Of a stretch of DNA of 64,000 bases, positions 1 to 64,000 are shown piece by piece. Made by a program: the position numbers and the translations under genes. This stretch comes from Thermocoleostomius sinensis A174. Its GTDB lineage: Bacteria; Cyanobacteriota; Cyanobacteriia; Elainellales; Elainellaceae. The stretch covers positions 3,201,026-3,265,025 of the forward strand of contig NZ_CP113797.1 of assembly GCF_026802175.1 (NCBI RefSeq), read 5' to 3'. The notes beneath the pieces are model-generated. The model was not told the DNA's origin. It saw only the letters and a program-made list of their open reading frames with translations, and ran no database searches. Numbering within the stretch: the stretch's first letter is position 1; every line of letters starts with the position of its first letter.

Positions 1-888
1 AAGCAACTGGCAACCTTGGCGGTTCAGGTGGTGATGCAACAAATCTATCTGGATCGGTTTTTTCATGCCGATCCCCATCCTGGTAATTTTTTATATATCG
101 GTGATGAGACTCAAGATCGGTTAGCCTTACTCGATTGTGGTATGGTTGCTTTGATTGACCCCCGCACGCAGAGCATCCTCACCGATTTACTCATTGGCAT
201 TGTGTACGAGCGCCCCAAAATCGTCACCCAAGCCATTCGGGAGTTAGGGTTTACACGCTTAGATCTGGATTTGCGGGCGATCGAGTCTGCTTTTGACCGA
301 TTGCTTAGGAGATTTTATACTCGTCCTTTGACAGACATTAACCTGGCTGAGCTACTCAATGAAGCGCTGCGGATACCGCGAGAAAACAATATTCAAATGC
401 CAGGAACAATTGGATTATTCGTGAAAACGATCGCCAATGTGGAAGGAATTGCCCGCCAACTCGATCCCCTATTCCCCTTTGTAGAAGTCGCGCGTCCGAT
501 TGTGGAACAGGCAATTCGTCTACGCTTATTTGGAACTGAGCTATGGCAGGATACTGTGCAGTCGAGTCTCTACTTGTCTCGTTTAACCACCCAATTTCCT
601 CAACGATTTGAAATTTTACTCGATCGCCTGGAGCGCTCAGAATTGGGAATTAACCTGGGTTGGCGACTGGAGCAAGCGTTTCTACACACTCAGCAACAAG
701 GGATGAACCGTTTGAGTTTAGCCATCCTGTCGATGGGTTCGCTAATTGCTGGCGCAATTCTACAACACCTAGCAGGGCATGATCCCTTGTCTCTCCCTCT
801 GATCGGGACTGTTAGTCAAGGCTTACTCCTGTTTGGCATCGGGCTGATGAGTTGGGTCGTTATCGCGCTTTTGCGTCCCTCTCCGTGA
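1..888 (+). CDS. AarF/ABC1/UbiB-family atypical kinase, C-terminal part (5' end outside window)
   Basis: The reading frame is open from base 1, so the gene starts before the window and only the last 295 residues are visible. The fragment carries the family signature HADPHPGNF and, shortly after, LLDCGMVALID, which supplies the metal-binding aspartate of the ABC1 kinase fold. Members of the family are linked to quinone biosynthesis (UbiB/Coq8) or, in photosynthetic organisms, to plastoquinone and lipid metabolism. The C-terminus has two hydrophobic stretches, roughly the last 55 residues, consistent with membrane anchoring. Which of the several cyanobacterial AarF paralogues this is cannot be told from the fragment. 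Confidence 0.9.
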   Translation, partial: KQLATLAVQVVMQQIYLDRFFHADPHPGNFLYIGDETQDRLALLDCGMVALIDPRTQSILTDLLIGIVYERPKIVTQAIRELGFTRLDLDLRAIESAFDRLLRRFYTRPLTDINLAELLNEALRIPRENNIQMPGTIGLFVKTIANVEGIARQLDPLFPFVEVARPIVEQAIRLRLFGTELWQDTVQSSLYLSRLTTQFPQRFEILLDRLERSELGINLGWRLEQAFLHTQQQGMNRLSLAILSMGSLIAGAILQHLAGHDPLSLPLIGTVSQGLLLFGIGLMSWVVIALLRPSP

Positions 889-906
889 CTGCTCTTGTTT
901 GTGTAT

Positions 907-1533
907 TTAAAGCAATGTTTTTTTGATGAGAGCCAAAATTCCATCGATCACATACTCTACTGCCAGTGCCGCGAGCAGTATTCCCAATACTCTGGAAATT
1001 ACATTAATTCCCGTTCGTCCAAGCCATCGAGTCAGGGGTTGGGCGATCGACAAGGAGGCATAGAGCAGCGACAGCACAAACAGGATGACAGCCAAAACGA
1101 TCGCCGTACCGAAGGAATAGATCGCTGCCTCTTGCTGCAAGACCAGAATACTGGCTAACGCACCAGGTCCAGCCATTAACGGAGTCCCCAGTGGAAACAC
1201 ACTGATGTCTGCCCGGGTTTGAGCTTCTGATTCTTCTGCTTTCGTTTCTCGCTGCTGCTGGGCGAACACCATATCAACTGCGATTTTCAGTAACAAAATT
1301 CCAGCGGCGACCTGAAAGGCTTCAACGCTGATTCCCAGATAGCGCAACACCTGATTGCCAAACACGGCAAAAACAAACAAAATTCCCCATGCAACCAAAA
1401 TAGCCTGGCGAATAATGCGCTTTTGCACTTTGGCAGGATACCCGCCTGCTAGGGTGATAAAAATGGGCACTAACCCAATTGGATCTAGAACAACAAAGAG
1501 GGTAAGGAAGGCCCGCAGAATAAAAGAGGTCAT
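907..1533 (-). CDS. MarC family integral membrane protein
   Basis: 208 residues, almost entirely hydrophobic, with about six predicted membrane helices and the N-terminal motif FVVLDPIGLVPIF typical of the MarC/NAAT family (TIGR00427-like). The length matches the family. The substrate of most members is unknown; one archaeal relative has been reported to move neutral amino acids, and E. coli MarC has no settled function. The gene converges on the preceding kinase gene, and its start lies about 20 bases from the stop of lon, so the two minus-strand genes may share a transcript. Confidence 0.85.
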   Translation of the reverse strand: MTSFILRAFLTLFVVLDPIGLVPIFITLAGGYPAKVQKRIIRQAILVAWGILFVFAVFGNQVLRYLGISVEAFQVAAGILLLKIAVDMVFAQQQRETKAEESEAQTRADISVFPLGTPLMAGPGALASILVLQQEAAIYSFGTAIVLAVILFVLSLLYASLSIAQPLTRWLGRTGINVISRVLGILLAALAVEYVIDGILALIKKTLL

Positions 1534-1552
1534 GGGAAGGGAGAATTCAGCG

Positions 1553-4033
1553 TCAAGAACTGGCCGGTGTCAGAGCGGTTTCTAGAACTTCCTCCGCCGC
1601 ACTCACTGGTACAAATTGGAGTTGATGACGAACCTCTTCAGGTACGTCCTCTAGATCTGGTTCATTCCGCTGGGGTAGAATCACCGTCTTAATGCCTGCT
1701 CGATAGGCCGCTAACACTTTTTCCCGAATCCCACCTACGGGCAGAACTTTGCCCCGCAGCGTGATTTCCCCAGTCATAGCCACATCATTGCGAACCAAGC
1801 GACCAGAGGCAACAGAGGCGATCGCCGTCATCATCGTCACCCCAGCGGAAGGACCATCTTTGGGGGTAGCCCCTGCTGGAACATGCACATGCACCACTTT
1901 ACCCACAAACGCTTTAGGATCGATGCCCAATTTTTCTGCATTGGAACGCACATAGGACAGGGCTGCTTGGGCAGACTCTCGCATCACGTCTCCCAGCATT
2001 CCGGTTAACACTAACTGTTCGGCGCGTCCAGACATCATCGTGGCTTCCACAAATAAGACATCGCCGCCAGCAGGAGTCCAGGCTAAACCTGTGGCAATGC
2101 CAGGGCGATCGATCCGTTCCACCACTTCATCGAGAAATCGAGGGCGACGCAGGTAATCAGGAATTTGTTCGGCTTCAACGGCGGTAGCAGCCACTTTCCC
2201 TTCCGCAATTTGCCGGGCCACTTTACGCACCACCGTACCAATTTCTCGTTCTAAACTGCGCACCCCTGCTTCACGGGTATATTCCCGAATAATCCGCTGG
2301 AGTGCCGCATCAGTAATCGTCAGTTCCTCTGGCTTCAGTCCATTAGCCCGTAATTGTTTAGGCAGCAGATAGCGACGGGCAATATGTAACTTCTCCAGTT
2401 CGGTATAGCCAGAGAGGCTCAAAGTCTCCATCCGATCCAGTAAAGGAGAAGGAATCGTTTCAACCGTGTTGGCAGTGCAGATAAACAAGACCCTCGATAA
2501 ATCAAAAGGTACGCCCAGATAGGTGTCCACAAAGGTATGATTTTGCGCTGGATCAAGGACTTCCAGGAGGGCTGCTGCCGGATCGCCCTGAAAACTTCTG
2601 CCTAGTTTATCCACTTCATCCAGCATAAAGACCGGATCAGCCGTTTCTGCCCGCCGCAGGGCTTGAATTAAGCGTCCCGGTAAGGCACCGATGTAAGTAC
2701 GACGATGACCACGAATCTCTGCCTCATCGCTCACTCCACCCAAGCTAATCCGAACAAACTTGCGTCCCATCGCACGGGCGATCGACTGTCCCAGCGAAGT
2801 TTTACCAACGCCAGGTGGCCCCACAAAACACAAAATCGGTTCGCGGCGAATCTCTTCTAGCACGAGTTCTGGAGGCTTCTGGGAGGCAGGAATCTCTTCT
2901 GTAGAACTTTCTTGAGCAGAGGATTGCTCTTCCAGGACAGTGGCGCGTTCGCTCTTCAGTTTTTTAACGGCGAGATATTCCAGAATCCGGTCTTTAATCT
3001 TTTCCAGATCGTAATGATCTTCGTCCAACACCTGACGGGCATATCCCAAGTTGATCGCCTCCCCAGTCGTAGCATTCCAGGGAAGACTGACCATCCAGTC
3101 CAGATAGGTGCGAATCATGCCATATTCGGGTGAGATGGCCGGCAACCGTTCTAGGCGAGACAATTCGCGGAATGCCTCTTTGCGGGCTTCTTCCGGGAGT
3201 TGGGCTACTTCCAGTTGATTTCGTAATTCTTGAATTTCTGCTTGTTCTGCGTCTTCTTCACCCAGTTCGCGCTGAATGGATTTTAATTGTTCTCGAAGAA
3301 TGTATTCTCGCTGAGTTTTAGAAATTTTTTCCTGGGCATCTGAGGCAATTTGCTGCTGCAATTCCCGCACAGCTAACTCTTGTTGGACAATCTCAATCAG
3401 TCGTTGGAGTTTATTGTCCACCGCATCCAGTTCCAGAATTTCTTGCCGCACGGAGGTTTCCATTGGAGTCATCGCCGTAACTAAGTAAGCAAATAGGCGA
3501 GGATCGCTGATGTTCTCCCCTGCGGCAGCCAATTCATTGGGAATGTCTTCAGTCAGAGGCACGAGTTTACCAAACAATTCCCCTAGCGTGCGGCGTAAGG
3601 CTTCCAGTTCTGTGCCCGCCGTCACCTGCTCTGGAGATCGTTCTACCCGTGCGACCAGAAAGGGTTCGGTCTGTAGAAAGTCCAAGATCCGAATGCGCTC
3701 GAGTCCCTGAATGACGAGTTGTAGCGTGCCATCTGGTAAACGCAACAGTCGGTGAATAATAGCGGCTGTCCCCAGGCGGTAGATATCATCCGGACCTGCC
3801 GGACGTGCTTCTGGATGACGTTGGGCCACGAGCGCCACGAGCCGATTGGTGCGCATGACTTCGTCTACAAGCTTGACCGATCGCTCTTGCCCAACCATAA
3901 TGGGAACCATGGCCATCGGAACCACAACCGTGTTGATTAAAGGCAAAACTGGCAGAGCATCGGGAATTTCTGGAATATTTTGAACGTCTGTTTCGGAATT
4001 CTGGTCAACACTGATGGGCGTGTGGGTCATCAT
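1553..4033 (-). CDS. lon: ATP-dependent Lon protease
   Basis: Complete Lon of about 826 residues. Order of parts: Lon N-terminal (LAN) substrate domain about 28-220, coiled-coil arm about 220-300, AAA+ module with Walker A GPPGVGKT near 405-412, then a C-terminal protease domain with the serine motif PKDGPSAGVT that holds the catalytic Ser. Lon forms hexamers in the cytoplasm and degrades misfolded and regulatory proteins. An extra Ser/Glu-rich stretch of about 30 residues (about 362-393) sits just before the Walker A strand, where E. coli Lon has no such insert. Several starts are possible: ATG at 4033, ATG at 4030 (better spaced from a GGAGG at 4042-4038) or GTG at 4036. The start overlaps or abuts the stop of the upstream hsp20, so translation is probably coupled. 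Confidence 0.95.
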   Translation of the reverse strand: MMTHTPISVDQNSETDVQNIPEIPDALPVLPLINTVVVPMAMVPIMVGQERSVKLVDEVMRTNRLVALVAQRHPEARPAGPDDIYRLGTAAIIHRLLRLPDGTLQLVIQGLERIRILDFLQTEPFLVARVERSPEQVTAGTELEALRRTLGELFGKLVPLTEDIPNELAAAGENISDPRLFAYLVTAMTPMETSVRQEILELDAVDNKLQRLIEIVQQELAVRELQQQIASDAQEKISKTQREYILREQLKSIQRELGEEDAEQAEIQELRNQLEVAQLPEEARKEAFRELSRLERLPAISPEYGMIRTYLDWMVSLPWNATTGEAINLGYARQVLDEDHYDLEKIKDRILEYLAVKKLKSERATVLEEQSSAQESSTEEIPASQKPPELVLEEIRREPILCFVGPPGVGKTSLGQSIARAMGRKFVRISLGGVSDEAEIRGHRRTYIGALPGRLIQALRRAETADPVFMLDEVDKLGRSFQGDPAAALLEVLDPAQNHTFVDTYLGVPFDLSRVLFICTANTVETIPSPLLDRMETLSLSGYTELEKLHIARRYLLPKQLRANGLKPEELTITDAALQRIIREYTREAGVRSLEREIGTVVRKVARQIAEGKVAATAVEAEQIPDYLRRPRFLDEVVERIDRPGIATGLAWTPAGGDVLFVEATMMSGRAEQLVLTGMLGDVMRESAQAALSYVRSNAEKLGIDPKAFVGKVVHVHVPAGATPKDGPSAGVTMMTAIASVASGRLVRNDVAMTGEITLRGKVLPVGGIREKVLAAYRAGIKTVILPQRNEPDLEDVPEEVRHQLQFVPVSAAEEVLETALTPASS

Positions 4034-4440
4034 CACACCTCCACTTTAGGTAGGATGACATACAGGAAACCTCGGTCATAACGCGCCTGAACACGATCGC
4101 GCTCAATCGGTTGTTGAAGGGGTACTTCCAGACGAAAGGCACCATAGTGGATGTTAACAGCGTGGTACAGCCCCTCCCCTTCAAAGCTTTCCCAGGGTCG
4201 CACTCCCTGAATGACCAGGGCATTTTCGTAGAGGGAAATCTCAAAATCTTCTTCTGACATGCCTGCGACTTCAACTTTCACAATCAATGCGGTGGAAGTT
4301 TCATAGAGATCAGCAGCGGGTTGCCATTGGGGATAAGCAAAGCTGGACTGAGGTTGTCCCTCCCAGAGATTAGACTGGGAAGGAGCAGCGATGCCGGAAA
4401 AAAAACCCGTGTAACGGTAGCTAAATCGACGATAGCGCAT
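4033..4440 (-). CDS. Small heat-shock protein (Hsp20/alpha-crystallin family), coupled to lon
   Basis: About 135 residues with an alpha-crystallin domain from about residue 40 to the end, closing with the strand RGFLYVILPK that corresponds to the usual A-x-x-x-G-V-L signature. ATP-independent holdases of this family keep unfolding proteins soluble. The ATG at 4440 (protein beginning MRYRRFSYRY) is preferred over the upstream GTG at 4488 because small Hsps found next to lon genes in other bacteria often begin with a similar Tyr/Arg-rich segment; this rests on memory of the family. The stop codon overlaps the first possible lon starts, which suggests client hand-over from holdase to protease. 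The domain is quite diverged from the second Hsp20 at 26454. Confidence 0.85.
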   Translation of the reverse strand: MRYRRFSYRYTGFFSGIAAPSQSNLWEGQPQSSFAYPQWQPAADLYETSTALIVKVEVAGMSEEDFEISLYENALVIQGVRPWESFEGEGLYHAVNIHYGAFRLEVPLQQPIERDRVQARYDRGFLYVILPKVEV

Positions 4441-4788
4441 AAATTTTGATGATGCTCTCTTATCCAGAACGAGGAACGGTGCTTGCACAGGCGAAGTAGT
4501 GACTTTAATCGTTGTAACTATATTGACAGTAACCCTCAGCTACATTGCTCCGGGAGTATTCTATTTGCGTAAATTGATCGGTTTCCGTAGCTCAGGCATC
4601 TTGCCTGCCAGCGGGATATTTGTAATACAAATGCAAAAGTGGGATGTACCCTATTGATCTTTTTGATCCTTCATAGGAGATGAAGATAATAATGTAATCG
4701 ATCGATAATCAAATTTGTAAGGAGCCTGAGATTTTTCTAATCATAGTTCTGTATCTCCCTGCAAACTTTTGTGGGAAAGTTAGCGCAA
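4441..4788. other. Intergenic region, 348 bases
   Basis: Lies between the CBS-pair gene and hsp20-lon, both on the minus strand, so it should hold the promoter of hsp20-lon and the terminator of the region upstream. Bases 4588-4616 contain a small GC-rich inverted motif built on AGGCATCTTGCCTGCC, a type of short repeat also seen, in variant form, near 18900-18940. I see no CIRCE element (TTAGCACTC/GAGTGCTAA) and no convincing gene. Confidence 0.5.
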
Positions 4789-5259
4789 TCAAGCTGATTT
4801 CAATACATGCAACAGATCGTCTCGGGTAATGATTCCAACCAATACACCTGCCGCATCTACAACAGGTAAGCGATTCACTCGCTTTTCCAGCATCAAATCA
4901 GCCGCCTGAGAGATAGGAGCCTCTGGAGCGATCGTGACTGGGTTAGGTGTCATCACATCCTGGACTAGAACTCCCAAACTCTTCTTCAACTGCTGGATAA
5001 AATGATCAAGCGGTTCGAGATAGATAATTCCGCCCAGGAATGAGAGATACAACGGTAACCGAATCGGACGCTCTCTAAATAGCAAATCTGCTTCTGAAAC
5101 AACACCAACCACCTTGCCTGTTTCATCGACTACAGGAAGCCCACTAATGTGGTTTTCCTCAAGACGTTGCAAAACCGTTCCCACAGAATCTGTCGGTTTT
5201 ACAGTCACCGGGTCAGTCGTCATAAAGTCTTTGACTTGTCGCGTTTCAGTTAGCACCAT
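4789..5259 (-). CDS. CBS-domain pair protein
   Basis: 156 residues made almost only of two CBS motifs, about 10-65 and 95-152. The first holds ISGLPVVDETGKVVGVVSEADLL and the second MTPNPVTIAPEAP followed by RLPVVDAAGVLVGIITRDDLL. Such Bateman modules bind adenine nucleotides and act as energy or ionic-strength sensors for a partner. No enzymatic domain is attached, so this is a free-standing regulator. The ClC transporter next door, also minus strand, carries its own CBS pair, so the neighbourhood links nucleotide sensing to ion transport. Its direct target is unknown. Confidence 0.9.
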   Translation of the reverse strand: MVLTETRQVKDFMTTDPVTVKPTDSVGTVLQRLEENHISGLPVVDETGKVVGVVSEADLLFRERPIRLPLYLSFLGGIIYLEPLDHFIQQLKKSLGVLVQDVMTPNPVTIAPEAPISQAADLMLEKRVNRLPVVDAAGVLVGIITRDDLLHVLKSA

Positions 5260-5747
5260 CGCAATTCATCCAGACTAGACTGCTTAAGCCTAAGCTGGAA
5301 ATCTGAGGAAAATCTGAGGAAAATCAGTTTTGCTGCATTGATTGCTGCATAGCGGAATTAACCCAAAAATGTCTTCCAAGGTCAACGAGTCCAAATTTCC
5401 CAAAATGGTTCATTCTCCAAAATCCCGTCGCTTGCTAGACGGAAACACGGGTCATTTTCTGGAATTTCAGTTTCTAAGGAAACGGTCGGATTCAAGGTTG
5501 TTTTTGCGCCCAATAGTCAGGAATTCTATCTTTGACGGCATCAGGACAATTGTGAAAGATGAAATGTTGTGGTTCGGTTCCTCCTATGCATCACCGTCTT
5601 GCAACAGCAACAGATTTATCTTTTAGATTGAAACCAAAATTTTTTATGGGGCTGGCGTTCTATGACTTCAAGACCGCTGTCGCTAGCATTGCAACTTTTA
5701 GCAGGAAAAACTGTGGAAAAAATGAGAAGTTTGCAGGTTGTGCAAAT
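5260..5747. other. Intergenic region, 488 bases, no supported gene
   Basis: Overlapping short open frames exist on the plus strand (5342-5626 and 5559-5819), but they have no ribosome-binding site, run into the clc gene on the opposite strand and resemble no family I know. No transposase motif was found on either strand. The right part should contain the terminator of clc; the left part the promoter of the CBS gene. Confidence 0.4.
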
Positions 5748-7658
5748 TTAGTTCGACGCTTTGACGGTTGTGGGTTCCTGCGGAGAAATCATTGCCAGTG
5801 CAGCTTGTGTCATCACTAAGTTACTTGCTAGTTCCACTTGATTGCGTTGGATAATTCCCACCACAGTCCGGGGGTTATCCTTATCAACCACTGGTAAGAG
5901 ATATAGTCCTCTAGTCCCCATGCGCTCTAGTGCTGTGGCAACAGATTCATCCTCGTAGGTATAGAGAACTTCTGTGGTGCAGATTTCTTCGAGCGTTTGC
6001 TGAAAAGAATCCTGATTGGTTGATCGAGATATCTCATCAAGGGATTGAGATTGTTCAGTAACAATTTGGGTGATTTTTCGCCGAATATCGGCAAGGGTAA
6101 CTACTCCAACTAATTGTCCTGTATTATTGACGACTAAAGCCGTGTGGCATTTGTTTTGCAGCATCGTTTGTCCTGCGTGAATTAATGGCATCGATGCCGG
6201 TAAAGCAAAATAGTCTCGACTCATAAGGGCAGAAACAGCTATATTTCGTAGAAGCTCCATCTCGTCCTGGTTTTGCAGATTCACCCCCATCTGGGGCAAA
6301 TTCAATTCTCGATTCGAGGGGTCAGACTGCATCAAGTCAACGACCCAAACGCTGATCCCTACAGCTGCCATCAGTGGCAAGATAATTAAGTAGTTGCGTG
6401 TCATCTCAAACAGCAACAGAATTGCAGTCAGTGGTGCTTTCACACTTCCGGCTAAGACAGCAGCCATCCCTACTAAGGCATAGGCTGGAGGGGGTGCGAT
6501 TTCGGCATTGGGCCAGATCGTTAGCAGGAAATTGCCGTACGCGCCTCCTAGGCAGGCTCTCAGAAACATGGCAGGCGCAAAGATTCCTCCAACCAAACCA
6601 CTACCTAGACAAATCGCTGTGACAACTAACTTGGCGACTAGCAAGACACAGAGGAATTGTAGGGAAAACTGCTCTCCTTGAAGAATGACCTCCAGTACAC
6701 CATAGCCGATACCAAGAATTTGCGGCAGCTTGAGTGCCAGAAGTCCAACAATTATTCCACCTATCAGTGGTTGTATGAGAGATGGTAATTTACCTATCCC
6801 TATCGAGTCCATCAATTCACCTTGAAAACATACTTGGGCAAATCGAATTGATCGCCTATAGATGATTGAAACAAAACTTGCCAGTATTCCCAAGCCAAAA
6901 TAGTTCAAACATTCCCAGGAGTTCATGAATTGATAAGTTGGCAAATCAAAAGCGGGATGCGCTCCCAGCAAGCTTTGAGCGATTAAGGAAGAAATGACTG
7001 CTGACAGCAGAATTAAGCTGGCTGCTGGGGTAGCAAATCGGGTTCCTAAGATCACCTCGATCGCAAAGAAAACACCAGCGATCGGCGCATTAAATCCGGC
7101 AGCAAATCCAGCCGCAGCACCCGCCCCCAGTAGTAAACGATAGCGTTCTCGCGAGACTTGAAAGGTTTGTCCCAGTAACACACCCACACTGGAGCCAATT
7201 TCTACACTGGGCCCTTCTGGCCCTAGGGACGCTCCTGTGCCCAAAGATATAGCAGCAGCCAGCATTTTAACGAGGGAGCGCAACGGAGAAAACGGTTGAA
7301 CCCTGGTATTGCTCAGTAATGCTGTCAGGTCTTGCCCTAATAAGGTTGGAAACCACCAACGCAAGATACCAATTAGCAATCCACCCAATGGGGGGATACT
7401 GGCGAGCGTCCAAGCTCCCCATTGTGACAGATAGCCAAGGACTTCCACAAAAGCGAGAGCATGAAACAGAGAGATCAGGCTGCGGAACAACACAATGGCT
7501 AGTCCAGCACCTCCACCAATCATCAATGCAGAAAAAAAGACAAGGACTTCTGGTGCGGGCTGCAAGCGATTCAGCAGGCTGGTGAGGCGATCGCTCAGGG
7601 AAGGGATTTTCGCTCCTAAAGATGGCAGGATGTTGGGTTGGGGAGTTGTCGCAGTCAT
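5748..7658 (-). CDS. ClC-family chloride channel/transporter with C-terminal CBS pair
   Basis: 636 residues. The ClC membrane core (about 35-450) shows the selectivity-filter motif GASLGPEGPSVEIG, which keeps the gating glutamate, and the second motif GLVGGIFAPAMFLRACLG (GGxFxP type). A cytoplasmic tail from about 465 carries two CBS domains (about 485-540 and 565-625). ClC proteins either exchange Cl- for H+ or conduct Cl-. Bacterial members help acid and salt tolerance, and CBS tails tune activity through nucleotides. I cannot tell exchanger from channel because the internal proton glutamate needs an alignment. Upstream and divergent lies the lysyltransferase-like gene at 7834. Confidence 0.95.
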   Translation of the reverse strand: MTATTPQPNILPSLGAKIPSLSDRLTSLLNRLQPAPEVLVFFSALMIGGGAGLAIVLFRSLISLFHALAFVEVLGYLSQWGAWTLASIPPLGGLLIGILRWWFPTLLGQDLTALLSNTRVQPFSPLRSLVKMLAAAISLGTGASLGPEGPSVEIGSSVGVLLGQTFQVSRERYRLLLGAGAAAGFAAGFNAPIAGVFFAIEVILGTRFATPAASLILLSAVISSLIAQSLLGAHPAFDLPTYQFMNSWECLNYFGLGILASFVSIIYRRSIRFAQVCFQGELMDSIGIGKLPSLIQPLIGGIIVGLLALKLPQILGIGYGVLEVILQGEQFSLQFLCVLLVAKLVVTAICLGSGLVGGIFAPAMFLRACLGGAYGNFLLTIWPNAEIAPPPAYALVGMAAVLAGSVKAPLTAILLLFEMTRNYLIILPLMAAVGISVWVVDLMQSDPSNRELNLPQMGVNLQNQDEMELLRNIAVSALMSRDYFALPASMPLIHAGQTMLQNKCHTALVVNNTGQLVGVVTLADIRRKITQIVTEQSQSLDEISRSTNQDSFQQTLEEICTTEVLYTYEDESVATALERMGTRGLYLLPVVDKDNPRTVVGIIQRNQVELASNLVMTQAALAMISPQEPTTVKASN

Positions 7659-7833
7659 CGAGTAGGGCTTGGATAGGGTGAACTAATTTAATGCAAATGG
7701 GAAAATAAGACTGTTCTGGCTTTTACGGTATCAAAAAGCCGATGAAGATCTTGAAGAACATTTCAATATGATCTTCATGGTTTGCTTAGATTATTAATTT
7801 AATCTCTAGAAGTTGTTAGTCCAACAAAAGCCT

Positions 7834-9549
7834 ATGTCGGAGAACGCTGCATCCCGTGCGATCAACGCTGTCCCAAAGCCCGACTTACCTCAACGCGCGA
7901 TCGGACTATGGATCATTGCCGTTTGGATTGCTGCTGTGGGGGTAACGAATGTGTTATCTGCTGTCACTCCGGGTGTGTCTGAACGAATGGAGTGGCTAAG
8001 AGCAATTTTTCCCTTTGAGGTGAGTGCAGGCGGGAATCTATTTTCGGCACTCAGTGGTTTTTTTCTGCTAAGTTTAGCGACGAATCTGCTGCGACGGAAG
8101 CGTTTAGCCTGGTGGCTGGCAGTTTTTTTATTGGGTGTTTCTTTGTCCTCTCATCTTGTCAAAGGATTGGACTATGAGGAGGGATTGCTATCGCTAGGGC
8201 TACTTGTCTTGCTGTTGCAGATGCGGCATCAATTCACAGCCCAATCTGATCGTCCGTCGATCGCCCAAGGTGTACGTATCTTAATGGGCGCATTGTTGTT
8301 TACCTTAGCCTACGGTACGGCTGGATTTTTTCTACTCGATCGGGAATTTAGTACGCGCTTCAATCTATGGCAAGCGATCGTACAAACCTTGGCGATGTTC
8401 TTTACGCTGGATCAAGCTGGATTGGAACCAACAACACGATTCGGGCGCTTTTTTGCGACATCCATCTATGTGGTGGGAGCGAGTACGCTGTTCTATGCGT
8501 TGTGGATGTTATGGCGACCAGTCATATTAAGGGGAGCACCCGCTACGGATGAAGAACGCCAACGAGCAAGAGCAATTGTGCAACGCTATGGACGCTCATC
8601 CCTGGCTCACTTAACGCTCTTAAGCGACAAGTCTTACTACTTTAGTCCTTCAGGAGAAAGCATAATTGCTTATGTTCCGAAAGGGCGAGGGGCAGTTGCT
8701 TTGGGCGATCCCATTGGTCCAGAGACAGATGTGATGCCAGCGATCGCAGAATTTGTGCGATTTTGTCATCGCAATGATTGGCATCCCGCTTTCTATCAAA
8801 CCCATCCTGATTATCTGGAGCAGTATCACCGCTTAGGATTCAAGTCTGTCAAAATTGGTGAAGAAGCAATTGTAGATTTGCAAAGGTTTACGCTACAAGG
8901 CAAAGCCGGACGAAATCTGCGGAATGCAGTGAATCACTTGACCAAATTAGGGCATCACGTTGACTTCTATTCTCCGCCGTTGACCGATGAACGACTCAAC
9001 GAGTTGCGATCGGTGAGCGATGAATGGCTAAAAATGCGACAGGGTTCAGAAAAACACTTCTCATTGGGATGGTTTGATGAAACCTATATTCGGGAATGTG
9101 AAGTTGCAGTCGTGCGAACGCCGAGCGGACAAATTAGTGCCTTTGCCAATGTCATTCCAGAGTACCAACTGAATGAAATCACGATTGATTTAATGCGACG
9201 ACGGGAAACTGTAGAACACGGCACCATGGAGTTTCTCTTTATTTCCCTATTTCAGCACTTTAAAAAACAAGGATATGACCGTTTTAATTTGGGCTTATCT
9301 GCTCTGGCGGGTGTAGGAGAAGACCCCTACTCTCCTAAGTTGGAAAAGGCGCTGCGCTATCTCTACGAACACCTAACTCGATTTTATAACTTTCGAGGGT
9401 TGCATGAATTTAAAGAAAAATTCCATCCCCTCTGGGAGCCTCGCTACTTTATTTATCCAGGAGTGACTGCCTTACCTGAAGTGGTGGTCGCTCTGATCCG
9501 GGCTGATTCGGGCGATCGCCTGCTGGACTATTTCAAGCCTGGTGCTTAA
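7834..9549 (+). CDS. MprF-like membrane protein with phosphatidylglycerol lysyltransferase (DUF2156) domain
   Basis: 571 residues from the ATG at 7834; a TTG seven codons earlier (7813) is possible but less likely. The first about 240 residues hold several hydrophobic helices; the rest is a soluble domain with double GNAT-like character matching the LPG synthase C domain (motifs ALGDPIG, FYQTHPDYLEQYHRLGFKSVKIG, GRNLRNAVNHL, FNLGLSALAG). In MprF this domain transfers an aminoacyl group from charged tRNA to phosphatidylglycerol, reducing negative surface charge. The membrane part is shorter than the usual MprF flippase, so this may be a synthase with a minimal anchor. Transfer of lysine specifically is inferred from family only. 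Confidence 0.85.
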   Translation: MSENAASRAINAVPKPDLPQRAIGLWIIAVWIAAVGVTNVLSAVTPGVSERMEWLRAIFPFEVSAGGNLFSALSGFFLLSLATNLLRRKRLAWWLAVFLLGVSLSSHLVKGLDYEEGLLSLGLLVLLLQMRHQFTAQSDRPSIAQGVRILMGALLFTLAYGTAGFFLLDREFSTRFNLWQAIVQTLAMFFTLDQAGLEPTTRFGRFFATSIYVVGASTLFYALWMLWRPVILRGAPATDEERQRARAIVQRYGRSSLAHLTLLSDKSYYFSPSGESIIAYVPKGRGAVALGDPIGPETDVMPAIAEFVRFCHRNDWHPAFYQTHPDYLEQYHRLGFKSVKIGEEAIVDLQRFTLQGKAGRNLRNAVNHLTKLGHHVDFYSPPLTDERLNELRSVSDEWLKMRQGSEKHFSLGWFDETYIRECEVAVVRTPSGQISAFANVIPEYQLNEITIDLMRRRETVEHGTMEFLFISLFQHFKKQGYDRFNLGLSALAGVGEDPYSPKLEKALRYLYEHLTRFYNFRGLHEFKEKFHPLWEPRYFIYPGVTALPEVVVALIRADSGDRLLDYFKPGA

Positions 9550-9556
9550 TGAACAC

Positions 9557-12403
9557 TTAAGTTAGCCTGGACTTCTCCTGGTTGTTTGCAATTCTGTTTG
9601 CAATCTGTTTGCGCCATTCCTCGGCTGCCAGCAAAACAATCGGACAGAGAATCAGCGAGGCCCACTGCCAGCCTGCCAGGGGAGCCAGCATAAAGATCTG
9701 ATTCAACGGGTAGACATAGACCAACAATAAGACAAACAGGATTTCGAGTGCAATTCCTATCCAAATCCAGGGATTGCTGAACCAGCCGAGTCGTAAGCTA
9801 GAAACACGTTCAGATCGACAGGCAAACACATTGCCAATTTGACAGGCCACGATCGCAGCTAGGGTTGCCGTAGTGGCTTGATGATAAATTCTCGTCACGT
9901 TGGGATCAGCCGTGTGGCTAATCAACGAGAATGATATTTGCTGGATATCAGCGAGGGTATATCCGTGACTCCACCAGACGATAAAAAAGGCGGCCATTCC
10001 TGCGATCGCTTCTATCACACCCAGAAATAAATAAGCTCGTACCAGCAGGCTGCGATCGAGCAGGGGTTTGTGTTTGGGGCGAGGGGGCTGCTGCATGATT
10101 CCGGTTTCTGGTGCTTCGGCTCCCAAAGCCAGGGCTGGAACCAGATCAGTACCCAGATCAATCGCCAGAATTTGCAAAACGATCAGCGCTGGGGGAATTC
10201 GCAAAAACACCATCGCCAGAAATGGCACAATCTCTGGAATATTGGATGCCAGAATATAGGTCATAAATTTGCGAATATTCTGATAGATGGCGCGTCCCTG
10301 TTCGATCGCCGTCACAATGGTGGCAAAGTTGTCATCCAATAAAACGATATCAGCTGCTTCCCGGGCCACATCGGTGCCATTCAAACCCATAGCAATTCCG
10401 ATATTGGCTGCTCTGAGGGCGGGTGCATCATTAACTCCATCTCCTGTTACAGCCACCACATGACCTGAATCTTTATAGGCTTGTACTAACCGTAATTTCT
10501 GTTCTGGTAGGGCACGGGCAAAAATTAAATTTTGGGGTTGGTGCAGAAGTTGTCGCAATTCGGCATCCGACAGGTGCCCCATGGTTTCACCGGTAATGAC
10601 GGTCGCTTTGCCATCTACGAGGCCAATTTGCCGTGCGATCGCTTCAGCAGTCAGTCCATAGTCTCCTGTCACCATGGTGACGGTAATCCGCGCGTCTAAA
10701 CAACGGGCGATCGCGGCTTTCACCTTTGGACGGGGCGGATCGATCATGGCAGCTAGTCCCAAAAAGGTAAGATTCTGTTCCAGATCGGAGGCAGCCGCTG
10801 TCAACAGTTCTGTTTCTCCTGAACGAACCGCCACTCCAATCACCCGAAATCCCTCGCGCGCTAGGCGATCGTTTGCCTCAGCAATTTCTGCCCGTTTTGC
10901 CTCAGTCAGTGCAACCACTCCCTGCTCATCCAGGTAATTTTGACAGCGCCGCAGCACCTCCAGGGGTGCCCCCTTGGTGAAGCTGAGATAGGGAGTTTGC
11001 GACTGCCAGAGTTCAAATAGTTGCCAATCGACCACCACCGTCATCATCCGTCGTCGCGAGTCGAAGGGAAGCTCTCGCAGCCGGGGCGATCGCTGGTGCA
11101 ATTCCTCCAGATTCAATCCACTTTTGATCGCAGCCACCAACAGAGCCGCTTCGGTGGGATCGCCAATTTCCTGCCATTGGCTGGAACCGGGTGGATGCAG
11201 CAAATGGGCATTAGAACAGAGGGCTGAGCCTGCCATCAGGTAGCGGACATAGGAGTTTAGTGCTGGAAAGGCATCCGTGGGCAGTTGCACCGTACCATCA
11301 GGAACATAACCAACACCCTTCACTGCAATGTCTCTTCCTGCCATCCACAAGCGGCGAACGGTCATTTCATTTTTGGTCAGCGTACCCGTTTTATCGGTGC
11401 AAATGACTGTCGTGGCGCTCAAAGTTTCTACTGACGACAACCGTCGCACCAGCGCATTTTGTCGCGCCATCCGCCGGACTCCCACTGCCAGCGCCAGAGT
11501 GACCGTGGGCAGCAATCCTTCCGGGACGTTTGCCACAATGATGCCGATGCTAAAGATAAAACTTTCCCGCGCTTCCATGCCGATCAGCCAGTAGCTGAGC
11601 AAAAACACAGAAATACCCATGCCGATCGCCAGCACGGTAATCACGCGCACAATCCGGGAAATTTGCAACTCTAAGGTACTGGGTTCGCGCACGACACGCG
11701 TTGTGAGCTGAGCAACATGCCCGAATTCCGTGCGACTACCCGTGGCATAAACCACCCCTAACCCGCGACCGGAGACCACTGTAGACCCGGCAAAGACTAA
11801 ATTTCCCGCCTCGGTCGGGCGCAATCGGCTGGTTGGGTGTTGATTGGCAGACATCTCGACCGGATCGGCATGACGGGCAATGAGCAAAGACTCACCGGTC
11901 AAAATTGAAACATCCACATAGAGCGATTCTGCCTCGACTAACCGAGCATCTGTCGAAATGCGATCGCCCTCCTCCAACTGCACCACATCTCCCACCACCA
12001 GCTCTCGCACGGGTAAGGTTACCAATCGTCCATCCCGGTAAACTTTTGCCTGAAGGGGCAACACCTTTTTCAGCTCGGCTAGTGCTCGTTCTGCTTGAAA
12101 CTCCTGCCAGAAACTGAAGACGGCATTAATCCAGATTACCGCCCAAATTGCCCAACCCAGTTCCGGAGTGTGCGAGATAAAAGCCAGAATGCCAGCCACC
12201 CACAACAGCAGCGCCATGAAGTGAGTCAGTTGGTCAAGAAAACGCAAAATAATTGGACGGCGAGGCGGTTCGGGAAGCTCATTGTAGCCATCTCGCTGTA
12301 GCCGCAATACCACTTCGGCTTCTGAAAGCCCCTGCTGGTGAGTATCCAGAACCTTGAGGACTTCAGCAGCAGTCAGTGACCAAATGGGGCGATGCTGGCT
12401 CAT
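9557..12403 (-). CDS. Cation-transporting P-type ATPase, Ca2+/Na+ (PacL/SERCA-like) type
   Basis: 948 residues. Cation-ATPase N domain at the start, TGES actuator motif near 169, PEGL in membrane helix 4 (the Ca2+/Na+-type signature), phosphorylation motif DKTGTLT near 337, and the hinge GDGVNDAPAL near 640, followed by a six-helix C-terminal transport domain. It should pump a cation, probably Ca2+, across the plasma membrane. The start is set at ATG 12403: a longer frame reaches 12508, but its first codons fall inside a copy of an interspersed repeat (12489-12516) and the extension lacks family similarity. It converges tail-to-tail with the DUF2156 gene, 7 bases apart. Confidence 0.93.
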   Translation of the reverse strand: MSQHRPIWSLTAAEVLKVLDTHQQGLSEAEVVLRLQRDGYNELPEPPRRPIILRFLDQLTHFMALLLWVAGILAFISHTPELGWAIWAVIWINAVFSFWQEFQAERALAELKKVLPLQAKVYRDGRLVTLPVRELVVGDVVQLEEGDRISTDARLVEAESLYVDVSILTGESLLIARHADPVEMSANQHPTSRLRPTEAGNLVFAGSTVVSGRGLGVVYATGSRTEFGHVAQLTTRVVREPSTLELQISRIVRVITVLAIGMGISVFLLSYWLIGMEARESFIFSIGIIVANVPEGLLPTVTLALAVGVRRMARQNALVRRLSSVETLSATTVICTDKTGTLTKNEMTVRRLWMAGRDIAVKGVGYVPDGTVQLPTDAFPALNSYVRYLMAGSALCSNAHLLHPPGSSQWQEIGDPTEAALLVAAIKSGLNLEELHQRSPRLRELPFDSRRRMMTVVVDWQLFELWQSQTPYLSFTKGAPLEVLRRCQNYLDEQGVVALTEAKRAEIAEANDRLAREGFRVIGVAVRSGETELLTAAASDLEQNLTFLGLAAMIDPPRPKVKAAIARCLDARITVTMVTGDYGLTAEAIARQIGLVDGKATVITGETMGHLSDAELRQLLHQPQNLIFARALPEQKLRLVQAYKDSGHVVAVTGDGVNDAPALRAANIGIAMGLNGTDVAREAADIVLLDDNFATIVTAIEQGRAIYQNIRKFMTYILASNIPEIVPFLAMVFLRIPPALIVLQILAIDLGTDLVPALALGAEAPETGIMQQPPRPKHKPLLDRSLLVRAYLFLGVIEAIAGMAAFFIVWWSHGYTLADIQQISFSLISHTADPNVTRIYHQATTATLAAIVACQIGNVFACRSERVSSLRLGWFSNPWIWIGIALEILFVLLLVYVYPLNQIFMLAPLAGWQWASLILCPIVLLAAEEWRKQIANRIANNQEKSRLT

Positions 12404-12488
12404 AGGGTTGGAAGAGGGGAGAGGAAAGGGGCTGGATTTATACAGTGATTCCTGAATTTCACACTGCTCGTAGTACGGGCTTTGGCTT

Positions 12489-12516
12489 GTTACGACTAAA
12501 GTCGTCACTACAAACG
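12489..12516 (-). repeat. Interspersed palindromic repeat, copy A
   Basis: Read on the minus strand this matches the pattern GTTTGTAGTGACGACTTTAG followed by TCGTAAC. The core ACGACTTTAGTCGT is a near-perfect palindrome. Similar copies lie at 18982-19003, 26281-26310 and 27190-27217. It sits between uspA and the P-type ATPase gene. Confidence 0.75.
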
Positions 12517-12532
12517 CTGCGGAATCGGTTAA

Positions 12533-13063
12533 CTACTGCTGTTGAGCTGCTGCTTCCTTGGTACGACCAGTTGTTGTACCCTGTGGAACCTTACCCTGAA
12601 CAATGAGCACCGAGCAGGGCGCATGGTGGACGACATAGTTGCTCACGCTATCTGACAACCATTCTTCCAAACCAGTCAAGCCGCGACGACCTATCACAAT
12701 TAAATCAGCTTCCCACGTTTCAGCAATCTTACAAATAACTCGACCCGAATCACCAAAGTTTTGTGTAAATTCAGTTGGAACATCCGCTGCGGCTGCCTTC
12801 TCTGCATAGGAGCGCAAAAGTTCCAGACTCTTCTTCTCGTAAGCTTCCCATTGTTTACGGTGGGTTTTTGCAAGCTCACTAACCGCTAGGGAAGCATAGG
12901 GAATTCCCATTGAAAGGAGATCAAATCCACCAGTTTCATCAGAAGATAAGACATGCAACAGCATCAGCTTTGCACTCGTAGCCTTGGCTAGCTCCAGGGC
13001 CACCTCAAATACTTGCTCACTACCGGTAGAATGATTAATTGCAACCAAAATTTTCTGATGCAT
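12533..13063 (-). CDS. Universal stress protein (UspA family)
   Basis: 176 residues with the UspA fold: beta-strand ILVAINHSTGS at the start, and the nucleotide-binding motif IVIGRRGLTGLEEWLSDSVSNYVVHHAPCSVLIV near 120-155, which fits the G-2x-G-9x-G(S/T) ATP-binding pattern in loose form. Members accumulate under starvation, heat or oxidative stress; their biochemical activity is mostly unclear. An AAGGAG sequence lies eight bases before the ATG. It is followed on the same strand by the P-type ATPase, separated by repeat copy A. Confidence 0.93.
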   Translation of the reverse strand: MHQKILVAINHSTGSEQVFEVALELAKATSAKLMLLHVLSSDETGGFDLLSMGIPYASLAVSELAKTHRKQWEAYEKKSLELLRSYAEKAAAADVPTEFTQNFGDSGRVICKIAETWEADLIVIGRRGLTGLEEWLSDSVSNYVVHHAPCSVLIVQGKVPQGTTTGRTKEAAAQQQ

Positions 13064-13224
13064 TGAGCGACTCCTTGAGTAAAGAATATGAGAAGAAAGC
13101 AGTGAATCTTACAACCCTCTACAGCGTCAATCCAAGCCGCAGTGCTTGTACCGCAAGCTGGGAAAGCTTATCGTCAAGGTTAATCAGGAAATCTAAGGAA
13201 TTTCTGAGGATGTAATTGCTAGTT

Positions 13225-14646
13225 TCAAGACACAGATTCAGAGACCAGCGGCGGCAGTGCAACCCGCCGATTCAGCGGATGATATGGCATTTCATGCTTT
13301 TGTTTGAAATCGGTGAAATTGGTAACGGCTGCGGGTTGTGGTAGCAGAATTGAATGGGGCTTTTGACTTTGCCAAAGGGGAATCTGGCTGACAGTTTGTG
13401 CCAATAATCGTCGGTAAACTTCACTTAATTGAGCCGCTGCGATCGCCCAACCTGGAGTTGGATGCCAGTGACCAGAGGCATACTGTTGTAAGCGTTGCAC
13501 CCATGACTCGTCCTGCAAGACCTGAGCGATCGCCCCCACCCAAGCTGTTGAAGTGTTCGTGGGAACTCGTAGTCCGGTTTCTTCGGGAATGATGGCAAAT
13601 CTCGCACTACTCCATTGGGAGGCAACGATGGGGCAACCCTGCGCGATCGCCTCCAGTGCTTTATCTGCAAAGGGTTCATTCCAGTTGACAAGCACACAGA
13701 CATTCGCGGCACGATAGTAAAGTTTCAGATCTTCAGATGCACAAGGTACTGACCAGTGAATATCACACAAATCTAACTGTGCAATCTTTTGTTGAATAAC
13801 TGAACGTATTGCAGCGGAATCATCTGCCAAATTCAGAGTACCGGGTATGAAAACCCACTGATGTCTTCGGAAACGATGGAGTTGAGTTGTAGAAAGCTGA
13901 TTCAGTTGGATTGCGACTTCAAGCCAGCGTTCAACTTGCTGAATTGCTTGAGTTGTAGATCGGATAGATGGGGCAACCCATAAAATAACTGCATCAGAGG
14001 CAGAATATCCTAACGTGTGCTTCGCTTCTATGTTGGATAGCTGACAAACTTTTTTTAGCAAAGCTTTGAAATCGTGAGAAGTCAATTCATCATTTGCAGT
14101 GAGTACAACGATTTCATCCGCATGTCGCCAGATTTCCCAAGCCACATAAGCTGAAGGATAACCACTGGTTTGCTGGACAATTTCAAGCCCATCCTGACTC
14201 CACAAATTGTCACATTGCCAGTGAGAATGAATCCACTGAATGTTTTCTGACTGTTTCAGTTGCAATCCTACTTGACCTGCTAAGCCATTCCAGGTGTGAA
14301 TCAGCGGATAGTTTTTTCCTTCTTGAAGAGAAAATTTACGAAATTGCTGAACAAATTGAGCCACATCTGGTGTATTGAAATAAATTTTGCAATGATTTGG
14401 GGACTGCTGAACAGTCATCCAATGATTCGCTAACTTTTTACCATCAGCATTACCAATTCTTCCAACAAACTGATCAACGTGCCATCCTGCTCTTGCCAAG
14501 GCTGACGCAAGTTGAGTGATTTGTTGGTGAATGCGTTGTGTATCGTCCGGTGCGATCGCATTCTGCATAAGTCCAGAGTTTGAATGCTCCTCCCGATTTG
14601 GCTCAATGATCAACAGGGCGATCGCTTGCTGAGAGGGATGCATCAT
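13225..14646 (-). CDS. Glycosyltransferase (family 4-like fold)
   Basis: 473 residues. The C-terminal half has the GT-B nucleotide-sugar pattern (LKLYYRAANVCVLVNWNEPFADKALEAIAQGCPIVAS, then ETGLRVP), as in GT4 glycosyltransferases, but the N-terminal acceptor half is diverged. The start is taken at ATG 14646 because it is preceded by a strong GGAGGTGA six bases upstream; a TTG at 14691 would overlap the upstream gene by 11 bases. It follows the GT4 gene at 14681-15757 on the same strand with a 34-base gap, so the two probably act in one glycan pathway, such as exopolysaccharide or glycolipid synthesis. Donor and acceptor are unknown. Confidence 0.8.
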   Translation of the reverse strand: MMHPSQQAIALLIIEPNREEHSNSGLMQNAIAPDDTQRIHQQITQLASALARAGWHVDQFVGRIGNADGKKLANHWMTVQQSPNHCKIYFNTPDVAQFVQQFRKFSLQEGKNYPLIHTWNGLAGQVGLQLKQSENIQWIHSHWQCDNLWSQDGLEIVQQTSGYPSAYVAWEIWRHADEIVVLTANDELTSHDFKALLKKVCQLSNIEAKHTLGYSASDAVILWVAPSIRSTTQAIQQVERWLEVAIQLNQLSTTQLHRFRRHQWVFIPGTLNLADDSAAIRSVIQQKIAQLDLCDIHWSVPCASEDLKLYYRAANVCVLVNWNEPFADKALEAIAQGCPIVASQWSSARFAIIPEETGLRVPTNTSTAWVGAIAQVLQDESWVQRLQQYASGHWHPTPGWAIAAAQLSEVYRRLLAQTVSQIPLWQSQKPHSILLPQPAAVTNFTDFKQKHEMPYHPLNRRVALPPLVSESVS

Positions 14647-14680
14647 ACTCGTCACCTCCGTTGGCTGTCTGTCAATCACC

Positions 14681-15757
14681 TCAGGCTGCAATCATAGGAG
14701 TTTTTTGCCAACCATTGCGCTGATAACTCGCTGCCAGCACATCCCGATAAACCGCTTCATAGCCATCGACCATTGACTGAACACTGAAGTGCTGCTCGAC
14801 ATGCTGACGGCAGACTCGACGGTCAATTTCAGCCACTCGATCGATCGCCGCTACACACTCATCAACGGTTTGACAAAGAAAGCCAGTTTTGCCATGAACA
14901 ATCACTTCAGGAGCCGAACCCATTGCCATTGCAATAACGGGAGTGCCACACGCCATTGATTCGGTCATCACTAACCCGAAGGGTTCCCGCCAGGTAATGG
15001 GGAACAGGGTTGCGACGGCTCCTCCCATAATGTCGCTTTTCTGAGCATGGTTCGCTTCACCCAGAAACTCAATTTGTTTACCGTCAATCAGGGGTGCCAC
15101 TTGCTGTTCAAAAAACTCTCGATCGACACGATCAACCTTTCCTGCCATTTTCAAATGCCAGCCCGTACGCTTCGCAATTTCGATCGCCAGATGGGGGCCT
15201 TTTTCCGGAGACATTCGTCCCAAAAAGGCCAGATAGGGCGGATCGTCGGGCTGAGGATGGAATGTATAGCTGTTTGGATCAATGCCGTTATAGACCGTAG
15301 CCATATAATTTAAGCCCAGATCATTCCGACGTTGCGAATTGGAAATACTGACAAAATTCTGGTGTTTGTTCTTGATATAAATTGGCTCAACCCAGGATGG
15401 AATAATGCCATGAGTGGTATGCAAGGTTGGTGTTTTCACCAAGTTGGCATAAGGGAAGGCTTGAAAATCAACGTGGGAATGAATAATGTCAAAGTCACTG
15501 GCATGTTCGTAAGCTTTGCTCAGTTGTAAGGCGTCATAAACCTGGGCTTCTTGTGGCGTTGCTTCCATCAAGCGTAAGGGCTGAATTGCCCCAGGTTCCA
15601 GCTTAGCGAGGGTGACGGAATCAGCCGTTGCAAATAGCGTGACTTCATGTCCGCGTCGAACCAGTTCATCCGTTAATAAACTCACAACTAATTCTGTACC
15701 GCCGTAGGCTGGAGGGGGAACTCGCTCCCACAACGGAGCAATTTGTGCAATTCGCAT
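14681..15757 (-). CDS. Glycosyltransferase family 4 protein
   Basis: 358 residues with a complete GT-B fold. N-terminal motif VPPPAYGGTELVVSLLTDELVRRGHEVTLFA (acceptor domain glycine-rich loop), C-terminal EPFGLVMTESMACGTPVIAMAMGSAPEVI with the E-x7-E nucleotide-diphosphate-sugar motif. Retaining glycosyltransferases of this class build polysaccharides and glycolipids in the cytoplasm. An AGGAGAG precedes the ATG. It is the first gene of a two-gene unit with the glycosyltransferase at 13225. Confidence 0.93.
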   Translation of the reverse strand: MRIAQIAPLWERVPPPAYGGTELVVSLLTDELVRRGHEVTLFATADSVTLAKLEPGAIQPLRLMEATPQEAQVYDALQLSKAYEHASDFDIIHSHVDFQAFPYANLVKTPTLHTTHGIIPSWVEPIYIKNKHQNFVSISNSQRRNDLGLNYMATVYNGIDPNSYTFHPQPDDPPYLAFLGRMSPEKGPHLAIEIAKRTGWHLKMAGKVDRVDREFFEQQVAPLIDGKQIEFLGEANHAQKSDIMGGAVATLFPITWREPFGLVMTESMACGTPVIAMAMGSAPEVIVHGKTGFLCQTVDECVAAIDRVAEIDRRVCRQHVEQHFSVQSMVDGYEAVYRDVLAASYQRNGWQKTPMIAA

Positions 15758-16182
15758 AGTCTGCTCTCCTGGTTTTGATAGAATGAAGCGCGATCGATCA
15801 AAGTGAGTTTGAGCAAATTTTGAATCAGCGAACGTTCGTGTAACTCGTTTGACCTTTCCGATTTGAAAAATAAGACGGGAGCGTAAGCTCTGTCATTAGG
15901 GCGATCGCTTATTCAAGGGTCGCAATGACCGAACATCAGCCTGCGGCTCTTTGACCAAAGCGATGACAACGGGGAACGGATGCAACGAGTGCTTCAAACG
16001 TTGCAATCTGATTAATGTGACTGCTGATTAAATTAGATTGAAAAAATGTAGAAATTCTGAAGTAGTACTCGACTGAGTTTCACAGAATTGCCACAACTAT
16101 CCGATGCAGTCTTAGCATTACAGTTTTCACATTAACTACGCTGTCAATTATCTTCTGTACGGAAGAAACATCCCCAAGGGGC
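15758..16182. other. Intergenic region, 425 bases, no supported gene
   Basis: Separates the glycosyltransferase pair from the ParB-like gene, all on the minus strand. It contains one HIP1 octamer near 15900 and is AT-rich between 16010 and 16150. I see no gene, no tRNA and no clear hairpin terminator. Confidence 0.4.
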
Positions 16183-16908
16183 TTAATACATCCCTCCCCA
16201 AGCATCTAGGATCGTTAACATTCGCTTATCTGCTAAACCATCAACACGACTGACAATATCGCTAAAGGAAGTAAAGGGAGATTGCTTGCGAGCTTTCTCA
16301 ATGTTTTTAATCAGCTTTTCAGCCGTTTTACCGCGAATACCTGCTATCGCCATTTTTTGTAACAGTTCCGCAGCGGTAGCAGCATTAAAAATTTCCAGCG
16401 GCTCAACTTTCTGCGGAATTTGTTGCTGAAGCGATGTAATTTGTTGCTCCAAACGCTGGACATCACGTTGGTGGGACTGCTTTATCTCCTGTAGTCCTGC
16501 ATCAAGACGAGATTCTAGATTAGTCATACGTTGCTCTATCGTTGTTGATGCCTCAGTCGGCGAACTAGCATCAGTATACGGCTTGAGCGTGGTAGGAGTT
16601 TGTGTTTGATGTAAAGCGGCAAACTGCTTAATAGCAGCATCTTCTAGATCTTCAGGGATGATAAAAGCATTGACCATTTCGGCTGCCCGCGGGTTAATTT
16701 CTTTGGCTCTGACAGCAGCATAATATTCGCGATCGCCTGCCAACACCTCATAGGAATCGACTCCGGTTTGTTTAAGGAGTAGGGGAGAGAGTAAGCCATT
16801 GGCTTCTAGAATATTCTGTGCTAAGGTTTCTAGCTCATCCACCTTAAACTCTGAACGAGGCAGCTTAGAAGTAATACTCCTTACATCAACTAAATAGTAT
16901 TCGCTCAT
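16183..16908 (-). CDS. ParB-like nuclease-domain protein with C-terminal helix-hairpin-helix-like segment
   Basis: 241 residues. Residues about 5-95 match the ParB/Srx N-terminal fold (NGLLSPLLLKQTG, then YEVLAGDREYYAAVRA, equivalent to the GERRYRA box). A coiled coil follows at about 120-160. The tail (IAGIRGKTAEKLIKNIEKARKQ and later DGLADKRMLTILDAW) resembles paired helix-hairpin-helix units that bind DNA. No classical central HTH of chromosomal ParB is visible, so this is a plasmid- or island-type partition or regulatory protein. It starts three bases after the end of the parA remnant and would form a parAB operon with it. Confidence 0.75.
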   Translation of the reverse strand: MSEYYLVDVRSITSKLPRSEFKVDELETLAQNILEANGLLSPLLLKQTGVDSYEVLAGDREYYAAVRAKEINPRAAEMVNAFIIPEDLEDAAIKQFAALHQTQTPTTLKPYTDASSPTEASTTIEQRMTNLESRLDAGLQEIKQSHQRDVQRLEQQITSLQQQIPQKVEPLEIFNAATAAELLQKMAIAGIRGKTAEKLIKNIEKARKQSPFTSFSDIVSRVDGLADKRMLTILDAWGGMY

Positions 16909-17301
16909 GCGTTATACCCCAATTTTTTCCATCACTTCATTGGAGAGATTTCTGAACTCCTTAACAGAGTCAGAATTACTATCAAATTCAAAGATTGATT
17001 TTGGATCTGGAATTTCCAAACTGCCCATAGTCAGAGTTTTGTTCACACAATTTGATAGGGCAATGCGCTCGTAGATAACGGTATTGAGCACAGATAGCCC
17101 ATATCGTTGAACAACTGCTTCACGCTGTCTCGGGAAGACATGTGTTAAATATCGATTGTTTGTCAACACTTTAGACGGAAGAACTCCCAAGACTTCCAGG
17201 GGGTGCTTGCCAATACTTGAGCGGGTTTCATTGACTTCAACAACGAAATTTTTTACATTACTTAAACCTTGATTAGCAAAGGGCTTCAAATCTGAAGGAA
17301 T

Positions 17302-17327
17302 AATGAGATAGTCCAATGAGATAGTCC
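17302..17327. repeat. 13-base exact tandem duplication inside parA
   Basis: Two adjacent identical copies of AATGAGATAGTCC (plus-strand sequence). The unit length is not a multiple of three, so it shifts the parA reading frame. Confidence 0.95.
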
Positions 17328-17687
17328 GCCGCAATTAAAGCAATCTCTGCGTAAAGATCCCTGGAGGGTGGCGCATCGATGATGGTGATATCGTAGTCAT
17401 CCTCCACCTGTTGAAGTTTTGCATTGAGGCGCAGGCGACTGGCCGCAAAGCGAGTTAAGCGTTGCTGTTCGTCGATCAGTGTAATGTGAGATGGAATGAC
17501 ATCAATTTCCGGGTTGTTGAATCCATTGGATTGGCGAACAATGTCGGGAATAAAGTCAAACTCTCCAGAACTGATAAGTTGCAAAACATTTTTGTCTTTG
17601 AGATTGTCATCTTCATCAAACTGGAATTTGATCAGCCCCGTAGCAAAGGTAGAATTTGCCTGAGCATCAATGTCGATCAGTAATACC

Positions 17688-17721
17688 TTTTTGCCCTTAT
17701 TTCTTTTTTGCCCTTATTTCT
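17688..17721. repeat. 17-base exact tandem duplication inside parA
   Basis: Two adjacent identical copies of TTTTTGCCCTTATTTCT (plus-strand sequence), just after the codons for the Walker A motif. It shifts the frame and leads to a stop within ten codons. Confidence 0.95.
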
Positions 17722-18069
17722 AAAGGCAGCCGCAAGGTTAACGGCAGTAGTGGTTTTACCAACCCCACCTTTGTTGTGATAGATTGCGATCGTTTTCATA
17801 GAGTAACTCTCTCAGCAGCAGAGATGTGTCTAACTTTTCACAACACATCTTTGTCAATCAGTAGTAAACACTGCATCGTCAACGATTGCTAGAATTGCTA
17901 CCAGAATCTGAAACAAATCTTCAAGCTTAACAGAAACACAATAAAGATTGAGATCTTGTTCAAGCTGTCGTTATTTGCGATTGAGGCAACAAATGTCCAA
18001 ACATCTCCACTGGATACAACACCGTAGAAGATAGATTCATTAGTATTGATTAATACACAGCTAATGGTA

Positions 18070-18477
18070 TTAAACAACCCAATTCAAGCAAGCTGCAATT
18101 TCTCGATGCAGGGTTAAAGGGTTAAAGGGTTTACCAATTAAGCCTTTGATTCCTAGGGCTTCGTATTGCTTAACTTCTAAAGAATCGGCCTTCGCCGTGA
18201 GTAGGACGACGGGAATCGATCGCGTCTCTGGTTGAACCAATAGAGCATTGAGAAACTGATAGCCATCCATTCCTGGCATCATTACATCTAGAACGATCGC
18301 ATCGGGATTTTCTGTCCTAGCTTTGTGCAGCCCGTCTTCCCCAGACTCTGCCACAATCACTGTCCAGTGGGCAATTTTTTCCAGACAGGTTTGCACAACG
18401 CGCCGCACATCAAACTCATCATCCACAAATAGGATACGTCGCGCGGTTGGAATGGTTGTTGCCGACGAGTCAATCAT
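18070..18477 (-). CDS. Single-domain response regulator (CheY-like receiver)
   Basis: About 135 residues from ATG 18477, consisting of one receiver domain: acidic pair in LFVDDEFD, phospho-acceptor Asp in AIVLDVMMPG, conserved Thr in VVLLTAK and Lys in GLIGKPFNP. No output domain. Other starts at 18492 (ATG) and 18516 (GTG) give longer N-termini; none has a clear ribosome-binding site. Stand-alone receivers relay phosphate or bind partner kinases. A similar gene lies 530 bases away at 19010, and a histidine kinase at 20956. Confidence 0.9.
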   Translation of the reverse strand: MIDSSATTIPTARRILFVDDEFDVRRVVQTCLEKIAHWTVIVAESGEDGLHKARTENPDAIVLDVMMPGMDGYQFLNALLVQPETRSIPVVLLTAKADSLEVKQYEALGIKGLIGKPFNPLTLHREIAACLNWVV

Positions 18478-18865
18478 GGTCTGTTGCCGCATCGATCCGA
18501 GATTTGAGAACACCACTGCACTCCTACACCGAGAGGTCTTGTACCAACTAACCCTCAGTTTTGATACTGATAGGCTGTACTACTGGCTCAATCGTTTAAG
18601 TGTATCAATTTTGGCTTTCTATTTTGGTCCTACTTAAACCATTTATCTCCTCTTGACAGGGAAGAGATATCTACAAGCCAACCTCCCCCTAAACAGGCTA
18701 AGGCTCAGAGAGATGGGACAGGCACCCTGGAAGATAGAAATTAATCAGTGCAGGTTTTGCTTCCCATTTGAGAACAAAATTCTAAGGAAACGCTGAGGTA
18801 GGTCAGATTGCCTTGACTGTTCAGGAGATGTACTGCATTTTTTTGTTGGGATTTGGTAATGGTGT

Positions 18866-18990
18866 GGAACGACTGATGGAAGCTAGGAATTTAATCCGGT
18901 CATGATGCCCGTCCTCTCACTGGGCGGGCAAGATGCTTACCCTACAAGACAGTTACCCGATTATTTTTTTAACTTCCATCCAGTCGTTAC
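18866..18990. repeat. Imperfect inverted repeat element, 125 bases
   Basis: The left arm GGAACGACTGATGGAAG (18866-18882) pairs with the reverse complement of the right arm (18973-18990, GTAACGACTGGATGGAAG) with one mismatch and one inserted base. The enclosed segment has a second inverted motif, GATGCCCG and CGGGCAAGATGC, related to the one near 4596. The structure resembles a small non-autonomous palindromic element. No target duplication was recognised. Confidence 0.55.
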
Positions 18991-19003
18991 TACGAACTAC
19001 GAA
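18982..19003. repeat. Interspersed palindromic repeat, copy B
   Basis: The reverse complement reads GTTCGTAGTTCGTAGTAACG followed by AC, a partial copy with the leading GTTCGTA doubled. It overlaps the right arm of the 125-base inverted element. Confidence 0.6.
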
Positions 19004-19009
19004 CCTGGT

Positions 19010-19417
19010 CTACCAGTGAAGTTGGGTGCCGATTTGATCGGCGAGATGTAGAATGTTGAAGGGTTTGAGGATGATCCCAGCAATATCGGAGTAATCTATT
19101 TCCAACTCCTGTATGGAGGTTGGATCAGTCAGGTCGGTGGGGTCGGTGGCGGGGAAGAGAATCACTGGAATCGGCCGCGTCGCTGGATTAGTTTTCAGGG
19201 TTTGCAGCCATTCTAGCCCACTGCCATCGGGTAGGCTCAAGTCAAGCAAGATAGCATCGAGCGGTTGGGTTTGGGCAAGGGTGAAGCCGTCCTGTCCGGT
19301 ATAAGCCGTCAAAATGCTCCAGCCCTTGAGGCGTTCCAGGGTGACTTTAACGATCCGACAGAGATCGGGTTCATCATCAATCAGTAAGATGTAGCGATTG
19401 GAATTGGAATTGGGCAT
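19010..19417 (-). CDS. Single-domain response regulator (CheY-like receiver)
   Basis: 135 residues, one receiver domain: ILLIDDEPDLCRIV, phospho-acceptor Asp in AILLDLSLPDGSG, Lys in GIILKPFNIL. The conserved Thr position reads VILFPATD, so the switch residue is less typical than in the neighbour at 18070. No output domain. It probably receives phosphate from, or competes for, a hybrid kinase elsewhere; the nearest kinase gene is at 20956. Confidence 0.88.
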   Translation of the reverse strand: MPNSNSNRYILLIDDEPDLCRIVKVTLERLKGWSILTAYTGQDGFTLAQTQPLDAILLDLSLPDGSGLEWLQTLKTNPATRPIPVILFPATDPTDLTDPTSIQELEIDYSDIAGIILKPFNILHLADQIGTQLHW

Positions 19418-19811
19418 AGCATACTGAAATCTCCTTTAAGGATAAGTGGAGTGTTGCCCATGAGTACGAAGGGGTTGAAACTAGAGCGATCGCCTTCAAC
19501 GGGTTGTACAGATTGTTGCCTACAACGTCATAACGTCATGTTGAGTTCTAACACGCCTGAGTTGAAGTGCTTCACCCAGACGTTCAACATGAACGCAATT
19601 GCAACGAACAACTGAAGCCCTGTCGTACTCCCAAGCAATCAAACACGAGTAACGAAAAGGGCATCACTCCAAGTTTTTATCTTGGCAGGTAGTGAAATCT
19701 TTTGAAAATACGGCATTCCCAACAAAACAGAGCGTATTTCACGCCAGGCTGCCTAATTTATTGTGGTTCCTGAGCTTGCACCTGAAGGAGTGTAAGGGTT
19801 GTAAGGATGGG
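19418..19811. other. Intergenic region, 394 bases, no supported gene
   Basis: Between the receiver gene at 19010 and the small gene at 19812, both minus strand. A short hairpin, CGTTCA-aca-TGAACG, lies near 19582. Nothing else I can support. Confidence 0.35.
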
Positions 19812-20147
19812 TTAGAACCAGGGGCGCATTAGCGGAGCTACTGGCAAATCATCTGCAATCTTAATGACGGTGATTTTGGCATTTTCAACCACAGTGTTAC
19901 CCAAAAGGGTATTGTGCATTGCCTCAAACTTTGATTCTGCTGTAATGGTGTCTTCGTAATGCACCATCACATGGTATCGCTGCTCAATTGGCACTCCTGT
20001 TTCAGAACGTTCCACGTTCTCCCAATCAAGATTCTGCTGTTCTTCAGCCCGCTGGCGGCAGGTTTCGGCTAATTGTTCCAGCGCGATTGCGATCGTATGT
20101 TCAGGCGTTTGACCATAGCACTGGAATACCTTCTGGATTGTGATCAC
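19812..20147 (-). CDS. Hypothetical protein, 111 residues
   Basis: I do not recognise the family. The protein is soluble and acidic, with a helix rich in Glu/Gln/Arg at about 20-45, a strand-like YHVMVHYEDTITAES near 58-75 and a second NAKITVIKIADDLPV near 88-102; an alpha-beta fold is likely. Start is GTG at 20147. The gene stands alone between a receiver gene and a Uma2 gene on the opposite strand. Confidence 0.55.
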   Translation of the reverse strand: MITIQKVFQCYGQTPEHTIAIALEQLAETCRQRAEEQQNLDWENVERSETGVPIEQRYHVMVHYEDTITAESKFEAMHNTLLGNTVVENAKITVIKIADDLPVAPLMRPWF

Positions 20148-20330
20148 TGAAACAGGATGATAGCTGACAAAGAAATTGTTCCTTCTCTTGAGGCAATACA
20201 GCGATCGAAAGGCTTCCAGTTAGATGCTCAGGATTGGTTTCAGTCATATCCACTGTGGCACAGCACGAGCAACTCCAGAATTACAAGCGCTACAATCTAT
20301 CTTACTGGAAGGTGAGTGCTATCCTCTGCT

Positions 20331-20891
20331 ATGACTATCGTCATTCCTCAACCTCTGACCCTAGAGCAGTTCTTGAAGCTGCCTTATATAGAAGATTCAC
20401 CTGCATGGGAATTTAGCCAAGGAACAGCGATTCAAAAGCCAATGCCGGGTGGTAAACATAGTCGATTACAGTCCCGCTTGGGAGGTGCCATTAATGCCCT
20501 CAACTCTCCCTATGAAGCATTTCCTGAACTACGCTGTACTTTTGGTGGGCGATCCATTGTTCCAGATTTAGTAGTTTTGGCAACACATCAGATCCCCGTA
20601 GACTCTAATGGAGACGTTATCAGTACAGGAATCAATTTTGCACCTGCCTGGATGATTGAGATTTTATCTCCGGAGCAGGGTCAGATGAGGGTGACTCGCA
20701 ATATTTTGCATAGCCTGCGCCACGGAGGGCAGATGGGTTGGCTGATTGACCCCGATGAGCGTGTGGTGTTGGTTTATCGTCCAGATTGCTTACCCAATGA
20801 ATTGACAGATGATGCCTGGCTTCCCTGTCTGCCTGGAGTTGATTTGGTGTTGACTGTAGAGCAATTATTTGGTTGGTTGAAGCTAAGTTGA
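20331..20891 (+). CDS. Uma2 family endonuclease-like protein (DUF820)
   Basis: 186 residues from ATG 20331; a GTG at 20316 would add five. The fold is the PD-(D/E)XK restriction-endonuclease type: MTIVIPQPLTLEQFLKLP start, then RSIVPDLVVL (metal-binding Asp), PAWMIEILSPEQ (Glu of the ExK motif) and MGWLIDPDERVVLVY. Uma2 proteins are greatly expanded in cyanobacteria, often tens per genome; their function is unsettled and many may be linked to mobile DNA. Confidence 0.9.
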   Translation: MTIVIPQPLTLEQFLKLPYIEDSPAWEFSQGTAIQKPMPGGKHSRLQSRLGGAINALNSPYEAFPELRCTFGGRSIVPDLVVLATHQIPVDSNGDVISTGINFAPAWMIEILSPEQGQMRVTRNILHSLRHGGQMGWLIDPDERVVLVYRPDCLPNELTDDAWLPCLPGVDLVLTVEQLFGWLKLS

Positions 20892-20955
20892 AGCTGAATA
20901 GTACTGCATCGATAACGTCGTCGAAGTCACGTTTATAGGTAAATCACTCAGCGTT

Positions 20956-23130
20956 CTAACTTACAAAGCTTTCCTGATTTTCTATGTCCTCTTCTTGCTT
21001 CTGTTCCGGACAGGGCAACGTGAAATAAAACGTACTGCCTTTGCCCAACTCACTCTCTGCCCAGATATGACCGCCATGTTGTTGCACAATCCGGCGACAA
21101 ATTGCCAGTCCTAGTCCAGTTCCGCCCTTTTGGCGGGAGTCAGATGCATCAACCTGCTGAAAGCGTCCAAAGATGGTTTGCAACTTATCTGCTGGGATGC
21201 CGCGTCCCTGATCAGTGACCGAAAACCGGATCATAGCTTCAGAGGCAAGGGTTTCTGCGGTGACGATAATCGCGGTTTGCGAGGGAGAGAATTTGATGGC
21301 GTTGTTGACTAGGTTGACCAGAACCTGTACCAGCCAATCGGGATCAACCCAGACCCAAAGATTATCAGGTACAGTTGCCTCCAGGCGAATCTGATGGGCA
21401 GTGGCGAGGGCTTCAACGCTGGAAAAGGCTTGCTGCACCAGGGAAGTTACTGGACACCACTGAAATTTCAAGTCCACCTGCCCTGATTCCAGACGGTTTA
21501 ATGCCAGGATGTCGTTGACTAGTCTCACCAACCGCTCGATGTTGTTATTGGCAATGCTCACCATTTCTTTAGCGGTTTGGGGATCGTCATCTAAAATGCC
21601 CTCGGCAACCAATCCCAAAGCGCCGCGAATCGAAGATAGAGGGGTGCGAATTTCATGGCTGATGATGGAGATAAATTCTTGCTTAAGCCGTTCCAGTTCC
21701 CGCTGCCGGGTAACATCCCGCAGGACGATTAATCCCCCGGTTACGGTCGTGCTGCCGTTGTGTAAAGGTGAGTAGCGGGCTTCAATCAATCGGATTTGCC
21801 CAGTTTGGGGATGGGAATGGGAAAAATCGAACGCCGTCACCGTATCCGTTGTCCCCAGATGAAGATGCGGAAGGGTCGCGTCTGGTAGGAGAGTGCGGAA
21901 GAGATTCATCCCACACTGCCCAATGGCGCGATCGCGGGGAATGCCCGTCAGGGTTTCCATGGCTGGATTCCATACGGTACAAATACCGTTTTCGTCAAAC
22001 GCAGCAATGGCATCGACACTGCCGTTGATGAGTTGCAGCGATCGATTGCGTTCCTGTTGCAGCGCGTCTCGTAGTTGCACCTGAGTCGTAATATCTCGGC
22101 CTTCAGCAATTAACCACATCACCTGCTTCGATTGAGACCGATAAATGGGTTTTACCGATATATCAAACGTATGAGGTTGGTCAGTAGTGCTCTTGAAGGT
22201 GACTTCGGTGCGGAAGAAGTGCCCTGCTGCGGCTTGACCGACCGCCGTTTTAGCAATTTCAGTTAATTCAGGACGCTGCTGCCAGAGGGGGAATTCCCAA
22301 AAGGGTTTACCTAACACCTCCCTCCGACTGATCTGAGCAAAGGCAAGGGGGGCTTGGTTGACTTCGATCAAGGTTCCATCTGGTGTCAACAGTCCGGCAA
22401 ATTCGTATAGCTCATCAAACACAGACTGAAATTTGTGTTCGCTCTGGCGGAGGTTGGACTCAGCCTGCTGTCGTTTTCTAGCTTCTCGTCGCAACAGGGC
22501 ATAGATGGTTCCCAGGGACACCAGACTCAGACCATAGGCGATCGCCAGAATAGAATTAGATGTGCGTGTAAGTCGGGCAGTGGCGGCGGTGCGCTGTTCC
22601 AGCAGTTGTTCCTCGGTGGCGGCCATCTGGTTGAGCCGGGCAAAGATTTGTCGCTGGAGGCGATCGGGCGTTTGAATCACAGCAGAGATTCGCGCTTCAG
22701 ATTGATTCCCCGTTGGGGATGGCTCAACCTGGGATTGATGGAGCACATGATATTGCTGCCAGAGGGCGTTGATTTCTTGCAGACGAGTTTGCTGGGTAGG
22801 GTTATCTGCGGACAACTGCTGAAGTTGCGCCAGGGATTGCTGAGTCTGTTGGACGCTGGTTTGATAGTCTTGCAGAAAGATGCGGGAGTCAGCCTCGATG
22901 CCCTGAGTCAGCCAATAGCCTCGCCGTGCTTTCGCCGTGCCATTCACGTTGGTTTTTGTCCGCTCTAGGGTGAGCAATACATTGTAGGTATGCTGGACTT
23001 GTTCCTGAGTCATTTGCCACTGGCGGGCATTGAAGAGTGCCACAACGCCAGTACTGCCCAACAGCAGAATGGCAACCAGCAATTCCGCATTGACCAATCG
23101 TTTCTGAAGATGAAACCGCCCCTGAGACAA
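20956..23130 (-). CDS. Membrane histidine kinase with CHASE3-like sensor and two PAS domains
   Basis: 724 residues. Membrane helix about 13-34, extracytoplasmic helical sensor about 35-190 (CHASE3-like, with the GYWLTQ segment), second helix about 193-213, PAS about 230-350 and PAS about 365-478, then HisKA with the phospho-acceptor His near 492 in SHEIRTP, and a HATPase domain with the N box (NLVNNAIKFS), GRGIPADKL and GTGLGLAI. A complete sensor kinase. It is divergent from the TrkA-C membrane gene at 23434 and two genes away from the multidomain regulator at 24239, an obvious candidate partner. Confidence 0.95.
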   Translation of the reverse strand: MSQGRFHLQKRLVNAELLVAILLLGSTGVVALFNARQWQMTQEQVQHTYNVLLTLERTKTNVNGTAKARRGYWLTQGIEADSRIFLQDYQTSVQQTQQSLAQLQQLSADNPTQQTRLQEINALWQQYHVLHQSQVEPSPTGNQSEARISAVIQTPDRLQRQIFARLNQMAATEEQLLEQRTAATARLTRTSNSILAIAYGLSLVSLGTIYALLRREARKRQQAESNLRQSEHKFQSVFDELYEFAGLLTPDGTLIEVNQAPLAFAQISRREVLGKPFWEFPLWQQRPELTEIAKTAVGQAAAGHFFRTEVTFKSTTDQPHTFDISVKPIYRSQSKQVMWLIAEGRDITTQVQLRDALQQERNRSLQLINGSVDAIAAFDENGICTVWNPAMETLTGIPRDRAIGQCGMNLFRTLLPDATLPHLHLGTTDTVTAFDFSHSHPQTGQIRLIEARYSPLHNGSTTVTGGLIVLRDVTRQRELERLKQEFISIISHEIRTPLSSIRGALGLVAEGILDDDPQTAKEMVSIANNNIERLVRLVNDILALNRLESGQVDLKFQWCPVTSLVQQAFSSVEALATAHQIRLEATVPDNLWVWVDPDWLVQVLVNLVNNAIKFSPSQTAIIVTAETLASEAMIRFSVTDQGRGIPADKLQTIFGRFQQVDASDSRQKGGTGLGLAICRRIVQQHGGHIWAESELGKGSTFYFTLPCPEQKQEEDIENQESFVS

Positions 23131-23433
23131 AATTCTGCTCCTAAAATGAACAGGTTTTTCTTTTACGCTTGAACACTGAAGTGCCCACTGCGAGCGAGGG
23201 TGTCACTCCAAGGTTCAGTTCTGACGCTGCGCTACTCCTGACCATGAAAGAGTGTTCACGCTAATCGTAAAAGAGTGTTCACGCTAATCGTAATCTATGC
23301 TGATGATGGGAGAAAGAGGGGCGAAAACAAGGATTCTTCCTCTCTGCTAATCTCGCTTCTTTGTCAGCTTAAATCTGAACATTGAATGAATAGCATTGAT
23401 GAATAACGCCCACCCAACGAGGAGGTGTTTTGC
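23131..23433. other. Divergent intergenic region, 303 bases
   Basis: Lies between the histidine kinase (minus) and the TrkA-C gene (plus) and so should carry both promoters. It contains a 23-base exact tandem duplication (23247-23292) and, at the right end, the strong ribosome-binding site of the TrkA-C gene. Nothing else recognised. Confidence 0.5.
23247..23292. repeat. 23-base exact tandem duplication in a divergent promoter region
   Basis: Two adjacent identical 23-base units (23247-23269 and 23270-23292), each reading AAAGAGTGTTCACGCTAATC then GTA. Each unit holds the same GTGTTCAC near-palindrome, so it could be a doubled operator as well as a slippage product. Confidence 0.9.
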
Positions 23434-24213
23434 TTGGCCGCGCTAATATCTGTTCTACTGACTATTACCCTGTCTCTGCTGATCACTCGAATTGCGGCTG
23501 AGGCGCTGATTTTGACCGGGCTATCCCGTGAGGCGGCTAAATTTCAGGCCCATTCCGCCATTACAGGTTCAGGTTTCACCACGAGTGAATCCGAGTTGGT
23601 GGTTGCTCACCCGGTGCGACGACGCATTTTGATGTGGCTGATGCTGCTGGGCAATGCTGGGCTGATTACGGTGATTTCCTCGCTGGTGTTGACGTTTATT
23701 AATGTGGCGGGGCCGCGAGAGTGGCTGCCCCGGTTGATAATGCTCCTGCTGGGAATTGCGATACTGTGGGTGCTGGCAACGAACCGTTGGATCAGCCGTT
23801 TGCTTTCGTATTGCGTGGAATGGGCACTCCGTCGCTGGACTCATTTAGATGTGCGGGACTATGCCAGTTTGCTGCGCCTTTCGGAAGACTATGGGGTAAT
23901 GGAACTACAAATTGACCCCGACGATTGGCTGGCGGACAAACCATTGCAGGAAACGAATCTATATCAGGAGGGAGTTCTGGTGCTGGGAATTCAGCGTTCT
24001 GATGGGTCTTATATCGGAGCACCCCAAGGTTCGACGGTGATTCATCCTAGAGATGTGGTGATTTTGTATGGTCGCCTAGATGCCTTCAGTGAGTTGGATT
24101 CTCGGAAAGCGGGGAATGCAGGAGATCAAGCTCATCAGGAGGCGATCGCCCATCATCAAGAACAAATGCGTTTAGAGCGCGAGTATCAGAATTCGGCACA
24201 GACAGGCAAATAA
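23434..24213 (+). CDS. Membrane protein with TrkA-C (RCK_C) domain
   Basis: 259 residues if translation begins at TTG 23434, which is six bases after a GGAGGTG; a GTG at 23425 lies inside that ribosome-binding site and is unlikely. Three hydrophobic helices lie in residues 1-130, separated by GSGFTTSESE and ending near LLGIAILWVLATNRW; a soluble TrkA-C domain follows at about 145-225 (MELQIDPDDWLADKPLQETNLYQEGVLVLGI..., GSTVIHPRDVVILYGR). RCK_C domains bind ligands, such as cyclic dinucleotides or ions, that gate transporters. No pore motif is visible, so it may be a transporter-associated sensor. It ends 25 bases from the convergent regulator. Confidence 0.8.
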   Translation: MAALISVLLTITLSLLITRIAAEALILTGLSREAAKFQAHSAITGSGFTTSESELVVAHPVRRRILMWLMLLGNAGLITVISSLVLTFINVAGPREWLPRLIMLLLGIAILWVLATNRWISRLLSYCVEWALRRWTHLDVRDYASLLRLSEDYGVMELQIDPDDWLADKPLQETNLYQEGVLVLGIQRSDGSYIGAPQGSTVIHPRDVVILYGRLDAFSELDSRKAGNAGDQAHQEAIAHHQEQMRLEREYQNSAQTGK

Positions 24214-24238
24214 TTGACTTGCCTCAATGACTGTTTCT

Positions 24239-26083
24239 TTAACCCATCTGTGGAGGGTTATTCCCCACAGTGCTAATCCGTCCCAGACGCTGTAAGATTC
24301 GCTGAATTAAATCGGCTTCGGCGATCGGCTTGAGGACGTAATCATCGGCTCCGACCGACAGGGCTTGCTGCAAGATATCTGCCTCGGCATGGGCAGACAG
24401 AAACAGGATGGGCAGCGCGTACCAATGGGCATCGCACCGAACTACCCGGCACAAGTCAATACCGCTATATTCGGGCATAGACACATCCAACAGCAGCAAG
24501 TCGGGGCGAGTGGTTCGCAGCACAGACCAGAATTGGCTGAGATCGCTCAGCCCAGTGACTTGAAAGCCCCAGGGCTGGAGTTGAGTTTGCAATTGCGTCA
24601 GCAAGTCAGGATCGTCGTCTACAATCAGCAGCTTGGCAGTGATGGGATCAAAACGATGCAACAAGCGATTGAGTACCCTGAAGATCTCGCTGGGAGATGC
24701 CGGTTTTTGTAAGTAGGCATCGGCTCCCAGGCGGGCAATGGCAATGCGTTCACTCAACGTATCTTGCTGAGTCAAAATCAGTACTGGCGTGGAACCCAGG
24801 CGTTTAATCTGAGCCAGGAGGTCCATTCCTGGTGTTTGGGTATCCGCGAGGTCCAGATCGAGAATGATGGCATCGGCTGTTTGGGTCAAAAGCTGCTGCC
24901 AGGCACTAGTGAAGTCGATAGTTGCATCCAGATGACATCCCCAACTGGGTGCTTCGGTTTGGAGGGGTTGAATCAGGGTTGAATCAGAAGCGATCGCCAA
25001 AACCCGGTGGGTCAAGGGCGGATGGGATGCTGCCGAGGCTGGAGCAGAATCGGTAAAAGGAGATTGAGTCGTAGCTTGTCGAAGTTGCTGTAACAGGGCG
25101 ACTAGTTCAGGGGCGATCGCGGGTTGGGGTGTAGCCAGCCGTTGCTCGATGTGTCGTGCCAGTGTCGCGGCCTTTGGTTGCCCATAGGCACTGAGGGAGC
25201 CGATCAATCGATGGGCAATGGACTGTGCCTGCTGCTGTTGCGCTGGAGTCAGGGTTTTAGTTTCTAGGTTGTGAATCGCTGATTCTAACAGGCTTAACTG
25301 CTCCTGGAGTCGTCCTTGGAACTCCTGCCACATCTGCTCAATGGCGGCGGTCGCCTCCTGTTGTCTCACCTGCTCTTCAGCATTAAAGGGTTCCAGTGGC
25401 GTATCCGGTTGCCAAGCTCGCAAGCGATAGCCCAATCCATACAGCGTTTCGATCGGGTCGTTGGGCAGTCCGGCAGCTTTCAGCTTGCGGCGCAGTCCCC
25501 GAATTTGAGTGGTGACCGCTTCTTCCCCTGGGCATTCGTCAATGGACCAGACATGATCGAGCAAAGCCTTGCGGTCAAAAATGCGTTGGGGATAGCGCAA
25601 GAAGAGTTCCAGCAACTTGTACTCTTTGGGGGTGAGCTTAATCGGATTGCCCTGATAGGTGACTTTGCACGCTTGAGGGTCTACCTGTAACGCTCCCCAG
25701 GTTAGGGTTTCCGTCATCGGCGTTTTGCCCCGCCGCAGCAATGCCCGAATCCGTGCCAGCAATTCTGCCGCATCGTAGGGCTTGGTAAGATAGTCATCGG
25801 CGCCAGCTTCTAAGCCAGCCACGCGATCGCCCACCGCATCCCTGGCGGTCAATAGCAGAATGGGCATAGTTTGATGCTGTTGCCGCAGGGTACGACAAAG
25901 AGAAATGCCATCTACATCGGGTAGCATCACATCCAGCACGATTAAATCGTAGGGAACCGTTTCTAGCAGCGCCAGTGCCGTTTGAGCATTCGGTGCAGTG
26001 TCTACGGTCAACTGCTGGGCGGTGAGTGCAGTGCTCAGAGCAGCGGTTGTTTCGCGATCATCATCGATAATCAACAGTTTCAT
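24239..26083 (-). CDS. Multidomain response regulator: REC - winged helix - HPt-like - REC - REC
   Basis: 614 residues. REC1 at 1-118 with phospho-acceptor Asp51; an OmpR-type winged-helix DNA-binding domain about 125-222 (LTPKEYKLLELF, RGLRRKLKAAG, YGLGYRLRAW); an HPt-like helical segment about 235-330 with AHRLIGSLSAYG; then two further receivers, about 362-475 (VLILTQQD, LQKPASPSE) and about 487-605 (LLIVDDDPD, LLLLDVSMPEYSG, VLKPIAEAD). It can combine promoter binding with phosphorelay steps in one chain. Cyanobacteria are rich in such hybrids. Likely fed by the kinase at 20956. Its target genes are unknown; the stress island to the right, or the TrkA-C gene, are candidates by position only. 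Confidence 0.92.
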   Translation of the reverse strand: MKLLIIDDDRETTAALSTALTAQQLTVDTAPNAQTALALLETVPYDLIVLDVMLPDVDGISLCRTLRQQHQTMPILLLTARDAVGDRVAGLEAGADDYLTKPYDAAELLARIRALLRRGKTPMTETLTWGALQVDPQACKVTYQGNPIKLTPKEYKLLELFLRYPQRIFDRKALLDHVWSIDECPGEEAVTTQIRGLRRKLKAAGLPNDPIETLYGLGYRLRAWQPDTPLEPFNAEEQVRQQEATAAIEQMWQEFQGRLQEQLSLLESAIHNLETKTLTPAQQQQAQSIAHRLIGSLSAYGQPKAATLARHIEQRLATPQPAIAPELVALLQQLRQATTQSPFTDSAPASAASHPPLTHRVLAIASDSTLIQPLQTEAPSWGCHLDATIDFTSAWQQLLTQTADAIILDLDLADTQTPGMDLLAQIKRLGSTPVLILTQQDTLSERIAIARLGADAYLQKPASPSEIFRVLNRLLHRFDPITAKLLIVDDDPDLLTQLQTQLQPWGFQVTGLSDLSQFWSVLRTTRPDLLLLDVSMPEYSGIDLCRVVRCDAHWYALPILFLSAHAEADILQQALSVGADDYVLKPIAEADLIQRILQRLGRISTVGNNPPQMG

Positions 26084-26453
26084 CGTTTCACTGCCACCCT
26101 ACCCGCCTCTATCTCGATTTCCCTAAAAAAATCACTCATCCTTACAACTAACTTAATCAGCGATCGAACAACTCCGACCATTCCTCAGAAAGTCCTTAGA
26201 TTTTTTCCCTACCTTTAATCTTGAATCTTTAGTGCAGAAATTTGGAGAAACTGATTTCTCTGTTTCCTGCTCAGATATAACGTTCGTAGTAACGACTTGA
26301 GTCGTCACAAATTAAAGCCTGCACTACAGATTCAACTAACCTGTCTCCAGTATTGGATGATGACTGGAAGGCGATCAAATCATTCAGGTTAGACAGTTCA
26401 TTCGACCGCACAAACAACCTTACAAGTATCGACATTACAGGAGGTAAATTCCT
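26084..26453. other. Divergent intergenic region, 370 bases, promoter side of the heat-shock island
   Basis: Separates the multidomain regulator (minus) from hsp20 (plus). It holds repeat copy C at 26281-26310 and the strong ribosome-binding site AGGAGGT before hsp20. I found no CIRCE element and no certain sigma-factor boxes. Confidence 0.5.
26281..26310 (+). repeat. Interspersed palindromic repeat, copy C
   Basis: Reads CGTTCGTAGTAACGACTTGA followed by GTCGTCACAA. The core ACGACTTGAGTCGT is palindromic. It lies about 145 bases before hsp20. Confidence 0.8.
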
Positions 26454-26894
26454 ATGGCACTCGTTCGTTGGGAACCATTTCGCGAAATTGATACGCTGCA
26501 ACGGCAAATGAATCGCTTGTTTGACGAGATAATGCCAACTGTTCGTGAAGCTGGAGATGGTTTTGCCTTTGTCCCTCCGGCCGAAATGGAAGAAACCCCC
26601 GACGCGATTCATCTCAAGCTAGAAGTCCCAGGTATAGATGCTAAGGATCTGGATGTACAAGTATCAGCAGACTCTGTTTCGATCATGGGTGAACGGAAAT
26701 CAGAAACAAAAACGGAAGAAAAGGGGATGACTCGCACGGAATTTCGTTACGGCAAGTTCCAGCGCGTGATTCCGTTGCCTGCCCGGGTACAAAACACCAA
26801 TGTCCAGGCTGAATACAAAGATGGCATTCTGAAACTCAACTTACCTAAGGCGGAAGAAGAAAAGAACAAGGTTGTAAAAGTGAACCTGGGCTAG
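26454..26894 (+). CDS. Hsp20/alpha-crystallin small heat-shock protein
   Basis: 146 residues. Starts MALVRWEPFREIDTLQRQMNRLFDE, the usual N-terminal segment of class A bacterial small Hsps, then an alpha-crystallin domain at about 42-133 ending with YKDGILKLNLPKAEE (the G-x-L signature) and a short tail lacking an obvious I-x-I, reading VVKVNLG. ATP-independent holdase that hands clients to DnaK and ClpB, both encoded downstream. A textbook AGGAGGT lies eight bases before the ATG. Canonical compared with the diverged Hsp20 beside lon. First gene of the plus-strand stress run. Confidence 0.95.
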   Translation: MALVRWEPFREIDTLQRQMNRLFDEIMPTVREAGDGFAFVPPAEMEETPDAIHLKLEVPGIDAKDLDVQVSADSVSIMGERKSETKTEEKGMTRTEFRYGKFQRVIPLPARVQNTNVQAEYKDGILKLNLPKAEEEKNKVVKVNLG

Positions 26895-26937
26895 TCTAGA
26901 ACGATCAATTCTGAGTGATTCAGTCATTGACTCTAAC

Positions 26938-26989
26938 AAGGGGGGATCGGAAACAGGAACTTCTCTCGTCTGGAAACCCGATCCCCTTT
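26938..26989 (+). terminator. Probable hairpin terminator after hsp20
   Basis: A nine-base perfect stem, GGGGATCGG (26942-26950) with CCGATCCCC (26978-26986), closes a loop of about 27 bases and is followed by TTTAAT. The T-run is short, so it may only attenuate. Confidence 0.55.
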
Positions 26990-27189
26990 AATCTGAACTC
27001 AGTTCTATACTCTTTTCTCAGGATACTTCTTTAGGCATCAGCGCTAAATGGTCATTTCTAATCACACCACACGTTATGACTCTAGTCTGTTATGCAGTCT
27101 GTTTCCTAGAGAATTCCTGGTAAAGAGAGATCGCAGTTAAATCTGCAACTATACCCCATTAAAGATTAGCTATCTTGCGAAATTCGTTC

Positions 27190-27217
27190 AGTTCGTAGTA
27201 GCGACTTGAATTGCAAC
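27190..27217 (+). repeat. Interspersed palindromic repeat, copy D (degenerate)
   Basis: Reads AGTTCGTAGTAGCGACTTGA followed by ATTGCAAC. It matches the first half of copy C well but the second half of the palindrome has decayed. About 100 bases upstream of dnaK. Confidence 0.6.
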
Positions 27218-27316
27218 AGATATGAGATCAAGTGCTTCAATCTCTCACTGGTAGCCCTGTAAGTTGATAGCACCGTAAACAGTTTGGGACATTTGGAATC
27301 GTGGAGGAAGCAAACG

Positions 27317-29206
27317 ATGGCAAAAGTCGTTGGAATTGATTTAGGAACAACAAACTCCTGCGTGGCAGTCATGGAAGCCGGACAGCCCGTTGTAATTGCT
27401 AACGCTGAAGGTAGCCGAACCACGCCATCGGTTGTAGCGTTCACCAAAACGGGCGACAAGCTCGTGGGACAAATTGCCCGTCGGCAGGGGGTGATGAATC
27501 CCGATAATACTTTCTACTCGGTCAAACGATTCATTGGACGCAAATACGATGAAGTCACCGAGGAAGCCAAACAAGTTTCCTACAAAGTCTTGAGAGACAG
27601 CAACGGGAACGTTAAACTCGACTGCCCGATTCAGAAAAAGCAGTTTGCTCCAGAGGAAATCTCCGCTGAAGTCCTGCGTAAACTGGCGAATGATGCTAGC
27701 AAGTATCTGGGTGAACCCGTTACGCAAGCAGTCATTACCGTTCCAGCGTACTTCAATGACTCGCAACGACAAGCCACTAAAGACGCAGGTAAAATTGCTG
27801 GCATTGAAGTACTCCGCATCATCAACGAACCGACAGCGGCGGCACTGGCCTATGGATTAGATAAGAAAAGTAATGAAACTATCTTGGTATTTGACCTGGG
27901 TGGTGGAACGTTTGATGTCTCCATTCTGGAAGTGGGAGATGGTGTGTTTGAAGTCAAAGCCACCAGTGGTGACACCCACTTGGGAGGGGATGATTTTGAT
28001 AAAAAGATCGTAGATTGGCTGGCCACTGAATTTCAGCACAATGAAGGTGTTGATTTACGCAAAGACAAGCAAGCCTTGCAACGGCTGACGGAGGCCGCAG
28101 AAAAAGCCAAGATTGAACTGTCAGGTGCGACTCAAACTCAAATTAATTTACCCTTCATCACCGCTACCCAAGATGGGCCAAAACACCTGGACATGACGCT
28201 GACACGATCGCAGTTTGAGCAACTGTGTAGTGATCTGCTCGATCGCTGCCGTAAACCTGTGGATCAAGCGCTTCGTGATGCGAAGTTGACCGCTTCTGAC
28301 ATTGATGAAGTTGTACTCGTTGGTGGTTCAACGCGCATTCCGGCGGTACAGCAACTAGTCCGGCAAATGACTGGAAAAGAACCCTGTCAGGGTGTGAACC
28401 CGGATGAAGTTGTTGCTGTGGGGGCTGCCATTCAAGCGGGTGTATTGGCAGGTGATGTCAAAGACGTGTTGCTATTGGATGTCACACCGTTGTCTTTAGG
28501 GGTAGAAACCCTGGGCGGCGTGATGACCAAAATCATTCCCCGTAACACAACGATTCCAGTGAAAAAATCGGAAGTCTTTTCCACCGCGGCTGATGGACAA
28601 ACCAATGTGGAAATTCATGTGCTGCAAGGCGAGCGGGAAATGGCAGCCGACAACAAAAGCCTGGGAACCTTCCGACTTGATGGCATTCCTCCGGCACCGC
28701 GCGGTGTACCCCAAATTGAAGTCACCTTTGACATTGATGCGAACGGCATTCTCTCGGTCTCTGCTAAAGACAAAGCCAGCGGCAAAGAGCAATCAATTAC
28801 GATCACGGGCGCGTCTACGCTTGATAAGTCAGAAGTCGAGAAGATGGTGAAAGAAGCGGAACGCAACGCCGAAGCCGATCGCCGCCGCCGCGAACAGATT
28901 GACACTAAAAACAATGCCGATTCCGTTGCCTATCAAGCCGAGAAGCAACTCAAAGACTTGGGTGACAAGGTTCCTACCTCAGATAAAACTCGTCTGGAAG
29001 GGATGATTCAGGACTTACGAACCGCGATCGAACAAGATAATTTCGATCGCATGAAGTCTCTCACCAACGAGATTCAGCAAGCACTCATGCAAATGGGTAG
29101 TGCTGTCTATGCCCAGGCAGGTGGTAGCACTACAAACGGTGGCAGTTCTACAAGCAGCAAAGGTAGTGATGAAGATGTCATCGATGCCGACTTTGTAAAT
29201 CATTAA
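27317..29206 (+). CDS. dnaK: Chaperone DnaK (Hsp70)
   Basis: 629 residues from ATG 27317, preceded by GGAGGAAG; a start at 27284 would add 11 residues not found in the family. ATPase domain about 1-380 ([55 protein letters not shown]), linker VLLLDVTPL near 392, substrate domain to about 505, helical lid, and a tail ending in the motif DVIDADF. Hsp70 foldase, working with the DnaJ at 30160, the holdase at 26454 and ClpB at 31862. Cyanobacteria carry several DnaK paralogues; placement in this island suggests a stress-dedicated copy, though the sequence looks fully canonical. No GrpE gene is present in the window. Confidence 0.97.
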
Positions 29207-29315
29207 CAACCTATAGAGGCATAAAAGAGAGACATAGAGACATCAAAAAACTCAGTGCTCTCCGTATCTCTGGGGTTCCTTCTTTCAACTTCCAAGACTA
29301 CCAGGAGTAACAATC

Positions 29316-30086
29316 ATGACTTCAGCATTCGCTAAACCTCCCGAGAAGTGCGTTTCCGCCGCCTTCAAAGATGAGAAAAAATTACAGAATGCCGTACAAC
29401 GCCTGCTCGATCGCGGTGTTCCTAGAGAGCGCATTTCTATTGTTGGTCGCAACTTTCAATCGGAAGCCCGCATCACAGGATTTTTGACCAAAAAAGAGGT
29501 CATTTTGGATGGTTTGGCCAGTGGTGCTCTCTATGGTTCTCTCTTTGGCTCGGTTTTAAGCCTGCTCACTGGAGTAGGTGTGCTGTTTATTCCCTTTTTA
29601 GGGGCCGTGGTAGCAGCCGGTCCCTTGGCGGCAGCCCTACTGGGTGCTACCAGTGGTGCCCTGTATGGAGCATTAGGAGCAGGACTGGGATCGGCACTAA
29701 TGTCATTAGGAATGCCCCAGGATAAAGCTGCCATTTACCAAACACGAGTGCAGGCTGGTGAATTTTTACTGGTGGTAGAAGTTCCTGAAGAAAAATCAGG
29801 CGAAATCTTCTTACTTCTGCAAAGTGCTGGGGGTGAAGAAGTTGCTACCACAGATATGCAGATTCCACGCCAACCTGAAGGCGAACTGGATGGAAGCGAG
29901 CAAATTTCACCAGAGATCAAAGCGGATTTGTCAGAAGAAGCGCAGCAAACCTTTGTGGAAACCTACAACCAAAGTTTGAGCGAATCTCAAGAGAAAATCA
30001 ATGCCCTAACGAAAGCTTGGGAGCGCATCAAGCAATTATTCGATCGCGACGACAAAGGCATCTTTTCTAAGCGCAAAGCGGGTTAG
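29316..30086 (+). CDS. Glycine/alanine-rich membrane protein of the heat-shock island
   Basis: 256 residues. Residues about 12-45 form a small domain (AFKDEKKLQNAVQRLLDRGVPRERISIVGRN) like the general stress protein 17M/YflT type. A highly hydrophobic Gly/Ala-rich segment follows at about 70-135 (glycine-zipper-like, two or three helices), then an acidic, helical C-terminal tail to about 250. I do not know a specific function; proteins of this build are often induced by heat or osmotic shock and may sit in membranes. It lies 109 bases after dnaK and 73 bases before dnaJ, so it is probably co-expressed with them. Confidence 0.75.
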   Translation: MTSAFAKPPEKCVSAAFKDEKKLQNAVQRLLDRGVPRERISIVGRNFQSEARITGFLTKKEVILDGLASGALYGSLFGSVLSLLTGVGVLFIPFLGAVVAAGPLAAALLGATSGALYGALGAGLGSALMSLGMPQDKAAIYQTRVQAGEFLLVVEVPEEKSGEIFLLLQSAGGEEVATTDMQIPRQPEGELDGSEQISPEIKADLSEEAQQTFVETYNQSLSESQEKINALTKAWERIKQLFDRDDKGIFSKRKAG

Positions 30087-30159
30087 GAACGGGCATTGGA
30101 GGTGATTTGTTCACTGAACTGCCTGATACACCACTCATGTTCATTTGGTAGAGGTGTCC

Positions 30160-31155
30160 ATGGCTGCAACCGATTTCAAAGACTATTACAATATTTTGGG
30201 AGTCAGTAAAACCGCAACGCCAGAAGAAATCAAAAGAGCTTACCGCAAACTGGCGCGTAAGTATCACCCGGATTTGAATCCAGGGGATCAAGAGGCAGAA
30301 GTGCGTTTTAAGGAAATCAATGAAGCCCATGAGGTGCTCTCTGATCCAGACAAACGCCAGAAATATGACCAGTTTGGCCAGTACTGGAAGCAAGCTGCTG
30401 CGGGGACAGCGCCTCCTGGTGGAGTTGGCTTCGAGGGTATGGACTTCGGGCAGTATGGGAGTTTCGATGATTTCATTAATGAACTGCTGGGACGCTTCGG
30501 GCGCGGTGGTGGTACTGGACGGCGGGTGTATACTTACCGAACCACAACGGGGCCAGAGGGATTTCGAGAGTCTGTGGAATTTGGGGAAGATCCCTTCAGT
30601 CGCTTTGTGGAAATGCCTGCTCAGGATACCGAAGCGGCGATTGCCCTCACCTTTTCCGAGGCATTCCACGGTACTCAAAAACGGTTACAAATCGGAGATG
30701 AAACGGTCACCGTTCGCATTCCATCTGGCGCAAAGTCGGGGAGTCGCATCCGGGTGAAAGGTAAAGGGCAGATCAGTCCCTTCAGTCAGCAGCGGGGAGA
30801 TTTGTACCTTACGATTGAGTTACTTCCTCATCCTTTCTACAGATTTGAGGGTAATCATTTGCTCTGTGAAATTCCGATTCGCCCGGAAGAAGGGGTGCTC
30901 GGCGCACAGATTGAAGTTCCAACGCCCGATGGCAAAGTAACGATGACAATTCCACCAGGGGTAGATTCCGGGCAAATCTTGAGATTGCGCGGCAAAGGCT
31001 GGCGTGATCCGAAAGGTAACCGGACGGATTTGTTGGTGCGGCTAAAAATTGTCACCCCCAAAGAACTGAGTGTGCAGGAAAGAGAATGCTATGAAAAGTT
31101 GCAACAGATCAGCAGTTTTAATCCTCGACGGGCGATCGCGGAGGTGCACCTATGA
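30160..31155 (+). CDS. DnaJ-class co-chaperone, CbpA type
   Basis: 331 residues from ATG 30160 (GAGGTG upstream; a TTG at 30145 is less likely). J domain at about 5-70 with KYHPDLNPG holding the HPD triad that stimulates DnaK ATPase, a Gly/Phe-rich linker about 72-125, then the two-lobed C-terminal substrate domain about 155-315. There is no Cys-rich zinc finger, which makes it CbpA/DnaJ-B rather than DnaJ-A. Its stop overlaps the next start (ATGA at 31152), the same coupling known for cbpA-cbpM. Confidence 0.94.
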
Positions 31156-31484
31156 CCACTAGCATGGGGTTGTCACGAGTAGTTTGGTCTAACGGGGGCG
31201 ATCGCCTCTATAGCTTTGAGCAAGCAGCCTACTTTACCCAGACCTCAGTGTCGCTGCTTGAACGGTTTGTGACGTTAGGTCTGGTTGAACCGACGGGCAC
31301 GATGCTACGTCGTCAAGATCTCATCCGTGTCGTGCAGATTCAGCGCCTGCGCCGCGATCTGGGGCTTAATCTAATGGGGGCTGCGATGGTGCTAGACATG
31401 GCAGCCGAAATCGCTCAACTCAAGGCGCAATTGCGGGCTTATCAAACAGAGCTAAAAGCCAGGAATGAGTGGGCTGGTTCTTAA
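31152..31484 (+). CDS. CbpM-like chaperone modulator (MerR-like fold)
   Basis: 110 residues with a MerR-type N-terminal helix-turn-helix ([30 protein letters not shown], then [23 protein letters not shown]) and a C-terminal coiled coil ([19 protein letters not shown]). In E. coli CbpM binds the J domain of CbpA and blocks it; it is not known to bind DNA. The ATGA overlap with the upstream CbpA-type gene supports that role here. A DNA-binding regulator of the island is the alternative. Confidence 0.88.
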
Positions 31485-31520
31485 ACAGCAGAATACTGAC
31501 TGCAATTGAGGAATTGAGCC

Positions 31521-31829
31521 ATGCAACTAAGTCGCAACATTCTTCAACAAGTATTAGAAATAGCGGCTGAAAAGGAAGAAGCCGGGTTTGAAGAAAAAGA
31601 GATTGCTCATCTGTTTGGAGATGAATATGACCTGGTATTCCACCTAGATTATCTGAATGAAAAAGGATTTATCGCAGGGGAATTCACCCCAGGAGCCTAC
31701 GCCGCATTTGCGATTTTGCCTGAACCGATTCACTTTATTCGCGGCAAAATCACCTTGGAGGGACGGCAATATTTGCAAGGGCTACAACAATCGAGTGAGG
31801 CTGCTGCAAAAAGTCAAGAAGGCTCTTAG
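31521..31829 (+). CDS. Small winged-helix-like protein (DUF2513-like), 102 residues
   Basis: Begins [22 protein letters not shown] and continues with helix-turn-helix-like segments ([25 protein letters not shown]) and a wing-like [15 protein letters not shown]. This matches small winged-helix proteins such as DUF2513/YjcQ that are otherwise uncharacterised. Located between cbpM and clpB, 36 and 32 bases away, so part of the same transcript. It might regulate the island, or bind a chaperone as CbpM does. No enzymatic residues seen. Confidence 0.7.
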
Positions 31830-31861
31830 ACTCATCCTGTCAATTCCTGGAGGATTCAAAT

Positions 31862-34489
31862 ATGCAACCAACTAACCCCAACCAATTTACTGAAAAAGCC
31901 TGGGAAGCGATCGTCCGCACTCCAGAAGTTGCTAAACAATTTCAACATCAGCAAATTGAAAGTGAACATTTGATGCGCAGTCTTTTGGAACAGGAAGGAC
32001 TGGCTAGTTCTATTTTTAATAAAGCAGGAGTCAATGTACAAAAGCTGCGCGATCGCACTCATGACTTCATTAACCGCCAGCCCAAAGTATCGGGTGGCAG
32101 TAGCGGTTCTTCTGTTTACTTGGGACGCAGCCTGGACACATTACTGGATCGAGCGGAACAATACCGCAAAGACTTTGGTGATGAATACATTTCGATTGAA
32201 CATTTAGTGCTGGCGTTTGCCAAAGACGATCGGTTTGGTAAAAGCTTATTGCAAGAATTTGGATTAGATGAAAAGAAACTGCGTATCACGATTGAACAAA
32301 TTCGAGGGAGCCAAAAAGTGACCGATCAAAATCCGGAGGGCAAATACGAATCCCTGGAAAAATACGGACGGGATTTAACCAAATTGGCACGAGAAGGGAA
32401 ACTCGATCCGGTGATTGGGCGGGATGATGAAATTCGCCGCACGATTCAAATCCTGTCTCGCCGCACCAAGAATAATCCCGTCCTGATTGGCGAACCGGGG
32501 GTAGGTAAAACGGCCATTGTGGAAGGACTCGCCCAGCGAGTTGTCAGTGGCGATGTACCGGAATCGTTGCGCGATCGCACGTTAATCGCTCTGGATATGG
32601 GTGCTCTCATTGCAGGAGCCAAGTATCGGGGCGAGTTTGAAGAACGACTGAAAGCGGTGCTGAAGGAAGTCCAGGAAGCCCAGGGAAATATTATTCTCTT
32701 TATTGACGAAATTCACACCGTTGTCGGGGCGGGTGCCACGCAGGGGGCGATGGATGCGGGGAATCTGCTCAAACCAATGCTGGCACGGGGTGAACTGCGC
32801 TGCATTGGTGCTACGACGCTAGATGAATATCGCAAATACATTGAAAAGGATGCGGCTTTAGAGCGTCGCTTCCAGCAGGTCTATGTTGATCAGCCTAGCA
32901 TTGAAGATACGATTTCTATTCTGCGAGGACTGAAAGAGCGCTATGAAGTGCACCACGGCGTAAAAATCTCGGACAGTGCTCTGGTTGCCGCTGCGGTGCT
33001 GTCTACTCGCTATATTAGCGATCGCTTTCTGCCCGATAAAGCGATTGATCTGGTTGATGAAGCAGCTGCCAAGCTGAAGATGGAAATCACCTCAAAACCA
33101 GAGGAACTGGACGAAATCGATCGCAAGATTTTGCAGCTTGAAATGGAGCGTCTATCCCTGCAAAAAGAAACCGATAGTGCCTCCAAAGAACGCCTCGAGC
33201 GCATCGAGAAAGAACTGTCAGACCTAAAGGAACAACAGTCGGCACTGAATGCCCAATGGCAGGCAGAAAAAGAAATCATCGATCAGATTCAAAAACTCAA
33301 AGAAGAGATCGATCGGGTCAACATTGAAATTCAACAAGCAGAACGAGAGTACGATCTCAATCGAGCCGCAGAGTTGAAATATGGTAAACTCACCGATTTA
33401 CAGCGACAGGTAGAAACTGCGGAAGCTCGTCTTAGCGAAACCCAAACTGGTGGCAAATCGATGCTGCGAGAAGAAGTCACTGAAGCCGATATTGCCGAGA
33501 TTATTTCTAAGTGGACAGGGATTCCAGTTAGCAAATTGGTGGAATCTGAGATGCAAAAACTCCTGCACTTAGAAGAAGAATTACACCAGCGCGTCATTGG
33601 TCAAGATGAAGCGGTCACCGCTGTTGCGGATGCCATTCAACGCTCTCGCGCCGGACTTGCCGATCCCAATCGTCCGACTGCCAGCTTTATCTTCTTAGGC
33701 CCGACTGGAGTGGGTAAAACAGAACTGGCCAAAGTGCTGGCGGCCTATTTGTTTGATACCGAAGAAGCGATGGTGCGCATCGATATGTCCGAGTATATGG
33801 AAAAACATACGGTTTCTCGGTTGATTGGTGCACCTCCGGGCTATGTGGGGTACGACGAAGGTGGACAGCTAACGGAAGCCATTCGCCGTCGTCCCTACGC
33901 TGTGATTCTCTTTGATGAAATCGAAAAGGCGCATCCGGATGTGTTCAATGTGATGCTGCAAATTCTGGATGATGGCCGTCTGACCGATGCCCAAGGACGG
34001 ACAGTCGATTTCAAAAATGCGGTCATTATCATGACTAGCAATATCGGCTCCCAATACATCTTGGATGTAGCGGGTGATGATAGTAAATATGAACAAATGC
34101 GCGATCGCGTTATGGAAGCGATGCGAACCAGTTTCCGCCCAGAATTTCTCAACCGGATTGATGAGATCATTATTTTCCACAGCTTGCGACCGGAGCAGTT
34201 GCGCGAGATTGTGAAACTACAAGTTCAGCGACTGGAACAACGCCTGGTTGAACGCAAACTGGCGCTGAAACTCTCTGATGAGGCGCTCGATTGGTTGGCT
34301 CAGGTTGGCTACGATCCCGTCTACGGAGCGCGTCCGCTGAAACGAGCCATTCAACGAGAACTGGAAACGCCGATCGCCAAGGCAATCTTACGCGGAGAAT
34401 TCCATGAAGGAGACACGATTTATGTTGGGGTTGAAAATGAACGACTGGTCTTTAAGCGTTTGACCCCTGAACTCATCCGTGCCTCATAG
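31862..34489 (+). CDS. clpB: ClpB disaggregase (Hsp100)
   Basis: 875 residues, full length. N domain about 1-150 with two Clp-N repeats; AAA+ module 1 with Walker A GEPGVGKT near 209 and Walker [11 protein letters not shown]; a coiled-coil middle domain about 400-540 (long Glu/Lys/Gln helices) that distinguishes ClpB from ClpA/ClpC; AAA+ module 2 with [12 protein letters not shown] near 615 and [14 protein letters not shown]. Hexameric ATPase that pulls proteins out of aggregates together with DnaK/DnaJ. GGAGG precedes the ATG. No tripeptide (IGF/L) for ClpP docking was seen, as expected for a disaggregase. Confidence 0.97.
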
Positions 34490-34578
34490 TTTGCTCAATT
34501 GCATCTCTCATAGGCTGTTCTCACTCAGACTAAGTCTAACTCCCATCCTTCTGATTCCTAACGACTTCTCATCAAATC

Positions 34579-35934
34579 ATGCGTTTGGAGCTTACCCATA
34601 TCGAGAATAATGAGACTAACTGCCCATCTCACCATCGCTCACTTGATGTTTGGTCATTGGCAACATTGTTAATTTGTTCCCACTACGGTCTGGGATTTAT
34701 TTTGGGAACGGCTGAGCAGTCTGTTGCAGTCGGTGCAGCGGGCAGCCTCTATGCTGTTTCCCTGAGCATTGGTTTTTTGGCACTCCTTCTTTTGGTTAAA
34801 TTTTATTGGCAAACAATTGACCAAATTTGGACACTACTAGGTAATCGATACGGATCGCTAGTTAAGGTTGGGATTGCTCTAATGTCCTGGGTATCTTTAG
34901 TCGGAATTGCTGCCGTTCAAATGATTGCCGCTGCTGCCGTTTTAAGTATTGCCGGTTTTTCAAGCAAACTGACCATGATCGGGTTGGCAATTACCCTAGG
35001 CTTGCTCTCCCTGACTCCTGTCGAACGGGCTAGTCAGGTTTTTCGAGGCTTGCTATTGTTCAATATTGGCACATTACTCTATGCCCTTTGGCAACTCCAT
35101 AGCCTCTCAGAACTAGAGTTCGTTCCGCTACAATTTTTGCCCGATTTACAACATCAGGTGGAGTGGTGCCACGAGCTAGGTATCTCAGTTGCTACGATTC
35201 TGATGGTAATGGTTGACATGAAATGTCAGCAGTTCATTGTTCAAGCAAAAACGGTTCGTGTTGCCTATTGGGGCTGTGTATTAGCTGCGATCGCGTTATT
35301 TGGACTGGCATTTTTACCAACTGCTGTGGTTTTGGCGGGTCAGCATCAGGACATCATTCCAGGAACTTTGTCTGGTAAAGAAATCCTTCCCTATATTTTG
35401 TCTTGGGTCGGTGGAGGCACAAAACACTGGCAGAGCATTTTATTCATTCTCTCTCTTGTTGTTCCGGCATTAGGTATCGGGAGTAATGTGCTCCGTATTC
35501 AAACTAAGACAATTTTAGATTTAGAAATTTTTCCCAATTCGTCATTTACTCGAATTTGGATTACGATTCTCAACACTCTTTTTGTTTTCGTAATTGCCCT
35601 CAGAGGCGGAGAAATTGTGAATTTAATCCTTAACTTTTATGCCGCCTATGTATCTAGCGTCTGGATTCCTCTCATTGCCTATCTCCTGGCTCAAACAAAC
35701 CGCTATATGTTCTCTCCTAGAAGTGTTCAGATGGCTCTATTAATAGGTGCGATCGCTTCTGTTGCAACACTAGGGGTCACATTAGTTGATTCGCATTCCG
35801 TGTTGTTTGGTAGCAGTGAATTAACCATTCTGATGATGGGTATGGGCGCGAGTTGCTTGACTTTACTGTTAACTCAATTACTCCCTCAAGTACTGATAGG
35901 TTATCTTAAATTTCCTCACCGAGAGGAGGTGTAG
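34579..35934 (+). CDS. Multi-pass membrane protein, APC/LeuT-fold transporter-like
   Basis: 451 residues with about 12 hydrophobic helices and short loops. The first helix region (LLICSHYGLGFILGTAEQSV, with an unwound-looking GLGFILG) and the general layout resemble sodium:solute symporters or other LeuT-fold carriers, but I cannot assign a family or substrate with certainty. It lies 89 bases after clpB. The next gene starts four bases after its stop, and that gene's ribosome-binding site lies within the end of this one, so the two are tightly coupled. Confidence 0.6.
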   Translation: MRLELTHIENNETNCPSHHRSLDVWSLATLLICSHYGLGFILGTAEQSVAVGAAGSLYAVSLSIGFLALLLLVKFYWQTIDQIWTLLGNRYGSLVKVGIALMSWVSLVGIAAVQMIAAAAVLSIAGFSSKLTMIGLAITLGLLSLTPVERASQVFRGLLLFNIGTLLYALWQLHSLSELEFVPLQFLPDLQHQVEWCHELGISVATILMVMVDMKCQQFIVQAKTVRVAYWGCVLAAIALFGLAFLPTAVVLAGQHQDIIPGTLSGKEILPYILSWVGGGTKHWQSILFILSLVVPALGIGSNVLRIQTKTILDLEIFPNSSFTRIWITILNTLFVFVIALRGGEIVNLILNFYAAYVSSVWIPLIAYLLAQTNRYMFSPRSVQMALLIGAIASVATLGVTLVDSHSVLFGSSELTILMMGMGASCLTLLLTQLLPQVLIGYLKFPHREEV

Positions 35935-35938
35935 CTTC

Positions 35939-36172
35939 ATGATTGCAGAAATTGGCAAAACACTAGTAGCTGTCGGGGCAGGAATTTTGTTGTTAGGAGG
36001 CTTGCTCTGGTTGAGCAGTGGAACATTGAAGCATTTTCCGATTGGTCGTTTGCCAGGAGATATCCTGATCCAGAATGAACACTTTACCTTTTATTTTCCT
36101 TTAGCAACGTCTATTTTACTGAGTATCGGTTTAAGTGTACTAATCTGGATGTGGCAATCTTTTGCGCGCTGA
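35939..36172 (+). CDS. DUF2905 small membrane protein
   Basis: 77 residues: helix at about 8-27, a conserved-looking middle FPIGRLPGDILIQNEHFTFYFPL, and a second helix about 52-72. This is the DUF2905 pattern. The function is unknown. A strong GAGGAGGTG 10 bases before the ATG lies inside the end of the transporter-like gene, so the two should be translated together. Confidence 0.88.
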   Translation: MIAEIGKTLVAVGAGILLLGGLLWLSSGTLKHFPIGRLPGDILIQNEHFTFYFPLATSILLSIGLSVLIWMWQSFAR

Positions 36173-36248
36173 ATGGATAAGGTGTGTATTTTTTTGTATT
36201 TAATGAGAGTTCCATTCTTAATCGGAAGACATTCGCTAGGGTAAGCGT

Positions 36249-36821
36249 ATGAACGCAAAAGATAACGAGAGAAAGCATACGTATTTGGGAATTACTCATG
36301 GTTTGAATTCCTCTCCATTCAGTCAATGCTGGCAATCTTGGTTTCACCGAGAAACCATTGTCAGGAATCTAGAATTTGTTCAGGATTTGGTCGTTGTCTC
36401 CTTATGTATTGGCTTATTTTGTGTAATGTTGATTCGGTTGGGTGAAATGTTTCTTTCGCTGCTAGAGCCAATCAATTTTCAAGCCATTACCTCGGACATA
36501 TTATTTATCCTGATCCTGGTCGAAATTTTCCGTTTATTAGTGATCTACCTGCAAGAGCAACGAATTTCGATCGGAGCAGCCGTTGAAGTGTCCTTAGTGT
36601 CAGCATTGCGAGAAATTATTTTAGAGGGAGTCCTGGAAGTTCCTTTGGACAACCTACTCGGAGCCTGCGTCTTCCTCGTTGTATTGGGCGGATTATTATT
36701 TTTGCGAGTCTGGATGTTTCAACAGTTTGACGCTGTGAAGCAGGCTAACAATGGAAAATTTCTAGATAGCCAAGACTCCAAATCAAGACGTGCTTCAGTT
36801 GTTGAACACTATCCTTTTTGA
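36249..36821 (+). CDS. PsiE-family membrane protein (phosphate-starvation-inducible E)
   Basis: 190 residues with four hydrophobic helices from about residue 45 and the family segment EIFRLLVIYLQEQRISIGAAVEVSLVSALREIILE. PsiE proteins are small membrane proteins of unknown activity, induced by phosphate starvation in E. coli. psiE is also a standard member of the transmissible locus of stress tolerance in proteobacteria, which makes its presence downstream of small Hsp and Clp genes notable. The N-terminal 40 residues are polar and may be extra. Confidence 0.83.
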   Translation: MNAKDNERKHTYLGITHGLNSSPFSQCWQSWFHRETIVRNLEFVQDLVVVSLCIGLFCVMLIRLGEMFLSLLEPINFQAITSDILFILILVEIFRLLVIYLQEQRISIGAAVEVSLVSALREIILEGVLEVPLDNLLGACVFLVVLGGLLFLRVWMFQQFDAVKQANNGKFLDSQDSKSRRASVVEHYPF

Positions 36822-36848
36822 GTTTGATATGAATGCTCTCAATAATTT

Positions 36849-37517
36849 ATGATTTACTTGCCAGTCACGCTGCTTCTCTTTGTAATCTTCCTGCTGCTGT
36901 TTCCATTCATCTGGTTTGCGATCGCCCTGGATGTAGTGGAAGTTGCAGTCGCCAAACTGGGTTTTTCTCCTAGTACCGCATTCCTCTTATTTGCCGCTGT
37001 AATTTTAGGCAGCACGATCAATATTCCGTTATATGAACGAGTTTCGCGTGTGCCGATGATTCCAGACTTTGCTGACCTCTGGATGGCTCGATTTTGGGGC
37101 ATTCCCTTACGCAAAATTGAACAAAAGACGATCGTGGCGCTTAATGTAGGCGGTGGTTTAATCCCAACTCTATTAGCTCTTTATGAATTCACACGTTCTG
37201 ATCCTTTCGCTATTTTAGCTGTCACTGCCGTTGTTACCTTTACAAGCTACTTCTCGGCTCAAATTGTTCCAGGCATCGGTATCCAAATGAATGCGCTGGT
37301 TGCGCCGTTGACAGCCGCCCTGATGGCGTTGTTAATCGTTGGAACTGGTGCAGCCCCCGTGGCCTTTGCAGGTGGCGTTTTAGGAACTTTAATCGGTGCT
37401 GATTTATTGCATCTACCTGAAATTGAAAAGATGTCAGCCGGGGTTTTGAGTATTGGTGGAGCGGGTGTATTTGATGGTATTGCTTTGTGCGGACTTTTTG
37501 CTCTGTTACTCACTTAA
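36849..37517 (+). CDS. DUF1614 membrane protein
   Basis: 222 residues, about seven hydrophobic segments. The pattern ILGSTINIPLYE near 55-66, then VALNVGGGLIPTLLALYEF and a C-terminal SIGGAGVFDGIALCGLFALLL, is that of DUF1614, an uncharacterised membrane family. It follows psiE by 27 bases and should be co-transcribed with it. Transport or membrane-bound hydrolysis would be a guess. Confidence 0.83.
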   Translation: MIYLPVTLLLFVIFLLLFPFIWFAIALDVVEVAVAKLGFSPSTAFLLFAAVILGSTINIPLYERVSRVPMIPDFADLWMARFWGIPLRKIEQKTIVALNVGGGLIPTLLALYEFTRSDPFAILAVTAVVTFTSYFSAQIVPGIGIQMNALVAPLTAALMALLIVGTGAAPVAFAGGVLGTLIGADLLHLPEIEKMSAGVLSIGGAGVFDGIALCGLFALLLT

Positions 37518-37565
37518 ACCTACTCATCACTGAAAAAATTTAGTTCCTTTTTGGAGGATTGAGTT

Positions 37566-38327
37566 ATGTTCAACGTCATTCGTCGGAGTCAAATGATCGG
37601 GTTAACGGCGATGGATAGTAGCACTGCAACTCGTTTTGGTGGTGTTGAGGAAGTTTGGGTAGACCATCAGGGACGAGTGGTTTACTTTGCTAGCAGTGCT
37701 GGCTATACTCCTCTGGAACAGGTCTCGATCGTTGGCCCAGATGCTGTTCTAACCTATTCGGATTTGGCAACGGAGCCAGCAACAACGCTACGTCGCTTGT
37801 GTGGTATGCAAGTGCGCACTCCGTCAATTTCTGATCCCTTGGGCTGGATAGAGGATTTTCTATTTGATTGGGAGACAGGGGATATTGCGGCGTATATTTT
37901 GGGTGGAGAGATTGCAGCACCCTTTGGTGGACGGGCAGTTTTGTTTCCAGAGGATGTGGAAGTAATTGATGCAGAGGTCGTCGTCATTAAAGAGGATGCT
38001 AAAAATCGACTCACGAGTGAATCTGAAGGGTTGAAGGGGTTCTTGAGTGAGAAATCGCAGCAGGTTAAGAATCTGGTAAAGCAAATGGGCGATCGCCTCA
38101 AATCCCTGGTTTACCCTCACGATCAACCTGAGGTTGTGCGAGTGAAAATCAAAGAAGTTCGAGATGAATTGGCCGCAACAGGACAATATGACCAGAATGC
38201 TCTGAAAGAGGCTGCTGACTTTCTACAGGATAAATGGGAGGACTTTCAGCAAAGTCTCAGTCGCACCGGGCAGCGAATGAAACAGGCGATCGATTCTGCC
38301 TGGCAACGATTGACTCGTAGAGCTTAA
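37566..38327 (+). CDS. PRC-barrel domain protein
   Basis: 253 residues. The N-terminal part shows two PRC-barrel-like beta units (about 5-65 and 80-150; for example IGLTAMDSSTATRFGGVEEVWVDHQGRVVYF and IEDFLFDWETGDIAAYILGGEI). The C-terminal 100 residues are helical and charged (SEKSQQVKNLVKQMGDRLKSL and later WEDFQQSLSRTGQRMKQAI). PRC barrels occur in RimM, in photosynthetic reaction-centre H subunits and in stress proteins. An AGGA lies before the ATG. Last gene of the plus-strand stress run. Confidence 0.88.
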   Translation: MFNVIRRSQMIGLTAMDSSTATRFGGVEEVWVDHQGRVVYFASSAGYTPLEQVSIVGPDAVLTYSDLATEPATTLRRLCGMQVRTPSISDPLGWIEDFLFDWETGDIAAYILGGEIAAPFGGRAVLFPEDVEVIDAEVVVIKEDAKNRLTSESEGLKGFLSEKSQQVKNLVKQMGDRLKSLVYPHDQPEVVRVKIKEVRDELAATGQYDQNALKEAADFLQDKWEDFQQSLSRTGQRMKQAIDSAWQRLTRRA

Positions 38328-38469
38328 AAATCGAAGTACGACAACATCTAGAAAAACCAAGTTCCGTCCCCCCATAATTCAAATGCAGCGGAATGCCGTA
38401 AGCTAGTTGATTGAGGAGCAAAGGTTGTTTGCGTCCGATGAGCTTGGTCGCTATGCAGAGGAATAGGGG

Positions 38470-38970
38470 ATGAACCACAAAGGAATTTTGATATTTTTCT
38501 GCGGAAAAATGGGATCTGGTAAATCCACGCTTTCCCGTAAGATGTCTGAAGAACTTAATGCTATCTTGTTGTCAGAGGATGAATGGCTATCAACTATTTA
38601 TCCTGAAGAAATACAGAATTTTGATGATTACATAAAATATTCAAGGCGACTAAAACCTTTACTAAAGATTCATGTGAGAAATATACTTAAGGCTGGACTT
38701 TCGGTCGTAATGGACTTTCCGGCAAACACAATAAATCAAAGAGTATGGTTCAAAGAGATATTTTTATTCGAAAACATACCTCATAAATTGATATACCTTG
38801 ATGTTGATGACAAAACTTGCTTAGAAGGAATTAGAAAGCGTAGACAAACCAACCCAGAGCGTGCACAGTTTGATACAGAAGATGTTTTTCAGCATGTAAC
38901 TAGCTTTTTTCAGCCACCATCCCCTGATGAGGGTTTCTTCATTGAAGTTGTGCATAGAGATGCCTCTTAG
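38470..38970 (+). CDS. P-loop kinase-like protein (AAA_33 / zeta-toxin-like)
   Basis: 166 residues. Walker A GKMGSGKS at 12-19, an aspartate in DFPANT near 79-84, LIYLDVDDKTCLEGIRKRRQTNP as lid region with basic residues. It resembles small nucleotide or metabolite kinases and zeta-type toxins. The coding region is clearly AT-richer than its neighbours and lacks their codon habits, which suggests horizontal origin. Downstream at about 38986 lies a sequence like the left half of an attC site, so this may be an old integron cassette. Substrate unknown. Confidence 0.75.
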   Translation: MNHKGILIFFCGKMGSGKSTLSRKMSEELNAILLSEDEWLSTIYPEEIQNFDDYIKYSRRLKPLLKIHVRNILKAGLSVVMDFPANTINQRVWFKEIFLFENIPHKLIYLDVDDKTCLEGIRKRRQTNPERAQFDTEDVFQHVTSFFQPPSPDEGFFIEVVHRDAS

Positions 38971-39165
38971 TTCCCCTGTTTGAGAAATGCATAACAAATC
39001 ACTGCACTCGACCGTATGCTATGCTCATCGCAATCACCTAAAAGTTAATGACGGCGATGTGGAACTGGGCAGCGAGGATAACCGATAACGTGTCTGGAGT
39101 CAGTTTCCTCTGATCACTAACTGGAGAAACTAGCCAGGAAAAAACTGGAACATAACCCTCTGCTG

Positions 39166-39642
39166 TTAAATTGCCGAACTTTCGGGATAGGGAAAAAGTT
39201 CAATGCCATATTGCACTGAGATATCCATCACTGTTTCCATACTCGGTGGTTTGTCTGATGACAACTGGCTGAGTTCCTCAAAATACTTCTCCAAACCAGC
39301 AGGCGTCAGCATAATCAGCATCTTGGCTGGGGCTTCACCAACAATAGTAAAAGCGTGTGGCGTGTCACGCGGTAAGTAAATTGTTGTACCCGCGATCGCC
39401 TGAATGGTTTCACTCCCAATCTGAAACTCAACCTGCCCCTCCAGCACATAGAATGTTTCGTCTTCGTTGTGGTGCAGGTGGAGCGGAATTCCCACACCCG
39501 GTAGATTACAGTTCTCAATCAGGGCATACCTGCCATCTGTATCCTCACTCGCCAAGATCACCCGCTGGTGATCGCCGAGTACGTTTAGCCGCTTACCTTC
39601 TCCATTTGAGGTAACCCTTGCTCCTTGGATGAATATACTCAT
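39166..39642 (-). CDS. Cupin-domain protein
   Basis: 158 residues with one cupin_2 barrel: GIPLHLHHNEDETFYVLEGQVEFQIG supplies the His-x-His...Glu metal ligands of motif 1, and YLPRDTPHAFTIVGEAPAKMLIMLTPAG supplies the His of motif 2. Proteins of this class can be dioxygenases, isomerases or ligand-binding factors. It lies 14 bases after the globin gene and probably belongs to the AraC-globin-cupin operon. Confidence 0.9.
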   Translation of the reverse strand: MSIFIQGARVTSNGEGKRLNVLGDHQRVILASEDTDGRYALIENCNLPGVGIPLHLHHNEDETFYVLEGQVEFQIGSETIQAIAGTTIYLPRDTPHAFTIVGEAPAKMLIMLTPAGLEKYFEELSQLSSDKPPSMETVMDISVQYGIELFPYPESSAI

Positions 39643-39656
39643 AGTTGCTTTCCCAC

Positions 39657-40178
39657 CTATCTCGTTCCAAGATTGTTAGCAATTGCCAATCGTTCCGTCA
39701 GGACTTGATCTTCTTGTTGATAGACTGCCTTTTCTTTCTGAATAAACAAGCTGGCTAAAGCCTCATACGCTTCAGCCCATGCGGCAATCACCTCATCGGT
39801 TGCAGCATCTTGCAAAACATCCTTCATCGCCTGCAACAACTTTTCACCAATCAGGGGATACTGCTCTGGCAAAATGCGAGTTGCAACATGACGATGGGCA
39901 ATGTGATCGACTGTCGCTGTTAATTTCTCCAAGCGATCGATGTGAGTGGCATAGGCATAAACAGCCGCTGCTAATTTGTGTGCCTGCCCACCGCCATCGA
40001 AATGCTGCATCCATGTATTTTCAAAACCCCGTCTGTAGTCAGGTCGCTCGGTAAAGGCAATTTCATACATTCGCCGCGTAATCTCTTCCCCTCTTTCTTT
40101 TAAAATCGGTGCCGTTGCTTTGACAATTTCGATCGTTTTTTGACTAACCATGACTGACTGCTGAATGGTTACGAACAT
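39657..40178 (-). CDS. Single-domain globin of the flavohaemoglobin N-terminal type
   Basis: About 173 residues (starts at 40193, 40178 or 40151 are all possible, none with a clear ribosome-binding site). The segment SQKTIEIVKATAPILKERGEEITRRMYEIAF aligns with helices A-B of Hmp globins, with Tyr at B10; AHRHVATRILPEQYPLIGEKLL supplies the proximal His (F8) and the conserved PEQYP turn. No FAD or NAD domain follows, so it cannot reduce itself. Such globins bind O2 or NO. An insertion-like FENTWMQHFDGGGQAHKLA alters the distal side. Co-transcribed with the AraC and cupin genes. Confidence 0.85.
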   Translation of the reverse strand: MFVTIQQSVMVSQKTIEIVKATAPILKERGEEITRRMYEIAFTERPDYRRGFENTWMQHFDGGGQAHKLAAAVYAYATHIDRLEKLTATVDHIAHRHVATRILPEQYPLIGEKLLQAMKDVLQDAATDEVIAAWAEAYEALASLFIQKEKAVYQQEDQVLTERLAIANNLGTR

Positions 40179-40256
40179 ATTTTTTCTAATCACCGAGGGT
40201 AACTAAACCCTTCGATGAAGTCGCACATTTTCTTGCCAAGTTAGAATAAAATCTTG

Positions 40257-41168
40257 CTACAACTTGCGAAACTGGTTCGGGTTCATCCCAGTGTATTGGC
40301 GAAAATACTTGGCAAAATGACTCTGATTGGCAAAGCCGCAATCCAAGGCGATCGCAGTAACAGTTCGCTCTGTTTGCTTGAGTAAACGCTTTGCCTGTTC
40401 TACTCGTTGGTGAATGAGATACTGATGAGGTGATACTCCAGTCGATCGCTTAAATAGATGACAGAAGTAGTACTGGCTCATACCAAGCTGATTGGCAATA
40501 TCGGTCAGAGACAAGTTTTCTCCTAGGTGCGTCTGGATATACTCAACGACTTGTTTTAACTGTTGCTGAGACAACCCATCTTCATAGTCTCGAAATTGAT
40601 GATTGCGTGTAGCGTAATGACGCAACAGATGTGCCGCCAGCGCGGTTGCCATTGTGTCGGCATAAAACCGACTGCCAACCCCATCCTCTTCCAGACTAGC
40701 ATTCAGTGCTAGACCAATCTGATGGATCAATAAATCTGCTTCCTTAGGTGCCAGTAAAAGTTCAACACGATCAGGATTCACCGATTCATAGGCAACCTGA
40801 GCCAGAAACGTTGGCTCCAGGTAAAAATGGATACATTCCATTGTTTGAACCAGTGAGATAGAACGCAGGCTGTGGGGCAGATTAGCAGGAATAATCTGAA
40901 TACAGCCAACTGAGAAGTCTGGTTCTCGATAAGATACTGTCTCCGAACGACCCTCTGCCCCAAGCTCCACGTCATAGGTTCGATGCCCAATTGGAATGAT
41001 GACAATGTGTCGGGGGCTGGAGATTTCTGGTAAGTTGAGCCATGAATTGCGGTAGTGGGCAAGCTGAATATCCCTCCAACCCGCCTGGAAGCTGGTTAGA
41101 ATGGGTGGATCGGACATCCGCTTTGGCAAGTCCACACAGTCAATCACCAACGCTTGCTTTTCAGACAT
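40257..41168 (-). CDS. AraC-family transcriptional regulator
   Basis: 303 residues from ATG 41168 (a GTG at 41216 would add 16). The N-terminal 170 residues are a sensing domain of cupin-like kind; the C-terminal 100 hold the double helix-turn-helix: LSLTDIANQLGMSQYYFCHLFKRSTGVSPHQYLIHQRV and TVTAIALDCGFANQSHFAKYFRQYTGMNPNQFRK, complete and typical. It is the first gene of the unit AraC-globin-cupin and probably controls it. The ligand is not known. Confidence 0.94.
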   Translation of the reverse strand: MSEKQALVIDCVDLPKRMSDPPILTSFQAGWRDIQLAHYRNSWLNLPEISSPRHIVIIPIGHRTYDVELGAEGRSETVSYREPDFSVGCIQIIPANLPHSLRSISLVQTMECIHFYLEPTFLAQVAYESVNPDRVELLLAPKEADLLIHQIGLALNASLEEDGVGSRFYADTMATALAAHLLRHYATRNHQFRDYEDGLSQQQLKQVVEYIQTHLGENLSLTDIANQLGMSQYYFCHLFKRSTGVSPHQYLIHQRVEQAKRLLKQTERTVTAIALDCGFANQSHFAKYFRQYTGMNPNQFRKL

Positions 41169-41313
41169 CGCCGCCCCCAGTTTGTGTTTAGGAAAACTGA
41201 CTCTTGGCCTTACCACAATACACTCAAACTACCGCTTAACCGACGATCTTCTGGGTGTTTTTGGATTTGTCGATAACCTCCAAGAACGAGTGCAAGGACT
41301 CAATGCGGAGTCA

Positions 41314-41398
41314 GCTAACGTTCCCGTTCACCCGCCGCCGATCGCCCTTCTCCCTCCACCGATCGCCCTCCTCGGCCGGTGTGCAACGGGCTGGTTAG
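41314..41398 (-). repeat. attC-like inverted repeat 1 (after the SDR gene)
   Basis: Outer boxes CTAAC (41315-41319) and GTTAG (41394-41398) face each other. Inside, CCCGTTCACCCGCCG (41323-41337) is matched by the reverse complement of 41373-41390 (CCCGTTGCACACCGGCCG) with two extra bases on one arm and one mismatch, the asymmetry seen in integron attC sites. The site begins 18 bases after the SDR stop codon. The spacer holds an imperfect double CGATCGCCC motif. Confidence 0.6.
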
Positions 41399-41416
41399 AA
41401 TGAGTTGAAGACCAAT

Positions 41417-42214
41417 CTACTGTGAGGGCGCGGCCGCGGACCCTGCAAGAATACCGCCGTCAATATTGATTTCCGCTCCAGTAATGTAGCTGGACTCATC
41501 AGCGGCGAGCATGACAGCTACCGCAGCTACTTCCTCGGGCATTCCGAACCGTCTCAGTGGCGTATCCTGCACGAACATTGCCATGTTCGACTCTCGATCC
41601 GGGCCACTGCCAAGCATTGGTTCCCACATGGGGGTGAGTATTGCCGCTGGGTGAATGGAATTACAACGCACTTTCATGCCTTGCTGAGCGCAATACAGTG
41701 CAACACTCTTAGTGTGATTGCGAACAGCAGCCTTACTTGATGCATAAGCAGCTGCCGTCGGTATGCCTACGATACCTGAACGTGAGGAGATGTTAATTAT
41801 TGACCCGGTGCCAGACCCGCGCATCGCGCGGATGGCGTACTTGCAACCAAGAAACACTCCATCAAGGTTTGTCTCATGAACTGAGCGCCAAGCTTCAAGC
41901 GAGGCGTTCTCAGGGTCATGAGGCACATCATCTCCTTCAAAACCCGTGATGCCAGCATTGTTGACTAGGATGTCAAGCTTCCCGTGCTTTTGGATAATAG
42001 CTTCAGTCGTTTCGCGCCATTCTATTTCGCTGCGAACGTCGAGCGGGACAAATGAAGCGGAATGACCAAGAGACTGGGCAACAGCATACCCATTGCCTTG
42101 GTCGATGTCCGAGACGTACACAAATGCACCTTCGGCAGCGAAAGCCCTAGCGATAGCTTCGCCAATTCCGCGCGCAGCGCCAGTAACCAGAGCAACTTTG
42201 CCTTCCAGACGCAT
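41417..42214 (-). CDS. Short-chain dehydrogenase/reductase (SDR), probable gene cassette
   Basis: 265 residues, classical SDR: cofactor motif TGAARGIG at 11-18, LVNNAG near 85-90, catalytic Ser in INISSRSG, and Tyr/Lys in YASSK; C-terminal [14 protein letters not shown]. It should be an NAD(P)-dependent oxidoreductase in the cytoplasm; the substrate cannot be deduced. The gene is bracketed by attC-like sites at both ends. Its start lies 19 bases after the GTTAGAC box, with AAAGGAG between, the usual layout of a promoterless integron cassette. Base use (runs such as GCGCGG) differs from the flanking genes. Confidence 0.92.
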
Positions 42215-42232
42215 TCAATGTGTCTCCTTTAT

Positions 42233-42319
42233 GTCTAACGTTCCCAATCACCCGCCGCAGACAACCTCGAACACTTACAGACAGACTTTCGGCGGTCGGG
42301 TGCATTGGGGTTGTTATGC
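42233..42319 (-). repeat. attC-like inverted repeat 2 (between toxin and SDR genes)
   Basis: In gene direction it begins GCATAAC (42319-42313) and ends GTTAGAC (42239-42233), the latter a perfect match to the integron crossover box GTTRRRY. Inner arms: CCCCAATGCACCCGACCGCC and GGCGGGTGATTGGG pair with unpaired extra bases on one arm. The toxin stop codon is eight bases before it. The middle spacer (about 42259-42290) shows no coding potential. Confidence 0.65.
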
Positions 42320-42326
42320 CGTGCTG

Positions 42327-42596
42327 CTACAACTGCTCCAACAATCTGTCGTATTCTGCGTGAGAACCTACCCAAAACCAAATCACTGTATCTCCATCTA
42401 ATTGCCCAACCGCTCGATAACTTTTGCTAATACGGGCAGAGTAGATCGGCAACACCGGATGAACCTTCTTGAAGCGTAGACTTGGATAGCTTGAGTCTTC
42501 CTTAAACTGACGATACGCTGCACGGGCTTGCTCTTGAACCTGTCTAGGTAAATTAGCGAATAGTTTACGAAACTCGGTAGTAGTGCGCGATTTCAC
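42327..42596 (-). CDS. RelE/ParE-superfamily toxin of a toxin-antitoxin pair
   Basis: 89 residues. KSRTTTEFRKLFANLPRQVQEQARAAYRQFKED, then RFKKVHPVLPIYSARISKSYRAVGQLDGDTVIWFWVGSHAEYDRLL, is the RelE/HigB-like fold; the segment YSARISKSYRAV and the terminal His-Tyr pair match family positions. Such toxins are mRNA interferases on the ribosome or gyrase poisons. The GTG start overlaps the antitoxin stop by four bases. Followed within eight bases by attC-like site 2, so toxin, antitoxin and repeat look like one cassette. Confidence 0.85.
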   Translation of the reverse strand: MKSRTTTEFRKLFANLPRQVQEQARAAYRQFKEDSSYPSLRFKKVHPVLPIYSARISKSYRAVGQLDGDTVIWFWVGSHAEYDRLLEQL

Positions 42597-42811
42597 AGTG
42601 TCTCTGGGTCAAGTTCTTGGGTTTGACCTGCATGATATTCAGCTATTGCAGAAGCAGCCAGTTTTGCAAGAATATTCGGTGAGCGAGAGAATGATTCATC
42701 CCAACGCCGATCGTCCTCTATCTCTTCCAAAATCATTGCAGCGATCGCATCCTGTTCGCTTTCAGGTAAGGCTTGTAACCTGGCGATTGCTCGTTCAAGC
42801 AACTCAGTCAT
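42593..42811 (-). CDS. Antitoxin of the RelE/ParE-type pair
   Basis: 72 residues from ATG 42811 (GGAG upstream; a GTG at 42829 is possible). MTELLERAIARLQALPESEQDAIAAMILEEIEDDRRWDESF is typical of cyanobacterial antitoxins paired with RelE-like toxins. The C-terminal part (LAKLAASAIAEYHAGQTQELDPETL) should wrap the toxin. It probably represses its own operon, although no canonical DNA-binding fold is recognisable in so short a protein. Confidence 0.82.
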   Translation of the reverse strand: MTELLERAIARLQALPESEQDAIAAMILEEIEDDRRWDESFSRSPNILAKLAASAIAEYHAGQTQELDPETL

Positions 42812-42841
42812 CGCTACTCCACTCAGCACTTCATACTTACC

Positions 42842-43312
42842 CTATCTATTATCGCTGCTCTCAGGTAGAGTGAGCATAGCCCGAACACGCTCTTGAAATG
42901 CGGGCAAACCGCCCTGATTTTGCCAGTGTTGCTGAAAAGTGGGCATTGTTTCCAGAAACATCACGTCGCCACCCTGAAGCCTAACTGGGTAACCAAATAC
43001 TTCATCCGCTTTTGCAGAATTAGGGAGATTATTCCAATCAATTACCCAAAGCACTTCAACGATTCGATAGATATTGAAATCACCTTGCCACTTTTCACGT
43101 TCTGGCTTGTAATCAAGTACTTCTACAAGGTGCGTAACATAGCCACCTTGCCGAAGTAATATTAGATCTCCTCGCTGTGGTTTGCTGGCATTACCTTCGT
43201 CATCTTTCCAAGCCAACTTAAAGAGGCTTCCAGGCTTAAAAACTTGGTAAGCCCAAGACTCCTGACCCATTGGTTTGATATTCTTCGTCCACTTCAGGTT
43301 TTGTAAGTTCAT
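42842..43312 (-). CDS. Hypothetical protein, 156 residues, possibly PUA/EVE-like
   Basis: No certain family. The layout WAYQVFKPGSLFKLAW, KPQRGDLILLRQGGYVTHLVEVLDYKPE, and FNIYRIVEVLWVIDWNNLP suggests a small beta barrel related to EVE or ASCH/PUA domains that bind modified bases or RNA, but this is only a pattern impression. It ends 12 bases before the longest possible antitoxin start and may travel with the toxin-antitoxin genes. Base composition is AT-richer than the core genes. Confidence 0.55.
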   Translation of the reverse strand: MNLQNLKWTKNIKPMGQESWAYQVFKPGSLFKLAWKDDEGNASKPQRGDLILLRQGGYVTHLVEVLDYKPEREKWQGDFNIYRIVEVLWVIDWNNLPNSAKADEVFGYPVRLQGGDVMFLETMPTFQQHWQNQGGLPAFQERVRAMLTLPESSDNR

Positions 43313-43697
43313 GTATTGACTTCAACTTGAACACTAACAAGTTAACTTTCGGTTACGTCCTAACCAAGGACTAAGCGGCATAACGATTTATTAGACAGAG
43401 TCACTCTGTATAATTACCTGATACGAGCAGTTAGACAGATTGTGCCCTGTACAATCACCCGATTTGGGTAAATCAACAGTAGATGATCTGCATAATAGCG
43501 CTGCTGGAGCAAGTTATGCAGCAAAGTTCCTTATATCTTCTACTTTATTCTCAGTAGATTTGCATACTATAAATTTATTGTTTCTGTTACGTTCATGCTA
43601 AGGCTAAGATCATGTAACCTTCTCGTCCCCGAAAACTACTCGATCAAGTGCGCGATGTGCCAAGGCTAAAACACTACTCCTACCGGACTGAGCAAGG
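43313..43697. other. Intergenic region, 385 bases, with imperfect 40-base tandem repeats
   Basis: AT-rich region left of the IS3 remnant. Two imperfect 40-base units lie at 43391-43430 and 43431-43470. No gene is supported. The rest shows nothing I can name. Confidence 0.45.
43391..43470. repeat. Imperfect tandem repeat, two 40-base units
   Basis: Both units begin TTAGACAGA, share CTGTA, then AAT-ACC-GAT, and contain a small inverted motif (ACAGAGT-cac-TCTGT in the first, ACAG-CCTGT in the second). About 26 of 40 positions agree by eye. Confidence 0.55.
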
Positions 43698-44181
43698 TGT
43701 AGTGCATCTCTAAACCTGGACACCTAAAAAGTCAGCGTAGTAAAAACTGCTACATGGATGGTAAAAACTCGGCATATCATCGTCATAGGGTACTCCTGGC
43801 TCAGTTGCTTTACCAATTCCCGTTTTTATCCCCGTTCAACAGGTGTGATGCCTTTTTGGCAATTTCTAACTACATGGTTAATTGTCCGGCCATCCGCTCC
43901 AACTCAGCAATGCGTCCTTCTTTTTGGCTGGTTTGCTCTCCACTTTCAACGCTTGATATGCTCATTCGAGAAATTCTCGCTTCCATATTGTCAACACCGA
44001 GTTGTGGATTTTGCAAGCCCGACAAGCATCGGCTGGACTCTTTTCTCCCCGCAACACTTCGAGCACCACTTTTGCGTTGAATTGGGCAGTGTATTTGCGT
44101 TGTTTTGCTGCTATTATCTTGCTCCCTGGCTTCGACTCAGTTTACTCTCTCCTACTTGTCCAGTTTTTGGGATGCACTACA
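43698..44181 (-). mobile_element. Internally deleted IS3-family insertion element, 484 bases
   Basis: Terminal inverted repeats: left TGTAGTGCATCTCTAAACCT then GGACAC (43698-43723), right end (reverse complement) TGTAGTGCATCCCAAAAACT then GGACAA. Both start TG as in IS3 elements. The element is flanked by direct repeats CAAGG (43693-43697 and 44182-44186), a 5-bp target duplication. The inside encodes, on the minus strand, a broken OrfA and only the first residues of OrfB, so most of the transposase catalytic gene is missing. Confidence 0.8.
43728..44118 (-). pseudogene. IS3-family transposase remnant (OrfA fragments and start of OrfB)
   Basis: Fragment 1 reads RKYTAQFNAKVVLEVLRGEK, then a helix-turn-helix remnant ending WKREFLE and a TGA at 43964-43962. 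After a one-base frame change fragment 2 gives QKEGRIAELERMAGQLTM, the leucine-zipper region of OrfA, ending at TAG 43872-43870. Further on, VKQLSQEYPMTMICRV matches the start of OrfB and then stops. At least one frameshift, two stops and loss of the integrase core make it non-functional. Confidence 0.8.
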
Positions 44182-44309
44182 CAAGGTAGTTTATTCTCTA
44201 GCCTTATTAGTTTCTTATTTTTCTCTCCTATTGTTGAACCTGTGAAGGGGAAGACAACCATAACCCTTTCCTCAAATCATGCTAAATTCTAATTTTTTTG
44301 GAGAAACCC

Positions 44310-44534
44310 ATGAGTAACTACATGATTCCTGCCGATATCAATAATCTCAGCTTTGATAGCTTTGGTCGCAATCCTGGTCGTGATGTAGTGTGTTTGGCCC
44401 CAATCCGCACTGTTATTCGTCGCGAAGAAGAGATTACCCTAGTCCGCAAAGTCCGCAAGGTGGAGGAGGTAGACGCAGGGTTATCTTGCCCTGTGAACAG
44501 TGAAACGATGTCTTCCAACCCATTCGCTCAGTAG
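44310..44534 (+). CDS. Hypothetical protein, 74 residues
   Basis: Starts at ATG 44310 with GGAG nine bases upstream; a TTG at 44298 is less likely. MSNYMIPADINNLSFDSFGRNP, followed by CLAPIRTVIRREEEITLVRKVRKVEEVD. The middle charged strand-helix looks like an ordered segment; the ends look flexible. No family recognised. It stands alone, right of the IS3 remnant. Confidence 0.5.
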   Translation: MSNYMIPADINNLSFDSFGRNPGRDVVCLAPIRTVIRREEEITLVRKVRKVEEVDAGLSCPVNSETMSSNPFAQ

Positions 44535-44804
44535 ATAGGTCAGATTTCAGTATTGCTGAGTTGTCTAATTCAGTGGCTGCATACACGTCTCTGATATGAA
44601 GGGATTAGATGCTCAGCAATGCTGTTACCGGTGCACTTGTTTAGTTCTGCGCTATGGTTCTTGTAAAGATCACGGATAACGCAGTACATTGTTGAACTAA
44701 CGTCCCTACCTATTCTGGGTAGGGATTCTATTTTGAGTAATTTCGTTGTCAATTCACTACTGGTAGCTAATTGTCGGTTATTTAACTTGGGTGTGAGGAA
44801 CACA

Positions 44805-45893
44805 ATGAAGCGAACGAAGCGATCGATTTCTTTAAAGACTATTGGGCTCAAGATGTTGAGTGTTGCAGCTATTTCATTAAGTGGCATTGTAGAAGGATTT
44901 GGAACACCCGCTGTGGCTCAAACCACTTGGTATAACTGCTTAACTCGTGAAGTGTTTACCCCAGAAAAGCAAGTCTGGTGCGATCGCTGGCAGACTCTTC
45001 AAAACGCCGACTATATCGTACCAACCTCTTTTACTGAAAACCCAGCCTATACCACTGTCACTCTAGAAAATGGACGATATGAACAATCAGATGGAGCAAT
45101 GATTGTCATGTTGGCGAATGAACGCAATTGGCTAACCTTTGGTGATATCAACAATGACGGCAAAGAAGACGCGGCTGTGATTTTTGGAGTTGTTCCTGGT
45201 GGAACTGCTATAGTCACGTATTTAACCGTGCTTCTTGATATTGATGGAGTTGCTCAGGCCCTGACTCCAGTGGCGCTGGGTGAGCGAATTATGCTTAATG
45301 GCCCAATCACAATCGACAATGCCCGTGTGACGGTGCCTCTCCTAACCTCAACGGCTGTGATGAATCGCAGCTACGTTGTGGATGGCTCCAGCTTGCTAGA
45401 ACTGACCCAATTACCTGCCCCCGAAGAAACGCTGGCTTTATGTGAAGGCGAGCGTCGCCATACAGCGCGGGTTTACTCGGCAAATGGACAACTGAAAATG
45501 CGGGTGTTCGATCGCCAAGATGGAGTTGTCTGGATGGATTCCGTTGCCATCCGTGACACTAATTCTGAAGTAACTACCTATTTCAATCAGTTTGGGGAGG
45601 TCACCGTACGAGTGTCGGTGAACCGCAATTCTCCTGGGGATTGCTCAATTCAAGTTGGCGACCAACCTCTGGAACCAGGAACGATTGTCGAAGGAAATGC
45701 CGCAAACTCCGAAGACCCCAATTCAGGTGAACCAAGTTTGACCGATGTGCCCAGTCCTGTGGGAGGAACTGTCAAACAATTAACCATCCCGGGTCCCGAA
45801 ACCTCGGTATTGGTGACGTGCGATCGAGAGGGATTTGAACCGTTCTTTTTCACTGACCAGGGGAATTGGGTTGGTTGCCGAATCAGTGAATAG
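44805..45893 (+). CDS. Secreted hypothetical protein with signal peptide, 362 residues
   Basis: From ATG 44805 (GAGG eight bases upstream) the first 34 residues form a Sec signal: basic MKRTKRS, hydrophobic core, then cleavage after TPAVA. The mature part starts QTTWYNCLTREVF. It holds GDINNDGKEDAAVIFGV, an FG-GAP/EF-hand-like calcium motif, and a C-terminal low-complexity linker near residues 300-325 followed by CDREGFEPFFFTDQGNWVGCRIS. Periplasmic or extracellular location is likely. Function unknown. Confidence 0.75.
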   Translation: MKRTKRSISLKTIGLKMLSVAAISLSGIVEGFGTPAVAQTTWYNCLTREVFTPEKQVWCDRWQTLQNADYIVPTSFTENPAYTTVTLENGRYEQSDGAMIVMLANERNWLTFGDINNDGKEDAAVIFGVVPGGTAIVTYLTVLLDIDGVAQALTPVALGERIMLNGPITIDNARVTVPLLTSTAVMNRSYVVDGSSLLELTQLPAPEETLALCEGERRHTARVYSANGQLKMRVFDRQDGVVWMDSVAIRDTNSEVTTYFNQFGEVTVRVSVNRNSPGDCSIQVGDQPLEPGTIVEGNAANSEDPNSGEPSLTDVPSPVGGTVKQLTIPGPETSVLVTCDREGFEPFFFTDQGNWVGCRISE

Positions 45894-46253
45894 CCAGAGC
45901 TATACTGCCTCTCCACGTTTTCTGGCTTGGTTCTTATCAATTCCTTATCTTTGTTCACTATGCTGAACTCAATCCTGTTTAGGTCAATGGTTTGCAAGCA
46001 AGACAGAATCCGGTTTTGCACCAAGCAAACTGAAAAGGGAGTTCCTGAAATAGTTCAGATGCAATCAAGCAATGAGGTATCGCGATCGATCGCCATCTTT
46101 CTTACCGGTCTGATAGGCAAGTTGTGTTTTCCCTGGCACAAAGCTAAACAGTGAAACCGAGGCATTTGCGGATGATTCGGCAACAACGCAGATCTTGCGC
46201 AAATGCTTCAATTTCTAAAACACTACTAATCATGGCATGAGGAGTCTATCCCT
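45894..46253. other. Intergenic region, 360 bases, no supported gene
   Basis: A short plus-strand frame at 45927-46154 has no ribosome-binding site and no recognisable residues. No hairpin terminator was seen. Promoter of the gene at 46254 should lie in the right half. Confidence 0.35.
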
Positions 46254-46784
46254 ATGGGATTGTTCTTTGATCTGTTGAGTGCAATCAATAATCCGTCACA
46301 ACAGGCAACAGTCTCTCAACTGGAGACGATCACTAACTCGATTGATCGAGTGACCACGGCTCAGGGATTTGATGCATCTAAAACACAATCGCTGTTGTCT
46401 GCATTGGGAAATGCAATGCGTCCGGCTTTGGCCCAACAACAAGACAAATTAGGCAATCGCCAATTAGAAGACCTGCTGGCCCGTGCCGGCACTAACACTA
46501 ATGCCACAGCCTTTCAAGCTATCTTCCCCCCTCAACTTCAGCAGCAAATTGCTCAAGGCGTTTCTCAGAGAACAGGTGTCAGTCCTAATATTCTTCAGGG
46601 AATCTTGCCAACCCTGATTCCATCGGTTTTAGGACTATTAAATATGGGCGCCAATAAGCCTGGTTCGATAGGTGGTAATCCCCTACTCAGCAGCTTTTTG
46701 GCTGGCGATCGGCGTGGCAATACCGATCTAGGCGATGTGTTTAAGTTTGCCCATCGTTTTCTGAATGGATCTCCTGCACGCTAG
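46254..46784 (+). CDS. DUF937/YidB-like protein
   Basis: 176 residues, rich in Gln, Leu and Asn. The repeated helical pattern with GVSPNILQGILPTLIPSVLGLLNMGANKPG resembles DUF937/YidB proteins. No membrane helix is certain and no catalytic residues are seen. Soluble cytoplasmic location likely. Stands alone, followed by a repeat-type hairpin. Confidence 0.7.
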   Translation: MGLFFDLLSAINNPSQQATVSQLETITNSIDRVTTAQGFDASKTQSLLSALGNAMRPALAQQQDKLGNRQLEDLLARAGTNTNATAFQAIFPPQLQQQIAQGVSQRTGVSPNILQGILPTLIPSVLGLLNMGANKPGSIGGNPLLSSFLAGDRRGNTDLGDVFKFAHRFLNGSPAR

Positions 46785-46850
46785 GCTAGTTGCTCAAACT
46801 ACTAGATTAGTCATAGCAATCTGCCTGTTTTAGGTAACAAAGCTCGAAGA

Positions 46851-46893
46851 CCCTCACCTCAACCCCTTTGCCAGAGCAGGCGAGGGGCTTTCA
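46851..46893 (+). terminator. Repeat-derived hairpin, probable terminator
   Basis: CCCCTTTGCC-agagca-GGCGAGGGG forms a stem of about nine pairs (46863-46887), followed by CTTTCATTT. It is flanked by CCTCAACC and GGTTGAGG, which extend the pairing. The sequence belongs to the CCCTCACC...CCCAGAGC...GAGGGG repeat type that is common in cyanobacterial genomes. Confidence 0.6.
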
Positions 46894-47079
46894 TTTCAGG
46901 TTGAGGTTGAAGTCCCTTCGTCTGAATTTTTCACAAGCGACCAGCAAAAATTGGTATAGCTAGCTGTACGACATTAAAATTCGTCTAGTGTTAGTTTTCG
47001 ATCGGTTTTTGGGCATGAAAGAGATACAGCAGGTGCATTGTAGGTTCACTCATCTCCTGTCTCTATCTTGGGATCTTTC

Positions 47080-47871
47080 ATGTTTTTCACCATGTCCTAT
47101 CGTCTTAAACTGCTGTTTATCATTTGGCTGACCTGTTTCAGCATCGCTCCAAATGCGATCGCAAAAGCAGAGACGACGGATCAAGTGGCTGAACCTCCTG
47201 TGTCCCAAACGTCTGCCCGAATGGAATGGATTTGGTGGGGGGCGATCGCCCTTGTTCCCGTCACTGTCGTGGCTGGTATCTTCTACAGCCTACATCCCCG
47301 TCAGTCAGTACAGCAACCAACCTCCCCCATTTCTGATCCAGTACCACCGCACCCCCAATCCGATTCAATTGTGCTTTCATCCACTACTCGCCTAACCAAA
47401 GTTGATAGTGTAGAAGCACTAATCCAGGATTTGGGCAGTACCGATCCCCAAAAACGGCGATCGGCAATCTGGGAATTAGGACAGTGCGGCGATTCACGAG
47501 CCATTCAACCCCTTGTCGATTTACTGATCGATGCTGACTCAAAACAGCGGGCTTTGATCCTAGCAGCAGTTTCAGAAATTGGTACTCGCACTCTCAAACC
47601 CATGCAGCGAGCCTTGATGATATCGCTGCAAGATGATAGTTCGGAAGTTCGCAAAAATGCCATTCGCGATGTCTCTCGCAACTTCGAGTGGATGGCACAG
47701 GTGAGTCAAGCGTTGCAGTACGCTACTAGCGATCCAGATACCGAAGTTCGGGAAACCGCTGAATGGGCCTTGGGACAATTAAACCGAGTGCGGCTGCCTA
47801 CCTCCGAGAGAACTTTAGACACGCCATCAGCGCCAGTTTGGGAATCTGGGCAAAAGACGGGCGATGGATAA
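47080..47871 (+). CDS. HEAT-repeat protein with N-terminal membrane segments
   Basis: 263 residues from ATG 47080 (47092 also possible). Signal-like helix LKLLFIIWLTCFSIAPNAIA, a second helix about 50-70 (IWWGAIALVPVTVVAGIFYSL), then from about 115 HEAT/PBS-type repeats: IWELGQCGDSRAIQPLVDLLIDAD, VSEIGTRTLKPMQRALMI, AEWALGQL. These form a protein-binding solenoid. In cyanobacteria such repeats occur in phycobilin lyases and in scaffold proteins; nothing here marks it as a lyase. Confidence 0.8.
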   Translation: MFFTMSYRLKLLFIIWLTCFSIAPNAIAKAETTDQVAEPPVSQTSARMEWIWWGAIALVPVTVVAGIFYSLHPRQSVQQPTSPISDPVPPHPQSDSIVLSSTTRLTKVDSVEALIQDLGSTDPQKRRSAIWELGQCGDSRAIQPLVDLLIDADSKQRALILAAVSEIGTRTLKPMQRALMISLQDDSSEVRKNAIRDVSRNFEWMAQVSQALQYATSDPDTEVRETAEWALGQLNRVRLPTSERTLDTPSAPVWESGQKTGDG

Positions 47872-47973
47872 TGCAGCCCTGGAAGGACGGAATCGCCAGA
47901 TTCGATCACAGCTAGGGCAACGACTTATTGTTTCTTCTTCTCTTCATCGTCATCTTTGTTGATTCCAATCTAT

Positions 47974-49230
47974 TCATGCTTCTTGCTCTAACTCATTCAA
48001 TTGGTCCTCAATAGTTTGTAGCAGTTGATTTAAGCTGGGTAACGCTTCAAACCGAGCCGCCGCCAACCCTGGTTCAGTATAGGCTCGATCGCGAATTTCG
48101 TTGAGTTTGGTTTGCAGTTGTTTAGCAATACTAAGCGCATCACGCTTTAGGCTCGCAAGCTGCTGTTTTTGGTGAAATCGCAAGGCTGCTCCTCGCAATA
48201 CTTGTAGCGTTGCCTCTTCGCCATATTGACCTGCCATAAACCGAAACCGCAACAAGACCCGGCTGCGATCGTATATCCGCTCAATTTCTATCTGTTGCGG
48301 TGGGGGAGCAAGAGACGCTTGGGCGAACGCTTTTAATTCTTGCAAAAGTTGATGAAAGACGGGTAACGGTAGCGATTCCAGCACAGATTGCAAAATTCCG
48401 TCCTGACTCCACAGCACTCGCCCGTATTGAAGATGACACTCAAAATATAGTCGTCCAATGCCAGCTATCAGCAGTCTAGCCAGCAGTTCTTGCAGCATCA
48501 TGGGGGGTGGCAGCGTCATCAGGACCTCTACCGGATCGGTGAGATGCCGCGCCTGAATCAACAACGATGGTATGGACGCAATCAACGGTGGCAAACCTGG
48601 CATGGGAGAAGTGGAACTATTTTCAGAGCTATCTAAAACAAGAGTTGGGCAGGTATCTGGCTGCAACGGCTTCCGGTGGGACGGGGCAGGATGACGGTGG
48701 GACCGATCGCTGTCTCTTTCTAAAGGTGTCGCGTCGGCAGACTGATGAATAGAAGGCGTGGGTGACGATCGATCGCCTGTGTAGTTGAGGTAAGCTGTCA
48801 ATGCAACTTGCAAAGCATCATAGGAAATCGCATGGGGAACTAGCGAATAGTTGAGGTAAGAAACAATACGACGAACATACTCTAATGCTGTTGTGTCGTT
48901 GAGTGTCACCATTCCCAAGTGCAAGCGATTGCCATCTAGAAACAGCGGTAGAACCTGATAATAAAGACACGCTTCAAGGGGTAACACACCGCTAATCAGT
49001 ACAAACATCTGATCAACATTCAAACGCTCTTCCCAACCTGCCTGAAAGTGAACAAGAATGCGTTGCTGGATAGCGCTAGGAAGATTGAACTGGCTAAACT
49101 TGCCCGGAGACACCATAGAGAACCGATAGGGAGGAAACAATAAAAGCTGAGAAATCGAATAAGCGTCAGAAACTAGACTAGGCGGTTCAACCGCAGAGAG
49201 CGCTACCTCGATCGAGCGTTCCTGTTTCAA
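47974..49230 (-). CDS. Protein with MshEN-like (GspE N-terminal) domain, 418 residues
   Basis: A segment at about 60-170 (FVLISGVLPLEACLYYQVLPLFLDGNRLHLGMVTLNDTTALEYVRRIVSYLNYSLVPHAIS) matches the MshEN fold, which binds cyclic di-GMP in type II secretion and type IV pilus ATPases. A Ser/Pro-rich linker follows at about 170-210, then a C-terminal helical domain with a coiled coil near 370-415 (Lys/Arg/Gln/Glu rich). No ATPase motifs exist, so this is not a PilB. It may be a c-di-GMP receptor linked to motility or pili; that is inference. Confidence 0.6.
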   Translation of the reverse strand: MKQERSIEVALSAVEPPSLVSDAYSISQLLLFPPYRFSMVSPGKFSQFNLPSAIQQRILVHFQAGWEERLNVDQMFVLISGVLPLEACLYYQVLPLFLDGNRLHLGMVTLNDTTALEYVRRIVSYLNYSLVPHAISYDALQVALTAYLNYTGDRSSPTPSIHQSADATPLERDSDRSHRHPAPSHRKPLQPDTCPTLVLDSSENSSTSPMPGLPPLIASIPSLLIQARHLTDPVEVLMTLPPPMMLQELLARLLIAGIGRLYFECHLQYGRVLWSQDGILQSVLESLPLPVFHQLLQELKAFAQASLAPPPQQIEIERIYDRSRVLLRFRFMAGQYGEEATLQVLRGAALRFHQKQQLASLKRDALSIAKQLQTKLNEIRDRAYTEPGLAAARFEALPSLNQLLQTIEDQLNELEQEA

Positions 49231-49400
49231 GGATTCCCAGTCCTCCCCGATTCGATTGCATGGACGAGGCAGTAACTTATTCCTTGGCTCCTTCCTTTTC
49301 CTTGACTCCTAGTTCAAGCAGCAATCTACCCAATATTAGCCACAACAAAAAATAGGTAGCCTTGATGAGCAGGCCACCCATGCCATTAACGGAGAACTAT

Positions 49401-49442
49401 TAAAGCAATAGAACTAAAGCAATAGAACTAAAGCAATTAGAA
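49401..49442. repeat. 14-base minisatellite, nearly three units
   Basis: Units TAAAGCAATAGAAC at 49401-49414 and 49415-49428 are identical; a third at 49429 has one inserted T. It lies 17 bases past the stop of the DUF4278 gene. Confidence 0.8.
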
Positions 49443-49458
49443 CGCAAAGGAACACTAT

Positions 49459-49881
49459 TTAAGCAAACAAATGTAGTTCTTTCTCAAGCTCATGCAGTAG
49501 CGTGCTATCGCCCTTCGCTTTGGCAACTTCGATGCGGTGATGTAAGCGCTGGCGAATCGTTTCTAAATGAACTCTAGCTACTTCGTTCGTTTGACGTTGG
49601 CGAAGCTGAGTTTTCAAAGGTAGTGGAATGGCAACGGCTCGATCGGTAGCAGCCATTTCTGGATGAACGGTAGCAGAAACCGGATAAACTCGACCTGCTT
49701 TTGTGGTCTGATAGGTCGCACCCCGATATTTTAGATTTGCTGTAGGTTGAGGAACAGGAATATGACGTGGATAGGCAACGGTATAGTGTTGACCGCGATA
49801 CTGTGCTGAAACGCCGCTGTCGATCAGATCTACAGGAGTAGGTTGATGTTGATAATGTGCACCGCGATAGGAGAGTCTCAT
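49459..49881 (-). CDS. DUF4278 repeat protein
   Basis: 140 residues with three copies of a short strand motif: YRGAHYQHQP (5-14), YRGQHYTVAYP (29-39) and YRGATYQTTK (53-62), the DUF4278 signature, followed by a helical charged tail (RVHLETIRQRLHHRIEVAKAKGD). Found mainly in cyanobacteria; the function is unknown. The ATG follows a GAGCCACA without a strong ribosome-binding site. Confidence 0.85.
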   Translation of the reverse strand: MRLSYRGAHYQHQPTPVDLIDSGVSAQYRGQHYTVAYPRHIPVPQPTANLKYRGATYQTTKAGRVYPVSATVHPEMAATDRAVAIPLPLKTQLRQRQTNEVARVHLETIRQRLHHRIEVAKAKGDSTLLHELEKELHLFA

Positions 49882-50124
49882 GCTATGTGGCTCCTGAATG
49901 CATCGTATGTGAAAATAAGAGACTGAGTTGCAGTAGAAAGGTTCGTTTCTCGAAACAAACTTTTGCCTTCATCTCTAGCTAACTTAACCTTCCAGTGAAG
50001 GCTTGAGCAGACGCCACGAAAGCGATAAACGAACTAACCTTTTCTTTCTGTATCTTATTTTACTGTTTTTTAAATTGGTTGGCAAATTTAGCAAATTTAA
50101 TAAATCTAACCGAAGCAATTGTCC

Positions 50125-50667
50125 TTAGCCGTTCCGCTTCAGCAGTTCCACACCGTCGCGTCCATCCACATTTTGCAAGTACACCTTCACCTGTTCCTCT
50201 TTGGCAGTGGGTAATTCCTTACCGGTAAAGTCTGGATGAATGGGAACCTCGCGATGTCCTCGATCGACCAATACCGCCAACCAAATTGCTTCGGGTCTAC
50301 CGTATTCATTGACGGCATTGAGGGCGGCGCGAATGGTGCGTCCTTTGAAAATGACATCATCGACCAACACGATCGTTTTGCCAGAGAGATCGAAGGGAAT
50401 ATCAGTTTTTTCGGGAGTACGCAGATTAATGCGATCGAGATCATCACGATAGAAGGTAATATCGAGCGACCCAACCGGCACTCGCGCTCGTTCCAAGGTT
50501 TCAATTTGTTTAGCCAGCAGAGCAGCCAGCGGCACGCCTCTTGTATAAATACCCAATAGCGCTAGCCGAGATAAGTCGCCCGCCCGCTCAATAATTTGTG
50601 AAGCTAACCGAGTCACTGTGCGGCGTAATTCTTCCGCTGAGAGGATTTCAACGACTTGGGACGGCAT
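50125..50667 (-). CDS. pyrR: Bifunctional PyrR: pyr operon regulator / uracil phosphoribosyltransferase
   Basis: 180 residues with the PRPP-binding loop [17 protein letters not shown] and the PyrR pattern [20 protein letters not shown] and [22 protein letters not shown]. In Bacillus, PyrR binds pyr mRNA and causes attenuation; cyanobacterial PyrR probably retains phosphoribosyltransferase activity, but no pyr operon is in view, so RNA regulation here is unproven. Monocistronic. Confidence 0.95.
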
Positions 50668-50875
50668 GGCGGTTACGAAGGTCTACTCTACATCACTGGC
50701 TTACCCCGTATTATCTCCTAGCTTAGAAGAGCAGCCGCAATTTCCCAGAATCTCTTTAAGTCGGCATGGCTTCAATGAGAATTTAAGGACTTCTCTGCGG
50801 AAGTGGGAGAAACTGGAGAGATGACAGATTCACTCGTATATCGGCAAGCCATTGGATACCAATTGACGCCAGGTT

Positions 50876-53305
50876 ATGCAAGGACTCACAGAACAAGAGG
50901 CGGCTACTCGTCGAGCCGCAGGCCAGGGCAACAATGTCACACTTCAAACCAGTCGCTCTTACTGGCACATCCTTGAAGAAAATTTATTTACCTTTATCAA
51001 CGGAATCTTTTTCACCATTAGTCTGGTGATGTTTCTGCTCAATCGCGCAGGCGACGCCATTTTGGTCGTTATCGTAATTTTTGGTGGCGTCCTCGTGAAT
51101 ATCTACCAAGAGATTTGGGCGAAACGACAACTCGATCGCATTGCGTTGCTGAGTCGTCCTCAAGCCACAGTGATTCGGAATGGCTGTGAACAGGAATTAG
51201 ATCCATCCCAAATTGTGATCGGTGATACGTTGATGGTGCGACCTGGCGATCAAATCGTGGTGGATGGTGAAATCGTTGGCAATGGACGCATTGAAGTCGA
51301 TGAATCACTACTGACCGGCGAATCGGATCTGATTCCTAAGCAAGCAGGCGCTGCTGTCTATTCGGGTAGTTTTTGTGTCAGCGGTACGGCTTGCTATGAA
51401 GCTCAAAAGGTTGGTACAGAAACCGTAGCCTATAAATTGATGGTAGGGGCGCGGATGTTTCGGCGCGTGTTAACTCCCCTGCAAGTGGAAATTAATGTGG
51501 TGATTCGGGTCTTCATGTTGATTGCCTGTTTTCTGTGGCTATTGGTGGCTATCAGTTTCGTCAGCAAAGATTACTCGGTCAATGATATTGCGCAACGAGC
51601 GGCAGTGATTGCTGGGCTAGTGCCGGCCGGATTGTTAATTGCGATTACGCTGGCCTATGGATTGGGAGCGGTGCGCATGCTGGGGCAGGATGTGTTAATT
51701 CAACAGTCTAATGCGGTGGAATCGCTGAGCAATGTGGACACGCTGTGTTTAGATAAAACGGGAACGCTGACCACCAATCAGTTAACGCTGGAGGAAATTT
51801 ACCCGATCGTCCACAGCAAGGACACCATTTGCCAACTATTGGGGGATTATGCCGCCACCACTACCGCTGGTAATCGCACCATTACGGCGATTGCCAATGT
51901 TATTCCGGGCATTGTGCGACAGCTTAAAGCAGAAATTCCATTTTCGTCATCCCGCAAATGGAGCGCGATCGCCTTTGACGAAGCAGAGCGATCGGGCGTT
52001 TATGTGCTAGGTGCCCCTGAGGTTTTAGCCCCCACCATGATAATAGAGGCAGAAGTGAAGTCGTATCTGCACGCCAAGGCTGAACAAGGATTACGGGTGG
52101 TATTGTTTGCCTACCGTCCCGATGTAGCTGGTGCAGTCCTTGATCCCGATAATCCGCAATTACCGTCTTTTCTAACGCCCCTAGCAGTGCTATGTTTTGC
52201 CGATCAATTACGCCCAGAAGCCTACGAAACCCTGCAAGGCTTCACTAATGCAGCGATCGAGATCAAAATTATTTCTGGTGATCACCCACAGACGGTTGCC
52301 GCCTTGGCCAAGCAAGCTGGACTGAAGCACATTCAACTCGTGTCTGGTCCGGAACTGGCAGAAATGGACGCAGCAAAATTTGCTGAAGTAGCTCAATCGT
52401 GTACTATCTTTGGTCGCGTCAGTCCCGAACAAAAGGCGTCGCTCATTTCAGCGTTGCGGCAGGCGGGTCGCTATGTGGCAATGATTGGTGATGGCGTCAA
52501 TGATATTTTGTCGTTGAAGCAGGCGAACTTGGCGATCGCCATGGAAAGCGGCAGCAAGGCTACCCGTAGCGTGGCCGATATTGTGCTGCTGAATGATTCG
52601 TTTAGAGCCTTACCTCATACCTTTTTGGAAGGACAACGAATTCGCAACGGCATTCAAGATGTGCTGAAGCTATTTTTGATCCGCACCTTCTGCATCACAT
52701 TACTGATTTTTGCCACGGCAATCGTCACCAACAGCTTTCCGCTACAAAATAAGCAAAGTGCGATCGTGTCTTTAATCGGTGTTGGGTTTCCCACTATGTT
52801 CATTCCCGTCTGGGCTAAACCGGGGTTGCTGCCTCGGCGCAGTATGGTGCGATCGATGCTGCATTTTGTTGTGCCAGCAACGCTCACCCTCACCTTGGTT
52901 TCGCTTGTAATCTATCTGTTCTACTTAGTGGTCGCCGTGCTTGATTTGCCCCCAATATCGGGCGTGGCACAGGTAAATCATGCCATTCCCCGCAGCGCCC
53001 TAGTCACGATTTTGGTAATGGGTGAACTCTTGCTGATTCCATTCCTCAAACCCCCCACTACAGCTTGGGTGGGCGGCGAACCTCTCAGCGGCGATTGGCG
53101 CTATTCGATCGTTGCACTGCTTTTATTTGGTGGGTATTTACTGATATTAGCCATTCCACCCCTGCGCCAGTTTTTTGAACTGTATCCTCTCAGCAAGGTC
53201 AGCTACTTGTTTATTGGACTAGTGGCCCTGGAGTGGTGCTTCATTTTGCGGGCGGTGTGGCGCAGCCGCTTTCTTGATCGCGTTTTAGGTATTGATTTGA
53301 GTTAA
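50876..53305 (+). CDS. CtpE-like P-type ATPase
   Basis: 809 residues. TGES near 147-150, phosphorylation motif DKTGTLT at 293-299, hinge GDGVNDILSLKQANLAIAM near 540. Membrane helix 4 reads GLVPAGLLIAITLA, with PAGL where Ca2+/Na+ pumps have PEGL, so the transport site lacks that glutamate. The GDGVND-x-L-x-LK pattern and short N-terminus resemble the CtpE group (Mycobacterium CtpE has been linked to Ca2+ uptake). The ion here is undetermined. The gene ends 22 bases from the convergent GT8 gene. Confidence 0.92.
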   Translation: MQGLTEQEAATRRAAGQGNNVTLQTSRSYWHILEENLFTFINGIFFTISLVMFLLNRAGDAILVVIVIFGGVLVNIYQEIWAKRQLDRIALLSRPQATVIRNGCEQELDPSQIVIGDTLMVRPGDQIVVDGEIVGNGRIEVDESLLTGESDLIPKQAGAAVYSGSFCVSGTACYEAQKVGTETVAYKLMVGARMFRRVLTPLQVEINVVIRVFMLIACFLWLLVAISFVSKDYSVNDIAQRAAVIAGLVPAGLLIAITLAYGLGAVRMLGQDVLIQQSNAVESLSNVDTLCLDKTGTLTTNQLTLEEIYPIVHSKDTICQLLGDYAATTTAGNRTITAIANVIPGIVRQLKAEIPFSSSRKWSAIAFDEAERSGVYVLGAPEVLAPTMIIEAEVKSYLHAKAEQGLRVVLFAYRPDVAGAVLDPDNPQLPSFLTPLAVLCFADQLRPEAYETLQGFTNAAIEIKIISGDHPQTVAALAKQAGLKHIQLVSGPELAEMDAAKFAEVAQSCTIFGRVSPEQKASLISALRQAGRYVAMIGDGVNDILSLKQANLAIAMESGSKATRSVADIVLLNDSFRALPHTFLEGQRIRNGIQDVLKLFLIRTFCITLLIFATAIVTNSFPLQNKQSAIVSLIGVGFPTMFIPVWAKPGLLPRRSMVRSMLHFVVPATLTLTLVSLVIYLFYLVVAVLDLPPISGVAQVNHAIPRSALVTILVMGELLLIPFLKPPTTAWVGGEPLSGDWRYSIVALLLFGGYLLILAIPPLRQFFELYPLSKVSYLFIGLVALEWCFILRAVWRSRFLDRVLGIDLS

Positions 53306-53327
53306 CTCATCAGTCTCAAAAACCAAG

Positions 53328-54350
53328 TTATCGTTTGGGAGAGTTGCGATCGGATGCAGCAACCTGAACAGACGGAGTTGATGTCCAAGTAGGAACCATT
53401 CGTCGATAGAATTGTTTTGCCAGGCGGATAAAACGGCGGACACTACGTCGAAAAAGTTGTTCTGTGTAATTCCATTTTGTATTTGTCCAACCAGCCCAGG
53501 CAGTCATTTGCAGATAGTGCAAGAACACCCCTCTGTGCGGATGGGTACAACCGGGCATCCAAGGTTTAGGACGGCTGGTGAAATGGATGACATAGGGATG
53601 ATGGAGAACATTCTCAAACATCTCCTGGTGATAGGGGCTTTCACGCCAGGATGAAAAGCTGTGAACTACATGAACTTGATTCCAACGTGGCTCTAGTTCT
53701 CCCCAATCATTCGCCAAGATGATTGAGAGCCCATCTTGATCGGGAAAAAGCAATTCTGAATGTTGGCTCATAAAATTCATGATGCGATCGGCCAGTTTCT
53801 CCGATCGCCACTTATTCAGATTCATCACGAGCACTCCTGAATTGAGATATCTGTGCTCAGATGTGATTCCCCAGGTGTTTAAATCAAAGGATTTAAGGTG
53901 ATGGGCTTGATTAACAAAGCGATGAACAGGATCTTGTACCGCGAGCAACGCCTGATTGTCGATTTCAAGGTTCCAAAGGGTTTCTAGATTCCCAGTTACT
54001 ACGATATCTGTGTCGAGATAAATCACCTTTTCTACTTCATCAGGAACGATATCGGGAAGCAGTAACCGGAGATAAGCAGACTTGGGATAAGGACTGGCCG
54101 AGCGATCGCAAATTTGCTTAATTTGCTTTATGGGCGGCTGTATCCATTCAATAGTAACTCGGTCGGCATCCAGCGAAGCCGCTAGTTTGCGTTTGTTAGC
54201 GTTGCGGATACCGTCATCCAACACAAACAACTTGAGATAGCAATCGTGGCTAAGATTGGCAAGAGCCGAGTACACCGTGACTCCGAGAGGCATTGCATAG
54301 AAGTCATCAGCGGCACAAGCAAGACAAATTGTTTTTGCTGGTGTACTCAT
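53328..54350 (-). CDS. Glycosyltransferase family 8 protein
   Basis: 340 residues. GT8 pattern: N-terminal TICLACAADDFYAMPLGVTVYSALAN, the metal-binding DXD in VIYLDTDIVVTGNLE, and YLNSGVLVMNLNKWR, followed by LPDQDGLSIIL-like (PDQDGLSIILANDW) and HFTSRPKPW. A retaining, metal-dependent sugar transferase, as in LPS or glycogenin-type reactions. The C-terminal 55 residues are basic and helical (FRRSVRRFIRLAKQFYRR) and may bind membranes. Probably used for surface glycans. Confidence 0.93.
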   Translation of the reverse strand: MSTPAKTICLACAADDFYAMPLGVTVYSALANLSHDCYLKLFVLDDGIRNANKRKLAASLDADRVTIEWIQPPIKQIKQICDRSASPYPKSAYLRLLLPDIVPDEVEKVIYLDTDIVVTGNLETLWNLEIDNQALLAVQDPVHRFVNQAHHLKSFDLNTWGITSEHRYLNSGVLVMNLNKWRSEKLADRIMNFMSQHSELLFPDQDGLSIILANDWGELEPRWNQVHVVHSFSSWRESPYHQEMFENVLHHPYVIHFTSRPKPWMPGCTHPHRGVFLHYLQMTAWAGWTNTKWNYTEQLFRRSVRRFIRLAKQFYRRMVPTWTSTPSVQVAASDRNSPKR

Positions 54351-55094
54351 GGGTTCTCCTCATGATTAAACCGTATAGATAGCGCTTGAACGACTCACCC
54401 CTTGTTCTCTCTGTCGGAGGGAAAACATAGTCAGGCAATCAGGAGCAGCAATCAGCCAAATCAGCGCGAGTAGAACTATGACATGCGAAGCCAGAGCCGG
54501 TGCAATAATAACTTGATAACAGGATGGCATGATGAATTGGCTCAGGATTAATTAGGTAAATCAGATGCACCACACGGGATGAATCAAATAATGATTAACC
54601 CATTCCAGGCTAGGAATCAGGGAGGAATTAAGTGACTAAAATTCTTGATGATTGGCATTGCATACACAGTGAAGGCGAACGTTAGATGAAATTTGGTTCG
54701 CCGCCTCGATCGACTTGTAAGAACCAGGGAAAGCGCAGAAATGAAACCTGGTTTACACATAATTACACGGCCCCGCACTCCATCATCAAACACAACTTCA
54801 AGGTTTACATCGAGTTTGACTGTACTATCCCATCCAGTCTTGTCTCAATTGAACAACTTGGCTCAGGTCAGGTTATCACCTGAAGAGAACTGAAACGCGC
54901 AATCCCCTCGCAACTTGTTCAAAAATTTACACAACTTGATGCTGTATGAGAAAGCGAAATAGAACGGTTTACCCAAACGAACTGAAACCAGTACGTCCAT
55001 CCGCCTAAACAAGTTCGGTTCCACCCACTTCGATCGGGTTCAGACAATTGTTACAGTATGTTCATACAAGTCAACCGTTACCTGAGTGGCTGAT
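54351..55094. other. Intergenic region, about 740 bases
   Basis: The longest gap in the window. Short frames at 54686-54893 lack support. One possible micro-ORF of 17 codons starts at GTG 54632, just after GGGAGGAATTA, and stops at 54685; it is too short to call. The motif GAACTGAAAC occurs twice (near 54887 and 54979) without an array. No tRNA or terminator hairpin was recognised. Promoters for the flanking GT8 (minus) and DUF760 (plus) genes should lie here. Confidence 0.4.
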
Positions 55095-55436
55095 ATGAAC
55101 GAGACCCCTAAGCGCATTTCAGATTATTTTGATGGTGGTAGCTCGAATAACGTGTTGTGGCAGTACGTTCAGTCAATGAATCCAGAGACGATCGCTCGGC
55201 TGTCAAAGCCAGATTCGGCGGAAGTATTGCAGGTCATGGAACGGAATATTATTGGATTGCTAGGCGGTTTGCCGGCTGAGCATTTTGACGTGACGGTGAC
55301 AACTAGCCGTGAGCATTTGGGACGACTGTTAGCGTCTGCTATGATGAGCGGTTACTTTCTTCGCAATGCTGAGCAACGGCTTAACTTTGAACGATCGCTT
55401 CAATCGGCGGATCTCGGTGCTTCGGATGAAGGCTAG
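55095..55436 (+). CDS. DUF760 protein
   Basis: 113 residues from ATG 55095 (a GTG three codons earlier is possible). NVLWQYVQSMNPETIARLSKP, VLQVMERNIIGLLGGLPAEHFDVTVTTSREHLGRLLASAMMSGYFLRNAEQRL is the DUF760 signature, a family shared by cyanobacteria and plastids. The function is unknown; plastid members have been linked to stress proteostasis. Soluble, mostly helical. Confidence 0.9.
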   Translation: MNETPKRISDYFDGGSSNNVLWQYVQSMNPETIARLSKPDSAEVLQVMERNIIGLLGGLPAEHFDVTVTTSREHLGRLLASAMMSGYFLRNAEQRLNFERSLQSADLGASDEG

Positions 55437-55616
55437 GTATTTGTCACAATCGCCGCACGTGCTTCCTAAAAGATTTTCTTAGAGTTACTCCAACTGAACC
55501 TACGCTTAAATTCACGATCAATCGATCCCTCGATTTCTCTCACGTCGGAGAACTGGAGGGATTTGGTTTATGGTGGGAGAGGGTCTTGATGATGAATCCT
55601 GTCTCCTCGCTCGATT

Positions 55617-56729
55617 ATGCCACCGCCTTCCTGCCTGCCCCCCGTTCTCACTCCTTCTAGCCTAGACTTTCTCCGCTGTTCTCTGCTGGACTGGTATACC
55701 ATATCCGGTCGCGATCTGCCTTGGCGACACACCCGCGATCCCTATGCTATCTGGATTTCGGAAATCATGCTCCAGCAGACTCAGGTAAAAACGGTAATTC
55801 CCTACTACGATCGCTGGTTGAGGCAGTTTCCCACGATCGAGGCTTTGGCAGCCGCTGATCAGCAGCAGGTGTTGAAGGCATGGCAAGGCCTAGGCTATTA
55901 CGCTCGCGCCCGTCATTTGCACCAAGCCGCCCAACTGATTGTGCAAACCCACGGCGGGCAGTTTCCCGATACGCTGGAAGCTGTGCTGAAGCTACCGGGC
56001 ATTGGCCGCACCACCGCTGGCGGAATTTTAAGTGCGGCTTATAACCAACCCGTACCCATTTTGGATGGTAATGTAAAACGGGTGTTGTCTAGGGTAATGG
56101 CATTGCCGGTTCCCCCAAGTAAGGCGATGAAGCACCTGTGGCAAGCGTCATCAGAATTGCTCGATCGCCAACATCCACGCGATTTTAACCAAGCGCTGAT
56201 GGATTTGGGAGCCACCCTCTGCACCCCCAGCAATCCGGCGTGTTTGCTGTGCCCTTGGAGAACTGCCTGTCGTGCGTTTGATTTAAACATGCAAAACGAT
56301 CTACCCGTGTCCGAACGTCGTGCACCGCTGCCCCATAAACAAATTGGAGTTGCTGTGATTTGGAATCAGCAAGGGCAAATTTTGATCGATCGCCGTCGCC
56401 CTGATGGGTTGCTAGGCGGGCTGTGGGAGTTTCCGGGCGGCAAAATTGAACCGAACGAAACGGTCGAAGCCTGTATTCGCCGCGAAATTCAGGAAGAACT
56501 GGGTATTGAAGTAGAGGTGGGCGATCGATTGATCACCATTGATCACACCTATTCTCACTTTCATGTAACATTAAACGTTCATCACTGTCGCCATGTTCAG
56601 GGTGAACCGCAGCCGATCGAATGTGCCGAGGTGCGGTGGGTGACAGTGGACGAACTCGATCAATTTCCGTTTCCAAAGGCGAATGTCCAAATCATCACGG
56701 CTCTACAAACCGCAAACTGCCCCCACTAA
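55617..56729 (+). CDS. mutY: A/G-specific adenine glycosylase with NUDIX-like C-terminal domain
   Basis: 370 residues. Endonuclease-III-like domain: SEIMLQQTQVKTVIPYYDRWL, helix-hairpin-helix LKLPGIGRTTAGGILSAAYNQP with the catalytic Asp in PILDGNVKRVL, and a 4Fe-4S cluster C-x6-C-x2-C-x5-C (CTPSNPACLLCPWRTAC). C-terminal domain about 240-365 holds a full Nudix-like box, GGLWEFPGGKIEPNETVEACIRREIQEELG. MutY removes A mispaired with 8-oxoG; the Nudix part helps recognise 8-oxoG. The reading frame overlaps the following sfsA by 47 bases. Confidence 0.95.
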   Translation: MPPPSCLPPVLTPSSLDFLRCSLLDWYTISGRDLPWRHTRDPYAIWISEIMLQQTQVKTVIPYYDRWLRQFPTIEALAAADQQQVLKAWQGLGYYARARHLHQAAQLIVQTHGGQFPDTLEAVLKLPGIGRTTAGGILSAAYNQPVPILDGNVKRVLSRVMALPVPPSKAMKHLWQASSELLDRQHPRDFNQALMDLGATLCTPSNPACLLCPWRTACRAFDLNMQNDLPVSERRAPLPHKQIGVAVIWNQQGQILIDRRRPDGLLGGLWEFPGGKIEPNETVEACIRREIQEELGIEVEVGDRLITIDHTYSHFHVTLNVHHCRHVQGEPQPIECAEVRWVTVDELDQFPFPKANVQIITALQTANCPH

Positions 56730-57453
56730 TTGGTGCTATCCTTATCCAGTCCTACAATCGGGCGTGCTCATCAAACGCTACAAGCGCTTCTTTGCCGACA
56801 TATCGCTAGATTCGGGCGAGGTAATCACAGCACACTGTCCTAACACAGGCCCAATGACTGGCGTGTGCCTTCCCGGCAATCGGGTGTGGGTGTCTCGAAG
56901 CAACAGCAAAACCCGCAAATTGCCCTACACATGGGAAGCGATCGAGGTACAGAGTGGGTCGGAGCTAACTTGGGTGGGTGTGAATACGGCTCTGCCCAAT
57001 CGGGTAATTAAGGCGGCCTTGGAGGCGCACTTGTTCCCGTCACTCGAACCTTATACGCAGGTGATGGCTGAAGTGGTCTATGGCAAAGACAACAAAAGCC
57101 GGATTGATTTTTTGTTAACCGAAAGCAATTCTGATACACCACGCATTTATGTAGAAGTGAAGAACACAACCTGGGCGCAAGGCCCGATCGCTCTTTTTCC
57201 CGACACTGTCACTACACGTGGACAAAAGCACCTGCAAGAATTGACTGACCTACTCCCCCATCACAGAGCCGTGATGTTGTATTTCATTAACCGGGGTGAC
57301 TGTACGCAGTTTGCTCCGGGGGACAGCGCCGATCCGGTATACGGGCAATTGCTGCGATCGGCGATCGATCGGGGTTTGGAGATACTTCCCTGTCGATTTC
57401 AAATGACTTCAACCGGAACCTACTACCAAGGCTTGGCAGAGTTGGTAGTCTAG
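56683..57453 (+). CDS. sfsA: SfsA family protein (sugar fermentation stimulation homologue)
   Basis: 256 residues. GVLIKRYKRFFADISLDSGEVITAHCPNTGPMTG, VWVSRSNSKTRKLPYTWEAIEV, IDFLLTES and the PD-(D/E)XK-like IYVEVKNTTW are family hallmarks. SfsA is thought to be a nuclease-like or DNA-binding protein; its role outside E. coli is not settled. ATG 56683 is the only start that keeps the conserved N-terminus intact, so the gene overlaps mutY by 47 bases; the first about 20 residues are non-conserved. Confidence 0.92.
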   Translation: MSKSSRLYKPQTAPTNWCYPYPVLQSGVLIKRYKRFFADISLDSGEVITAHCPNTGPMTGVCLPGNRVWVSRSNSKTRKLPYTWEAIEVQSGSELTWVGVNTALPNRVIKAALEAHLFPSLEPYTQVMAEVVYGKDNKSRIDFLLTESNSDTPRIYVEVKNTTWAQGPIALFPDTVTTRGQKHLQELTDLLPHHRAVMLYFINRGDCTQFAPGDSADPVYGQLLRSAIDRGLEILPCRFQMTSTGTYYQGLAELVV

Positions 57454-57480
57454 AGAGAGGATCAGAGAGGAGAACGAACG

Positions 57481-57699
57481 ATGGACTCGACCCAAATTGA
57501 TTGCAAAACTGCCTGCGTCAACGGCTGCGTGTTGGGTGATCAATGTCCCAACAAGGAATACCAAGCGCAAGCGTCTCAATTTATTCAAGAAACCTCGCTC
57601 GATGACATGTTAGCAATCGCAGAAGAAGCCGTTCGTAAAAAAATGTCGGCTCCCCCGAAATGGGTGTTTCCAGATGAGGGTGTGAATCCAAATTCATAG
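57481..57699 (+). CDS. Small cysteine-cluster protein, 72 residues
   Basis: The N-terminus has four cysteines spaced C-x3-C-x3-C-x5-C (residues 8, 12, 16, 22), then a helix (QASQFIQETSLDDMLAIAEEAVRKKM) and a short Pro/Trp tail. I recall similar small proteins in other cyanobacteria but no function. The cysteines could bind Zn or an iron-sulphur cluster. It starts 28 bases after sfsA with AGGAG before the ATG and is probably in the mutY-sfsA transcript. Confidence 0.7.
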   Translation: MDSTQIDCKTACVNGCVLGDQCPNKEYQAQASQFIQETSLDDMLAIAEEAVRKKMSAPPKWVFPDEGVNPNS

Positions 57700-57728
57700 A
57701 TTCAACCTAGAGATTGTCTAGAATCTAG

Positions 57729-58802
57729 CTATCGCTTGCGCTTGGTGTCTGGCTGCACGCGATAGTTGATAGTATCTTCCTGATCCTCGGCACCAATGAG
57801 GGTGGCAAGGAGACGAGTATCGGTGAAGGGTTCTAGCAATAACTTCTTTAGCATCACCGTTAGCGGTAAGGCCAAAAAAGCGCCGATCGGTCCAAGCACC
57901 CATGTCCAGAAGATCACCGCCAGAAATGTCACCAGGGTGGAGAGATCTAATCCTTTCCCCAAATAACGTGGCGCAATGACCATATCAAAGAAATTGTTGA
58001 TCAGAGCATAGCCCACAAACACGATCAGCGCTTTACCAATCCCAAATTCTAGAAGCGCCATAATCATCGGAGGAATTAGAGCAATAATGTAGCCAACATT
58101 GGGAATATAGTTGAACAAAAATGAGAGGACACCCCAAAGAATCGCAAAATCAACGCCAATAGCCCACAATAGCAACGTTTGTCCAATCGCTGTCAATGCT
58201 CCTAATCCTGTTTTAATGAATAAATAAACGCTAATGCTACGACTAAATCCTTGAATGCGATTCAGCATAGGACTAGACTGTCCCAGGCTACGATTGAGCT
58301 TTCTCGAGAAACTTGCTGATCCTACCAGCATATAAATAAAAATGAAAAGAGTAAGACCTGCATTCGACAGGGTATTCAGTAATCCTCGAATAAACGAAAT
58401 AATTAGTTGAATAATGCGGCCTGGATCAATTAAATCTAGCTCGATGATATCTGAAGCTTCCAATCCTCGATCGCTTAACCAGTCTACCAATGCCGCAAGC
58501 TGAACCTCTAAACGCGATCGATAGGTAGGCAAAGCATCAGTTAGCTGCACAACGGAAATACCCAGAAACCCAATCAGCAACAGCCCGATCGCCACCACAC
58601 CCAACACTACCAATACATAGGATAACCAGTTAGGCACACGCCGCCGCCGCAACCACTCCACCAACGGAGCCGTCACCAGCACAATAAACAATGACAGCAG
58701 AATTGGTCCTAATAGCCCAGCCGCTGCTTTCAGCCCAGCAATGATAATCACAAGGCTAGATAGGCTAACTAGTAAGCGGGTGATGGAGGCAGGACGTTGC
58801 AT
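57729..58802 (-). CDS. AI-2E family transporter (PerM/YhhQ-like UPF0118)
   Basis: 357 residues with about seven or eight membrane helices; family motifs include GLLGPILLSLFIVLVTAPLVEWLRRRRVPNWLSYVLVV and the C-terminal YIPNVGYIIALIPPMIMALLEFG, APRYLGKGLDLSTLVTFLAVIFWTWVLGPIGAFLALPLTVMLKKLL. The family was named after the E. coli AI-2 exporter TqsA; other members move different solutes, including Na+ or organic compounds. The substrate here is unknown. Convergent with the preceding gene, 29 bases apart. Confidence 0.93.
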   Translation of the reverse strand: MQRPASITRLLVSLSSLVIIIAGLKAAAGLLGPILLSLFIVLVTAPLVEWLRRRRVPNWLSYVLVVLGVVAIGLLLIGFLGISVVQLTDALPTYRSRLEVQLAALVDWLSDRGLEASDIIELDLIDPGRIIQLIISFIRGLLNTLSNAGLTLFIFIYMLVGSASFSRKLNRSLGQSSPMLNRIQGFSRSISVYLFIKTGLGALTAIGQTLLLWAIGVDFAILWGVLSFLFNYIPNVGYIIALIPPMIMALLEFGIGKALIVFVGYALINNFFDMVIAPRYLGKGLDLSTLVTFLAVIFWTWVLGPIGAFLALPLTVMLKKLLLEPFTDTRLLATLIGAEDQEDTINYRVQPDTKRKR

Positions 58803-58936
58803 AGATCACAGAGGAAGGATATCAACCAATGTCGTAGATGTAGAGCGATCGTTTGATTGCCCGTACAAGCAATCTAGAGGAATTATAGGTCTGCTTCCTC
58901 TGTTTCGTTGAATTTCTCGTCCAGTCTCTTATCAAG

Positions 58937-59677
58937 TCATCGATTGATCTTGGCCGCCGAAGCAGATGGCAAAGCGGGCTGTTTAAGATACTGGGGGGTT
59001 GGTAGCGTCATGCCATAGTGTAACGACAGCATTCGCAGCAATACGATTGTTGTAAAAGCGACATAGAAGGCAACGGCTGGGCTGACGTTAAACAGCAGGC
59101 TAATCAGAAACACCCAACAACCGACAAACGAACACGTGGCATACAATGCCGTCTTTGTGCGAAAAATCATCGGAATTTCTGCTAACAACACATCTCGCAA
59201 CACGCCGCCAAATACTCCGGTAATTACGCCCAGCATCGATGCGACAAAATAGGGCATTTGATCACCCAGAGCATAGGAAACGCCTGATAGACTGAACAGC
59301 GCCAACCCCAGCGCATCCACAAAATCAAACAAGCGTTTCGTCAAAAGGCGTTTAATCAGGGGATGCGTAGGATTAGAAATCCACGGAATGTATACAAACA
59401 GAAGAGATAGCCCAAACACGATAATGGGATATTGCTGATACTGCACCCAAAACAACGGCCGACGATTGAGGAGCAAATCGCGTAATGTGCCCCCACCAAA
59501 GGCCGCAACAAATGCCACCGTATAAGTACCCACAAAATCCATTCGCTTTTGGCGTGCCGCCAACATGCCCGAAAAAGCGCTAACCATGACGGCAGCCACT
59601 TCTAGAAAATATTGTAGAAACGCTAGCCGTTGCAGTTGTTTAACGATCGTTGCATCTAAGGCAAAATCTAGTGTCAT
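58937..59677 (-). CDS. TRIC/UPF0126 family cation channel-like protein
   Basis: 246 residues from ATG 59677, preceded by GAGGAG with five-base spacing; a longer frame to 59800 overlaps the YheT gene and is not conserved. Two homologous triple-helix repeats, each with a glycine-rich turn: FVAAFGGGTLRDLLL and GVITGVFGGVLRDVLL. This matches bacterial TRIC proteins (UPF0126), homotrimeric monovalent cation channels; some members may carry amino acids such as glycine. Located in the plasma membrane. Same strand as, and 41 bases after, the hydrolase gene. Confidence 0.92.
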   Translation of the reverse strand: MTLDFALDATIVKQLQRLAFLQYFLEVAAVMVSAFSGMLAARQKRMDFVGTYTVAFVAAFGGGTLRDLLLNRRPLFWVQYQQYPIIVFGLSLLFVYIPWISNPTHPLIKRLLTKRLFDFVDALGLALFSLSGVSYALGDQMPYFVASMLGVITGVFGGVLRDVLLAEIPMIFRTKTALYATCSFVGCWVFLISLLFNVSPAVAFYVAFTTIVLLRMLSLHYGMTLPTPQYLKQPALPSASAAKINR

Positions 59678-59718
59678 AGCACTCCTCAACAGTTCCTCAG
59701 CCGCTTTCTTGCACGCTA

Positions 59719-60774
59719 TCACCTGGATTGGGCCGTGATCCACTCTAAAATGCGATTCCAGGCCCACCACGGATCGCAATCCGCCACTTGGCGTTGACAA
59801 GCCGTACTGCTGAGATAGCCCACATGTCCGCCATGTTGCGTTAGCACTAAGTTGATTGATTGATTCTGGGCTGCAATGGCTTCTAAATCCGACACGATCG
59901 ACGGCTCAAATAATGGATCATCCGCTGCATAGAGAATGAGCGTGGGCTTGGACAGGTGTGGCAAGAGGGGCAGCGCACTGCTGGCATCATAGTATTCCTC
60001 TACAGAGGCAAATCCCAAGCGCCCAATTACTAATTCATGATCAAACGATCGAATACTGTGCACCCGTTCAATCGCCGTCCGATCGAATGCTTCGGGATGA
60101 TACTGATAACTCTGCCACGCCAAAATTTTCAACTGTTTGGTAATTGCTTGCTCCACGTATTTTCCAATCTGATCTTTCTCCAGATATGGCAGCGATCGGT
60201 TCGAATCCAAGCTAGGACAAATGACGGCGCCACCGCCAATCTCCGTCGGATCGATGGCCAGTTCTGATCCCCATGCGGGCAGGGTTTGTGCCGCCTTCAT
60301 GGCCCACAGCGCTAACTGTCCACCCAAGGAATAACCCGTAAACCAAAACGGAGCCGGACAGCCAATCGCCTTGGCTTCCGCCGCCAGATGCACAAAATCT
60401 TTGCCCTCGTACAGCCCGTCCGAGGTTAGAGTAGGCGATAGTTCCGCTGTTTTGCCATGTGCCCGCCAATCAAACAGCACCACCGCATAACCCTGAGCAA
60501 CGGCCTTGCGTCCCAAAATGCTTAAAAACCATTGATTATCTAGATTGCCAGTGATCCCATAGGTGCCAACGATTGTGCCTTTGGGATGATCGGGAATGGC
60601 GATTTTGGCAAACAAGGGAACGCGATCGGCTCCTCGCAAAACCTTTTCGTTGTACTGAGGTTCAGGCTCAAGCGTTAAGACTTGCCAACGCTGACTTGTG
60701 CGCAAAGCAGCATATAGCGTCATCACCAATCCATTGCGCAATCCCCATGGCGGCTGATACAAAAATGTGTTCAT
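59719..60774 (-). CDS. Alpha/beta hydrolase, YheT/EMB8 type
   Basis: 351 residues. Nucleophile elbow GYSLGGQ (Ser), acid in YAADDPLFEPS, and His in LTQHGGHVGYLSS complete the triad. The overall pattern, including GIVGTYGITGN-like early strands (TIVGTYGITGNLDNQWF) and RAHGKTAELSP, matches the YheT family. Such hydrolases act on esters or lipids; the substrate is unknown. It forms a likely transcript with the channel gene downstream and starts 22 bases after the GT39 gene stop. Confidence 0.9.
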   Translation of the reverse strand: MNTFLYQPPWGLRNGLVMTLYAALRTSQRWQVLTLEPEPQYNEKVLRGADRVPLFAKIAIPDHPKGTIVGTYGITGNLDNQWFLSILGRKAVAQGYAVVLFDWRAHGKTAELSPTLTSDGLYEGKDFVHLAAEAKAIGCPAPFWFTGYSLGGQLALWAMKAAQTLPAWGSELAIDPTEIGGGAVICPSLDSNRSLPYLEKDQIGKYVEQAITKQLKILAWQSYQYHPEAFDRTAIERVHSIRSFDHELVIGRLGFASVEEYYDASSALPLLPHLSKPTLILYAADDPLFEPSIVSDLEAIAAQNQSINLVLTQHGGHVGYLSSTACQRQVADCDPWWAWNRILEWITAQSR

Positions 60775-60796
60775 GGTTTGCTGCTTCTGTGATTCC

Positions 60797-62443
60797 TCAC
60801 CCTTCTGGCAATTTAGTGATCAGCGACCATCCTTCAGCCGTTCCTAAAACTTGCGTCGCAGGCAGATCGATCGTATTCAATACTGCATCGTCTACGAGGA
60901 AAAACGGCTGTTCTTGTTTGTTCCACCGTTCTTTCAATTGGTTGGTTGAAGCCGGAATTACCTGGCGATTGCTATAGAAATTGAGAGACGGACGATTGTG
61001 AGGATAGGACGTAAATACTTTTTGTTGAGTGGGTGTGTGTTGCTGCACGATCGCTGCTACGGGCTTAACTGGATAGGCTTCTGCCAGTTCCCACACCCAA
61101 TGATTTGATCCCATCAACAATAACAGCGCCACATACATGCCCCAAATTAACACCGTCAAAAATTGCGGATTTTGCCGTGTTACTAAAACGGCTGCTACGG
61201 TCATCGTCATGGCCACAATGGCCATAATCAATTCCAGATCTGGCTCCAGGGGAGAACTAACCCAACCAAAATATATGACCCCGGCCCAACCACCCAACGC
61301 CAGGAGCGCAAACCATCCAAACCAAATTGATGAATACTCGGTTTGCTTGGGTTGAATGACCCCAGTATAGCGTCCCTTCTGCCAAAGGTCTGCGAGGGCG
61401 GCTCCGGCAATTAGGGCTAGGGCTGGATAAATTGGCAAAATGTACCACGGTAGTTTGGTGGCCATCGCGGAAACTACCACTAGATAAGCCACACTCCAAA
61501 CAAGCGCCAGTTTCGCCCAACTTAAGTTGCGATTGACCCAGGCAAGCTTAAACCCAAGTGGCAAAAACAAGAGCCAAGGAGCGCTGTATTTTAGAATTTC
61601 CAAGAGATAATACCAAGGCGGCCCACCGTTTGCTTCCACATCTTGCCAAATGCGTTGCAGCGATTGATCCACCAAATTTGTGTTTAGAAAGGCTTGCCCG
61701 TATTCTTGCCACTGAGCGACATACCACAGCAGCACCGGCACGCTGCCCAAAACGATGCCCAACCACAAATGCGGCGATCGCAGCAGGCGCGGCGTATCCC
61801 AAACCGCAAACAGAAATACGATCGCCCCCAACAAGATGCCAACCATGACACCCTTCGTTAGGCAAATCAGCGCTAACCCAATGCCAACGCCCAGAGCATA
61901 GCGATAGTCCCGTCGTGTCCGTAGCAACCAGTTAATGAGTAGCAGAAAAAAACACAAAACGGCTCCGTCTAGCATAGCCAACCGTCCATGCCGCGCGATT
62001 GGCAACCACGTAAGATACACCAGGGCGGCAAATACAGCCGGAGGGCGTGGATAAAACACCTCGCGGGCCACACCATACATTAACGGTACAGAAGCTGCCG
62101 TCAGCAGTGCGCCCGGTAAGCGAGCCGTCCATTCGCTGACCCCTCCCATTGAGTACATCAGCGCCATCAAGCTATGGACTAATGAGGGCTTGTTGAAGTA
62201 GGGTTCGCCCCAAAGAGTGGGATGTAGCCAAGTGAGTGAATTGATTGGAGATTGCCAAATTTCTCGTGCTACCTGTGCCACGAGTCCTTCGTCCCAATCT
62301 CGCAGCGGCAGTTCACCTAAATTGACCACAAACAGAACGATCGCCGCCATCCATAACCCCAACGTAATCAGCGAGTCTGTTTGGCGATCGCCTCGCTGCA
62401 AACAGCGTTCTAAATCACCCACCTGAAATTTTTCGTTTTGCAT
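60797..62443 (-). CDS. GT39-type (ArnT/PMT-like) membrane glycosyltransferase
   Basis: 548 residues with about 11-12 helices. The first loop carries RDWDEGLVAQVAREIW, the acidic pair typical of GT-C enzymes that use lipid-phosphate sugars; then GGVSEWTARLPGALLTAASV and RHGRLAMLDGAVLCFFLLL (second acidic site). A polar periplasmic tail of about 100 residues ends the chain. It transfers a sugar from a polyprenyl-phosphate carrier to a protein or lipid on the outer side of the membrane. The acceptor is unknown. Confidence 0.92.
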   Translation of the reverse strand: MQNEKFQVGDLERCLQRGDRQTDSLITLGLWMAAIVLFVVNLGELPLRDWDEGLVAQVAREIWQSPINSLTWLHPTLWGEPYFNKPSLVHSLMALMYSMGGVSEWTARLPGALLTAASVPLMYGVAREVFYPRPPAVFAALVYLTWLPIARHGRLAMLDGAVLCFFLLLINWLLRTRRDYRYALGVGIGLALICLTKGVMVGILLGAIVFLFAVWDTPRLLRSPHLWLGIVLGSVPVLLWYVAQWQEYGQAFLNTNLVDQSLQRIWQDVEANGGPPWYYLLEILKYSAPWLLFLPLGFKLAWVNRNLSWAKLALVWSVAYLVVVSAMATKLPWYILPIYPALALIAGAALADLWQKGRYTGVIQPKQTEYSSIWFGWFALLALGGWAGVIYFGWVSSPLEPDLELIMAIVAMTMTVAAVLVTRQNPQFLTVLIWGMYVALLLLMGSNHWVWELAEAYPVKPVAAIVQQHTPTQQKVFTSYPHNRPSLNFYSNRQVIPASTNQLKERWNKQEQPFFLVDDAVLNTIDLPATQVLGTAEGWSLITKLPEG

Positions 62444-62526
62444 TTCAGATTGAAAATCCCAACTTTTCTGACTTTAGACGGTAGACAAGCGATCGTCTAC
62501 ATTAGTTGAAACGATTTGCCTCGAAA

Positions 62527-63411
62527 TTACAACGGGTCAGTCTCAGAGATTTGCAACTGAATGTAAATCAACACTAGGGTAATGGCTAGCAACACAGTGG
62601 TAATAGTGGCAGCATAGCCAAAATCGAACTGGGCAAAGGCTTGGTTATAGACGTAAAACACCAGCAAATTCGTAGAATTTAACGGCCCACCCCCTGTCAT
62701 CACATACGGCTGTTCAAAGCTGCGTAGGGTAAAAATGACAGTAGTAATTGTTACAAAAATTAATGTCGGTCGTAGCCCGGGTAAGGTGATATGCCAAAAA
62801 CTTTGCCAATCTCCGGCTCCATCCAGTTCAGCAGCTTCGTAGCGACTGATGGGAATGGTTTGCAGCCCGGTCAGAAACACCACCATGTTGAAGCCAAGTT
62901 GTTTCCAAATACTGAGCAAAATTAAGACAGGCATGGCCCAAGTGGTGCTGCTGAGCCAAGGAATAGGATCGAGTCCTGCCATACTTAACAAACCATTGAC
63001 CGGCCCATCAGTTTGAAATAGCCAGCGAAAGCCCAGCCCCACAGCCACTAATGAGGTGATAGACGGAATAAAGTACGCTGTTCTCAGCCAGCCCCGCAGT
63101 GCCATCGATCGATTTAACAACACCGCTAACCCCAGCGGAATGACCAAACTAGGAATAACCGTCGCGATCGTAAAGTAGATTGTATTGCCCAACACTTGCC
63201 AAAAATCTGGATCAAGCGCCAGCCGCAGATAATTGCGTCCCCCGATCCAAACCGTACCAGCCCGTGTAAAGCTACCCGTTGTAAAACTGAGGTAGAACAA
63301 GTAGGCGATCGGGTATAAAACGAAAATTCCTAGTAACAGTAACGCCGGAGTTAATAACACCCAGGCTTCTACGGTTTCTTGCCGAGACTTGTCAACCAAT
63401 TTGCTTGGCAT
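62527..63411 (-). CDS. Sugar ABC transporter permease (MalF/UgpA type)
   Basis: 294 residues, six helices. The EAA motif RYEAAELDGAGDWQSFWHITLPGLRPTL near 215-240 contacts the ATPase subunit, and FIPSITSLVAVGLGFRWLF is typical of carbohydrate (CUT1) permeases. It needs a partner permease, an ATPase and a binding protein; none lies in the window, so they may follow to the left of other loci or be encoded elsewhere. The nearest minus-strand gene downstream is the GT39 gene, 83 bases away. Substrate is probably an oligosaccharide or glycerol phosphate. Confidence 0.93.
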   Translation of the reverse strand: MPSKLVDKSRQETVEAWVLLTPALLLLGIFVLYPIAYLFYLSFTTGSFTRAGTVWIGGRNYLRLALDPDFWQVLGNTIYFTIATVIPSLVIPLGLAVLLNRSMALRGWLRTAYFIPSITSLVAVGLGFRWLFQTDGPVNGLLSMAGLDPIPWLSSTTWAMPVLILLSIWKQLGFNMVVFLTGLQTIPISRYEAAELDGAGDWQSFWHITLPGLRPTLIFVTITTVIFTLRSFEQPYVMTGGGPLNSTNLLVFYVYNQAFAQFDFGYAATITTVLLAITLVLIYIQLQISETDPL

Positions 63412-63599
63412 AAGCAGCGAAGTAGAGACAAATATGTCTGAGAGACAAATAAATGTGATGATAGAAAACTAGTAATGTACCATTCCTCATAGGGTAGCCC
63501 CTCTGAGGATTTGATGGATTCATTTTCCACCTTCCTCTTGACGAAACCCAACAAAACCTAACCCAGTTCCACGTTCGACTGCCAGACTCTTTGCCATTC

Positions 63600-64000
63600 A
63601 TGTTCCCTTCTAACCCGACTGCAACTTTGATCTCGCCAGATGTATCATTGCCGATGGCACAACTTGCCGCACCGCTCAAACTTGGCATTATGGCATCTGG
63701 CAGTGGCAGCAACTTTGAAGCAATTGCCCAAGCTATTGCCAATCATGACCTCCTGGCCCAGTTGCAAGTGATGGTATACAACAACCCCACTGCTAAGGCT
63801 GCCGAGCGCGCCGATCGATTGGGCATTCCCAAAGTGCTGTTGAATCACCGAGAGTTTTCAAGTCGTGAAGTCTTAGATGCTGCGATCGTGGACGTTATGC
63901 GCGATCACCAGGTGGATTGGATTATCATGGCTGGCTGGATGCGGGTTGTTACTAACGTATTAATCGAAGCCTTTCCCCGCCGCATTCTAAATATTCATCC
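63600..64000 (+). CDS. purN: Phosphoribosylglycinamide formyltransferase PurN, N-terminal part (runs off the window)
   Basis: The frame from ATG 63600 is open to the window edge (133 codons). After a non-conserved leader of about 25 residues comes LKLGIMASGSGSNFEAIAQAI (substrate-binding loop), then YNNPTAKAAERADRLGIPKVLLNHREF and DWIIMAGWMRVVTNVLIEAFPRRILNIHP, the PurN core up to the catalytic Asn/His region. PurN formylates GAR in purine synthesis using 10-formyl-THF. A start at a later ATG (63655) would remove part of the leader. Divergent from the sugar permease gene. Confidence 0.95.
   Translation, partial: MFPSNPTATLISPDVSLPMAQLAAPLKLGIMASGSGSNFEAIAQAIANHDLLAQLQVMVYNNPTAKAAERADRLGIPKVLLNHREFSSREVLDAAIVDVMRDHQVDWIIMAGWMRVVTNVLIEAFPRRILNIH

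Follow-up and report, generated by a model that had tools for sequence, protein, structure and literature searches.

A probable, very recent parA pseudogene in Thermocoleostomius sinensis A174 carrying two exact tandem duplications of a kind common in its genome

The window analysed here, a stretch of 64,000 nucleotides from Thermocoleostomius sinensis A174, holds a parA gene that is broken by two separate exact tandem duplications of 17 and 13 bp. We assign a probability of roughly 0.78 to the reading that this gene belongs to a dispensable, apparently mobile ParA/ParB_N cassette, became a pseudogene only very recently and was struck twice by a duplication process common in the genome. Most probably the gene is an unremarkable recent pseudogene and not a switch of a special kind. 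On the pseudogene reading, the first frame-shifting duplication (either of the two, their order being our reconstruction) would have removed ParA, and the second would have landed in DNA that was already unconstrained. The process itself would copy short stretches exactly and in tandem, with no microhomology at their flanks. For parA itself this is of little importance, the gene being a recently formed pseudogene within an accessory cassette. Of greater interest than the single gene is the background of duplications across the genome; parA, otherwise undamaged, serves as a dated example of a process that appears to be strong in several cyanobacterial genomes and of which 200 kb of E. coli showed no case.

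The parA pseudogene occupies 16912..17799 on the minus strand, with its start codon at 17799 and its stop codon at 16912-16914, and was delineated by translation, by profile match and by blastn against the intact copy of a related genome, G007. Translated from the ATG, frame 0 yields 40 residues before the first stop. A different frame is open across the middle piece, and frame 0 is regained in the C-terminal piece. An uninterrupted reading frame is absent, as none of the three frames is free of stops over the length of the gene. The N-terminal piece as searched (17701..17799, minus strand) has an intact Walker A motif, KGGVGKTT, and matches AAA_31 with an E value of 1e-11. Most of the middle piece lies, in the shifted frame, in an ORF at 17273..17584 (minus strand), which holds the DYDITIIDAPPS segment and matches the same profile with an E value of 1.7e-17. 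Both of these pieces score over the cut-off, whereas the C-terminal piece, held by an ORF at 16912..17334 (minus strand), reaches 16.5 bits and stays under it; over residues 5-139 of the piece it is 88% identical to G007. The deviant Walker A motif (KGGVGKT) and the AAA_31/ParA domain, for which the intact relative scores 182 bits, identify the gene as one for a ParA/MinD-type ATPase. In the living cell the function of ParA would presumably be lost.

The original prediction had called this a plasmid-type parA, a description that fits the fold but not the location. The window is part of a single 5.81-Mb contig, and a search of a plasmid collection returned one distant match to the C-terminal ParA piece (30.4% identity, E 2e-8) and, at E 1e-5, zero matches to the partner gene. 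Membership in a defence system was considered and rejected: PADLOC matches were few, and those for the short ParA started at the Walker A region, the best one, PDC-M28B (29.8 bits, E 7.6e-8), covering residues 3-40.

The ParB-like partner gene, located at 16183..16908 on the minus strand, is intact, as had been predicted. It encodes a protein of 241 aa with a ParB_N domain near the N-terminus and a helix-hairpin-helix-like end, and its divergence is like that between relatives. Matches over the cut-off were obtained for PF02195 (ParB_N; 36.2 bits, cut-off 26.3) and DUF655 (23.3 bits, cut-off 22.2), while HHH_6 with 23.9 bits remained under its cut-off of 25.6. Only 3 bp separate the start of the partner gene from the parA stop codon, and the break in parA may therefore reduce translation of the partner. 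With a ParB_N-domain gene behind that of a ParA-type ATPase, the order of the genes resembles the ParABS arrangement. The pair differs from ParABS in that no ParB helix-turn-helix family matched the partner in Pfam, in that exact parS sites were lacking and in that the pair is patchily distributed with unshared flanks. Because the genome encodes one ParB_N protein over the cut-off and its 5.81 Mb contain zero exact matches to the parS consensus TGTTNCACGTGNAACA, the pair is unlikely to be a standard chromosome partition system.

The 17-bp duplication (copies 17688-17704 and 17705-17721, minus strand) lies between Walker A and the LLIDIDAQAN motif and precedes the end of frame 0 after residue 40. 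The copies of the 13-bp duplication are found at 17302-17314 and 17315-17327 (minus strand), near residue 155 of 285; this lesion therefore sits in the middle of the protein and not, as had been proposed, near the C-terminal third. In other respects the description of the lesions held. Both duplications are exact, their units are unrelated in sequence, and together they add 30 bases (17+13), which returns the far C-terminal part to the starting frame with stops lying between. An alignment of the gene pair with that of G007 by blastn (71% nucleotide identity over 1614 columns) contained just two indels in parA, a gap of 17 bases and one of net 13 bases, the latter printed as 1+3+9; both lesions are insertions with respect to the intact gene of G007. 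At both units the number of extra flanking matches is 0, i.e. flanking microhomology is absent. No hairpin was found at either duplication, and the folding compared with shuffled sequences gave z values of 0.99, -0.78, 0.56 and 0.25. On the coding strand, the 17-bp unit falls within an A-rich stretch. Rescue by ribosomal frameshifting was weighed from a reading of the sequence and set aside: the A-run near the 17-bp unit could permit occasional slipping, but a comparable run was not seen at the 13-bp unit.

Judged from its substitutions, the break in parA is fresh and very recent. This conclusion draws on a low pN at saturated pS, the lack of acceleration on the branch of the broken copy and the integrity of invariant columns. 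Compared with G007, the coding pieces of parA gave a pN of 0.074 and a pS of 0.763, the latter saturated. The dN to the outgroup L046 was 0.098 for the broken copy and 0.112 for G007, and that to the outgroup L105 was 0.138 and 0.159, respectively; L045 was dropped from this comparison, as it was not matched by a block pattern. The broken copy is thus slightly nearer to both outgroups than the intact one and, being no further away from them, has not accelerated on its branch. Among 78 intact rows, taken from 80 named loci plus G007 after dropping rows with a stop or incomplete coverage, 48 columns are invariant, and none of these is changed in parA; of the 70 columns conserved at >=97% in the same rows, 1 is changed. 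From this column conservation, the neutral time since the loss of constraint would amount to a maximum of about 0.027-0.030 substitutions per site. The chance that a further duplication falls into 858 bp within that time was calculated as 0.15-0.16, a rough figure which assumes a steady state and a birth rate taken from non-coding DNA. Two frame-shifting duplications in an otherwise undamaged gene are accordingly a mildly improbable observation (about 0.15 or less).

The duplications in parA belong to a class that is common in this genome. We counted exact tandem duplications with units of 10-24 bp and no more than 3 extra flanking matches in a sample of 1.264 Mb, consisting of the window and 60 stretches of 20 kb, and obtained 84, corresponding to 6.6 per 100 kb. 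Their density was 26.7 per 100 kb outside and 2.1 per 100 kb inside ORFs of at least 100 aa, an approximately 13-fold difference. The same count yielded 0 in 200 kb of E. coli K-12 (Poisson P 1.7e-6 at the rate in Thermocoleostomius). A first-order Markov resample of 464 kb contained 0 exact tandem duplications with units of at least 10 bp compared with 42 in the real sequence, which excludes chance as the origin of the repeats themselves. Units of 11-14 bp form the peak within the range of 10-24 bp, a statement that is valid only for this range as the lower limit of 10 was our own choice; with the same limit of 3 extra matches, shorter exact units numbered 121 for 7 bp, 26 for 8 bp and 53 for 9 bp, those of 7 and 9 bp being more frequent yet, and some of these short units must be due to chance or to known short repeats. 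Further exact duplications of about 10-18 bp occur elsewhere in the window, e.g. at 5299-5325, 23247-23293, 24965-24987 and 49401-49437.

Nine other cyanobacterial genomes, of which 47.8 to 380 kb each were sampled, carry duplications of this class at 1.0-17.0 per 100 kb. G280 has the lowest value (1.0), and the remaining eight range from 4.2 to 17.0. In the 80 named loci around the gene pair, which stem mostly from cyanobacteria and do not constitute a random genome sample, 13 duplications in 773 kb were found (1.7 per 100 kb), well below the 6.6 of Thermocoleostomius. Together with the low value for G280 this indicates that the trait differs by lineage: it is strong in several lineages, not in all. 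These distributions also bear on the possibility that the lesions in parA are assembly or sequencing errors confined to this one genome. For a genome available as one contig such errors are conceivable but highly improbable, as they would not avoid coding DNA in the way these duplications do and as the same class is present in the nine other genomes. Exact 13- and 17-bp duplications are also not known to be a usual base-calling error.

It had further been suggested that parA is a locus prone to slippage, that is a local hotspot at which strand slippage is favoured by sequence or structure. Two events within 890 bp, the position of the 17-bp unit in an A-rich stretch and the single-base frameshifts near the same place in the parA genes of G040 and G317 would speak for such a hotspot. 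Neither microhomology nor a hairpin was found at the units, however, the units are unrelated, and the lesions in other genomes are single-base changes, not duplications. Moreover, pairs of duplications less than 900 bp apart occur at chance frequency in the genome sample (6 versus 6.4 expected from permutation within ORF classes, P 0.63), so that at the scale of this sample two duplications in one gene are not beyond chance. The suggestion thus did not stand up, and we consider a hotspot very improbable. Splitting of genes by duplications is rare and little above random in general. Of the 58 frame-shifting duplications in Thermocoleostomius, a strict test picked out 1, where about 1 was expected (53 of 3000 random controls), and a looser test 5, versus 2.8 expected, two of these five being those in parA. 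In relatives, the looser test gave 6 versus 3.6 expected for G007 and 0 versus 0.8 and 2 versus 1.5 for others. Two further genes that are possibly broken were noticed: reduction of a frame-shifting duplication to a single copy would lengthen the open stretch from 210 to 761 codons near 6327 of L154 (G007) and from 187 to 312 codons near 19396 of L198 (G280).

Exact tandem copies can contract precisely. Accordingly, parA had been proposed to be a reversible on/off switch, in which loss of one repeat copy restores the gene; in a cell with many copies of its chromosome, silenced and restored alleles could coexist. A passage of PMC4243769 (citing Waite 2001, 2003) describes pneumococcal capsule genes that are switched off by spontaneous, reversible sequence duplications, and this may serve as a precedent. 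The likeness to the cap3A, cap8E and tts genes treated there is that duplications within the ORF silence the gene, and a frame-shifting tandem duplication within the ORF, as in phase variation by tandem duplication, is indeed present in parA. The rest of ParA is preserved, as expected if the gene were sometimes on. Reversibility and phase variation are reported in that passage for the pneumococcal genes, whereas in parA two losses are needed, the duplications stand amid a genome-wide background of their kind and no sign of reversion was seen. Since neither 13 nor 17 is a multiple of 3, either duplication alone shifts the frame and loss of a single copy does not restore ParA: upon reduction of only one duplication the open stretch remained partial, with 173 or 262 codons. 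Two independent contractions would be required, and all of the 78 aligned intact homologues read through both sites.

The fate of older duplications was assessed from near-exact tandem pairs in excess of a Markov-2 background. In Thermocoleostomius the excess was 77, 107 and 208 for 0, 1 and 2 mismatches, the last figure being in part ordinary background as the corresponding values for E. coli show (0, -1 and 5 in 100 kb). Pairs with mismatches are thus at least as frequent as exact ones, which indicates that duplications persist and age by substitution and are not quickly removed, in conflict with ready contraction. The pattern was less clear in G043 (38, 13 and 28) and G040 (9, 4 and 19), where exact pairs exceed those with one mismatch, as quick loss of copies would give. 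Taken together, we regard a reversible switch as quite unlikely and prefer to see a fresh pseudogene in parA.

With respect to the molecular origin of the duplications, repeats copied at microhomology would be expected to extend past the second copy; the flanks in Thermocoleostomius gave no indication of this. Numbers of duplications with 0, 1, 2 and 3 extra flanking matches were 49, 24, 10 and 1 compared with 48, 24, 9 and 3 expected without microhomology (chi-square P 0.69). This test left out 17 of 101 duplications with at least 4 extra matches; 8 of these have 4-9 matches and 9 have more than 9, the latter being, by their length, mostly arrays of more than two copies. For G007 the fit was poor (30, 16, 13 and 5 versus 36.6, 18.3, 6.9 and 2.3 expected, P 0.017), and microhomology may therefore play a part there. 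G043 leans the same way (6, 4, 4 and 3 versus 9.7, 4.9, 1.8 and 0.6 expected). The spread of unit lengths from 10 to 18 bp argues against a single transposable element that leaves target-site duplications after excision. The Ku profile PF02735 matched none of the nine cyanobacterial genomes searched, while the search did yield a match in the B. subtilis control; Ku-dependent joining hence seems to be missing as a route. Our preferred step, guessed from the pattern, begins with a staggered break or with paired nicks, and the protruding ends would be copied before rejoining, for which Ku would not be needed. In mouse stem cells, according to a passage of PMC5730883, paired nicks or breaks whose ends protrude give rise to small tandem duplications comparable to those found here. 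That route depends on classical end joining, whereas the search of the nine cyanobacterial genomes returned no Ku.

These observations allow the more far-reaching and still doubtful suggestion that an undescribed process is at work in Thermocoleostomius and some related cyanobacteria. It would frequently generate exact short tandem duplications (clear at 10-18 bp), mostly with no microhomology and with no Ku involved, would litter non-coding DNA and would occasionally kill dispensable genes, the lesions in parA being its well-dated product. The misfit in G007 and the tendency in G043 lower the odds for this suggestion. If confirmed, such a process would influence both the make-up of non-coding DNA and the way gene loss begins in these bacteria, and it would call for repair by some route that does not use Ku-dependent end joining. 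Among the literature matches listed, nothing on point was found for a tendency of cyanobacteria to acquire short tandem duplications by mutation, which is no proof that the trait is unpublished. In the excerpt of PMC10068330, the duplication phrase is used for a 110-kb duplication only, and the excerpt of PMC13410964 offers no clear precedent.

The cassette to which parA belongs looks accessory. At a threshold of E 1e-40, the parA family is present in 88 of 388 genomes of the class and its distribution is patchy. When positions 8-30 kb of the window were compared with four relatives by blastn, only the 1.6-kb gene pair aligned and the flanks did not (20 kb of G007 and about 11 kb of each of the others), from which we infer that the cassette is apparently mobile. 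Clearly broken parA genes were encountered in 6 of the 88 genomes, a count that rests in part on draft genomes in which single-base frameshifts may be errors. Besides Thermocoleostomius with its two duplications, these are G040 (L251, one extra base), G317 (L245, one base lost in an A-run), G228 (two frameshifts), G318 (sequence replaced after residue 138) and G004 (a stop inside the DLDSQAN motif); in G305 and G359 the only stops in parA are close to the C-terminus. The lesions are varied, which points to dispensability rather than to a gene prone to duplication. The frameshifts in G040 and G317, genomes from other families of the class, lie near the site of the 17-bp duplication, which may be chance or the result of sequencing errors.

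Selection against ParA had also been put forward, meaning that a costly partner or a defence-like system favours any knock-out. Tolerance of the loss of ParA is borne out by the patchy cassette and by the varied lesions in 6 of 88 genomes, but active selection is not separable from dispensability, which alone suffices, and some of the lesions in draft genomes may be sequencing errors. A relation to defence would be consistent with a crude motif of a restriction-enzyme-like N-terminal domain in 61 of the 80 named loci, with 10 of the 80 left unscored, and with a match to HSDR_N in L048 (4467-5876), the one protein scanned (27.2 bits, cut-off 25.1). The window parA, however, is a short form without the restriction-enzyme-like domain. 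We therefore hold active selection to be unlikely, and dispensability remains our preferred explanation for the loss of parA.

The larger ParA family often has an N-terminal domain like the N-terminus of the R-subunit of restriction enzymes, fused to ParA and followed by a ParB_N partner. Among the best 80 loci, ten records that are not cyanobacterial also have the gene (L050, L063, L065, L069, L073, L077, L080, L094, L099 and L107). Their titles name Desulfobacteraceae, Desulfobacter, Thiotrichaceae, Thiomargarita, Electrothrix, Riflebacteria, Bacteroidales and Deltaproteobacteria; most are MAGs, for which binning errors are possible. Several of the groups so named comprise giant or filamentous bacteria.
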